A DNA stretch of 41,989 nucleotides from an uncultured Alphaproteobacteria bacterium. Its GTDB lineage: Bacteria > Pseudomonadota > Alphaproteobacteria > HIMB59 > GCA-002718135. Below, piece by piece: positions 1 through 41,989 of this stretch. The notes under the pieces are model-generated. The model saw only the letters and a list, made by a program, of their open reading frames with translations, did no database searches and had not been told where the DNA came from. The stretch spans positions 1-41,989 of the forward strand of contig CACOIH010000013.1 of assembly GCA_902627245.1 (NCBI GenBank), in the 5' to 3' direction. Position numbers and translations under genes: made by a program. The number at the start of each line of letters is the position of its first letter. The first letter of the stretch is position 1.

Positions 1-109
1 TGTTTGAATTGATAATTTTTTCTATATCAATAACACCAATGTTTGTTGAAAAAGAATGGTTGGGAAATATTATTAAAGCAATAAAAATAAATATTATTTT
101 TTTTATCAA
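1..109 (-). CDS. skp: Periplasmic chaperone Skp/OmpH-like, 5' part only
   Basis: Only the first 36 codons are in the window; the gene runs off the left edge. Read from a TTG that overlaps the bamA stop codon, the frame gives a textbook Sec signal peptide (MIKK, then a run of I/F/L/A, ending near NHSFS). It continues as TNIGVIDIEKIINSN, which resembles the mature start of Skp/OmpH proteins ('IGVVDxxRVL'). Skp binds unfolded outer-membrane proteins in the periplasm and hands them to the Bam complex, and ompH/skp commonly follows bamA in Alphaproteobacteria, so the position supports the call. There is no ATG; the TTG choice is an inference based on the signal peptide and the overlap. A weak GGA lies about 8 nt upstream. 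The family call rests on a few residues plus context. Confidence 0.6.
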   Translation of the reverse strand, partial: MIKKIIFIFIALIIFPNHSFSTNIGVIDIEKIINSN

Positions 110-2370
110 TCTATATTTCCAATTGAGAATAAAAACATTCTTTTTATGTCATATGACTCATCAAGTAATGGAAAACCCCAAGAGAAACCTATTGGCCCAA
201 TAGGAGAATAGTACTTAAGTCCAAAACCAACTGATGATCTTAAGCTATTATCATTATTGATTGGTTTAGTTTTATTTTCCCAAACCAATCCATAATCATT
301 AAAAATATTAGCATATACAGGAAAATCTGAATTGTTTGTTATTTCTCTAGCGAAATCAAATTTTGTTGTAATTAAATTGTTACCACCTACATAGGAAGTC
401 CTGGAGTCTCTTGGGCCAGCACCAAATGTGTCAAATCCTCTTAGCCATCTTCCACCTAAAGAAAACTTATCATCAGTAAGTATGTCATTATTATTAAGTG
501 ATATAATATTACCTAACTTGGCTTGATAAGAAAATATATTTTTGTCAAATTTATTATAATTCCTAAATGTTAATAAATTTTTGACAGTTCCATTTGAAGA
601 ACTTGTTGGAGTTTCAATTAAATTTGTGAAAGAGATATAACGTCCATTTTTTGGTATCATTAATGAATTTAAAGTATTAAAGAATACATTATTTTTTAGA
701 ACAAAACTTATATTTTCACCAGAAGATTTCTCAATAGCTGTAGCAACAGTTGATGAATTTGTTACATTGTAATCCTTAATAATATAATCTAAGTCAACAG
801 AATGTCGTAACTTAGGATTAATTTTGTAACCAATTCCAAATCCAGTTGAAAATGTCTGGAGTTTATATGAACTAGTTTTAGCAAAATCCTCATCTTTTAA
901 TTTAGCTCTAAAACTTACGTCTACATCATTTTCATAGAATAGCCTATCAGTAGTCTCTAACGTAAATTGTGTTTTATTATTAGTAGTATTTACGAGAGCT
1001 TTCAAAGATCTTCCAGTCCCATAAAAGTTTCTTTCACTAAGTCCTGCAACTACACCTAATCCTTCAATTGTTCCTATTGATACTCCTGCATTCAGTGTAC
1101 CAGTCTGGGTTTCTTCAACATTAATTTCTAAGTTAACTAAATTCTCATCTATTTCTTTTTCAATTACTTCCACGGATTTAAATAATCTAAGAGAGCTTAG
1201 TTTATTTCGAATTCTATCTAATTGAGAATCATAAATCGCATCTCCTTCGGATATTTCTAATTCTCTTCTGATAACTCTATCAAAGGTTCTTGAATTACCA
1301 TAGATATTTATCTGATTAGCATATTTGGGTTTTATTGATGTAATGTTATAAAGTATACTTATATTTTGAATATCTTTTTTCTCTAATATTTTAACTTCAA
1401 AATATTCAATTCCATTTTTTATTATCAAATCAGATATATTGGATTTCAATAAATTAACTTTATCAAATGAGTATGTTTCATTAAGACTAATTGAATTTTT
1501 AATAAGACCATTTATAGAAGACTTTACATCTTTTGTTAAAAGGTTGTTATCATCAAGAATATTAATATCTTTAAATAAATAAAGATTGTTTTCAGTAATA
1601 TTAAAATAGATATTAACACTATTTGATTTTAAATATTCAATTGAATAACTAGCATTTACATCTATAAATCCTTTATTACGATAATATTTTTCAATAATAT
1701 TTACATCATTTTCAACTGTAAATTTTTTAAAATTATTATTTGCGAATAAATTAATAAGAGTTTTAGTTTTTGATTTTATTATAGACTTAAGCTCATCGTT
1801 ATCAATTGATACATTACCGGTAAAAAAGATATTTTTTATTTTTGTTATGCTTCCCTCATTAATATCAAAAATTAAATCAGCAGTATTTGACTCTAAAAAT
1901 TTTTTCTCTGTATAAGTAATATTAATATTATTATACCCAAAAGATTCATATAGTTTTTGTATTTCATTTATGTAATTATCAATATTAGATGGATTAAGGT
2001 TTTTTAAATTTAATTCATCTGCAAAAGCTAATAATTCATCATCTTTTAATCTATCATTGTTATTAAAATATATATTATTAATATTAAAATATTCAGTAAC
2101 AGTTACAATGTAATCATTATCTACGATTTCAACTGTAACATTTTCAAATAATGCAGATTTATCTAATACCTTGATGATGTAATTTGAATATTCCTGTGAT
2201 GCATCAATTGGTTTATTTTCAATCAATGAAAGTATAACTCTTTTATCTGTAAAATTATTTCCTTTGATAAATATTTCATTAGACAAGACATTTGTAGAAA
2301 AAATTGTTATAAATAAAAAACTAAATATTATTTTTAAATAAAATTTTAATTCTTTTTTCAATTTCTTCAT
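106..2370 (-). CDS. bamA: Outer-membrane assembly protein BamA (Omp85)
   Basis: BamA is the central beta-barrel of the Bam complex, which folds and inserts outer-membrane proteins. The 754-residue protein has a signal peptide (residues 1-30: KKLKKELK, then a hydrophobic stretch, cut after NVLS). POTRA repeats follow to about residue 430, then a C-terminal barrel with the conserved lid motif LRGF at 643-646. The length is normal for the family. The ATG at 2370 lies inside dxr (50 bp overlap). No Shine-Dalgarno is visible, but it is the only start that keeps the signal peptide. The C-terminus is odd: it ends FSIGNID, where BamA proteins usually end in an aromatic residue. The usual upstream neighbour rseP is missing. 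Downstream is a skp-like gene, as expected for this pathway. Confidence 0.95.
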   Translation of the reverse strand: MKKLKKELKFYLKIIFSFLFITIFSTNVLSNEIFIKGNNFTDKRVILSLIENKPIDASQEYSNYIIKVLDKSALFENVTVEIVDNDYIVTVTEYFNINNIYFNNNDRLKDDELLAFADELNLKNLNPSNIDNYINEIQKLYESFGYNNINITYTEKKFLESNTADLIFDINEGSITKIKNIFFTGNVSIDNDELKSIIKSKTKTLINLFANNNFKKFTVENDVNIIEKYYRNKGFIDVNASYSIEYLKSNSVNIYFNITENNLYLFKDINILDDNNLLTKDVKSSINGLIKNSISLNETYSFDKVNLLKSNISDLIIKNGIEYFEVKILEKKDIQNISILYNITSIKPKYANQINIYGNSRTFDRVIRRELEISEGDAIYDSQLDRIRNKLSSLRLFKSVEVIEKEIDENLVNLEINVEETQTGTLNAGVSIGTIEGLGVVAGLSERNFYGTGRSLKALVNTTNNKTQFTLETTDRLFYENDVDVSFRAKLKDEDFAKTSSYKLQTFSTGFGIGYKINPKLRHSVDLDYIIKDYNVTNSSTVATAIEKSSGENISFVLKNNVFFNTLNSLMIPKNGRYISFTNLIETPTSSSNGTVKNLLTFRNYNKFDKNIFSYQAKLGNIISLNNNDILTDDKFSLGGRWLRGFDTFGAGPRDSRTSYVGGNNLITTKFDFAREITNNSDFPVYANIFNDYGLVWENKTKPINNDNSLRSSVGFGLKYYSPIGPIGFSWGFPLLDESYDIKRMFLFSIGNID

Positions 2371-3475
2371 GATATTTAATAATACTATTAATAGTGTTTA
2401 GAGAAGAATACAAATTCAAAGATCCAACTTTTTTAATAATTCTGTAAATATCTGTATATTTTATCTTATTTAACTTAAACATATTTACAGCATATTCATT
2501 TCCAATATTAAATTTAATGAGATTAGAGGGATTAGATTTATCCAATTTAACAAAGTAATTATAAATTGGAAAATTTTCATATTTTACCTTATGAAAGTTG
2601 TAAGATGAGTCAATTTTTAATTCTAGATTTTTATTGATAATTTTAGGTTTTAAATGTGATAGAATAAAAAAATTCAAAAGTGGTATAGACATATCATTCT
2701 TAAATAAATTTAAATTAGTTACATAATTATTTTTCTCTACAATAGAATGAACTATTGCTTCTGGATGAATTAAAATATTAATTTTATTATATGGTATGTT
2801 AAATAAGTAATGTGCTTCAATTACTTCTAAGCATTTATTAACAAGAGTAGCTGAGTCAATACTGTTTTTGTATCCCATTTTCCATTTAGGATGTTGTGAA
2901 GCTTCTTTAAAAGATACATTTTTTAAAGATGAATATTTTTTTTTATAAAAAGGTCCGCCAGATGCAGTCAAAGTAACAGTTTTAATTTTTTTAAATGAAT
3001 TTGTATAACTTAAATAGTCAAATAATGAATAATGTTCAGAGTCAATTGGGATGATATTTGTTTTTTTAAAATAATTTTTTTTTTTAAATATATGTCCAGC
3101 CGAAACAATAACCTCTTTACTTACTAATCCTAAGTTTTTAGTATTATTAACAATTTGATCTATGAAGTATAATGATTTATAGCCTGCGATAGCAAGTATA
3201 GAAAGATCAGACACTGAATTTTTTAAATAAACATTTAATTCACTATATGAAAGAATATTCACATCGGACTTAACTAGTGCTCTAAGTTTATTGGAAGATT
3301 TAATATCGCTTAAGTAAACATATTTAGGATTGTATTTTTTTATTTGTTTATAAATCAAATTAACACTAGAATTTGCACATAATAAATTTACTTTAATATT
3401 TGGAAAATTTTTACTAATAATGCTTAAAGTTTTTTTTCCAATTTCACCAGTGCTACCATAGATATTAATTTTCAT
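2321..3475 (-). CDS. dxr: 1-deoxy-D-xylulose 5-phosphate reductoisomerase
   Basis: DXR converts DXP to 2-C-methyl-D-erythritol 4-phosphate using NADPH, the committed step of the non-mevalonate isoprenoid pathway. The 384-residue protein has the NADPH-binding GSTGEIG at 7-13 (usually GSTGSIG). The metal ligands are in PIDSEH (D145, E147) and NKCLE (E217), matching the E. coli D150/E152/E231 set. TASGGPF (170-176) and the HPKWKMG...SIDSAT block are present, as is HPEAIVHSIV. The start overlaps the cdsA stop by ATGA, indicating translational coupling. The 3' end overlaps bamA by 50 bp, with no rseP between. Its product feeds UppS, encoded two genes upstream. The sequence is diverged (SKE instead of NKE near 119-121), but all catalytic residues are kept. 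Confidence 0.96.
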   Translation of the reverse strand: MKINIYGSTGEIGKKTLSIISKNFPNIKVNLLCANSSVNLIYKQIKKYNPKYVYLSDIKSSNKLRALVKSDVNILSYSELNVYLKNSVSDLSILAIAGYKSLYFIDQIVNNTKNLGLVSKEVIVSAGHIFKKKNYFKKTNIIPIDSEHYSLFDYLSYTNSFKKIKTVTLTASGGPFYKKKYSSLKNVSFKEASQHPKWKMGYKNSIDSATLVNKCLEVIEAHYLFNIPYNKINILIHPEAIVHSIVEKNNYVTNLNLFKNDMSIPLLNFFILSHLKPKIINKNLELKIDSSYNFHKVKYENFPIYNYFVKLDKSNPSNLIKFNIGNEYAVNMFKLNKIKYTDIYRIIKKVGSLNLYSSLNTINSIIKYHEEIEKRIKILFKNNI

Positions 3476-4095
3476 AAATATTTATTAAGAATTGAATATA
3501 AAATTATTGAAAGTACAAAGCTATCAAATCTATCGAAAAAACCTCCATGGCCAGGTAGTAGAGTACTGGAATTTTTTAAATTATTAATTCTCTTAAAAAC
3601 TGACTCTATAATATCGCCAAGTAAAGAACTGCATATTATTATTAGAACAAAGATTATTAGATAAATAGTAAGCGGTATTTTAAAAAAATGTACGTAGATT
3701 AAAGAAATAAATATTGAAAATAATGTACCACCGATTAGACCTTCTAGAGTTTTATTTGGGCTAATGTATGGAAAAATTTTATTTTTACCATAGATCGTTC
3801 CAACAATGTATGAGAATATATCGAAAGTAATAATTGTTATTACCATCAAATTAAATTTAATATAATTTTCATTATTGAAATTAATATTAAACAAATAATA
3901 AATGGATATAAATAAGTACAATATTATAAAATATTTAAATTTTTTAAAATTCTGAATTACTTCTAATAATATCAACAAATAAATAATAATTATAAGATAA
4001 AAAACATATTCGAATTTTGTAAATGATAATAGCAAATATAGAAAAATAAAGGCAATTGAAATAAACATTCTATTTATAAGATTTTTATAAACCAT
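3472..4095 (-). CDS. cdsA: Phosphatidate cytidylyltransferase (CDP-diglyceride synthase)
   Basis: CdsA makes CDP-diacylglycerol from phosphatidic acid and CTP in the inner membrane, the branch point for phospholipids. The 207 residues are mostly hydrophobic, with several predicted membrane helices. Near the C-terminus is the family signature, starting at S165 (SVFKR), with LPGHGG and then DRFD at 188-191. In that signature the normally invariant K-D pair reads K174-N175, so one acidic residue is replaced by Asn. The protein is at the short end for the family. The start ATG at 4095 has AAGGA four bases upstream, inside the end of uppS (11 bp overlap). The stop overlaps the dxr start. The family call is safe; activity depends on the effect of N175. 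Confidence 0.92.
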   Translation of the reverse strand: MVYKNLINRMFISIAFIFLYLLLSFTKFEYVFYLIIIIYLLILLEVIQNFKKFKYFIILYLFISIYYLFNINFNNENYIKFNLMVITIITFDIFSYIVGTIYGKNKIFPYISPNKTLEGLIGGTLFSIFISLIYVHFFKIPLTIYLIIFVLIIICSSLLGDIIESVFKRINNLKNSSTLLPGHGGFFDRFDSFVLSIILYSILNKYL

Positions 4096-4771
4096 ATTTC
4101 CTTTTAATATTTAAAAATTCATTAATTATATTATCTAATTCACTTGGAGTAAATTCTGGCCATAAAGTATTAGTAAAAAATAATTCTGTGTAAGTTAAAT
4201 TATACATAATAAAGTTACTTAACCTCTTATAGCCACCAGTTCTAATTAACAAATCAGGATCAGGATAATCACTTAAGTAAAATAATTTTTTTATTTGATC
4301 TTTGTCATCTAGATTTACATTATCTATATTTTTTTTAAATTTTTCTAGAACATCTTTTATTTCATTAGTAAAACCATAATTAAAAGCAAGATTTAAATTT
4401 AAAGAAACATCATTAGTTTTAATTTTTTCAACCTCAAAAAAAATATCCAAGATTTTATCTGGCAAATTATTTTTAGAACCAAATATATTTATTTTTATAT
4501 TTTTTTTCTTCGTAAATTCTTCAATAAGAGAATTAAAATTATTATAAATAATTTCATAAATTAAATTAATTGAAGTTCTTTTAAAATTTTCTGAAGAAAG
4601 AGTAAATAAAGTTAAATTAGGTATATTTCGTTCTAAACAATGATAAACAATTTTTTTTATATTTTCAAATCCTGCTGTATATCCTTTAATTAAGGGTAAG
4701 TTTTCTCTTTTTGCCCATCTTTTATTTCCATCTAGAATAAAAGCAACGTGATTTAATTGATTATTAATCAA
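4085..4771 (-). CDS. uppS: Undecaprenyl diphosphate synthase (cis-prenyltransferase)
   Basis: UppS extends farnesyl-PP with isopentenyl-PP to the C55 lipid carrier used for peptidoglycan and other envelope polymers. In the 228 residues the cis-prenyltransferase core is clear: HVAFILDGN with catalytic D14, RWAK (18-21), SSENFKR (59-65), RTGG (177-180), RLSNF (183-187) and LWPEF. Several otherwise conserved positions differ. The Glu of RTGGE is Y181, NYGGR is NYGFT (131-135), and DGNGR is DGNKR. The start is a TTG two bases after the frr stop; no ATG or GTG is available before the catalytic motif. Substrates come from the DXR pathway encoded nearby. A shifted product length is possible but cannot be judged from sequence. 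Confidence 0.92.
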   Translation of the reverse strand: MINNQLNHVAFILDGNKRWAKRENLPLIKGYTAGFENIKKIVYHCLERNIPNLTLFTLSSENFKRTSINLIYEIIYNNFNSLIEEFTKKKNIKINIFGSKNNLPDKILDIFFEVEKIKTNDVSLNLNLAFNYGFTNEIKDVLEKFKKNIDNVNLDDKDQIKKLFYLSDYPDPDLLIRTGGYKRLSNFIMYNLTYTELFFTNTLWPEFTPSELDNIINEFLNIKRKYGL

Positions 4772-4773
4772 TT

Positions 4774-5316
4774 CTATACTTTCAAAATGTCATTCTTTTT
4801 TTGCTCAAGTATTTTATCTATTAAATTTATTTTCTCATCTGTAATTTTTTGTATTTCATTAATTATTTTTTTTAATTCATCTTCAGAAAGATTAGACTCT
4901 TTTTTTTCTTTTTTATTTAATTCAATAATATCTCTTCTAATATTACGAATTGCAACCTTAGATTTTTCAGCATATTCAGAAGCTATTTTAGTTAATTCTT
5001 TTCTTCTTTCTTCACTTAATTTAGGTATCGGCAACCTTATTAATTGACCATCAGTTTGAGGATTAATTCCCAAATTAGAATCTACAATAGCATTCTCAAT
5101 TGATTTAACTAAACTGCTATCCCATACTTGTATTGTAATAGTACTTGAGTCAGGTATAGAAATGTTTCCAAGTTGGCTAAGTGGTGTTTTACTTCCATAT
5201 GCTTCAACATTAATATTATCTAGCATTGATGGTGTAGCTCTTGACGTTCTTAAAGAGTTCAATTCTTTCTCAAAATGAGTAATTGAAGTCTGCATTTTAT
5301 TTTCTAAATCTTCCAT
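4774..5316 (-). CDS. frr: Ribosome recycling factor
   Basis: RRF splits post-termination ribosomes together with EF-G, freeing mRNA and subunits. The 180 residues match the full family length and its two-domain plan. The three-helix bundle strands carry LRTSRATPSMLD near the start and LSEERRKELTK plus AIRNIRRDI in the second half. The beta domain between them has VEAYGSKTPLSQLGNIS and IRLPIPKL. It lies 5 bp after pyrH and 2 bp before uppS, in the conserved rpsB-tsf-pyrH-frr-uppS order. It is cytoplasmic and almost certainly co-transcribed with its neighbours. Confidence 0.98.
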   Translation of the reverse strand: MEDLENKMQTSITHFEKELNSLRTSRATPSMLDNINVEAYGSKTPLSQLGNISIPDSSTITIQVWDSSLVKSIENAIVDSNLGINPQTDGQLIRLPIPKLSEERRKELTKIASEYAEKSKVAIRNIRRDIIELNKKEKKESNLSEDELKKIINEIQKITDEKINLIDKILEQKKNDILKV

Positions 5317-5321
5317 TATAT

Positions 5322-6023
5322 TTAACTAATTTTACTATATGATCCTTTTTGATTCAAAACATTAATTAATGAGTTTTTCTTAAAAATATTAGTAATAAAT
5401 ATAGGAATATTTGTTTCTTTTGCTAAGCTTATAGCTGTAAGGTCCATAACTTTTAAGTTTTTATTAATCACCTCACTATATGAAACTTTCTTTATTAGTT
5501 TTGCTTTTGTATTTTTAACTGGATCGCTATCATATATTCCGTCTACTTTTGTAGCTTTGATTATAAATTTACAATCTAATTCAGAGGCTCTCAAAGATGC
5601 GGCTGTATCTGTAGAAAAGAATGGATTACCTGTTCCAGCAGCAAAAATTACTATTCTATTCCTTTCTAAATGTCTTATCGCTCTTCTTCTTATATATGGT
5701 TCAGCAATTTGAGACATTGAAATAGCAGACTGAACTCTAGTTGGAATATTTATTTTCTCTAAGCTGCTTTGTAAAGATAAAGCATTCATAACTGTTGCAA
5801 GCATTCCCATATAATCTGAAGTAGATCTATCTATTCCTTCAGAAGCACCTTTAATACCTCTGAAGATATTTCCACCTCCAATAATTATACTAATTTGATA
5901 TTTTTTTTTATAAACTTTTTTGATTTCTTCTGATATTTTATTAATTGTAGATACATCTATACCATAATCTGAATTGCCCATTAAAGATTCACCTGAAATT
6001 TTAATTAAAATTCTTTCAGACAT
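5322..6023 (-). CDS. pyrH: UMP kinase
   Basis: PyrH phosphorylates UMP to UDP with ATP, feeding pyrimidine nucleotide synthesis. The 233-residue protein belongs to the amino-acid kinase family. It shows the N-terminal KISGES motif, the GGGNIFRG loop, the RSTSDYMGMLATVMNALSLQ helix of bacterial UMP kinases, and the TGNPFFSTDTAA nucleotide-binding segment. The ATG shares one base with the tsf stop codon (TAATG), so translation is coupled. Residues and length look normal, and nothing suggests loss of function. Confidence 0.98.
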   Translation of the reverse strand: MSERILIKISGESLMGNSDYGIDVSTINKISEEIKKVYKKKYQISIIIGGGNIFRGIKGASEGIDRSTSDYMGMLATVMNALSLQSSLEKINIPTRVQSAISMSQIAEPYIRRRAIRHLERNRIVIFAAGTGNPFFSTDTAASLRASELDCKFIIKATKVDGIYDSDPVKNTKAKLIKKVSYSEVINKNLKVMDLTAISLAKETNIPIFITNIFKKNSLINVLNQKGSYSKIS

Positions 6024-6877
6024 TATAAGTTTACAATATTAAAAGAAATTATTTCAAATTTATGGCTTTTATTAAATGATTGTAATACATCACTAACTTT
6101 TTTATCTTGATCAAGAATATAATTTTGATTCAATAATGTAACTTCAGAAAAAAATTTATTCATTTTACCTTCTAATATTTTTTCAATTATATTATTAGGT
6201 TTGCCAGAGTTTAAAATAAGTTCCCTTTGTATTTTTTTTTCATTTTCTATTATTTTTGGATTAAGATCTGAAATATCTAGAGATTCAGGTTTCATTGCAG
6301 CTACATGCATACATAAATTTTTAGATAAAGTCTTAATTTCTTCATTATTATTATTAGCTGAATATTCAACTAATGAGATAATTTTACCAATGTTTTTTCT
6401 ATAACTATTATGAATATAACTGGAATAAAATGAATTATGTGTTTCATAAATTAACATTTCGTTCAAAATTAAATTCTCACCAATTTGCGAAATCATATTT
6501 TTAAAATAATCAGAAACTAAACTATCATGCAATTTTAAATTGAGAAATTCATCTTTTGTAAGATTGGCATTATTAGTATCAATTATTAATTGCCCTAATT
6601 CATCCATAAAGTTTAAGAACTTATCGCCTTTAGCAGCAAAATCAGTTTCACTATTTATTTTTAAAATTGCAGTTATTTTTTCATTTGAATAAATTCCAAT
6701 TGCACCCTCGTTTGCTTCTCTAGTAGATTTTTTTGAAGCTTTAGCTAAACCTTTTTTTCTTAGAAATTCGACAGCCTCATCCAAATTATTGTTATTTTGA
6801 TTAAGAGCATTTTTGCAATCTAAAAAACCTGCGCCTGTTTTATTCCTTAAATCTTTAATAAGATCAGCGATTTCCAT
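6023..6877 (-). CDS. tsf: Translation elongation factor Ts
   Basis: EF-Ts is the nucleotide-exchange factor that regenerates EF-Tu-GTP. The 284 residues start with the UBA-like domain (LIKDLRNKTGAGFLDCKNAL, residues 5-24) and continue with LRKKGLAKASKK. The EF-Tu-contacting core follows: its usual TDFVA motif reads TDFAAKGDKF. The C-terminal dimerisation region is present, so the protein is full length. An AGGAG Shine-Dalgarno sits about 9 bases before the ATG, in the 26-bp gap after rpsB. This is one of the few genes here with a strong stand-alone ribosome site, as expected for a highly translated gene. Confidence 0.98.
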   Translation of the reverse strand: MEIADLIKDLRNKTGAGFLDCKNALNQNNNNLDEAVEFLRKKGLAKASKKSTREANEGAIGIYSNEKITAILKINSETDFAAKGDKFLNFMDELGQLIIDTNNANLTKDEFLNLKLHDSLVSDYFKNMISQIGENLILNEMLIYETHNSFYSSYIHNSYRKNIGKIISLVEYSANNNNEEIKTLSKNLCMHVAAMKPESLDISDLNPKIIENEKKIQRELILNSGKPNNIIEKILEGKMNKFFSEVTLLNQNYILDQDKKVSDVLQSFNKSHKFEIISFNIVNL

Positions 6878-6903
6878 TTTAATTTACTCCTATATATATT
6901 TTT

Positions 6904-7629
6904 TTAATCAGTTTTTTCTTCATTCAGTTTTTTACTTTGATAATTAACAGCATCCTCAATAGTATCACTAAAGTATTTTTTATATAAATTAATTGACCTT
7001 AATGCATCATCGTTACCTGGAATGATGTAATCAATCATCTCAGGGTCTGCGTTTGAGTCAACTATACCAACAACTGGAATATTTAATTTCTTTGCTTCAA
7101 GAACAGCAATCTTATCTTTTAAAACATCGAATATTACCAAAAGATCAGGCTTACCATTTAAACTTCTAATACCGCCAATATTTAATTCGAGTTTTTGTTT
7201 TTCTCTTGAAATATCTAGTAATTCTTTCTTTGAAATATTTTTAGATGATATATCGTCATTAATGAAACTCTCAATGTCTTCTAATCTTTTAATTGATTTT
7301 GATATTGTATTCCAATTAGTAAGTGTACCGCCAAGCCATCTTTTATTTACATAATAATTATTATTAATCATTGCTAGCTCTTTTACAGTTTCTTCACATT
7401 GTTTTTTTGTACCTACAAAAAGAATTTTGCCTGATTTACTTATTGTTTCATGTATTTTTGTTAATGCAACGTTAAGTAAATCTACTGTTATTCTTAAATC
7501 AAATATATGGACGTTATTTCTAACACCATATATATATTCTTTCATTTTAGGATTCCATCTTCTAACATTATGTCCAAAATGAACTCCAGACTCTAGTAAG
7601 TCTTCAATTTTAATCTCGGGTAGATTCAT
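6904..7629 (-). CDS. rpsB: 30S ribosomal protein S2
   Basis: S2 is a late-assembling protein of the small ribosomal subunit. The 241-residue frame has the family hallmarks: LLESGVHFGHNVRRWNPKM near the N-terminus, FVGTKKQ, RWLGGTLTNW, and PDLLVIFDV followed by IPVVGIVDSNADP. The frame is open upstream to a GTG at 7653, but the ATG at 7629 is preceded five bases away by a perfect GGAGG. That gives MNLPEI, so the shorter start is chosen. A long imperfect hairpin lies directly upstream (7651-7681) and may matter for control. It heads the translation group rpsB-tsf-pyrH-frr. Confidence 0.97.
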   Translation of the reverse strand: MNLPEIKIEDLLESGVHFGHNVRRWNPKMKEYIYGVRNNVHIFDLRITVDLLNVALTKIHETISKSGKILFVGTKKQCEETVKELAMINNNYYVNKRWLGGTLTNWNTISKSIKRLEDIESFINDDISSKNISKKELLDISREKQKLELNIGGIRSLNGKPDLLVIFDVLKDKIAVLEAKKLNIPVVGIVDSNADPEMIDYIIPGNDDALRSINLYKKYFSDTIEDAVNYQSKKLNEEKTD

Positions 7630-7650
7630 TATTTCCTCCGGTTTAACCTC

Positions 7651-7681
7651 CACAGAAATAAAAACACCGGTTTTTTCTGTG
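7651..7681 (-). promoter_or_regulatory. Imperfect leader hairpin upstream of rpsB
   Basis: In the 97-bp gap between dnaE and rpsB the arms CACAGAA and TTCTGTG can pair. Inside them AAAAC-type A-rich and GTTTT-type T-rich arms pair around a small ACCG loop, with bulges. The structure ends 11 bases before the GGAGG of rpsB. It is not followed by a T-run on the minus strand, so it is not a simple terminator. S2 represses its own leader in enterobacteria; whether this hairpin does something similar is an inference. Confidence 0.4.
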
Positions 7682-7726
7682 TGCTAGATTTAATTTTTTT
7701 TGGTAATATTTGAATAATTTTTTTTT

Positions 7727-10700
7727 TCAAGATATTTCTAATGAATAATCTAGTATTTTTGCGTTTTTTAGATCATCTAGAGCCTTATATGACTTAATTG
7801 AATATTTATTAAAATTAAAGTTAATTAATTTATTGTCTAGGTTTATAAATAAATCTAAATTTCCATTTTTAAGAGGAACGCTTTCAAACACTTTTTCTTT
7901 TACCTCAATTATATTATCCACAGATGAATAAATACTAAAATTAAGTTTGTACTCATTAAAGATTTTTTCTAAAGGAGAAACTTTTTTAATGATAAAACGT
8001 GTATCTGAATTTCTTTTAATAATATCTATTTCAAATATTAAAATATTACCTTCTTTTAATATTGGTCTATATTTATAAAGGCTGTCACTAAATATTGATA
8101 ATTCAAATTGATAATCTTTATCAGATACTGTTATAAAAGCATATTTTTTTCCATCTTTGTTAGATCTTTCCTTTATATCTAAGATAGCACCACAAACCTT
8201 TGTATTAGTCATTTTTGCAGAATTTAGTATTTTTTTAAAACTCTCAATTTTCAAGGTATCAAAAAATTTTTTTGGAAAATAATTTAGAGGGTGATCAGAA
8301 AAATAAAAACCTATTACGTCTAACTCATTGGTTAATAATTCTAAACTATTCCATTTTTTATAAGTCTGGTGAAATAAATTCTTATCATCAAATGATATTT
8401 CAGTATCTTCAAATAATAAGTCTTGATTCTGACTTTTTTCTCCACCGTAGAGTTCTACAAATTTTGGAACATTAATAAATAACTTTGACCTATTATCTTC
8501 AATTTCATCAAATGCTCCAGCTTGTATAAGTTTTTCAAGTTGTCTTTTATTGATAACATCAGTTTTAACTCTTTTTAAAAAATCAATAATATTTTTATAT
8601 TTACCATTTTTTTTTCTTTCTTCTATTAGACCAGTTATTGATTTAATTCCAACACCTTTAATTGCACCTAAGCCAAATCTAATTGATTTGACTTTATTAT
8701 TATTTTCAATAGAAAATAAAGCTTCAGAATTGTTAATATCAGGTTTTAAAAATGGAATATTTAATCTTTCTATTTCTTGTTTAAGTAAAATAATTTTGTC
8801 TGTTCTATCAATTGAATAATTTAATGTAGCTGTAATAAACTCATGAGGAAAATTTGCTTTTAAAAAAGCTGTTTGATAAGATATTAGTGCATAAGCAGCA
8901 GCGTGACTTTTATTAAATCCATATCCAGCAAATTTATCAACTAAATCAAAAATTTTTGAAGCTTCTTTTTTGTTAATATTATTTTTTACTGCTCCTTCAA
9001 TAAATCTTGATTTTTGCATATCCATCTCTTTTTGGATTTTTTTTCCCATTGCTCTTCTTAATAAATCAGCTTCACCTAATGAATAATTTGATAATACTTG
9101 AGCTATTTGCATCACTTGCTCTTGATAAACAATGATACCGTATGTTTCTTTTAAAACACTTTCTAAAAGATCATGAATATAATCTATATTTTCGCGCCCA
9201 TGTTTTCTATTACAAAAAGATGGTATATTATCCATTGGCCCGGGTCTAAATAATGCTACAACTGCTATAATTTCTTCAAATCTATCTGGTTGTAATTGTC
9301 TGAGTACACTGCCCATTCCATTACTCTCTAATTGAAATATTCCAACTGTGTCCCCTTTACTTAATTGTTCATAAGTTTTTTTATCATTAAGCATAATATT
9401 GTTAATTGAAAAATCATTTTTCTCTTTTTTTATTAATTTAACACTGTCATCAATAATTGATAATGTTGTTAATCCTAAAAAATCAAATTTTATTAATCCT
9501 GCCTTTTCAACATATTTCATAGAGAATTGAGTGGCATTCGTATTTGTATTCTGATCTTTATATAATGGCACAACTTTGGAAATTTTCTCATGACCTATAA
9601 CCACTCCAGCTGCATGTGTAGATGCGTGTCTATGTGTACCCTCAATTTTTAAACTTACGTCAATAACATTAGAGATTCTTTCATCATTATTAATTCTTTC
9701 TTGCAATATTCTTTCAGACTTGATTGACTCACTTAAAGTTAGAGGATTTGAAGGATTAAATGGAATAAGTTTAGCAAATGAATCAACCTCGCCATATGGG
9801 ACTTCTAATACTCTTCCTATGTCTCTTACAGCAGCTCTAGACGCTAAAGTACCAAAAGTTATAATATGTGCTACACATTCACTACCATATTTTTTATTGA
9901 CATATTCAATAACTTCATCTCTTCTAGTTTGACAAAAATCTATGTCAAAATCAGGCATTGAAACTCTCTCAGGATTAAGAAATCTCTCAAAAAGGAGATT
10001 ATATTGAAGTGGATCTAAATCAGTGATACCTAATGACCAAGCAACCAAACTACCCGCACCAGAGCCTCTTCCAGGTCCAACAGGTATATTATTTTTTTTT
10101 GCCCAATTTACAAAATCAGCAACTATTAAAAAGTAGCCAGCAAAACCCATTCTAATAATGATTTCATTTTCGTAATCTAGTCTTTCATAATAAGTTTTTT
10201 GATTTGGTAAATTTAATTTCTCAACTTTCTCTTTCAAGCCTATTTGGGAAAATTTTAGAAGATAATCTTCTGCCGTTAAATTTAATGAGTTTTGAAATTT
10301 TGGTAGTTTAGGCTTCGTTTCTTCTGGAAAATAATTACAAGTAAGAGCAACTTTAAAATTATTAATTTCTATTTCAGGTATATCACTGAAGACTAATTTC
10401 ATTTCCTCAGATGACTTAAAATAAATATTTTCATTTGAAGTATCTCTTTGAGAATTATTTATTGTTGATTTTTGTGCTATACACAAAAGAGCATCGTGAG
10501 CTGAAAAATCTTCTTTATGAGCATATTTAATGTTGTTTGTTCCAATAAGTGGAATGTCATATTTTTTAGATAAACTAATAAATTCTGTCTCAAACATATC
10601 AATAATTGGATCATTTATTCTTTGAATTTCAAAAAGTAGATTTTCTTTAAATATTCTTTTTAAATCTATTATTAAATTATTGATTTCATTTTTTCTATTT

Positions 10701-11125
10701 TCATTGTTTAATATTAGTATAGGATTAAACTCACCACCTAAGTAGCAGAATAAGCCTTCAAAGTTTTTTTCAATTTGGGTTAGATTAATGCCAATATCTT
10801 TTGAATTATTTAAATGTGACAAAGAGCTAAGGTTTAACAGATTTCTATAACCAATTTCATTTTGAACAAGAAAGGTTAATTGTGAAATTTTACTATTAGT
10901 TTTAAAATCAATAAAATTAATAGATGAACCAATTATAGGCTGAATGTTATTTTGTATACATTCTTGTGAAAATTCAAAAACTCCAAACATATTATTGTTA
11001 TCAGTTATAGCAATTGCAGGCATATTATTTTTTTTTGCATTTAAAACTAAATTATTAATCTTAAGAGTGCTTTCAGAAAGAGAGTAAGATGATAAAGTTC
11101 GAAGGTGAATAAAGGGGTTATTCAT
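7727..11125 (-). CDS. dnaE: DNA polymerase III alpha subunit
   Basis: DnaE is the catalytic subunit of the replicative DNA polymerase. The 1132 residues show the full DnaE1 layout. The N-terminal PHP domain starts FIHLRTLSSYSL (the HLR form usual in Alphaproteobacteria rather than HLH). The palm has GPGRGSGAGSLVAW and MPDFDIDF (two catalytic Asp), and the third Asp is in KFDFLGL. The finger and helix-hairpin-helix region carries GIGAIKGVG-like sequence, and a C-terminal OB-fold begins around VCGAILDIKER. The start ATGAATAA overlaps the lolD stop by 8 bp. It is the last gene of the block that starts at nuoA or birA. No inserted or missing domain is apparent. Confidence 0.98.
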   Translation of the reverse strand: MNNPFIHLRTLSSYSLSESTLKINNLVLNAKKNNMPAIAITDNNNMFGVFEFSQECIQNNIQPIIGSSINFIDFKTNSKISQLTFLVQNEIGYRNLLNLSSLSHLNNSKDIGINLTQIEKNFEGLFCYLGGEFNPILILNNENRKNEINNLIIDLKRIFKENLLFEIQRINDPIIDMFETEFISLSKKYDIPLIGTNNIKYAHKEDFSAHDALLCIAQKSTINNSQRDTSNENIYFKSSEEMKLVFSDIPEIEINNFKVALTCNYFPEETKPKLPKFQNSLNLTAEDYLLKFSQIGLKEKVEKLNLPNQKTYYERLDYENEIIIRMGFAGYFLIVADFVNWAKKNNIPVGPGRGSGAGSLVAWSLGITDLDPLQYNLLFERFLNPERVSMPDFDIDFCQTRRDEVIEYVNKKYGSECVAHIITFGTLASRAAVRDIGRVLEVPYGEVDSFAKLIPFNPSNPLTLSESIKSERILQERINNDERISNVIDVSLKIEGTHRHASTHAAGVVIGHEKISKVVPLYKDQNTNTNATQFSMKYVEKAGLIKFDFLGLTTLSIIDDSVKLIKKEKNDFSINNIMLNDKKTYEQLSKGDTVGIFQLESNGMGSVLRQLQPDRFEEIIAVVALFRPGPMDNIPSFCNRKHGRENIDYIHDLLESVLKETYGIIVYQEQVMQIAQVLSNYSLGEADLLRRAMGKKIQKEMDMQKSRFIEGAVKNNINKKEASKIFDLVDKFAGYGFNKSHAAAYALISYQTAFLKANFPHEFITATLNYSIDRTDKIILLKQEIERLNIPFLKPDINNSEALFSIENNNKVKSIRFGLGAIKGVGIKSITGLIEERKKNGKYKNIIDFLKRVKTDVINKRQLEKLIQAGAFDEIEDNRSKLFINVPKFVELYGGEKSQNQDLLFEDTEISFDDKNLFHQTYKKWNSLELLTNELDVIGFYFSDHPLNYFPKKFFDTLKIESFKKILNSAKMTNTKVCGAILDIKERSNKDGKKYAFITVSDKDYQFELSIFSDSLYKYRPILKEGNILIFEIDIIKRNSDTRFIIKKVSPLEKIFNEYKLNFSIYSSVDNIIEVKEKVFESVPLKNGNLDLFINLDNKLINFNFNKYSIKSYKALDDLKNAKILDYSLEIS

Positions 11126-11807
11126 TTAAAAATATTTTTTTATTATTAAAATTATAGATCTCATCAGCAAAAAAAGCGAATTTTTTGTTATGTGTTACAT
11201 ATACTAAAGTTTTTTTATTTTGTTCTATATATTTAATAAAAAAAGTGAAAATCTTGTTAGCTGTATTCTCATCAAGATTTCCTGTCATTTCATCAGCAAG
11301 TATTATATCTGGATTGTTTATCAAAGACCTTGCTATTGCAACTCTTTGTTGCTCACCACCCGATAGTTTTAATGGTTTAAAGCGAATACGATCCTCAAGT
11401 CCAAATTCAAAAAGTATCTTTTGCGCAATTTCAAATGAATTTTCACTATTATTGTTTATTAAATATGGAAGCATGACGTTTTCAATTGCTGTTAACTCAG
11501 GTATCAGATGAAAAAACTGGTGAATGAAACCAACGGAAGAACCTCTGATATTATTTAATTTATGATCAGAAATTGATAATACATTTTTTCCTTTAAATAA
11601 ATATGAACCCTCAAATTGTCTATCAAGTAAACCAAGTATGTTAAGAAAAGTTGATTTTCCTGATCCTGATGGCCCTACAATAGAAATTTTAGAATTTCTT
11701 TTTAATTTGAAATTTAAATTTTTAATTATTTCAATATTTTCTCTATTTTCAATTATATAATTTTTATTAAGATTAGATATTTCTATTATAAAATTCGTAT
11801 TATTCAC
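11118..11807 (-). CDS. lolD: Lipoprotein-release ABC transporter ATPase LolD
   Basis: This is the ATP-binding subunit of the LolCDE-type transporter, which extracts lipoproteins from the inner membrane for delivery to the outer membrane. The ABC signature set is complete: Walker A GPSGSGKST, Q-loop region, LSGGEQQRVAIARSL and Walker B ILADEMTGNLD, which has the LolD/MacB-type 'EPTGNLD' form with M for P. I chose the GTG at 11807, because its GTGAATAA overlaps the lolC stop by 8 bp, just as dnaE overlaps lolD. A TTG at 11831 in the same frame would add eight residues and a 32-bp overlap. The adjoining lolC gene supplies the permease. Confidence 0.93.
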   Translation of the reverse strand: MNNTNFIIEISNLNKNYIIENRENIEIIKNLNFKLKRNSKISIVGPSGSGKSTFLNILGLLDRQFEGSYLFKGKNVLSISDHKLNNIRGSSVGFIHQFFHLIPELTAIENVMLPYLINNNSENSFEIAQKILFEFGLEDRIRFKPLKLSGGEQQRVAIARSLINNPDIILADEMTGNLDENTANKIFTFFIKYIEQNKKTLVYVTHNKKFAFFADEIYNFNNKKIFLNE

Positions 11808-13047
11808 TTCTGATACTTTTAATTGGATCAATCTTTGCAGATCTGAGAGCTGGGAAAATTGAGGATAAAATTGAAATTAAGATTGCAGTTATTAGAACAG
11901 CAATAACTTCATTAATGCTTATTTTTGATGGTAAGGAGGATAAATAATATACTTCTTCAGAGAATAATTTTGTATCTAAAAAACTCTCTAGAAAATATTG
12001 AATTGAACTAATATTTAAACTAAACAGAATTCCAATAATTAGACCAAAAAGCGATCCTATCAAGCCTATTGATATACCAATTATAAAAAAAACTTTCACA
12101 ATACTTTTATTAGTCATTCCAATAGTTTTTAAAATACCAATATCTTTATTTTTCTCCTTAACAAATATAATTAATCCAGAAATTATGTTTAATGATGCTA
12201 CTAGTATTATTAGAGATAAAATAATGAACATGACATTTTTTTCTACTTTAAGAGCATTAATCAATGTTTTATTATCATCTTTCCATGAAACTGCATATAA
12301 ATTAGAATTTGTTTGCAAAATGTTTAATTGAAGTTGCTCTTTAAGTTTCTCAACTTCGCTAGGATTTTTTACAAAAAATTCAATTTTATTATAATTATTT
12401 TCATCATACAAAAGTAATTTCCTTACTAAACTAGATGATAAAAAAATTAAATTAGAATCATATTCGTATAAACCAAAATCAAATATACCTATAATTTCTA
12501 GATTCTTAAATCTAGGTATATTACCCAATATAGTTTTATCAGTCTTTGGAATTGCTATTTTAATTTTATCACCTACCGTTACATTTAATTTGTTAGCTAA
12601 TGAGTCCCCTATAATTGTTTGATTGCTAGATTTGATTGAAGATCCTGCGATAATACTATTTTTAATATAATGGTTTTTGTTATATTTATCGTACCCTTTA
12701 ATTAATACACCCTTTGAGTAACTTTCCTTTATAACTAAACCATTTGTTTCTAAAAGTTTATAGTATTTTAAGTAATTATTTTTATTTAGATTGTTGAAAA
12801 GTAAATTAATATCTAAATTGCTTATTTTATTTTGAATTGAAAAAATATTTAAATGTGAATTAATACCAATTATCCTATTAGTAAGATCAATTCTAAAACC
12901 ATTCATAACTGACATTACAATTATTATTGCAGCTACACCTAAGCTAATACCAACAATAGAAAACCAAGAAAATATAGAAATATATCCATCTGATTTTTTA
13001 GAAAATAAAAATCTAAAAATCAACAATCTTTCCGATCTTGATAGCAT
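11800..13047 (-). CDS. lolC: Lipoprotein-release transporter permease, LolC/LolE family
   Basis: This 415-residue inner-membrane permease is the partner of LolD. The N-terminal helix and its flanks match LolC/LolE proteins: SKKSDGYISIFSWFSIVGISLGVAAIIIVMSVMNGFR. A large periplasmic MacB-like domain (about residues 50-240) follows, then three helices in the FtsX-like C-terminal half. Only one permease gene is present at this locus, so the transporter is probably built on a homodimer, as in other bacteria with a single LolC/E-type protein (inference). It starts immediately after the proS stop, with no spacer. Confidence 0.92.
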   Translation of the reverse strand: MLSRSERLLIFRFLFSKKSDGYISIFSWFSIVGISLGVAAIIIVMSVMNGFRIDLTNRIIGINSHLNIFSIQNKISNLDINLLFNNLNKNNYLKYYKLLETNGLVIKESYSKGVLIKGYDKYNKNHYIKNSIIAGSSIKSSNQTIIGDSLANKLNVTVGDKIKIAIPKTDKTILGNIPRFKNLEIIGIFDFGLYEYDSNLIFLSSSLVRKLLLYDENNYNKIEFFVKNPSEVEKLKEQLQLNILQTNSNLYAVSWKDDNKTLINALKVEKNVMFIILSLIILVASLNIISGLIIFVKEKNKDIGILKTIGMTNKSIVKVFFIIGISIGLIGSLFGLIIGILFSLNISSIQYFLESFLDTKLFSEEVYYLSSLPSKISINEVIAVLITAILISILSSIFPALRSAKIDPIKSIRSE

Positions 13048-14343
13048 TTATGACTTTATTTTGTTTTCTACAAATTTGATTGCATCATCAACTCCAATTT
13101 TTACAGCTTCATTATTTTGACGATTTTTAACTTCAACAGTACCATCTTTCAAATCTCTTTTTCCAATTATAATTTGAATTGGTATACCTATTAGATCATT
13201 ATCAGAAAGTTTTTTTCCAATACTGCATATTCTGTCATCTAATATTACTTCTAATTTATTTTTCATAAAATATTCATAATATTCTATTGATTTTGTGGCA
13301 CAATCTTGATCATCAGGCATTAAATTAATTATTGCAATTTTAAATGGTGCTACCGAAATTGGCCACTGTATTCCTTTTTCATCATGATGTGCTTCTATAA
13401 TTGCTCCAACTAGACGAGAAACACCTATTCCATAGGAACCCATATGGACTGGAATATTATTACCATTTTGATCCTGTATAAAAGCATTTAATTTTTCAGA
13501 ATATTTTGTTCCAAAATAAAATATATGTCCAACCTCTATGCCTTTTGAAATCTTTAAATTTTCTTTTGATATAGGGCAATTTTTTTCATCATGCTGATCA
13601 TCTACAGCAGCATAAAAAGATTGAAGTTCATCAGGATCAATCTTTTCAGGATTAAGAGTTTCTAACTTTTTATCGTAATAAAGCGTACTTTCACCTGTCT
13701 TAGCAAGTATTTGAAACTCATGACTTAAATTTCCCCCAATAGGCCCAGTTTCTGCTCTAAGTGAAATTGGTGTTAATCCCATTCTAATAAAAGTTTTGAT
13801 ATAGGCTTTAAACATTATATCATATGACTTTTTTGCTTCTTCCTCATTTAAATCAAAAGAATAATTATCTTTCATTAGAAATTCTCTTCCTCTCATAACT
13901 CCAAATCTTGGCCTTACTTCGTCTCTAAATTTCCATTGTATGTGATAGAGATTTTTGGGTAGATCTTTATATGAGTTTATATGTGATTGAAAAATATCTG
14001 TAATTAGTTCTTCATTGGTTGGTCCATAAAGCATTTCTCTACCACCTCTATCTGTAATACGTAACATTTCTTTTCCATAGTCATCATATCTTCCAGATTT
14101 AATCCATAAATCAGATGATTGTATTGTAGGCATAAGAAGTTCAATTGCACCAGCATTATTTTGTTCTTCCCTGACTATTTGCTCAATTTTTTTTAATACT
14201 AACAAGCCTAATGGCAACCATGAATATATACCAGCGCTAGATTGTTTAATCATACCAGCTCTAATCATCAATTTGTGAGATATTATTTCTGCATCTGATG
14301 GAGCGTCTTTCAGGGTAGGAAGAAAAAAATTAGAATATTTCAT
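13048..14343 (-). CDS. proS: Prolyl-tRNA synthetase, short form
   Basis: ProRS charges tRNA-Pro. The 431-residue protein is the short bacterial type found in Alphaproteobacteria, which lacks the INS editing domain between motifs 2 and 3. Class II motifs are present: the motif 1 region (WLPLGLLVLKKIEQIVREE), motif 2 (KFRDEVRPRFGVMRGREFLMKD region) and motif 3 (GSYGIGVSRLVGAIIEA). The C-terminal anticodon-binding domain begins near PFKIAIINLM. It overlaps the preceding small membrane-protein gene by ATGA. Because the editing domain is absent, mischarged Ala-tRNA-Pro would need a separate editing protein; none is in this window. Confidence 0.97.
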   Translation of the reverse strand: MKYSNFFLPTLKDAPSDAEIISHKLMIRAGMIKQSSAGIYSWLPLGLLVLKKIEQIVREEQNNAGAIELLMPTIQSSDLWIKSGRYDDYGKEMLRITDRGGREMLYGPTNEELITDIFQSHINSYKDLPKNLYHIQWKFRDEVRPRFGVMRGREFLMKDNYSFDLNEEEAKKSYDIMFKAYIKTFIRMGLTPISLRAETGPIGGNLSHEFQILAKTGESTLYYDKKLETLNPEKIDPDELQSFYAAVDDQHDEKNCPISKENLKISKGIEVGHIFYFGTKYSEKLNAFIQDQNGNNIPVHMGSYGIGVSRLVGAIIEAHHDEKGIQWPISVAPFKIAIINLMPDDQDCATKSIEYYEYFMKNKLEVILDDRICSIGKKLSDNDLIGIPIQIIIGKRDLKDGTVEVKNRQNNEAVKIGVDDAIKFVENKIKS

Positions 14344-14573
14344 TTATTAAATATAGTTGATAAATCAAAACCAAAGAAAATCAAAAAAAATAAAATTACC
14401 CCTGATATTAAAGAGGTTAACAAGAATTTTATCAATAAAAATGGTTTACTTGGAGCACTCTTTGCATACCCAATCTCAGTTTCATGAGGAATTTTAATTT
14501 TAAGAGGTAAAATTATAAAGAATAAAACCCACCATATTAAAATAAATATTAGAACATGCGTGAAAATTGCCAT
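14340..14573 (-). CDS. DUF1467 family small membrane protein
   Basis: The 77-residue protein has two hydrophobic helices (about residues 5-25 and 48-68). They are joined by a short conserved stretch, PLKIKIPHETEIGYAKSAPS, which matches the DUF1467 family common in Alphaproteobacteria. Its function is unknown. It sits between RNase J (one-base TAATG overlap) and proS (4-bp overlap), which is its usual place in this group. The conserved loop between the helices is the only part likely to interact with something. No signal peptide or metal site is visible. Confidence 0.88.
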   Translation of the reverse strand: MAIFTHVLIFILIWWVLFFIILPLKIKIPHETEIGYAKSAPSKPFLLIKFLLTSLISGVILFFLIFFGFDLSTIFNK

Positions 14574-16246
14574 TAAGATCTAATTAAATGAACTTCAATT
14601 TCTGGTTTTTTTTGAAAAGAATTTTTCATAATTTTTTTTAAGTTATTTTTAATTAAATCGGAAACAATTTTATCAGATGATTTTTGGGAATTATTTAGTT
14701 TAATAAAACTTTCAATAAATATTAGTTTAAAATCATTCGTTATTTCATTTTCATCAATTTCTGGCAATCCCTTGAAAGTAATTTTAATATTTTTGTTTAT
14801 AGTATTATCATTATCATTTATAATTAAAGATATGAGGGCAAGTCCCTCAAATGAATATTTACGTCTTTCTTTTATAAAAGAGGAATCAGAGTCGTATAAA
14901 TTTTTACCTTCGACTATAAGTTTTCCAGTTTCAAATTTTTCTACAATCTTTGGCTCGCCTGGAGCAATTTGAAGACATTTTCCATTCTCTAAAATTTTAG
15001 TAAAAGGCACTTGTGAAGAATTAGATAACTGTTTATGTGCTTCTAAATGCATTGGTTCACCATGCACAGGTATTGAAATATAAGGCTTCGTCCAGCTGTA
15101 CATTTGTTTAATCTCTTCGGCGTAGCCATGTCCAGATACATGAACTAAGTCATCATCGGCAGTAACGACTTCAACTCTTTGTCTTACTAGTAAATTTTTT
15201 AAGTTGTTAATAGATTTTTCATTACCAGGAATATCACGTGAACTAAATATAACTACATCCTCTGACTCTAAATGCAAATGCTGATGGGAATTGTAAGCAA
15301 TTCTGTAAAGAGCCGATCTTTTTTCGCCTTGACTACCTGTGCAGATTATAACTAAGTTTTCTCTAGGAATATATGATGCTTCATCCTCATTTATAAAAAC
15401 ATCATCATCATTAAAGTAACCACATTTTTTAGCTATCTCAATATTTTTTTTCATACTTCTGCCAACTAATGCAACTTTTCTTTTATTTTTTTTTGCCGCA
15501 TGAATAATATTTTTCATTCTAGCAATATTTGATGAAAAACAAGTAACAACTATCCTATTTGAAAATCTAGAAAAAATACTTACTAATTCTTCTTTAACAT
15601 CATTCTCAGACTGTGATTTTCCAGGTACGTTAGCATTTGTAGAATCACCTATTAATGCAAGTAGACCATTATTTCCAATTTGTTCAAATTTATCTTTAGA
15701 AAATTCGCTACCGAGCGTTGGAGTCTGATCTATTTTCCAATCAGCAGTATGGAGTAATGATCCATATGATGTAGAAATGACAATTGCACTTGGCTCAGGT
15801 ATTGAATGAGTAGTCGGAATAAAATCAAGAGTAAAATTTTTTAATGAAAGTCTTTTATTTAAATTAATTTCAATTAAAGAAAAACCTTCAACTTTAGAAA
15901 ATTCTTTTAATCTGTTTTCTATTAATAGCATTGCAAATTTAGTTGCATATACTGGACATTTTATTTTATTAGCAAAAAAAGCAACAGCCCCTGCATGATC
16001 TTCATGTCCATGGCTGATTATTATTGCTTCAAGTTTATCTTCAATGCTATCAATATTGTCAATCTTGGGTACCAACAAATCAACACCTGGAAATTTTTCA
16101 TCTGCAAATGAAAGTCCTAAGTCAATCATAATCCATCTTCCGTCACAACCATACAAGTAACAATTTGCACCAATTTCTCCTATTCCACCTAATGATAAAA
16201 AATGGAGGCCTTCATTAATATCATTTAAATTTAAGTTTTTATGCAT
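14573..16246 (-). CDS. rnj: Ribonuclease J
   Basis: RNase J is a metallo-beta-lactamase/beta-CASP enzyme with endo- and 5'-3' exonuclease activity, used in rRNA maturation and mRNA decay in Alphaproteobacteria. In the 557-residue frame the metal motif SHGHEDHAG falls at about residues 78-86. LGGIGEIGANCYLY precedes it. Beta-CASP motifs follow (FSSNIARMKNIIHAA, IICTGSQGE and HVSGHGYAEE), with IPVHGEPMHLEAH near residue 390. I start at ATG 16246, whose ATGCATAA overlaps the coaX stop by 8 bp. A TTG six codons upstream is also open. The C-terminal domain is present and the length is normal. Confidence 0.95.
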   Translation of the reverse strand: MHKNLNLNDINEGLHFLSLGGIGEIGANCYLYGCDGRWIMIDLGLSFADEKFPGVDLLVPKIDNIDSIEDKLEAIIISHGHEDHAGAVAFFANKIKCPVYATKFAMLLIENRLKEFSKVEGFSLIEINLNKRLSLKNFTLDFIPTTHSIPEPSAIVISTSYGSLLHTADWKIDQTPTLGSEFSKDKFEQIGNNGLLALIGDSTNANVPGKSQSENDVKEELVSIFSRFSNRIVVTCFSSNIARMKNIIHAAKKNKRKVALVGRSMKKNIEIAKKCGYFNDDDVFINEDEASYIPRENLVIICTGSQGEKRSALYRIAYNSHQHLHLESEDVVIFSSRDIPGNEKSINNLKNLLVRQRVEVVTADDDLVHVSGHGYAEEIKQMYSWTKPYISIPVHGEPMHLEAHKQLSNSSQVPFTKILENGKCLQIAPGEPKIVEKFETGKLIVEGKNLYDSDSSFIKERRKYSFEGLALISLIINDNDNTINKNIKITFKGLPEIDENEITNDFKLIFIESFIKLNNSQKSSDKIVSDLIKNNLKKIMKNSFQKKPEIEVHLIRS

Positions 16247-17000
16247 TTTGTAAGTTTTCTCCAATCACTCTAATTCCTTCTAATGTTAAGTACTTATTGT
16301 ATATAGGTTTGAAATGTATTTTATCCCTAAATATTTCTCCAAATCCACCAGTAATATATATTTTAGGCTTGAACTTATTTTCAGATATTATTTGTTTTAA
16401 GATACCATTTATTGCATGTAAGTAGCCGAAATAGAAACCAGATTTGATTGATGAAATAGTGTCTCGCGCTATAATAGATTTTGCCTTAGAAATTTTTGAT
16501 TTTTTTAATAGTTCAGTACTATTAACCAATGAATTCATTGATAATGTTAACCCTGGAAAAATAAGACCGCCATAATATTGACTATTTTTAATTACATCAA
16601 ATGTAGTTGCTGTTCCAAAATCAATAATTATACAATTAGAAATTCCTCTATTGTGAATTGCAATATAATTTGCGACTCTATCAGACCCAATTTGATTTAA
16701 TTTATAGTTTATTTTAGTATTAATAGGAATATTTTTTGAATTAATTATATAAAATTCAAAATTTTTATTAATAAAACTTTTTTTTATAAGACCATTAAGA
16801 GAAGGTACGACTGAAGATAGAACGCAGGTCTTAACCTTAGAATTAAATAATATTTTTTTGTTAGTAAGCAAAAAAACATCAAATTTTGATTTAAATTTTT
16901 TTTTATTTTTTTCTGTATTAATTCTAAATACTTTTTTTAATTTTTCTTTTAAATAAACTCCAACTACTATATTAGTATTCCCTACATCAATAACTATCAT
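16239..17000 (-). CDS. coaX: Type III pantothenate kinase
   Basis: CoaX phosphorylates pantothenate, the first step to coenzyme A; unlike CoaA it is not inhibited by CoA. The 253 residues show the ASKHA-fold motifs of the type III family. The phosphate loop is DVGNTN (5-10), the pantothenate-site segment is IGSDRVANY, IIDFGTATTFD is the second phosphate motif, and GGLIFPG and YITGGFGE follow. It overlaps birA by ATGA and the RNase J gene by 8 bp. The order birA-coaX-rnj next to nuoN is common in Alphaproteobacteria. All motif residues are intact despite the very AT-rich codons. Confidence 0.96.
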   Translation of the reverse strand: MIVIDVGNTNIVVGVYLKEKLKKVFRINTEKNKKKFKSKFDVFLLTNKKILFNSKVKTCVLSSVVPSLNGLIKKSFINKNFEFYIINSKNIPINTKINYKLNQIGSDRVANYIAIHNRGISNCIIIDFGTATTFDVIKNSQYYGGLIFPGLTLSMNSLVNSTELLKKSKISKAKSIIARDTISSIKSGFYFGYLHAINGILKQIISENKFKPKIYITGGFGEIFRDKIHFKPIYNKYLTLEGIRVIGENLQNA

Positions 17001-17734
17001 TTTACTATTCTTGCATTATAAATATTTTGAAATACAGAATTTGATTTAAATTTTATTGAACCATCGTAATTTAAATCATAAAAAATTCCCTCTTTAATAT
17101 TATTGTCATCAAACTTTAATTTAATATTTTCTTTTAAGAATTTTAGTCTTAATTTATACTTCTTCATTATGATATTAGAATTATTTTTTAAAAGATTTAA
17201 ATTTGTTAAATATTCCTCCATCAAACTATATACAAATGCTATATTATCTATATTTATATCATATTTATTAATATATGTTGTTTCATAATCATTAACTTCA
17301 GGAGATGATATAATATTTATTCCAAATCCAGTAATTATAAATATTTCATTATTTTTGTTGTAAATTTCTGATATTATTCCACATATTTTTTTATCTTTTA
17401 TAGTTATATCATTTGGCCATTTAATTTTAGTCTCAACATTGCATATTTTTTCTATTACATCACAAATAATGTTTGAAGTATATGCAGTGTTAAGAAAATG
17501 ACTCTCTAAACCTAATATATTTTTTAATAGTAGTGAAATATAAACATTTCCTTTCGGACTTATCCATTTTGCACCTCTTCTTCCAATACCTTTATTTTGC
17601 TTATTTGCCATTAAGCAAATATGCTTCTTAGAAGTTAAATTTTTAATTTTTGACATAGTAGAATCAACTTCATTTAGAAAATAAAAATCAAATTTATTTT
17701 TTAATAATAAAGATTTGATACCATCTAAAGACAT
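16997..17734 (-). CDS. birA: Biotin-[acetyl-CoA-carboxylase] ligase
   Basis: This enzyme activates biotin to biotinyl-AMP and attaches it to the biotin carrier domain of carboxylases. The 245 residues are catalytic domain only, with no N-terminal winged helix, so it cannot be a DNA-binding repressor like E. coli BirA. Motifs seen are EVDSTM (22-27), the nucleotide loop KGIGRRG (48-54), KWPNDI and KICGIISE with the biotin-site Lys. The usual GRGRRG loop has Ile in place of its first Arg; the second and third Arg remain. A short C-terminal domain follows. It lies 3 bp after nuoN and overlaps coaX by 4 bp. Confidence 0.94.
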   Translation of the reverse strand: MSLDGIKSLLLKNKFDFYFLNEVDSTMSKIKNLTSKKHICLMANKQNKGIGRRGAKWISPKGNVYISLLLKNILGLESHFLNTAYTSNIICDVIEKICNVETKIKWPNDITIKDKKICGIISEIYNKNNEIFIITGFGINIISSPEVNDYETTYINKYDINIDNIAFVYSLMEEYLTNLNLLKNNSNIIMKKYKLRLKFLKENIKLKFDDNNIKEGIFYDLNYDGSIKFKSNSVFQNIYNARIVK

Positions 17735-17737
17735 TGT

Positions 17738-19186
17738 CTATAATTCTAAGGTTGCTGAGATATTTATTAATATTGAAGGATAAAATATAAAACAAATTAT
17801 TAAAAATAAACATATTGCAAGAAATAGCTTAGATTGAAGAGAAATTTTAAAATTTATTTTCCTATCTTCAATGTTTTCATCAAAAAACATAACTTTAATG
17901 ATTTTGAGATAATAAAAAGCAGATATTACACTTGCAATGACCCCTAATACAGACAGTACATATAGCTCTTGTTTTATGGCAGCTATAAAAACATAAAATT
18001 TACCAAAAAAACCTATGAAAGGAGGAATTCCAGCCATTGAAAGCATTATAATCGCAATTGAAATGCTAACAATTGGATTAGATCTACTTAGTCCTTTTAA
18101 ATCATTAATCTCAACTAAATATTCATTTTTGATTTTTATTGATAATATTATAGCAAATATTGCTACATTCATTATCATATAAGAAAACATATAAATAGAA
18201 GCGGCTTTAATACCATCATTATTAGCGGCAACTAATGCTATTAAAATATATCCAACATGACCAATTGAACTATAAGCAAGTAGTCTTTTAATATTGGATT
18301 GGGCGATAGCTGCAATTCCTCCTAAAAACATTGATGCTATAGATAAAAAAGTAATTATTTGAGCCCATTCAGAATAAAAGTGTTCAAAAGGAATTAGGCA
18401 AAATCTGTAGATTAAGGCGACTGCTGCAATCTTAGGAACTATTGCAAAAAAAGCTGTTATCGAATTTGGCGCTCCCTCGTATACATCTGGTGTCCACATA
18501 TGAAATGGCACTGCAGATACCTTAAAAGCTAATCCCACAAGTACAAAAACTAACCCAAAAATAAGTCCTAAATTAAGATTATTGTAATTTGAAATAATAA
18601 TATTAATGCTATTAAAATTCATTGATCCTGTAAAACCGTAAACCAATGACATTCCATATAAAAGTATGCCTGAAGATAAAGCTCCTAATATAAAATATTT
18701 AACACCTGATTCTGCAGAAGATAGAGAATCTCTTTTTATTGCAGCTACCACGTATAAAGCTAAGCTTTGCAATTCTATTGCCAAATACATTGACATTAAA
18801 TTATTTGCTGAAACCATTAGCATCATACCAAGAGTAGAGAACAATAGAAGAATTGGTATTTCAAAATTTTTAAGTTTCATTGATAAAAAATATTCTTTTG
18901 AGATTAAAATACTTGCTACAGAACCCATAAGAACTAATATTTTAAAAAAATCTATAAAAGATGAGTTGCTAAATAAATTTTGATAATTGGCAAAATCTGA
19001 CTCAAAATCTAAGTATACAAGTAATAACGTTATTAATAAAATTAAAACTGCAAAATTAGATGTTTGCCTAAAAGCATTTTTTTTTAAATAAAGACCAAAT
19101 ATTAAACAAACAAAAGATAATATCGCTAAAAATATTTCTGGTATTAAAACAACTCCAAATATATTATCTAGCATTTGCCAATTCAT
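17738..19186 (-). CDS. nuoN: NADH-quinone oxidoreductase subunit N
   Basis: NuoN is one of the three antiporter-like proton-pumping subunits in the membrane arm of respiratory complex I. The 482 residues form about fourteen membrane helices. The conserved core has KYFILGALSSGILLYGMSLVYG and the MWTPDVYEGAP loop, with the pump-channel lysines in the helices around it. It overlaps nuoM by 23 bp if the first ATG (19186) is used; a second in-frame ATG at 19174 would shorten it by four residues. It is the last gene of the nuo operon, with birA 3 bp downstream. Confidence 0.97.
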   Translation of the reverse strand: MNWQMLDNIFGVVLIPEIFLAILSFVCLIFGLYLKKNAFRQTSNFAVLILLITLLLVYLDFESDFANYQNLFSNSSFIDFFKILVLMGSVASILISKEYFLSMKLKNFEIPILLLFSTLGMMLMVSANNLMSMYLAIELQSLALYVVAAIKRDSLSSAESGVKYFILGALSSGILLYGMSLVYGFTGSMNFNSINIIISNYNNLNLGLIFGLVFVLVGLAFKVSAVPFHMWTPDVYEGAPNSITAFFAIVPKIAAVALIYRFCLIPFEHFYSEWAQIITFLSIASMFLGGIAAIAQSNIKRLLAYSSIGHVGYILIALVAANNDGIKAASIYMFSYMIMNVAIFAIILSIKIKNEYLVEINDLKGLSRSNPIVSISIAIIMLSMAGIPPFIGFFGKFYVFIAAIKQELYVLSVLGVIASVISAFYYLKIIKVMFFDENIEDRKINFKISLQSKLFLAICLFLIICFIFYPSILINISATLEL

Positions 19187-20648
19187 AATTAGTGATAATT
19201 AGCTCAAGAGATAATCTCATGGGATCAAGAAAAACATTTGGAAAAATCCCCATAATAATTACTGATATAGCAAGTGGAATAAGAATTAATTTTTCTCTTG
19301 TATTGATATCCAAAATTTCAGAAAGTTTGACATTAGTAATTTCACCAAAAATTATTCTTTTATATAGATATAACATATAAACTGCTGATAAAATTATTCC
19401 AAATGCTGCCCCTATGACAATGTAACTTGAAATTTTAAATGCTCCAATAATTACTAGAAATTCTCCTACAAACCCACTAGTACCTGGCAAACCTACGGAG
19501 CCTAGCATAAAAATCATAAATACTGTTGCATATAATGGCATTCTTTTAACAAGACCGCCATAAAAACTAATTTCTCTAGTATGCATACGATCATATATTA
19601 CTCCTACACATAAAAATAATGCTGCTGAAACTATTCCATGGCTAATCATTTGCAACATTGCTCCTTCTAAGCCTTGCTGATTTACTAAAAAAATCCCTAT
19701 AGTTACAATTCCCATATGGGCTACTGAAGAATATGCAATTAATTTTTTAATATCAGTTTGAGCTAAAGCAATAAGAGAGGTATAGATTATGGCAATGATA
19801 CTTAGTATCATAATAAGTGGAATAAAGAAGTTAGTTGCTTCAGGAAGCATTCCGACTGAAAAACGAATAAATCCATAACCCCCCATTTTTAAAAGTACTC
19901 CAGCTAATATAACTGAACCAGCGGTTGGTGCCTCAACGTGAGCATCAGGCAACCATGTATGAAATGGCCACATAGGTATTTTTACTGCAAAGGATGCAAA
20001 GAAGGCTAGCCATAAAAAAACCTGGGTATCAAATAAGAAAAAATTTCCCTGAAGAGCTTCTATACTCATAGACTCTGTATTTCTGTACATAACAATTATT
20101 GCAATTAACATGAGAACTGATCCAAGCAGAGTGTAAAGAAAGAATTTAAATGAAGCATATATTCTTCTTTTTCCTCCCCATATTCCAATAATTAAGTACA
20201 TTGGAATTAATACGGCCTCAAAAAAAATGTAAAATAAAAGTATATCTATAGAAGCAAACATACCTATCATAACAGTTTCTAGAAATAAAAATGCAAGCAT
20301 ATATTCTTTTATTCTTTTCTTAACGTTACTCCAGCTCGCAAGAATACAAATTGGTGTTAAAAAAGTACTTAATAAAATCATGAATAATGAAACACCATCA
20401 ACCCCTATATTATAATGAAAATTGAAATCATCAAACCACCTAAATTTTTCTTCAAATTGGTATGTAGGATTTGAATAATCAAATTGAAACCATAATGTTA
20501 AACTTAGTATGAATGTACCAATTGATGTCAAAAGAGCAGACCATTTTATGTTATTTGAAGTTAAGTCATCCTCCTTAATAAAAAGAATGATAATGCCTCC
20601 AATTAAAGGAAGAAAAATTATCACTGAAAGTAAAGGCCAATTAATCAT
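19164..20648 (-). CDS. nuoM: NADH-quinone oxidoreductase subunit M
   Basis: NuoM is a proton-pumping, antiporter-like subunit of complex I, 494 residues with about fourteen membrane helices. Diagnostic stretches are FFEAVLIPMYLIIGIWGG, which holds the key channel Glu, and the broken-helix loop KIPMWPFHTWLPDAHVEAPTAGSVILAG. IAYSSVAHMG and the C-terminal GTSGFVGEFL follow. Its start directly follows the nuoL stop (20649), and its end overlaps nuoN. All expected motifs are intact. Confidence 0.98.
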   Translation of the reverse strand: MINWPLLSVIIFLPLIGGIIILFIKEDDLTSNNIKWSALLTSIGTFILSLTLWFQFDYSNPTYQFEEKFRWFDDFNFHYNIGVDGVSLFMILLSTFLTPICILASWSNVKKRIKEYMLAFLFLETVMIGMFASIDILLFYIFFEAVLIPMYLIIGIWGGKRRIYASFKFFLYTLLGSVLMLIAIIVMYRNTESMSIEALQGNFFLFDTQVFLWLAFFASFAVKIPMWPFHTWLPDAHVEAPTAGSVILAGVLLKMGGYGFIRFSVGMLPEATNFFIPLIMILSIIAIIYTSLIALAQTDIKKLIAYSSVAHMGIVTIGIFLVNQQGLEGAMLQMISHGIVSAALFLCVGVIYDRMHTREISFYGGLVKRMPLYATVFMIFMLGSVGLPGTSGFVGEFLVIIGAFKISSYIVIGAAFGIILSAVYMLYLYKRIIFGEITNVKLSEILDINTREKLILIPLAISVIIMGIFPNVFLDPMRLSLELIITNYELANAR

Positions 20649-22556
20649 TTAGTAATATATGAACCAAGTAAGAATTATTACTAACCCACCTAGCATTGCA
20701 AATGCATAATGAAATAAATATCCAGATTGAAACATACTTACATAAATTGACGATTTTTTTATAAACCAAGAAATACCGTTAGGACCTAAACCATCAATAG
20801 TTTTCTCATCACCTCTTTTCCAGAAAAAGTTAGCCATTTTAAAAAAGGTATTAACAAATATACGTTGATATAATTCATCAACATACCATTTATTTTTAGA
20901 GATAGAATATAGAGGATCTAAATTATAACTTATATTTTTAGCTCTTTGTTTATTATTTGAATAAATAAATACACAAATAAAAATACCAAGTGCAACAGCA
21001 AACTTTGATATTAATGATTGAGATAATGGTAGATATTTGTGAGTACTATGTGATAATATTAATGCACCATCCCAGAATTCTTTTTTGTAATAACCTATAA
21101 AATAATCTGCAAAAATTATACCAGAAAATATTGATCCAAGTGCTAAGATAAATAATGGAATTGTCATTACCATAGGCGATTCATGTGCATGATTATATAT
21201 TTTAATTTCTGATCTATTTTCTCCATGAAATGTTAAGAATAATAATCTCCATGAATAAAATGCTGTAAGCAAAGCTGTTACAATTCCAACTATATATGCA
21301 AAATAAGCAATGCTATTTGAAGTATAATAGGCATTTTCTAAAATACTCTCCTTTGAATAATAACCAGATAAGTACGGAAAACCTATTATAGCAAGTGATC
21401 CAATCCACATCATCGTTGCAGTAAATGGAATTTTTTTAAAAAGTCCACCCATCCTTGTCATATCTTGTTCATGATGCATTGCGTGAATTACTGATCCAGC
21501 TGATAGAAATAATAATGCTTTAAAAAAAGCATGAGTTGTCAAATGAAATATTGATGCGTTATATGCACCAACACCAGCAGCAAAAAACATATAACCCAAC
21601 TGGCTACATGTTGAATAAGCAATTACTCTTTTTATATCATTTTGTGTTAAAGCTATTGAAGCCGCAAATATTGCAGTTGCTGCACCAATAAAAGTAATAA
21701 ATAAATTTGTTATTTCTGCGAATTCATACATTGGACTCATTCTAGCTACCAAAAATACCCCAGCAGTTACCATTGTTGCTGCATGAATTAATGCTGAAAC
21801 TGGAGTTGGTCCTTCCATAGCATCGGGCAACCATGTATGCAAACCAAGTTGGGCAGACTTACCCATCGCTCCGATAAACAATAAAAAACATAAAAGATCC
21901 AAAGTAGGAAGATCAATTGAAAGAAATGTAATTTGATGCTCTTTAAATATCTCTACTTGATTAAAAATTGTATCAAAACTAATTGATCCAAAAACAAAAA
22001 ATATTCCTGCTATTCCAATAGCGTAGCCAAAATCACCAACTCTATTTACTATAAAAGCTTTCATAGCTGCTTTGTTAGCCGTATCTTTTTGATACCAAAA
22101 ACCAATCAACAAATAAGATGCTAAACCTACACCTTCCCATCCAAAAAACATTTGTAATAAATTATTACTAGAAACTAATACTAGCATAAAAAATGTAAAC
22201 AAACTTAAATATCCCATAAAACGTATTTTTGAGGGGTCTTCTTCCATATACCCAATTGAGTACATATGAACACAAGCAGAAACGGTTGTAACTACAATAA
22301 ACATTACCGCTGTAAGTGTATCAAGTCTAATTGACCAGTTTACAATAAAAGACCCAGATGTAATCCAATTTAAAATATAAATAATTTGCGTATCTTTACT
22401 TCCTAAATATTGAGAAAAAATTACCCATGAAAGTATTGCACAAATAAACAATGTAGAAGTTGAAGTAATTTGGTACACTCTAAAGTTAAATAGTCTTCCA
22501 AATAAAAAACAAAAAAGAAAACTGATAAAAGGTAAAAAAATTATAGAAACAGCCAT
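20649..22556 (-). CDS. nuoL: NADH-quinone oxidoreductase subunit L
   Basis: NuoL is the distal proton-pumping subunit of complex I. The 635 residues include about fourteen pump helices. WEGVGLASYLLIGFW carries the channel Glu, LHTWLPDAMEGPTPVSALIHAATMV is the pump loop, and IAYSTCSQLGYM and FKALLFLSAGSVIHAMHHEQD follow. The C-terminal extension includes the long lateral helix that braces the membrane arm. It starts one base after nuoK and abuts nuoM. Length and motifs are normal. Confidence 0.98.
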   Translation of the reverse strand: MAVSIIFLPFISFLFCFLFGRLFNFRVYQITSTSTLFICAILSWVIFSQYLGSKDTQIIYILNWITSGSFIVNWSIRLDTLTAVMFIVVTTVSACVHMYSIGYMEEDPSKIRFMGYLSLFTFFMLVLVSSNNLLQMFFGWEGVGLASYLLIGFWYQKDTANKAAMKAFIVNRVGDFGYAIGIAGIFFVFGSISFDTIFNQVEIFKEHQITFLSIDLPTLDLLCFLLFIGAMGKSAQLGLHTWLPDAMEGPTPVSALIHAATMVTAGVFLVARMSPMYEFAEITNLFITFIGAATAIFAASIALTQNDIKRVIAYSTCSQLGYMFFAAGVGAYNASIFHLTTHAFFKALLFLSAGSVIHAMHHEQDMTRMGGLFKKIPFTATMMWIGSLAIIGFPYLSGYYSKESILENAYYTSNSIAYFAYIVGIVTALLTAFYSWRLLFLTFHGENRSEIKIYNHAHESPMVMTIPLFILALGSIFSGIIFADYFIGYYKKEFWDGALILSHSTHKYLPLSQSLISKFAVALGIFICVFIYSNNKQRAKNISYNLDPLYSISKNKWYVDELYQRIFVNTFFKMANFFWKRGDEKTIDGLGPNGISWFIKKSSIYVSMFQSGYLFHYAFAMLGGLVIILTWFIYY

Positions 22557-22557
22557 T

Positions 22558-22863
22558 TTATCCTTTTAATTTATTAATTTTATTAACTTCAATGGTTCCA
22601 AGATTTCTAAAAAAAACTACCAAAATTGCCAATCCAATTGCTGCTTCAGCGGCAGCTACAGTTAAAGTAAGCATTGCAAATATTTGACCTGATATGTCAT
22701 TAATAAAAGATGAAAAAGCAATAAAATTTATGTTAACTGATAACAAAATCAGTTCAATTGACATCAGAATAATTATCAAATTTTTCTTATTTAGAAAGAT
22801 GCCAAGAACACCTAATGTAAAAATAATTGCACCTAAGAAAAGATAATGCTCAAGAGAAATCAT
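22558..22863 (-). CDS. nuoK: NADH-quinone oxidoreductase subunit K
   Basis: NuoK is a small membrane subunit of complex I (101 residues, three helices) that links the quinone site to the pump subunits. It matches the Mrp/MnhC-like family. Helix 2 has [20 protein letters not shown] with its conserved Glu. Helix 3 has [19 protein letters not shown] with the second buried Glu. It lies between nuoJ (3 bp) and nuoL (1 bp) in the standard order. Confidence 0.98.
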
Positions 22864-22866
22864 TTA

Positions 22867-23478
22867 CTAAATACCTTCTCCTAATTTTACTTTTTTCTTA
22901 TCAATTGCATTTAAAGCATTTACTGAGTTTTGATTATCAATATTCTGTCTTTTTACACCACCTTTATCTCTAAGAGTTAGTGTGATTGATCCTATCATTG
23001 CAACAAGCAAAATAATTCCACATATTTGAAATAAATAAAAATACTTAGTATAAAGAATTTCTCCAATCATTTTTGTATTTTCTATTTCATAAATTCTAGG
23101 CTCTAAAGCTTCTTCAGAGCTATTAATATTAGATGAAATATCTGTTAGGTATAAAATACCTAGCTCAATAACAAGAACAATTCCAAGTAAAGCTCCAAAT
23201 GGCAGGTATTGAAGAAAACCCTCTCTTAATTTAATATAATTTATATCAAGCATCATTACTACAAAAAGAAAAAGAACTGCTACTGCTCCTACATAAACAA
23301 CAACTAATATCATTGCCAAAAATTCAGCACCCAATAAAACAAAAAGACCGGAAGCATTTACAAAACTAAGTATTAAAAATAATACTGAGTGAACTGGGTT
23401 TTTTGCACTTATAACCATCAAAGCAGAAAGGACAGCAATTGATGAAAATAGGTAAAATGTAAGTGAATATACTATCAT
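22867..23478 (-). CDS. nuoJ: NADH-quinone oxidoreductase subunit J
   Basis: NuoJ is a membrane subunit of complex I with five helices, next to NuoK. The 203 residues contain the characteristic NPVHSVLFLILSFVNASGLF and LGAEFLAMILVVVYVGAVAVLFLFVVMMLD, the pi-bulge helix region that changes shape during turnover. A hydrophilic C-terminal tail (from about residue 170) is longer than in E. coli but usual in Alphaproteobacteria. It is separated from nuoI by 2 bp and from nuoK by 3 bp. Confidence 0.98.
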   Translation of the reverse strand: MIVYSLTFYLFSSIAVLSALMVISAKNPVHSVLFLILSFVNASGLFVLLGAEFLAMILVVVYVGAVAVLFLFVVMMLDINYIKLREGFLQYLPFGALLGIVLVIELGILYLTDISSNINSSEEALEPRIYEIENTKMIGEILYTKYFYLFQICGIILLVAMIGSITLTLRDKGGVKRQNIDNQNSVNALNAIDKKKVKLGEGI

Positions 23479-23480
23479 AT

Positions 23481-23960
23481 CTATCTGTAATCTCTATCTA
23501 GATATATATTTTGAGCAATTTCTTGCTCCCATCTATCACCATTTTCTAAAAGTTTATCTTTGTTATAAATTAATTCTTCTCTTGTTTCTGTAGCAAACTC
23601 AAAATTTGGACCTTCGACAATAGCATCAACTGGGCAAGACTCCTGACAAAGTCCACAGTAAATACATTTAGTCATATCAATATCATACCTTGTGGTTCTT
23701 CTGCTACCATCATCTCTTGGTTCAGCTTCTATTGTTATAGCTTGAGCAGGACAAACAGCTTCACATAGCTTACATGCTATGCATCTTTCTTCACCACTTG
23801 GATATCTCCTCAAAGCATGTTCTCCTCTGAAGCGAGGGCTAAGTGGACCTTTTTCATGCGGATAATTAATTGTTACTTTTGCTTTAAATATATATTTAAA
23901 AGTTAAATATAAACCTTGAAGAAGTTCAAAAAGTGTAAATGATTTAATTATTTTATACAT
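23481..23960 (-). CDS. nuoI: NADH-quinone oxidoreductase subunit I (ferredoxin type)
   Basis: NuoI carries clusters N6a and N6b, two [4Fe-4S] centres passing electrons towards NuoB in the peripheral arm. The 159-residue protein shows two ferredoxin motifs: [16 protein letters not shown] (starting near residue 60) and [16 protein letters not shown] (near 99). Each has four Cys in the CxxCxxCxxxC pattern. The N-terminal amphipathic segment anchors it to the membrane arm. It lies between nuoH (1 bp) and nuoJ (2 bp). Confidence 0.98.
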
Positions 23961-23961
23961 A

Positions 23962-24975
23962 CTATTTAGGTAACATATCGAAGTAAACTAAAAACCCTGA
24001 TGTAGCGACTACCCAAAACAAAGAAAATGGGAGAAAAACTTTCCAACCAAGTCTCATTAATTGATCGTATCTGTATCTTGGAAAAGTTCCTCTTACCCAA
24101 ATAAAAAGAAACAATATAAAAATAATTTTAATTGTGAACCAAATTACACCTGGTATAGCATTGAAGGGAAATATATCGAAAGGAGGAAGCCACCCTCCTA
24201 AAAATAAAATTACTGTCATTGAACTCATTAAAATCATACTTGCATACTCACCTAAGAAAAATAACACAAACGAAGCTGAAGAGTATTCAGTAAAAAAACC
24301 AGCTACAAGTGTAGACTCATCTTCAGGAAGATCAAAAGGTAGTCTGTTTGTTTCTGCGAGAGCAGATATAAAAAAAATAATGAACATTGGTAATAAAGGT
24401 ATTGCAAACCATACAGTTTGTTGAGCCATAACAATCTTAGATAAATTTAATGACCCTACACATAGCAAAACAGTTATTATAACAAAGCCAATAGATACTT
24501 CATAAGAAACCATTTGAGCCGCAGATCTTAATGCACCTAAAAATGGATATTGTGAATTACTAGCCCAACCTGCCATAATGATTCCATAAACGCCTAATGA
24601 TGAGACAGCGAAGAGATACATAATGCCAACGTTTATGTCAGAAACAACCCATCCTGGCGCAAAAGGAATTACAGCCCAACCAGCTAGACTTAATACCATT
24701 GTTATGATTGGTGCTAAAATAAATACAACTTTATTTGAACCACTAGGAATTATATTTTCTTTGGTGATAAGTTTTAACGCATCTGCAAAACTTTGTAGAA
24801 TTCCAAAAGGACCAACAATGTTAGGACCTTTTCTTAGTTGGATTAATGCTAAAACTTTTCTTTCAGCATATACCAAAAAAGCAACTGATATAAGTACAGG
24901 CAAAACTACCGCAAGTATTTGAGCAGTAATTATCAATCCTGGAATAATTATATCATATAGAAAAGAAAATTTCAT
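23962..24975 (-). CDS. nuoH: NADH-quinone oxidoreductase subunit H
   Basis: NuoH forms the quinone-entry chamber and the proximal part of the proton path of complex I. The 337 residues make about eight membrane helices. Family motifs present are [22 protein letters not shown] (positions about 37-58) and the acidic loop [27 protein letters not shown], whose Glu and Asp residues couple quinone reduction to pumping. The C-terminal [18 protein letters not shown] is also present. It starts 1 bp after nuoG. All charged key residues are intact. Confidence 0.98.
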
Positions 24976-24976
24976 C

Positions 24977-27013
24977 TTATGCGACTTTACTCAATATATC
25001 TTTTGTGCAAAGTGCCATTGTTTCTGAAGATCTTGATATTGAGTCATTCATATAAAAATTTTCAATATTATAACTAACTTTTATATCATTAATTTTATGA
25101 TTTTTACCAAATGAGATTTTCTTAACTGGATTAATTTCATTTAAATGCGCTAAACAATTAAAGTTAGAAATTATTTCTTTTCTTAATTCTACAAGATTAT
25201 TAAAATTTAGTTTATTTTTCATTGTTTCACTTAAAGCTCTAAAAACTTTCCATTCTTCTTTAGCATCCCCTAATGGATTATGACATTTAGTTGTTTGAAA
25301 AACTCTACCCTCAATATTCATATAGGTTGAAGATTTTTCTGTATATGCTGGAGTTGGAAGTATTATATCAGCTATAGAAGCTGATCTATCTCCATTATGC
25401 CCCATATAAATTACAAAAGAATCTTTTAAAATTGATAAATCAATTTCATCCAAGCCCATTAGAAACACAACTGGTTTATTTTTACTTAAATATTTTTTAA
25501 TTGTTGAATGATAATCATTATTAAATTCTTTGTTATAAAATTTAAGCTCCAACGCACCTACTCTAGATACATCTTGATTTAAAATATTAAGAGGGTTTAC
25601 ATCTTTATTTTTTTGAATTTTTTTTGCTAAAGATGCGCATGATTGAAGGATCATTGATCCATATTTATTATTTATAGCGGATGTACCTATAATAATAAGT
25701 GGATTTTTGGAATTTTTTAATATTTTTCCAAAATTACTTTTATCATTTAATTTATTTATATATTCTAATGAGTCAGATAGATGCTCATAACTATAGGTTA
25801 AATCTATTTTTGGACCAATTAGAGCAATTTTACAATTATTTTCAATATAAGCTTTTCTTATTCTAGCATTTAAAACTGCTGCTTCCCATCTTGGATTTGA
25901 TCCTATTAGAAGAATTGCATCTGCGTTTTCAATTTCCTGAATTGTTGAATTGAATTTATAACTATCAGGTGAATTTTCTATAAATTGAGCATTATCAAAT
26001 CTACAATCAAAATAGTTTGAACCTAATTTTTCATTAAATTTTTTGGACGCATATATTGTTTCGATATCTGTAAATTTTCCAGATAATATTAAGGTATTTT
26101 TTTGCTCTCTTTTTATTATTTCGAGCTTAATTTTTGTAATTGCATCATCCCAATTAGATTTTTGTAATTTACCAGACTTCTTAATATAAACAGTATCTAA
26201 TCTTTGCCTAGAAAGACCGTCAATTGCAAACCTTGATTTATCACTTATCCATTCTTCATTTATTTCTTCGTTTATTCTAGGTAGTGCACGTAAAACTTTT
26301 TTACCTCTAGTATCAATTCTAATACTTGAACCAATGCCATCAAACACATCATAAGTTTCTGTTTTGTTAAGTTCCCAAGGCCTAGATTTGAAAGCGTAAG
26401 GTTTACTTGTGAGTGCTCCAACAGGGCATAAGTCTATAACATTTCCAGAGAGCTCAGAGTCAATAGTCTTTTCAAGATATGTAGTTATTTCTGCATTTTC
26501 TCCCCTTCCTAATAAACCTATATCATCAACTCCTGCAACCTCAGTAGAAAATCTTACGCATCTAGTACAATGTATACACCTTGTCATAATCGTCTTAACT
26601 AGAGGTCCCATGTTTTTATTTTGGACTGCTCTTTTATTTTCTTCGTATCTAGTTTTATCAAAACCATAATACATTGCTTGGTCTTGTAAATCACATTCAC
26701 CACCTTGATCACAAATCGGACAGTCTAAAGGATGGTTAATTAATAAAAACTCCATAACACCTTTTCGAGCCTTCTTGACTATTTCAGAATTAGTTTTAAT
26801 TACCATGCCGTCAGCAGCGGGCATAGCACAAGAAGCAACAGGTTTGGGTGCCTTTTCCATTTCAACCAAACACATTCTACAATTTCCAGCTATAGACAGT
26901 TTTTCATGATAACAAAATCTAGGAATTTCAGATCCAGCTTGTTCACATGCTTGCATCACGGTCATGCCATTTTCGAATTCTATTTCCTGATTATCAATTG
27001 TTATTTTAGGCAT
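24977..27013 (-). CDS. nuoG: NADH-quinone oxidoreductase subunit G
   Basis: NuoG is the largest peripheral-arm subunit, carrying several Fe-S clusters between NuoF and NuoI. In the 678 residues the N-terminal ferredoxin fold has [16 protein letters not shown] (cluster N1b). [18 protein letters not shown] follows with His and three Cys (N5), then RCIHCTRC and a later [10 protein letters not shown] Cys (N4). The rest is a molybdopterin oxidoreductase-like domain without a cofactor site. The first base pair overlaps the end of nuoF (TAATG type). Sequence divergence rises towards the C-terminus, which is usual for this subunit. Confidence 0.97.
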
Positions 27014-28287
27014 TATGCAACTCGTCTGTTTCTTTCTTCAATTCTTTTTTCTATTTCTGGTCTAAAATGTCTGAATAAACCTTGTATAGGCCATGCCGCT
27101 GCGTCACCTAATGCACAAATAGTATGTCCTTCTATCTGTTTTGTAACATCAAGTATTTTATCTATGTCTTGGTTTTGAACATTACCATGTATCATTTTTT
27201 CCATCATTCTATACATCCAGCCTGTTCCTTCTCTGCAAGGAGTGCATTGGCCACAACTTTCATGTTTATAAAAATGAGATAACCGTGCTATAGCTTCTAC
27301 AATATCTGTTGATTTATTCATCACAATAACAGCTGCGGTACCAAGACCACTTTTAGCCTCTTTAAGACTGTCAAAATCCATTTTTATATTATCACAAATA
27401 GATTTTGGAAGTAGTGGAACACTAGCTCCACCAGGAATTACAGCTAGAAGATTATCCCAACCTCCAATTACACCTCCGGCATGATTTTCTATTAATTCTT
27501 TTAGAGGGATACCCATTTCTTCTTCAACATTGCAGGGATTATTAACATGACCTGAAATACTAAATATTTTTGTACCTGTATTATTAGGTCTGCCTAAACC
27601 AGCAAACCAAGCAGATCCTCTTCTTAATATTGTTGGAGATACTGCTATAGTTTCAACATTAGTAACTGTAGTTGGACATCCATATAAGCCAGCTCCTGCA
27701 GGAAATGGAGGTTTTAACCTTGGCTGACCTTTTTTGCCCTCTAAACTCTCTAAAAGAGCAGTCTCTTCACCACATATATATGCACCAGCACCTCTATGTA
27801 AAAAAATATCAAAATCCCATTCTGAACCACATGCATTTTTACCAATTAGATTATTTTCATAAGCCTCATCAATAGCTTTTTGTAAATTTGAAGATTCAGA
27901 ATAATATTCACCCCTTATATAAATATAGCAAGTATGAGCATGCATTGCAAAACCTGCAATTAAACAACCTTCTAAAAGTAAGTGGGGATCATTTCTTAAA
28001 ATTTCTCTATCTTTGCAAGTTCCTGGTTCAGACTCATCAGCATTAACTACCAAGTAATGATTTTTACCAGAGTCTTTGGGCATAAACGACCATTTAAGAC
28101 CTGCAGGAAAACCTGCACCTCCTCTTCCACGTAGTTGACTATTTTTAATTTCCTCAACTATTTTATCACTACCTAATTTTATTAAATCTCTTGTATTTGA
28201 CCATATACCTCTCTCTTTGGCACCTTTTAATTTCCAATCATCAAAGCCATAAAGATTTTGAAAAATTTTATCTTTTTGTTTAAGCAT
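27013..28287 (-). CDS. nuoF: NADH-quinone oxidoreductase subunit F
   Basis: NuoF oxidises NADH with FMN and holds cluster N3, so it is the electron entry point of complex I. The 424 residues have the NADH/FMN-binding [15 protein letters not shown] (about 53-67), [15 protein letters not shown] and [17 protein letters not shown]. The cluster N3 motif [13 protein letters not shown] lies near residue 350, with the fourth Cys in [13 protein letters not shown]. It shares one base with each neighbour (nuoE and nuoG), a tight translational coupling. Full length. Confidence 0.98.
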
Positions 28288-28880
28288 TAGAATTCTCTTT
28301 CTGGCTGAGATGATTTTCTTCCAATCTGAGAACCCGACTGGATTGATTTATTACTCTTTAGATCAATAAGCAATTTTCTAAAATTATTTTCGTCTAAATC
28401 CTCATAATATTTATCGTTAATTTGTATCATAGGAGCATTACAACAAGCTCCTAAACATTCTACTTCTACAACTGTAAACTTTTTATCTTCACTAGTTCCG
28501 CCAATTTTAGTATCACAAACCTCTTGAGCAACTTTAGACAACTTATCACTTCCTCTTAGCCAACAAGGTGTAGTTCTGCAAATTTGAACAAAGTTTTGAC
28601 CAATTGGCTCTAAATTAAACATTGAATAGAATGTAGCTACTTCTAAAACTCTAATGTAAGACATACTTAAAGTCTCAGCTACTTTTTCCATTGAGTTTTT
28701 GCTCAACCAACCATTATTTTGTCTCTGAGCGAGATCCAATAATGGTATTACAGCACTTTGAATCTTATTTGAGGGATATTTTTTCAATATAACAGTAATT
28801 TTATCAAAATTATCTTTTGACCATTCAAAATTTTCATTAATTTTTTGATATACTTTATTATTTGTTCCTGGATGATGCAT
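28287..28880 (-). CDS. nuoE: NADH-quinone oxidoreductase subunit E
   Basis: NuoE is a thioredoxin-like [2Fe-2S] subunit (cluster N1a) that docks on NuoF. The 197 residues have the four cluster Cys in QICRTTPCW and [10 protein letters not shown], the standard C-x4-C ... C-x3-C pattern. The N-terminal helical domain shows [11 protein letters not shown] and [11 protein letters not shown] polar tail of about 25 residues follows the fold and looks disordered. One-base overlaps join it to nuoD upstream and nuoF downstream. Confidence 0.98.
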
Positions 28881-30058
28881 TATCTATCTATTTCTCCAAA
28901 AACTATATCTAGACTTCCTAAAATTGCTGCGATATCTGCCATTAAATGCCCTTTAGACAATTGATCTAAAATTTGAAGATGGGCAAACCCAGGTGCTCTG
29001 ATTTTGCATCTATATGGTTTACTTGAACCATCAGAAACTAAAAAAACACCAAACTCACCTTTTGGCGCTTCAACAGCATTATAAGTTTTACCTTCGGGGA
29101 CCCTGTATCCTTCTGTAAAAAGCTTAAAATGGTGAATTAATGCTTCCATTGATTTTTTCATCTGATTTCTTTTTGGTGGTGTAATTTTATTATCTTCAAC
29201 TGATACATCTCCAGGTTTTATTTGTTGAAGGCATTGATTAATAATTGAAATACTTTGTCTTATCTCTTCAATCCTAACTAGATATCTATCAAAACAATCT
29301 CCCTTTTTCCCAATTGGTATTTCAAAATCTACTTTATCATATGCATCATAAGGTTGGGATCTTCTCAAGTCCCAAGGTACTCCCGCACTTCTTAGAACAG
29401 GGCCTGAACAACCCCACTCTATTGCATCATTTTTTGAAATAATTCCAATATCTACTGATCTTTGTCTTAAAATTCTATTATTAGTTAGAAGTTCTTCAAG
29501 ATCATCAATAAATTTTGGAAGTTTTTTAAAATGCTCAAACAATCTTTCTTCCATACCTTCAGGCATATCTTGATGTACTCCTCCTGGCCTGAAATATGCT
29601 GCATGAAACCTTGCACCTGAAACTGCTTCATGAAATTCTAGAAGTTTTTCTCTTTCTTCAAAACACCATAAAAATGGAGTAACAGCTCCTATATCAGCTG
29701 CATAGGCAGGAATATTTAATAAATGATTTAATATTCTTGTTACCTCAGCAAATATAACTCTGATAAACTTGGCCCTTTGAGGAACTTCTATTTTTAAAAG
29801 ATTTTCAGTGGCCAAGGCAAAAGCATGCTCCTGACACATAGGAGATACATAATCAAGTCTATCAAAATAAGGAACAGCCTGAAGATAAGTTTTATATTCG
29901 ATAAGTTTTTCTGTGCCCCTGTGTAGTAAGCCTATGTGAGGTTCAGCTCTTTTAACGACTTCACCTTCTAGTTCTACAACTAATCTTAAAACACCATGGG
30001 CTGCTGGGTGCTGAGGTCCAAAATTTATAGTAGTCGTATTTAGTTCAACTTCTTTCAT
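28880..30058 (-). CDS. nuoD: NADH-quinone oxidoreductase subunit D
   Basis: NuoD, with NuoB, forms the quinone-binding site at the base of the peripheral arm. It is related to the large subunit of NiFe hydrogenases but has no metal centre. The 392 residues start with the conserved [15 protein letters not shown], which contains the quinone-head His. [33 protein letters not shown] with the key Tyr, and the C-terminal [12 protein letters not shown] follow. It is a separate gene from nuoC (2 bp gap), unlike the fused form of E. coli. Confidence 0.98.
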
Positions 30059-30060
30059 AT

Positions 30061-30645
30061 TTAACTTTTGTCTATTTTTGATTTCTCATCACCAATTAGA
30101 TCATTTTTCATCCCTTCCCAAGGTGATTCACTATCAAAATCTCTAAATTCTTGGCTGAGTTTTACTGGTTCATAAATAACTTTTTTTTCTAAATCATCAT
30201 ATCTTACTTCAGTGTGACCTGTAAGTGGGAAATCCTTTCTAAGCGGATGCCCTTCAAAATTATAATCAGTCATAATTCTTCTTAAATCGGGATGATTTAA
30301 AAATTCTACACCAAAAAGATCATAGCATTCTCTTTCATACCAATCCGCAGCTTTGTAGATTGAGGTAATGGATTCTATAGTTTCATTTTCTTTCAAGTAT
30401 GTTTTTAGTATTAATTTTTTATTATTTTTTAAAGATTGAATTATATAAATTAAATCAAATCTAAATTCACGAGACGGATGGTCTACGGCTGTAATGTCTA
30501 ACAACTGATCAAATAAAAAGTGGCTATGGTCTTTTAGTTTTTTTAGAACAACATTTACATTACTTTTTTTACATTCAATTTCAAATAAATACTTACTTTG
30601 GTTGATAATAGTACAATCTTGTATTTTTCTTAATTCTGCTAACAT
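30061..30645 (-). CDS. nuoC: NADH-quinone oxidoreductase subunit C
   Basis: NuoC is a 30-kDa-type structural subunit of the complex I peripheral arm with no cofactor. The 194 residues include the family signature [48 protein letters not shown]. The N-terminal alpha/beta fold (residues 1-90) and a charged tail ending near DEKSKIDKS are also seen. It is separated by 2 bp from nuoB and nuoD. Length and motif are standard. Confidence 0.98.
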
Positions 30646-30647
30646 AT

Positions 30648-31160
30648 TTATCTTTTAAATTTATTTTCTCTTTTAATTTTTTTTTGAAGCTGCAAGATTC
30701 CATAGACTAATGCTTCCGCAGTTGGTGGACAACCAGGTACATAAATATCAACAGGTACAATTCTATCACAGCCTCTAACTACTGAATAAGAGTAATGGTA
30801 ATAGCCACCTCCATTAGCACATGAACCCATTGATATAACCCATCTTGGTTCTGGCATTTGATCATAGACTTTCCTTAAAGCTGGGGCCATTTTATTTGTT
30901 AACGTTCCAGCAACTATCATTACATCTGATTGTCTGGGACTGCCCCTTGGAATAACACCATATCTATCAAGATCATATCTTGCCATATATGAATGTATCA
31001 TTTCAACGCCACAACATGCTAATCCAAAAGTCATCGGCCAAAGTGAACCAGTTCGTGCCCAAGTTAAAATCTTATCATAACTAGCCACTAGAAAACCTTT
31101 TGATGATAATTCAGAATTTAAAGTATCATCAACTAACTTTTTTACCTGCTCTACTCCCAT
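30648..31160 (-). CDS. nuoB: NADH-quinone oxidoreductase subunit B
   Basis: NuoB holds cluster N2, the last [4Fe-4S] centre, which reduces quinone. The 170-residue frame has [16 protein letters not shown] (the adjacent Cys pair), [11 protein letters not shown] and [11 protein letters not shown], completing the four N2 ligands. The reading frame is open further upstream, but that part lies inside nuoA and has no family similarity. The ATG at 31160 (MGVEQVKK) overlaps the nuoA stop by 10 bp and gives the usual N-terminus, so it is preferred. Confidence 0.97.
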
Positions 31161-31516
31161 TCTAAAGCACCTTTTTTCCACTCGTAGATGAAACCAATTG
31201 TTAAAACTCCAAGGAAGATCATCATTGACCAAAAACCAAATAAACCAATTTTTCCTAGTGTAATTGCCCAAGGAAATAAAAAAGCTACTTCAAGATCAAA
31301 AATAATAAATAGTATAGCAACAAGGTAAAATCTTACATCGAACCTGCCCCTAGCATCATCAAAAGCTTCAAAACCACACTCGTAAGCTGATAATTTTTCT
31401 GAGTCTGGTTTTGATTCCCCAACTACAAAAGAAAGCAATGTCATTCCTATTGCTAATCCTAATGCAATAAAAATAAATATTAGAATTGGTAAATACTCAA
31501 ATAGATAATCAGCCAC
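31151..31516 (-). CDS. nuoA: NADH-quinone oxidoreductase subunit A
   Basis: NuoA is a three-helix membrane subunit next to the quinone chamber. The 121 residues contain the conserved loop [43 protein letters not shown], whose Cys and Asp/Glu residues lie at the quinone-site loop. Translation starts at GTG 31516, with only a weak GAGA ribosome site. This is the first gene of the fourteen-gene nuo operon. The 87-bp gap to tRNA-Asp (31517-31603) should hold its promoter, but I see no hexamer pair good enough to call. Confidence 0.97.
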
Positions 31517-31603
31517 TATAATCTCACAATTAAATTAGTAATGTATTTAACGAAATATTCAATAATAACAACGTGTGTAGTTGCGACTTTAATACACAAA
31601 AAG

Positions 31604-31680
31604 TGGCGCGAGAGACGGGATTCGAACCCGCGACCTCTGCCGTGACAGGGCAGCGTTCTAACCAGCTGAACTACTCCCGC
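31604..31680 (-). tRNA. tRNA-Asp (GTC)
   Basis: The minus strand folds into a full cloverleaf. The acceptor GCGGGAG pairs with CTCTCGC (one G-T pair). The D-arm contains AGTTCAG, the anticodon stem CTGCC/GGCAG encloses loop CTGTCAC (anticodon GTC), and the T-arm is GCGGGTTCGAATCCCGT. CCA is encoded at 31604-31606. It follows tRNA-Val by three bases, so the two are one transcript. Confidence 0.97.
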
Positions 31681-31683
31681 GCA

Positions 31684-31759
31684 TGGTGGGTGTTGAGAGA
31701 CTTGAACTCCCGACCCTCTCGGTGTAAACGAGATGCTCTACCAACTGAGCTAAACACCC
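31684..31759 (-). tRNA. tRNA-Val (TAC)
   Basis: Cloverleaf on the minus strand: the acceptor GGGTGTT pairs perfectly with AACACCC. The D-arm is standard, and stem TCTCG/CGAGA encloses loop TTTACAC (anticodon TAC). The T-loop TTCAAGT is normal, the discriminator is A and CCA is encoded. It begins two bases after the T-run of the terminator hairpin behind the HU gene, so it either has a promoter overlapping that hairpin or depends on read-through from HU. Confidence 0.97.
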
Positions 31760-31760
31760 A

Positions 31761-31793
31761 AACAAAAACGGCTGTTAAATTATTTAACAGCCG
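31761..31793 (-). terminator. Rho-independent terminator after the HU gene
   Basis: A perfect 11-bp stem (31769-31779 with 31783-31793, arm CGGCTGTTAAA) has a 3-nt loop and is followed on the minus strand by TTTTTGTTT. It lies 20 nt beyond the HU stop codon and ends 2 nt before tRNA-Val. Confidence 0.88.
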
Positions 31794-31813
31794 GTGCAAG
31801 AAAAAAAAATATA

Positions 31814-32089
31814 TTAGTTATTTACTGAGTCTTTAAGAGCTTTTCCTACAGTAAATTTAGGTCTTTTTGAGGCTGGTATTTGAATTGACTCACCAGTTCT
31901 CGGATTTCTTCCAGTTGTGGCCTTTCTATGACTCACACTAAAGTTACCAAAACCAACAATACTTACTTTTTCATCTCTTTTTAAAGCATTAGTTATTGCG
32001 TCTAAAAAGCTTTCAATTGCTCTTGTTGCATCAGATTTTGACAATCCTGCAGATGATGCTACAGATGCTATAAGATCATTTTTATTCAC
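31814..32089 (-). CDS. hup: DNA-binding protein HU
   Basis: HU is a small histone-like protein that bends and compacts DNA. The 91 residues are a complete HU monomer: the helical N-terminal half (NKNDLIASVASSAGLSK), VSIVGFGNFSVSHRKATTGRNPRTGE with the beta-arm and its Pro tip, and KFTVGKALKDSVN at the end. The start is GTG at 32089, with AGGAG seven to eight bases upstream. The 122-bp gap to lon holds a perfect TATAAT on the minus strand (32152-32157) but no matching -35, so HU probably has its own promoter there (inference). It lies downstream of lon, as in many Alphaproteobacteria. Confidence 0.97.
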   Translation of the reverse strand: MNKNDLIASVASSAGLSKSDATRAIESFLDAITNALKRDEKVSIVGFGNFSVSHRKATTGRNPRTGESIQIPASKRPKFTVGKALKDSVNN

Positions 32090-32211
32090 TATTAATCTCC
32101 TTTAGATAATTTAATGTTACGTAATCTCTGAAGTTTATCTAAGTCAATGATATTATAAATTTATTCCCAGAATTTAGCGAAATTAAGATAAAAATGGCGG
32201 AATATATGGAA

Positions 32212-34605
32212 TTAATGAGTGATATTTTCTTTACTATGATCGTTAGAGGATCTACTTTTTTGGTTATTTTCAACCGGTGATTCGTTTAAATTTATAGGTA
32301 TAACTGGTTTTGAAAGAGTGTGTTCTAAAATTGATATAGCTTCAGACACAGGAACGATTTTAATAGACTTAAGTATCTCTCTATCAAATTCGACTATTTC
32401 TCTAAAGTTCTCTTCTGGAATAAGCACTTTTTTTATTCCGGCTCTGGATGCAGCATAAATTTTTTCTTTTAAACCTCCAATAGGCAGAACTCTACCTCGA
32501 AGGGTGATTTCACCTGTCATAGCTACATCTTTCCTAACTTTATTATTAGTAAGAGAAGAAACAAGAGAATTAAAGATTGCAATTCCCGCACTTGGACCAT
32601 CTTTAGGAGTAGCACCTTCTGGAACATGTATATGAATGTCATATCTATCAAAATCACTTGGATGTATGCCAAGAATTGTAGATTTAGATTTTACATATGA
32701 AGTTGCAGCTTGAATTGATTCCTTCATTACTTCACCAAGTTTACCTGTAATAGTCAATTTGCCTTTTCCAATTGAAAGCAATACCTCAATAGATAAAATT
32801 TCACCACCTACTTCGGTCCATGCTAAACCATTTGTTATACCAATTAAATTTTTCTTTTCAATTTCACTGGATCTAAATTTTGGTACACCAAGAAAATTTT
32901 GCAAGTTTTTGTTATCAAGAATAACTTTATTTCTTTTAGAAGTTTCAATTACCTTCACTGACTTTCTACATATTTTTGAGATTTCTTTTTCGAGATTTCT
33001 TACACCAGCTTCTCTAGTATAGTTTCTTATAACCTGATTTAAGATCCTTGAATTAAACTTAATTTCATTTTTCTTAAGAGCATGATTTTTAATTTGTTTT
33101 GGTACTAGGTACTTCTGTGCAATTTGGTTTTTTTCCTTATCAGTGTACCCTGGTATTCTGATAACTTCCATCCTATCAAGTAAGGCTGCAGGAATGTTAA
33201 GCGTATTTGCTGTGCAAACAAACATTACGTCAGATAAATCATAATCTAACTCTAAATAATGATCATTAAATTTACTATTTTGCTCTGGATCGAGAACTTC
33301 GAGAAGAGCAGATGAAGGATCTCCTCTCCAGTCTGATCCTAATTTATCAATTTCATCAAGAAGTATTAGTGGATTAGAAGATTTAGATTTTTTCATAGAC
33401 TGTATAAATCTTCCTGGCATTGAGCCTATATACGTTTTTCTGTGTCCTCTTATTTCTGCTTCATCTCTCACTCCGCCTAGGGACATCCTGACAAAACTTC
33501 TGCCCGTAGCATTAGCAATAGATTTACCAAGAGATGTTTTACCAACACCTGGTGGTCCTACTAAGCATAAAATAGGGCCTTTTATTTTATCCATTCTCTT
33601 TTGAACGGCTAAGTATTCTAAAATACGTTCTTTTACTTTGTGAAGACCATGATGGTCATTTTCTAAAATATTTGATGCTTTTTTTATATTTTTAGATATT
33701 TGATTAGGATTATTCCATGGAATTGTAAGAACCCAATCAAGATAATTACGTATAACTGTGGCCTCCGCAGACATAGGGCTCATTGATTTTAATTTCTTTA
33801 ATTCTGCTTTGCATTTTTCTTTTGCTTCTTTTGTGAGTGAATTGTTTTCTATCTTTTTTTCAATCTCAGTTATTTCATCAATATCTTCATTCTCACCTAA
33901 TTCTTTTTGTATAGCTTTCATTTGTTCATTTAAGTAATATTCTTTTTGAGTCTTCTCCATTTGTCTTTTAACTCTGCCCTTTATTTTCTTCTCAACCTGA
34001 AAAGAGTCTATCTCGGAAACTAGATGTCCATAGATTTTATTAAGCCTGTCTTCAACGTTTTCTATTTCAAGAATTTCCTGCTTTTGCTCTAATGAAATGT
34101 TAATGTTAGCTACAATTACATCAGCAATTTTATTATAGTCGGTAAATGTCTTAATATTATTTACCAAGTCGATTGGAATTTTCTTATTTATTTTTTGGTA
34201 ATCTTCAAATTGTTCAATTATAAGTTTTTGAAGAGCTTTAATATCGCTATTTTTTTTTGCTACATTCTTAATTTCAGAAATTGAAGCAACAACAAAATCT
34301 TTATTAAAATTTAGTTTTGATAGTTTAGCCCTGTACATACCCTCTACAAGCACTTTAAGAGTGCCATCTGGAAGCTTTAAAAGTTGAAGTACCTTTGCAA
34401 CAGTACCATAAGTATACAAATTTTTTTCACTTGGATTATCAATTTCTGAGTTTTTTTGAGATAAAAGAAAGATTTTTTTATCTCCCGACATTACAGAATT
34501 CAGAGCATTTACTGATTGTTTTCTTCCAACAAACAGAGGAGCTACCATATGAGGAAAAACAACAATGTCTCTTAAAGGTAAAACGGGGATGATGTTTTTT
34601 ATCAT
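32212..34605 (-). CDS. lon: ATP-dependent protease Lon
   Basis: Lon is a cytoplasmic AAA+ serine protease that removes damaged and regulatory proteins. The 797 residues hold the N-terminal substrate domain starting PVLPLRDIVVFPHMVAPLFVGR, then the coiled linker. The AAA+ module has Walker A GPPGVGKTS and Walker B ILLDEIDK, and the C-terminal protease domain carries the catalytic dyad S672 (in DGPSAG) and K713 (in GGLKEK). A polar tail of about 30 residues ends the protein. It lies 30 bp after clpX. Nothing resembling a heat-shock promoter is visible in that gap, so it probably shares the tig-clpP-clpX transcript. Confidence 0.98.
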   Translation of the reverse strand: MIKNIIPVLPLRDIVVFPHMVAPLFVGRKQSVNALNSVMSGDKKIFLLSQKNSEIDNPSEKNLYTYGTVAKVLQLLKLPDGTLKVLVEGMYRAKLSKLNFNKDFVVASISEIKNVAKKNSDIKALQKLIIEQFEDYQKINKKIPIDLVNNIKTFTDYNKIADVIVANINISLEQKQEILEIENVEDRLNKIYGHLVSEIDSFQVEKKIKGRVKRQMEKTQKEYYLNEQMKAIQKELGENEDIDEITEIEKKIENNSLTKEAKEKCKAELKKLKSMSPMSAEATVIRNYLDWVLTIPWNNPNQISKNIKKASNILENDHHGLHKVKERILEYLAVQKRMDKIKGPILCLVGPPGVGKTSLGKSIANATGRSFVRMSLGGVRDEAEIRGHRKTYIGSMPGRFIQSMKKSKSSNPLILLDEIDKLGSDWRGDPSSALLEVLDPEQNSKFNDHYLELDYDLSDVMFVCTANTLNIPAALLDRMEVIRIPGYTDKEKNQIAQKYLVPKQIKNHALKKNEIKFNSRILNQVIRNYTREAGVRNLEKEISKICRKSVKVIETSKRNKVILDNKNLQNFLGVPKFRSSEIEKKNLIGITNGLAWTEVGGEILSIEVLLSIGKGKLTITGKLGEVMKESIQAATSYVKSKSTILGIHPSDFDRYDIHIHVPEGATPKDGPSAGIAIFNSLVSSLTNNKVRKDVAMTGEITLRGRVLPIGGLKEKIYAASRAGIKKVLIPEENFREIVEFDREILKSIKIVPVSEAISILEHTLSKPVIPINLNESPVENNQKSRSSNDHSKENITH

Positions 34606-34635
34606 TATATATACATGATGGTGCTTATACTAAAA

Positions 34636-35898
34636 TCAAGAGTTATTAGCTAAAATTTTCTGGTTATTACTTTTGTTTGAGAAAATTAAAATTGGTTCAG
34701 ATTTTTTGACAACAACGTCTTTATTTATTACTATCTTTTCTAAATCTTTAACATCGGGCGATGTGTACATAGACTCCATTAGCGTATTTTCGATAATAGT
34801 TCTAAGCCCTCTTGCTCCTGTATTTTGTTCAACTGCTAGTTTTGATATTTCTTTTAATGCGTCTAATTTGAACTCTAGATTAATACCATCCATCTTAAAT
34901 AAAGCTTGAAACTGTTTAATTAGAGCATTCTTTGGTTCAGTCATTATTTGTATTAGCATTTCTTCGTTTAGCTCTTTTAATGTTGCTATAACAGGAAGCC
35001 TTCCAATAAACTCAGGTATCATTCCATACTTAAGAAGATCTTTATTTTCAAGTCTGTTAAGTGATTTGCCTGGCTTATCATCATCCTCATTGTTTATTTT
35101 TGAGTTAAATCCAATTGATGTACCTTTAAGTCTAAATTTTATGATATCTTCAAGACCTGAAAATGCACCCCCACATATAAAAAGGATATTTGAAGTATCT
35201 ACTTGCAAAAATTCTTGCTGAGGGTGTTTTCTTCCACCTTGTGGAGGCACACTAGCAATGGTTCCTTCCATTATTTTTAATAACGCCTGCTGAACACCTT
35301 CGCCCGATACATCTCTGGTTATTGAAGGATTATCACTTTTTCTTCCAATTTTGTCTATCTCATCGATATAAACAATTCCTTTTTGTGCACGCTCAACATT
35401 ATATTCAGATGCTTGTAATAATTTTAAAATTATATTTTCAACATCTTCACCTACATAACCTGCTTCTGTAAGACTAGTTGCATCAGCTACTGTAAAAGGG
35501 ACATCTAATATTTTTGCTAAAGTTTGTGCTAATAAAGTTTTACCAGTTCCTGTAGGACCAACCAACAAAATGTTAGATTTTGATATTTCAAGATTATCAA
35601 ACTCAGAATTTGCAAGTCGTTTATAATGATTATAAACTGCAACAGATAAAACCTTTTTGGCTTGATCTTGCCCGATAACATAATCATCTAAAAACTTATT
35701 AATCTCTGATGGTTTTGGTATGTCTTTTTTTATTTTAGATCTGCTGTTTTTATTATCTTCCTTGATAATGTCCATGCATAATTCAACACATTCATCACAA
35801 ACAAAAACTGTAGGTCCAGCTATTAATTTTTTAACTTCTTTTTGGTTCTTTCCACAAAAAGAACAGAATAGAGATTCTTTATCAGTTTTTTTTGTCAT
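34636..35898 (-). CDS. clpX: ClpXP unfoldase subunit ClpX
   Basis: ClpX is the AAA+ unfoldase that feeds ssrA-tagged and adaptor-delivered proteins to ClpP. The 420 residues start with the zinc-binding domain ([11 protein letters not shown] ... CDECVELC, four Cys at about 12-40). Walker A GPTGTGKT, the pore loop GYVGEDV, Walker [11 protein letters not shown], the RKH-type loop GGRKHPQ and the arginine-finger region follow. The ATG shares one base with the clpP stop codon, with AGGAA just upstream inside clpP. The IGF-type ClpP-binding loop reads IGFNSKI, keeping the IGF tripeptide. Confidence 0.98.
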
Positions 35899-36509
35899 TA
35901 TTTCCTATTCTTCACAACTTTGTCTATCAATCCAAACTTAATGGCCTCTTCTGGTGAGAAGTATTTATCTCTTTCCATTATTGAAGATATTTCATTGATT
36001 TTTTTACCAGTATGTTTTGCGTATATTTCATTTAATCTTTGTTTAGTTTTTTTTATTTCATTTGTCTGAATCTCAATATCTGTTACCTGACCTTGATAAC
36101 CACCACTTGGTTGATGAACCATTATTCTTGAATTTGGAAGAGAAAATCTCATATCTTTTTCACCTGCGGTTAAAAGTAGAGATCCCGCAGAAGCCGCTTG
36201 GCCAACACAAATTGTCATTATTTTGGAAGAGACATATTGCATAGTGTCATATATTGCAAGTCCAGACCAAACTATACCGCCTGGAGAATTTATATAAAAA
36301 GAAATTTCTTTTTTTGGATTTTCAGACTCAAGGAATAAAATTTGTGCACAAATAAGACTAGCAATATTATCATCAATTGGACCTGTCAAAAAAATGATTC
36401 TTTCTTTTAGTAGTCGAGAATAAATATCATAGGCACGTTCTCCTCTTGAAGACTGCTCAACAACCATTGGTATTAAGTTATTTGTCAAATTATCAACTGG
36501 ATTTTTCAT
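35898..36509 (-). CDS. clpP: Clp protease proteolytic subunit ClpP
   Basis: ClpP forms the barrel-shaped serine protease chamber used with ClpX. The 203 residues have the full catalytic triad: S107 in GQAASAGS, H132 in MVHQPSGG and D181 in ERDKYFS. The N-terminal axial-gate segment [23 protein letters not shown] is conserved. One-base overlaps link it to tig upstream and clpX downstream (TAATG at both junctions), so the three are translated together. Confidence 0.98.
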
Positions 36510-37861
36510 TATATCTTATCTCTCTTAATATCAAATGTTTCTTGTTCAAGTTTTTTATATTGTTCTTCATTAATTTTTTTATTCGTAACAGTAGCCTTAG
36601 AGCTTATTGTAAGTATTATTTTATCTTCTAGGAGTGGTCCTCTAATGGATTCTACTGAAGAGGGATTTTTTTTTAAATATTCCATAATTTGATTTTCTTG
36701 TCCCGGGTATTGACTTGCATATTGCATAATACCTTTAGATAACTCATCTTGAGAAATTTCAATTTTATTGTCTTTAGCGATATGCTGCAATAGAACACCT
36801 AATTTTACTCTTCTTTCAGAAATTTTCTTATATCTTTTTTTTAATTGTTCATCATTTAATGATTTATCATCCTCATCAAGAGTTCCCTCTTTTTTTGCAT
36901 GTTCTAATCTATGCCATATCTCCTGAAAGTCTTCATCCAATATTCCATCTGGTAAGTCAAATTTATAATCTTTATTTAATTGATCCATCAATTGTTTTTT
37001 TTCAATCTGCTTAATTCCCTGAGTAAATTGATTAACTGAATTATTTTTTAATAAATCTTTTAATTCATTTTCATTTTTAAAACCATTTTTCTCTAAGTAA
37101 TCTTTTGTAATTTCAAATTTTGTATTTTCTTCAATGTTAACTACCTCAATGTTAAATTCTACTTTATTTAGTTTGTCATTTTTAAGTAACTTACTTAAGT
37201 CTATTAAAAAAGATTTTTTGTCTCCCTCTTTTAATTTTTTTGAAATAAGTAAATTATTTATACCAGGTAATATTTCTTGGTCACTTCCTGTATCCACAGG
37301 TAAATTTTTCTGTGATCTTAAATATTCAGGCACATTAATATCTGTCGTATCAATATTTATTGTCACTCTATCACTTTTTATTATTTGTCTATTTTTTATA
37401 ATTTTTTTATAATTTTTTTGAGAGCTGATAAATTTCTTATATTGATTATCAATCTCCTTTTTAGTGAAATTAATTTCATATTTATTAATTTTAATTTTTT
37501 TAAAATCTTGTAATTTTATATCAGGTTGCAAATCAAGTTTAATTTCTATTTCCACTGGTTTATTTTTTTCATAATTTTTTAGGTCTATTTTTGGTTGCCT
37601 AAACAAACTAAGTTTTTTATCAGAAATAAGCTCGGAAGTTTTTTTACTTACAACACTTTGTATTACCTCATTTAAAACACTATCTTCATATTTTTTTCTT
37701 ACTATAGTAATTGGAGCCTTGCCCTTTCTAAAACCAGGAATTGTTACAGTTGGTATTAAATTAGTAATTTTTTTATTTATTTCTTTATCAATTTCTTCAA
37801 AAGGAATTGATAATAAATATTCTTTATAAAGTTTCTTTGTTTTTAATTCTTTAATATCCAT
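36509..37861 (-). CDS. tig: Trigger factor
   Basis: Trigger factor binds the ribosome exit tunnel and shields nascent chains. The 450 residues have the three usual parts. The N-terminal ribosome-binding domain has the signature PGFRKGKAP (about 38-46). An FKBP-like middle domain (about 150-240) and a helical C-terminal chaperone domain follow. In the middle domain several aromatic positions of the PPIase pocket are replaced (for example PGFE reads PGIN and the usual FP-EY region is LSKLL), so prolyl isomerase activity may be weak or lost. A GGAG site lies eight bases before the ATG. It is 22 bp behind tRNA-Leu. Confidence 0.95.
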
Positions 37862-37883
37862 TTACAAATTCTCCAACTAAAAT

Positions 37884-37968
37884 TGGTAGGCCGGAAAGGA
37901 CTTGAACCTTCACACCTCGCGGCACTAGAACCTAAATCTAGCGTGTCTACCAATTCCACCACCGGCCC
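37884..37968 (-). tRNA. tRNA-Leu (TAG)
   Basis: This is a class II tRNA on the minus strand. The acceptor GGGCCGG pairs with CCGGCCT (terminal G-T). The D-arm is GTGGAATTGGTAGACAC, stem CTAGA/TCTAG encloses loop TTTAGGT (anticodon TAG), and a variable arm (TGCCGCGAGGTG region) and T-arm with GGTTCAAGTCC follow. The discriminator is A and CCA is encoded. It lies between tRNA-His and tig, probably on the same transcript. Confidence 0.95.
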
Positions 37969-38044
37969 AATTTATTCTTGCTTTTATGGAGTTTCATTTA
38001 AAAAACAATAGAGAATATATATATAGAAAACAAAATACAAAAAA

Positions 38045-38122
38045 TGGGGCGAACGATGGGATTCGAACCCACGGCATCAGGCACCACAAGCCTGCGCTCT
38101 AACCAACTGAGCTACGCTCGCC
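38045..38122 (-). tRNA. tRNA-His (GTG)
   Basis: Cloverleaf on the minus strand: the acceptor GCGAGCG pairs with CGTTCGC, stem CAGGC/GCCTG encloses loop TTGTGGT (anticodon GTG), and the T-arm contains GGGTTCGAATCCC. A G precedes the acceptor (G-1, 38122) opposite discriminator C73, the classical histidine identity pair, and CCA is encoded. Many Rhizobiales, Rhodobacterales and Caulobacterales lack this pair. It is the most upstream minus-strand gene here. Confidence 0.96.
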
Positions 38123-38162
38123 ATAAAAACTATTAAAAAGTTTAATTTTTATTTTAAATCGC

Positions 38163-38168
38163 TATACC
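38163..38168 (+). promoter_or_regulatory. Candidate -10 element for the aminotransferase-glnB unit
   Basis: TATACC lies in the 52-bp divergent gap between tRNA-His and the aminotransferase. No convincing -35 is seen. If used, transcription would begin at or next to the ATG at 38175, giving a leaderless or nearly leaderless mRNA. That fits the absence of any Shine-Dalgarno. This is a weak call from one hexamer. Confidence 0.3.
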
Positions 38169-38174
38169 AAATAT

Positions 38175-39332
38175 ATGCAACTTTCAAAAAGAATATTTCA
38201 ATTAGAAACTGAAACCGCCTTCGCAGTGCTAGCAAAAGCTAATGAATTGGCGTCAAAAGGAATGGATATTATTAATCTAGGAATTGGACAGCCTGATTTT
38301 CCAACTCCAAATAATATTCAAGAAGCTGCTATTAAAGCAATAAGAGATGGTAAACATGGATATACCCCGTCAAATGGAATTCCAGAATTAAGACAGGCTG
38401 TATCTGATAAAATTATGGATGATTACAAAATATCTATTGACCCTAAAAATATATTAATCACGCCTGGTGGAAAACCAACTATATTTATTTCGTGCTTGAT
38501 GTTTGGTGGAATTGGAAAGGAAATAATATACCCTGACCCTGGATTTCCAATTTATAGATCAATGATAAAATTTAGTGGAGCAACTCCAAAGGCATTATAT
38601 TTAGACGAAAAAGATAATTTTGAAATAAATTTTGAAAAATTAAAAAAATTAATAACACCAAATACTAGTTTGATAATCATTAATAACCCAAATAATCCTA
38701 CAGGCTCATTCATGAACCAAAATAAAATAAATGAGTTAGTTGATATTTTAATTAAATATCCAAAATTAAATATTCTAAGTGATGAGATTTATAGCAAAAT
38801 TATATTTGATAATTTTAAAATGCCTTCATTATTAAAACATACAAATTTACATAACAGACTAATTGTTTTAGATGGTTGGAGTAAAACATATTGTATGACA
38901 GGATGGCGACTTGGTTGGAGCGTGTGGCCAACCGATTACATTGAATATGCAAATAAGATGTGTGTCAATAATCATTCCTGTCCTACTTCAATTTCCCAGT
39001 ATGCTGGACTTGAAGCATTAAAAGGTTCACAAGATGAACTTGAAAAAATCGTAAGAGAATTTCAAACTAGAAAAGATTTTGTTTACACTCAATTAAATAA
39101 AATTGATTCAATTTCATGCTTTAATCCAGGGGGTGCTTTTTATGCATTTCCAAATATCTCAAGAACTGGATTAAATGGTAAAGAATTTTCAGATCTTGCC
39201 TTAGAGAAAAAAGGGGTTGCTCTAGTACCAGGTACAAGTTTTGGAGAAAAAGCTGAAAGTTACGTAAGAATTAGTTATGCAAATTCTATAGAAAAAATTT
39301 CAGAAGCTATTAAAAGGATATCAACATTATGA
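38175..39332 (+). CDS. Class I/II pyridoxal-phosphate aminotransferase
   Basis: This fold-type I aminotransferase of the aspartate/aromatic/alanine group has 385 residues. The PLP-binding Lys is K237 in DGWSKTYCMTGWRLGW. NPNNPTG (171-177) binds the cofactor, SDEIY (202-206) supplies the Asp and Tyr that contact PLP, and the substrate-carboxylate Arg is probably in VRISYANS near the C-terminus. The N-terminus INLGIGQPDFPTP is typical. The exact amino donor and acceptor cannot be read from sequence. Its 4-bp ATGA overlap with glnB, ahead of glnA, suggests a role in glutamate-linked nitrogen transfer (inference). No ribosome binding site precedes the ATG. Confidence 0.9.
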   Translation: MQLSKRIFQLETETAFAVLAKANELASKGMDIINLGIGQPDFPTPNNIQEAAIKAIRDGKHGYTPSNGIPELRQAVSDKIMDDYKISIDPKNILITPGGKPTIFISCLMFGGIGKEIIYPDPGFPIYRSMIKFSGATPKALYLDEKDNFEINFEKLKKLITPNTSLIIINNPNNPTGSFMNQNKINELVDILIKYPKLNILSDEIYSKIIFDNFKMPSLLKHTNLHNRLIVLDGWSKTYCMTGWRLGWSVWPTDYIEYANKMCVNNHSCPTSISQYAGLEALKGSQDELEKIVREFQTRKDFVYTQLNKIDSISCFNPGGAFYAFPNISRTGLNGKEFSDLALEKKGVALVPGTSFGEKAESYVRISYANSIEKISEAIKRISTL

Positions 39333-39670
39333 AAAAAATTGAAGCAATAATTAAACCTTTCAAGTTATCAAATGTAAAAGATGCACTCCACGAACTAGGA
39401 ATATCAGGAATGACAGTTATAGATGTGAAGGGTTTTGGCAGACAAAGAGGATCAACTGGCGGAATGGAAACAAATGATAGCTACGACGATGAGTTTTTAG
39501 CCAAAATGAAACTTGAAGTCATAGTTGAGGATAGTCAAGTTGATGAAGTAATAAATGGAATCAAATCATCAGCTTATTCTGGGAAAATAGGTGATGGTAA
39601 GATTTTTGTATCAAACATAGAGCAAGTAATCAGAATAAGAACAGGTGAAAAAGACAGTGAGGCTGTCTAA
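39329..39670 (+). CDS. glnB: PII nitrogen regulatory protein with altered T-loop
   Basis: PII proteins sense ATP/ADP and 2-oxoglutarate and control nitrogen enzymes and transporters by binding them through the T-loop. The 113 residues are a full PII: MKKIEAIIKPFKL at the start, KGFGRQ with the 2-oxoglutarate Gln (Q39), K59 equivalent to K58 of E. coli, and the C-terminal signature GKIGDGKIFV (85-94) with IRIRTGE. The T-loop (about 40-56) is unusual. The uridylylation motif YRGAEY is absent and the loop reads GSTGGMETNDSYDDEF, one residue longer, with a Tyr (Y52) at roughly the Y51 position. It could be an unmodified PII. GlnK is an alternative name; no amtB is adjacent here. Confidence 0.93.
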   Translation: MKKIEAIIKPFKLSNVKDALHELGISGMTVIDVKGFGRQRGSTGGMETNDSYDDEFLAKMKLEVIVEDSQVDEVINGIKSSAYSGKIGDGKIFVSNIEQVIRIRTGEKDSEAV

Positions 39671-39676
39671 TTTTTC

Positions 39677-39704
39677 TTTACTTTTAATAAAAAGTTTGTA
39701 TTTA
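39677..39704 (+). promoter_or_regulatory. Candidate glnA promoter between glnB and the riboswitches
   Basis: TTTACT (39677-39682) and TATTTA (39699-39704) are 16 bp apart. The predicted start near 39711 falls exactly where the first aptamer begins. Each hexamer is a poor match to the sigma-70 consensus, so this rests mainly on the position. Confidence 0.3.
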
Positions 39705-39711
39705 AGCCATA

Positions 39712-39762
39712 ATCGTTCAACTCAATTGAGTCGGAAGTAAGCATTTTGCTGAAGGAACGCAT
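39712..39762 (+). ncRNA. Glutamine riboswitch (glnA RNA motif), copy 1
   Basis: This matches the glutamine-binding glnA RNA aptamer. The closing helix CGTTC (39714-39718) pairs with GAACG (39755-39759). P2 is ACTC/GAGT (39720-39723 with 39728-39731), followed by the conserved junction CGGAAGTA (39732-39739). P3 is AGCA/TGCT (39740-39743 with 39747-39750), then GAAG before the closing strand. The conserved unpaired letters are exactly those of the known motif. It is in the glnB-glnA gap and oriented to control glnA. The motif is best known from cyanobacteria and marine metagenomes. Confidence 0.9.
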
Positions 39763-39775
39763 GCAAAAGTTATAA

Positions 39776-39832
39776 ATCGTTCAATCTATTTAGATATAGA
39801 TCGGAAGTAAGCTCCAAGCTGAAGGAACGCAG
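39776..39832 (+). ncRNA. Glutamine riboswitch (glnA RNA motif), copy 2
   Basis: Second aptamer, 64 nt after the first. The closing helix CGTTC/GAACG is at 39778-39782 and 39825-39829. P2 is longer, ATCTAT/ATAGAT (39784-39789 with 39796-39801). The junction CGGAAGTA is identical (39802-39809), P3 is AGCT/AGCT (39810-39813 with 39817-39820) and GAAG follows. P2 differs from copy 1 but remains fully paired, and in P3 the A-T pair of copy 1 is a T-A pair here. These compensatory changes support the fold. Tandem aptamers usually sharpen the response to ligand. Confidence 0.9.
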
Positions 39833-39872
39833 ATCCAAAAGATTTCATAACTAGAGCATGAAATAAATTAAA

Positions 39873-39900
39873 TGAATACAATAAGTGTATTCATTTTATT
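39873..39900 (+). terminator. Terminator-like hairpin, probable riboswitch expression platform
   Basis: TGAATACA (39873-39880) and TGTATTCA (39886-39893) form a perfect 8-bp stem (10 bp counting flanking A-T pairs) with loop ATAAG, followed by TTTTATT. It lies between the second glutamine aptamer and the glnA ribosome site at 39908, the position expected for a regulated terminator. The stem is low in GC and no clear antiterminator is visible, so the mechanism is an inference. Confidence 0.6.
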
Positions 39901-39916
39901 AACGTGTGAGGTAATT

Positions 39917-41350
39917 ATGAAATATAACTGTAAAACTCCAAAGGAGCTTATTAAAAAAGTTAAAAATGAAAATATCAAAATGGTTGATCTTAGATTTACC
40001 GATTTGCCAGGATCAACTCATCATATTTCAATACCAATTAAGTATTTAACTGAAGATTTATTTACTGACGGTGTTGGGTTTGATGGATCGTCGGTAAGAG
40101 GCTTTCAATCTATTGAAAATAGTGACATGGCTATGGTTCCAGATGTTACAACTGGATATATTGATCCTTTCTACTCAGAAAAGACTATTGCATTTACTTG
40201 TGATGTAGTAGATCCCATTACATATGATAGCTATGAAAGAGACCCAAGATTCATAGCTAAAAAAGCAGAGAAGTATTTAAAATCTTCTAAAATGGGTGAC
40301 GTTGCATATTTTGGACCCGAAGCTGAATTTTTTGTATTTAATGATGTTAAATATGACTCGGGATCTAATTTTGCTTTTCATGAAGTAGATTCAATTGAGG
40401 GTGCCTGGAATACTGGTAGAGATGAAAACCCTAATTTAGGACACAAACCTAGACATAAAGGTGGATATTTTCCTTTACCACCCTCGGACAGTTTACAAGA
40501 CGTCAGAACTGAGATGGTATTAACAATGGAAGAAATAGGTATTAATGTTGAAGCTTCCCACCATGAAGTTGCAACAGGTGGTCAATGCGAAATTGATTTA
40601 GAATTTTCACCTCTTTTATCAATGGCTGATGATCTATTAAGATACAAATACGTTGTAAAAAATGTTGCTAAGCAACACGGTATGACAGCAACTTTTATGC
40701 CAAAACCTCTTTTTGAGGATAATGGTTCTGGTATGCATGTACATTCTAGTATCTGGAAAAATAAAAAAACTTTAATGTATAAAAAAGGAAATTATGCCGA
40801 TTTAAGTGATTTCGCGCTCTATTATATTGGAGGAATTTTAAAACATGCTCCTTCACTTTTGGCATTTTGTGCACCAACTACTAATTCTTACAAAAGATTA
40901 GTCCCTGGTTTTGAAGCACCTGTAAATATTGCTTATTCTCAAGCGAATAGAACAGCTTCTGTTAGAATACCAAATAATTATACTGCCAGTCCAAAAGCAA
41001 AAAGAGTTGAGTTTAGATGTCCGGACCCATCTGCAAACCCATATCTCGCTTTTTCGGCAATATTAATGGCAGGTTTAGATGGGGTTAAAAATAAAATTAA
41101 GCCAGGAAAGCCGACTGATATAAATATTTACGAAGCTCCTGATAATGTTCTTGCTAAAATACCATCAACACCTGGATCTTTAGCAGAAGCGTTAATAGCA
41201 TTGGAGAAAGATCATAAATACTTGATGCAGGGTAATGTCTTTACAAAAGACAACATTGAAACTTATATATCTTATAAGAAAGAAAATGAGGTTAGCCCCA
41301 TGGATTTAAGACCCCATCCTCATGAATTTGATCTTTATTACGACGTATAA
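39917..41350 (+). CDS. glnA: Glutamine synthetase type I
   Basis: GlnA makes glutamine from glutamate, ammonia and ATP; it is the main ammonium-assimilating enzyme. The 477 residues are a full GSI-beta type subunit: VDLRFTD, GFDGSSVRGF, FGPEAEFFVF with active-site Glu, the NPNLGHKPRHKGGYFP region, VEASHHEVATGGQCEI, GSGMHVHSS, NRTASVRIP and PHPHEFDLYYDV. The adenylylation-site Tyr is kept in NIYEAP, though the usual DLPPEE context is changed. The frame is open 15 codons upstream to an ATG at 39872, but that lies in the leader hairpin. The ATG at 39917 has GAGG five bases before it and gives the normal N-terminus. Tandem glutamine riboswitches precede it and a terminator follows. Confidence 0.97.
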   Translation: MKYNCKTPKELIKKVKNENIKMVDLRFTDLPGSTHHISIPIKYLTEDLFTDGVGFDGSSVRGFQSIENSDMAMVPDVTTGYIDPFYSEKTIAFTCDVVDPITYDSYERDPRFIAKKAEKYLKSSKMGDVAYFGPEAEFFVFNDVKYDSGSNFAFHEVDSIEGAWNTGRDENPNLGHKPRHKGGYFPLPPSDSLQDVRTEMVLTMEEIGINVEASHHEVATGGQCEIDLEFSPLLSMADDLLRYKYVVKNVAKQHGMTATFMPKPLFEDNGSGMHVHSSIWKNKKTLMYKKGNYADLSDFALYYIGGILKHAPSLLAFCAPTTNSYKRLVPGFEAPVNIAYSQANRTASVRIPNNYTASPKAKRVEFRCPDPSANPYLAFSAILMAGLDGVKNKIKPGKPTDINIYEAPDNVLAKIPSTPGSLAEALIALEKDHKYLMQGNVFTKDNIETYISYKKENEVSPMDLRPHPHEFDLYYDV

Positions 41351-41367
41351 TAATTAATAACTTTTTT

Positions 41368-41399
41368 AAAACCGCCTTAGGGCGGTTTTCTATTTTTTT
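41368..41399 (+). terminator. Rho-independent terminator after glnA
   Basis: A 9-bp stem (AAAACCGCC region at 41368-41376 with 41381-41389) with loop TTAG is followed by C, TA and a run of seven T. It begins 18 nt after the glnA stop and separates glnA from parE. Confidence 0.92.
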
Positions 41400-41427
41400 A
41401 ATTCAATAGTTTTGATAAGTAATATTA

Positions 41428-41989
41428 ATGGCTAATAAATTTACTTACAAAGCGAAAGACATTGAGGTTCTAGAGGGTTTAGAGCCAGTCAGAAAAAGAC
41501 CTGGCATGTACATAGGTAGCACTAATCAGGATGGACTGCATCATTTGGTTAATGAAATTTTAGACAATAGTATTGATGAAGTTTTAGCTGGCTATGCTTC
41601 AAAAATATATTTCAATTATAAGAAAAGTGGGTTTATTAAAATTAAAGATGATGGTAGAGGCATACCTGTTGACTTTCATCCTAAGTATAAAAATAAAAGA
41701 GCTATTGAAGTAGTTTTAACTACGTTACATGCTGGGGGTAAATTTAATAGCAATGCCTACAGAACATCAGGTGGTTTGCATGGAGTAGGAATTTCTGTTG
41801 TAAATGCTTTAAGTTCATATTTAAAAGTTGATGTTTATAAAAATGGTAAATTATACAGTCAAGAATATTCAAAAGGTAAAGTAAAATCAAAAGTTAAAAT
41901 TGAAAAGTGCGGTAAAAAATTGAAAGGTACTGAAATTACTTTTTTTACCAGATGATGATATTTTTGATAACATTACTTATGATATTAAA
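41428..41989 (+). CDS. parE: DNA topoisomerase IV subunit B, partial, with apparent frameshift
   Basis: ParE is the ATPase subunit of topoisomerase IV, which unlinks daughter chromosomes. The window holds only its N-terminal GHKL domain: [12 protein letters not shown], the catalytic E43 and N47 in [32 protein letters not shown] and [13 protein letters not shown]. The HPK and TSGGLHGVG forms point to ParE rather than GyrB. The frame stops at 41953-41955, but removing one T from the seven-T run at 41940-41946 restores [17 protein letters not shown], which continues to the window edge as expected for the family. So the gene is either broken by one base or the base is a sequencing error. No clear ribosome site precedes the ATG. 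Confidence 0.88.

Follow-up and report, generated by a model that had tools for sequence, protein, structure and literature searches.

A tandem glutamine riboswitch before glnA in a marine alphaproteobacterial family, with a candidate shared expression platform and a predicted OFF sign

Two glutamine aptamers stand in tandem in front of glnA in the analyzed window, a stretch of 41,989 nucleotides with 28.5% G+C that forms contig 13 of a 1.19 Mb alphaproteobacterial genome (62% complete). The reading favored here, with moderate confidence, is a dual-aptamer glutamine riboswitch with one shared expression platform that would shut off glnA translation when glutamine is plentiful. We infer the sign of the switch, its coupling through a linchpin base pair, the joint use of both aptamers, the binding of glutamine by these RNAs, and the direct control of glnA by glutamine in cis. 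The arrangement bears on the question of how nitrogen is sensed in streamlined marine bacteria without the textbook PII cascade.

In a cmscan search of the whole window, the Rfam glutamine model RF01739 matched aptamer 1 (39712–39763, plus strand) with 62.6 bits (E 1.2e-11) and aptamer 2 (39776–39833, plus strand) with 60.0 bits (E 6.3e-11). Both matches cover model positions 1–53 of 53 and lie far above the gathering score of 35 bits, which confirms, at the level of sequence, a pair of glutamine riboswitch aptamers of the RF01739 class; glutamine would be the expected ligand of such tandem RNAs. The two copies start 64 nt apart, with 12 nt between their Rfam boundaries and 18 nt between their P1 stems, and CGTTC/GAACG, CGGAAGTA, and GAAG are present in both. 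The original prediction had named two glnA RNA aptamers with this spacing and these common letters, and was right in both respects. The conserved letters of the class are present: J2/3 CGGAAGUA, GAAG, and P1 CGUUC/GAACG followed by C. P1 is formed by 39714–39718 with 39755–39759 in aptamer 1 and by 39778–39782 with 39825–39829 in aptamer 2. By position, the C after GAACG would be C60 of PMC11477058 section 7, which would place the linchpin position of aptamer 1 at 39760. The P2 stems differ between the copies (ACTC/GAGT and ATCTAT/ATAGAT) and keep their pairing, as had been claimed for P2 and P3 alike. In P3 the stem is AGC/GCT in both copies, and the difference is confined to the fourth pair (A-T vs T-A) and the loop.

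The aptamers are preceded by a PII gene of the glnB type (39329–39670, plus strand; PF00543, E 6.5e-34), whose T-loop is without the RGAEY uridylylation motif. They are followed by glnA (39917–41350, plus strand), a type I glutamine synthetase with 648 bits for TIGR00653 against a cut-off of 429 and an adenylylation-site motif changed to INIYEAP. The tandem therefore occupies the leader of a gene of nitrogen metabolism and lies beside a PII gene, where the original prediction had placed it. The glnA start at 39917 appears better placed than the first in-frame ATG at 39872, because the Shine-Dalgarno GAGG (39908–39911, plus strand) precedes ATGAAATATAAC and the ATG (39917–39919) is conserved across the aligned glnA leaders of relatives. 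A terminator-like hairpin with a T-run was found by consensus scan at the end of the PII gene (39652–39668, plus strand) and recurs in all 16 upstream regions printed, out of 34 glnA-type leaders; this conservation is weak evidence, as the hairpin overlaps coding sequence. Promoter-like boxes, TTTACT ... TATTTA, would lie just 5′ of aptamer 1 (39677–39704, plus strand). The TTTACT-like hexamer is kept in the glnA leader alignment, and a loose two-box pattern occurs in 22 of the 34 glnA-type leaders. Together, the hairpin and the boxes suggest that the riboswitch probably heads its own RNA, made separately from the PII transcript. The consensus scan placed another terminator-like hairpin 3′ of glnA (41368–41389, plus strand).

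The proposed output of the tandem is a helix, termed P0, between the linker that joins the aptamers and an element behind the second. The conserved linker CATGCAAAAGTTATAAAT (39760–39777, plus strand) would provide the 5′ strand (39760–39764 and 39768–39773), and the conserved 3′ element ATTTCATAACTAGAGCATG (39842–39860, plus strand) the other (39847–39852 and 39856–39860). Among 104 unique tandem leaders, 34 precede glnA (one assigned by eye), 33 amtB, and 37 an ATP-grasp gene, with target genes assigned by sequence motifs and Pfam run on representatives only. In most of these leaders the linker after aptamer 1 reads CATGC-A(2-4)-GTTAT, and in nearly all of them the element after aptamer 2 reads ATARCTA-N(1-2)-GCATG, so that CATGC is complementary to GCATG and AGTTAT to ATAACT or ATAGCT. 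Every one of the 102 leaders tallied keeps five outer and at least five inner pairs. The other two, L027 and L034, fall outside the tally, as the search pattern requires 26 bases 5′ of GCATG, and they are drawn paired in the duplex set. Pairs were counted on per-leader duplexes; the MAFFT alignment offsets the linkers of glnA and amtB leaders by one base.

Linker and element paired with a median RNAduplex energy of -10.9 kcal/mol in glnA leaders, -11.4 kcal/mol in amtB leaders, and -10.4 kcal/mol in ATP-grasp leaders, against -5.5 to -6.3 kcal/mol for shuffles. The median z-scores versus dinucleotide shuffles were, in the same order, -3.3, -3.1, and -3.0, and for 57 of 85 unique leaders no more than 2 of 200 shuffles paired as strongly. 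The element was absent in 41 of 42 single-aptamer leaders; the remaining one, L149, is a tandem whose second copy contains an N.

The same element has a second possible partner in the glnA start, through 39842–39850 with 39915–39923. In the window, ATTTCATAA of the element complements TTATGAAAT of the start, with -12.5 kcal/mol over a longer stretch. In a set of 72 leaders, with duplicates and short ones removed, medians for pairing of the element with its own start were -10.4 (glnA), -9.3 (amtB), and -5.7 kcal/mol (ATP-grasp). Against shuffled starts, the median z was a modest -2.1 for glnA and -1.7 for amtB, and -0.1, hence no signal, for the annotated ATP-grasp start. This pairing is not gene-specific: the amtB element reaches -9.35 with glnA starts versus -9.3 with its own, and for the ATP-grasp element amtB starts (-9.8) are better partners than its own start (-5.7). 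P0 and the element-start pairing use the same element bases.

At low glutamine, the linker would pair with the 3′ element to form P0 around aptamer 2, and the glnA Shine-Dalgarno and start would be left free. Bound glutamine stabilizes P1 via the linchpin pair G23–C60 (PMC11477058 section 7). Upon binding, this pair would take up the C that follows P1 of aptamer 1, the base with which P0 begins; P0 would be weakened, and the element would pair with the glnA start instead.

A helix of at least five pairs starting at the C60 position was found in 26 of 36 single-aptamer leaders, one of which (L015) is a tandem cut by a contig end, and in 13 of the 36 it fell below 5% versus shuffles. In cyanobacterial and SAR86 leaders such as L054, L086, L145, L148, and L092, this helix encloses the Shine-Dalgarno, and DUF4278 was confirmed by Pfam for L148. 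The structure paper of Ren (2015) is said to report that a short helix below P1 melts. In cyanobacterial DUF4278-type leaders, the helix from the base after P1 appears to be the output, as proposed here for the tandem. If binding melts a C60-start helix that encloses the Shine-Dalgarno, the activation known from cyanobacterial glutamine riboswitches (PMC6316151 section 12) is to be expected. In the window tandem the helix that begins at C60 of aptamer 1 is P0; its melting should set the anti-start element free and so repress glnA. The cyanobacterial gifB (IF17) riboswitch shares the aptamer class, but there a single aptamer is followed by a helix that holds the Shine-Dalgarno and glutamine activates, whereas the helix in the window would hold an anti-start element. 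One aptamer class would then perhaps be wired with opposite signs.

The bound state was modeled by withholding C60 from P0, which can only weaken P0 and so partly builds in the sign. Under this rule P0 fell in 24 of 34 glnA and 33 of 33 amtB leaders and rose in none, while element-start pairing rose in 24 and 15 of them, respectively. Mean openness of the glnA start dropped from 0.33 to 0.03, with no change in 10 of the 34 glnA leaders. In the 33 amtB leaders openness was not lost (Shine-Dalgarno 0.43 to 0.41, start 0.54 to 0.53). The window's own leader did not switch in the equilibrium model: the start was covered with and without the bound state, and P0 reached 0.06 pairs. This is perhaps due to a local A+T-rich hairpin between the element and the ribosome binding site (39870–39896, plus strand), and the switch would thus have to work during transcription. 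Binding to aptamer 2 had almost no effect in the C60 model, so cooperativity draws no support from folding.

The same architecture could also act with the opposite sign, glutamine stabilizing the P1 stems and P0 and freeing the start, so that glnA would be switched ON as in cyanobacterial gifB. We regard this as unlikely, if the most serious of the alternatives. It would agree with the characterized glutamine riboswitches, which activate expression (PMC6316151 section 12), and with an earlier model without the C60 rule, in which P0 gained over 0.5 pair in 21 of 25 glnA leaders once aptamer 1 was forced to fold, many of these leaders having their start freed. The sign given by that forced-fold model is, however, ambiguous; the base with which P0 begins should be drawn into the linchpin, and P0 falls when this is modeled. 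Activation by glutamine would also be biologically odd, since plentiful glutamine should lower glnA and amtB. Mainly on this gene logic, OFF was judged appreciably likelier than ON.

P0 itself could be incidental, with the aptamers acting as plain glutamine sensors and the linker and element serving as a protein or sRNA site or in mRNA stability; we consider this improbable. The helix is nearly invariant in its outer five pairs, with no two-sided compensatory change among the 102 leaders tallied, so covariation cannot prove the pairing, and the outer helix taken alone was not rarer than in shuffles (0 of 81 leaders at 5%). The element is also equally conserved before ATP-grasp genes, where it pairs poorly with the annotated start. 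Against an incidental helix, the linker variants L060, L178, and L179 keep the pairing through a shift of a one-base bulge. The inner loop, moreover, changes in step on both strands between glnA and most amtB leaders drawn: 3x3 in glnA leaders and 2x2 in amtB leaders except L080, with 1x2 or 2x2 in ATP-grasp leaders. The case for P0 is thus one of conservation, complementarity, and matched loop length, and not of covariation.

The two copies could further be complete riboswitches in series, each working for itself, as in the 2022 tandem survey (PMC9481103), which files 157 doublets and 4 triplets of glutamine aptamers as pseudo-cooperative and assigns a separate platform to every aptamer. For the window this has a low probability. 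Its tandem resembles those doublets in standing before one gene, but the 12–18 nt between the copies (12 nt between Rfam ends) contain no terminator-like site, ribosome binding site, or start, judged by sequence, and hence no second platform. The linker measures 6–18 nt in 123 of 128 unique tandems of the fetched loci, and it complements the element behind copy 2; linkers of 6–9, 24, or 62–63 nt were seen in other tandems. With one linker-element helix and one start region behind two aptamers, the pair does not resemble two switches that work independently, and a platform for each aptamer was not found in the window sequence. Both may perhaps feed one expression platform in the manner of the tandem glycine riboswitch, which likewise has two like aptamers and one downstream platform (compared in PMC9481103). 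The glycine aptamer is unrelated, however, and P0 of the window would surround aptamer 2. The window would be a candidate further case of two like aptamers on one platform, beside glycine and guanidine-II in the same source. In L045:7120-7285 and L106:7341-7503, the linker of 62–63 nt carries an extra hairpin, and CATGC and GCATG are kept.

A covariance-model search found RF01739 in 36 of 37 genomes of the window's genus, and most copies among the matches listed for the genus lie in adjacent pairs. Of the 100 genomes drawn from the window's family, 97 carried RF01739 (the exceptions are G015, G449, and G458), and tandem glnA leaders recur among relatives, in line with the survey of such leaders that the original prediction had suggested. 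None of the 24 genomes of the sister family in the same order carried it. The order would be HIMB59 (AEGEAN-169), described with two families in PMC10734472, to which the genome sizes and G+C contents correspond; the window's family would be GCA-002718135. Across the class, 6 of 385 genomes drawn had the model, two from the window's own genus and four from one other family, f10. A pattern scan gave, among the matches listed, at least one record each titled SAR86, SAR116, Pelagibacterales, and others with such aptamers. The alphaproteobacterial host that had been predicted holds by the kinship table and by named relatives. A chance or decayed motif without function has a negligible probability and is already refuted at the sequence level by the bit scores, by the 97 of 100 family genomes, and by the eight paired aptamers of the genome described below. 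Carriage of the tandem form by phages was considered and rejected, as its exact pattern had 0 matches in viral_contigs; glutamine riboswitches are reported from marine phages, including a Pelagibacter phage, in PMC9004378.

The regulon is seen in the near-complete genome G220 (96% complete), whose eight aptamers form four pairs. Of these, one lies before glnA and one before an ATP-grasp/alpha-E/transglutaminase operon; the other two lie before ammonium transporters, at a distance of about 2 kb from each other. The window's incomplete genome has the glnA pair and one weak single copy (L003:1501-1563 on contig 4 of G000; 39.9 bits) before a divergent ammonium transporter. This transporter lies back to back with a gene that by eye resembles a second glutamine-synthetase relative. 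The operon (L215:3435-6874 in G220) encodes a circularly permuted ATP-grasp protein (PF14403), an alpha-E protein (PF04168), and a transglutaminase-like protein (PF01841). Tandem or single glutamine riboswitches precede operons of this type, with 40 loci in the similarity cluster (cluster 0), and they tie an operon of unknown product to glutamine. In L005, L006, L033, and L050, a short open frame of about 17–25 codons was seen by eye between the element and the ATP-grasp start, and CCATAG of the element complements the CTATGG start of this frame in some ATP-grasp leaders. The switch in these leaders may act on the short frame.

GlnD and GlnE, which together with PII modification would otherwise signal glutamine, are missing from the window's family, where the RNA would take over this role. 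GlnE (PF03710) was found in 0 of 37 genomes of the window's genus and 22 of 24 of the sister family, and GlnD (TIGR01693) in 0 of 37 and 24 of 24, respectively. Twelve more genomes of the family, five other genera included, had neither, which brings both to 0 of 49; these genomes are 55–96% complete, on the whole too complete to hide both genes in all 49. The RGAEY motif of the PII T-loop occurred in 15 of 15 sister-family proteins and in none of the 17 that came from loci with the riboswitch or from the window's family, in an alignment of 32 chosen from 62 extracted, in which five of the 17 (L036, L060, L074, L079, L123) come from named contigs of untyped family. An NLYDLPPEE-type glutamine synthetase site was present in 9 of 53 rows, all from the sister family (two from one genome), and in none of the other 44, some of which are truncated. 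A canonical proteobacterial GlnD-PII-GlnE cascade was therefore not found in the window's family, with both enzymes at 0 of 49 and both motifs absent. The NtrC model put none of the genomes above its cut-off, but it did so for just one of the control genomes, so that the result carries no weight for an absence of NtrC.

Between the two families, the presence of GlnD and GlnE mirrors the absence of the riboswitch, a pattern that amounts to one evolutionary split and not to many independent events. The family without GlnD and GlnE bears as many as eight glutamine aptamers, spread over four leaders; in the sister family that keeps the proteins none were found. In the riboswitch-bearing family f10, GlnD was found in 3 of 4 genomes and GlnE in 0 of 4. 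G449 (93% complete) had no detectable GlnD, GlnE, PII, or riboswitch, so the riboswitch is not indispensable, which counts against a simple swap. Cyanobacteria are likewise without known glutamine-sensing enzymes and use glutamine riboswitches (PMC6316151 section 12). For SAR11, glnB without glnD is described, and its role called unclear, in PMC10030771.

The widest reading of these results is that an ocean lineage swapped the GlnD sensor, with GlnE and PII modification, for an integrated two-aptamer RNA regulon. A shared helix on the linchpin base of aptamer 1 would couple both aptamers to one start and invert the usual ON to OFF, the targets being glnA, two ammonium transporters, and the ATP-grasp/alpha-E/transglutaminase operon. 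This is offered as a tentative proposal, plausible and yet rather less than probable. The leaders are short enough for synthesis and testing.

The glnA gene itself probably did not arrive with the riboswitch. In a GlnA tree of 29 rows, the window's family grouped with the riboswitch-free sister family and one other alphaproteobacterium (96/93 support), so both families probably share glnA by descent; a joint gain of glnA and riboswitch from cyanobacteria was rejected on this grouping. The best solved-structure match of the window's GlnA was 3ng0, which we take to be cyanobacterial. The single cyanobacterial GlnA row stands beside the group. Its branch is long and the tree is midpoint-rooted, so there may have been an older exchange of glnA with cyanobacteria.

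The riboswitch class, its tandem cases, and its marine nitrogen-gene targets were already described in 2010. Weinberg 2010 (PMC2864571) lists PII, glutamine synthetase, glutamate synthase, and ammonium transporters as targets, some of them with tandem motifs, and agrees with the expectation that the motif is known chiefly from cyanobacteria and marine metagenomes. A 2018 review restricts glutamine riboswitches to cyanobacteria, environmental sequences aside (PMC6316151 section 12). In the open-license PMC papers searched, no characterized alphaproteobacterial case came up, in line with the original prediction, and neither the linker-element helix nor the GlnD/GlnE pattern was found described. 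The mirrored occurrence of riboswitch and GlnD/GlnE, the linker-element helix, and the predicted OFF sign go further than the earlier reports. The helix, the other members of the regulon, and the lost GlnD and GlnE were not part of the original prediction. The window tandem agrees with the Glutamine-I riboswitch (RF01739) in the full model and conserved letters of both aptamers and in its nitrogen-gene context, and differs in a linker, shared by the two aptamers, that is able to pair with the element, and in being predicted OFF and not ON.

Further leader types were seen among the fetched loci. Three glutamine aptamers in a row occur in L049 (Pseudomonadota), L059 (a SAR86 record), and L126. 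Six leaders (L041, L043, L103, L113, L114, L143) precede gltB- or gltD-like genes by similarity cluster, and those with titles seen are gammaproteobacterial. They have a pair of mutually exclusive hairpins 3′ of the aptamer, in some of them CACCAAACT/AGTTTGGTG versus AGTTTGGTGA/TCATCAAACT. Single riboswitches were found in L092, L098, L102, L105, L130, L137, L144, and L151, at least four of them on SAR86 records. In these eight leaders the Shine-Dalgarno of a gene for a small protein lies within a downstream hairpin. The protein, 71 aa long in L105, matches DUF4177 just under the cut-off and possibly represents an ON-switched nitrogen gene of unknown function.
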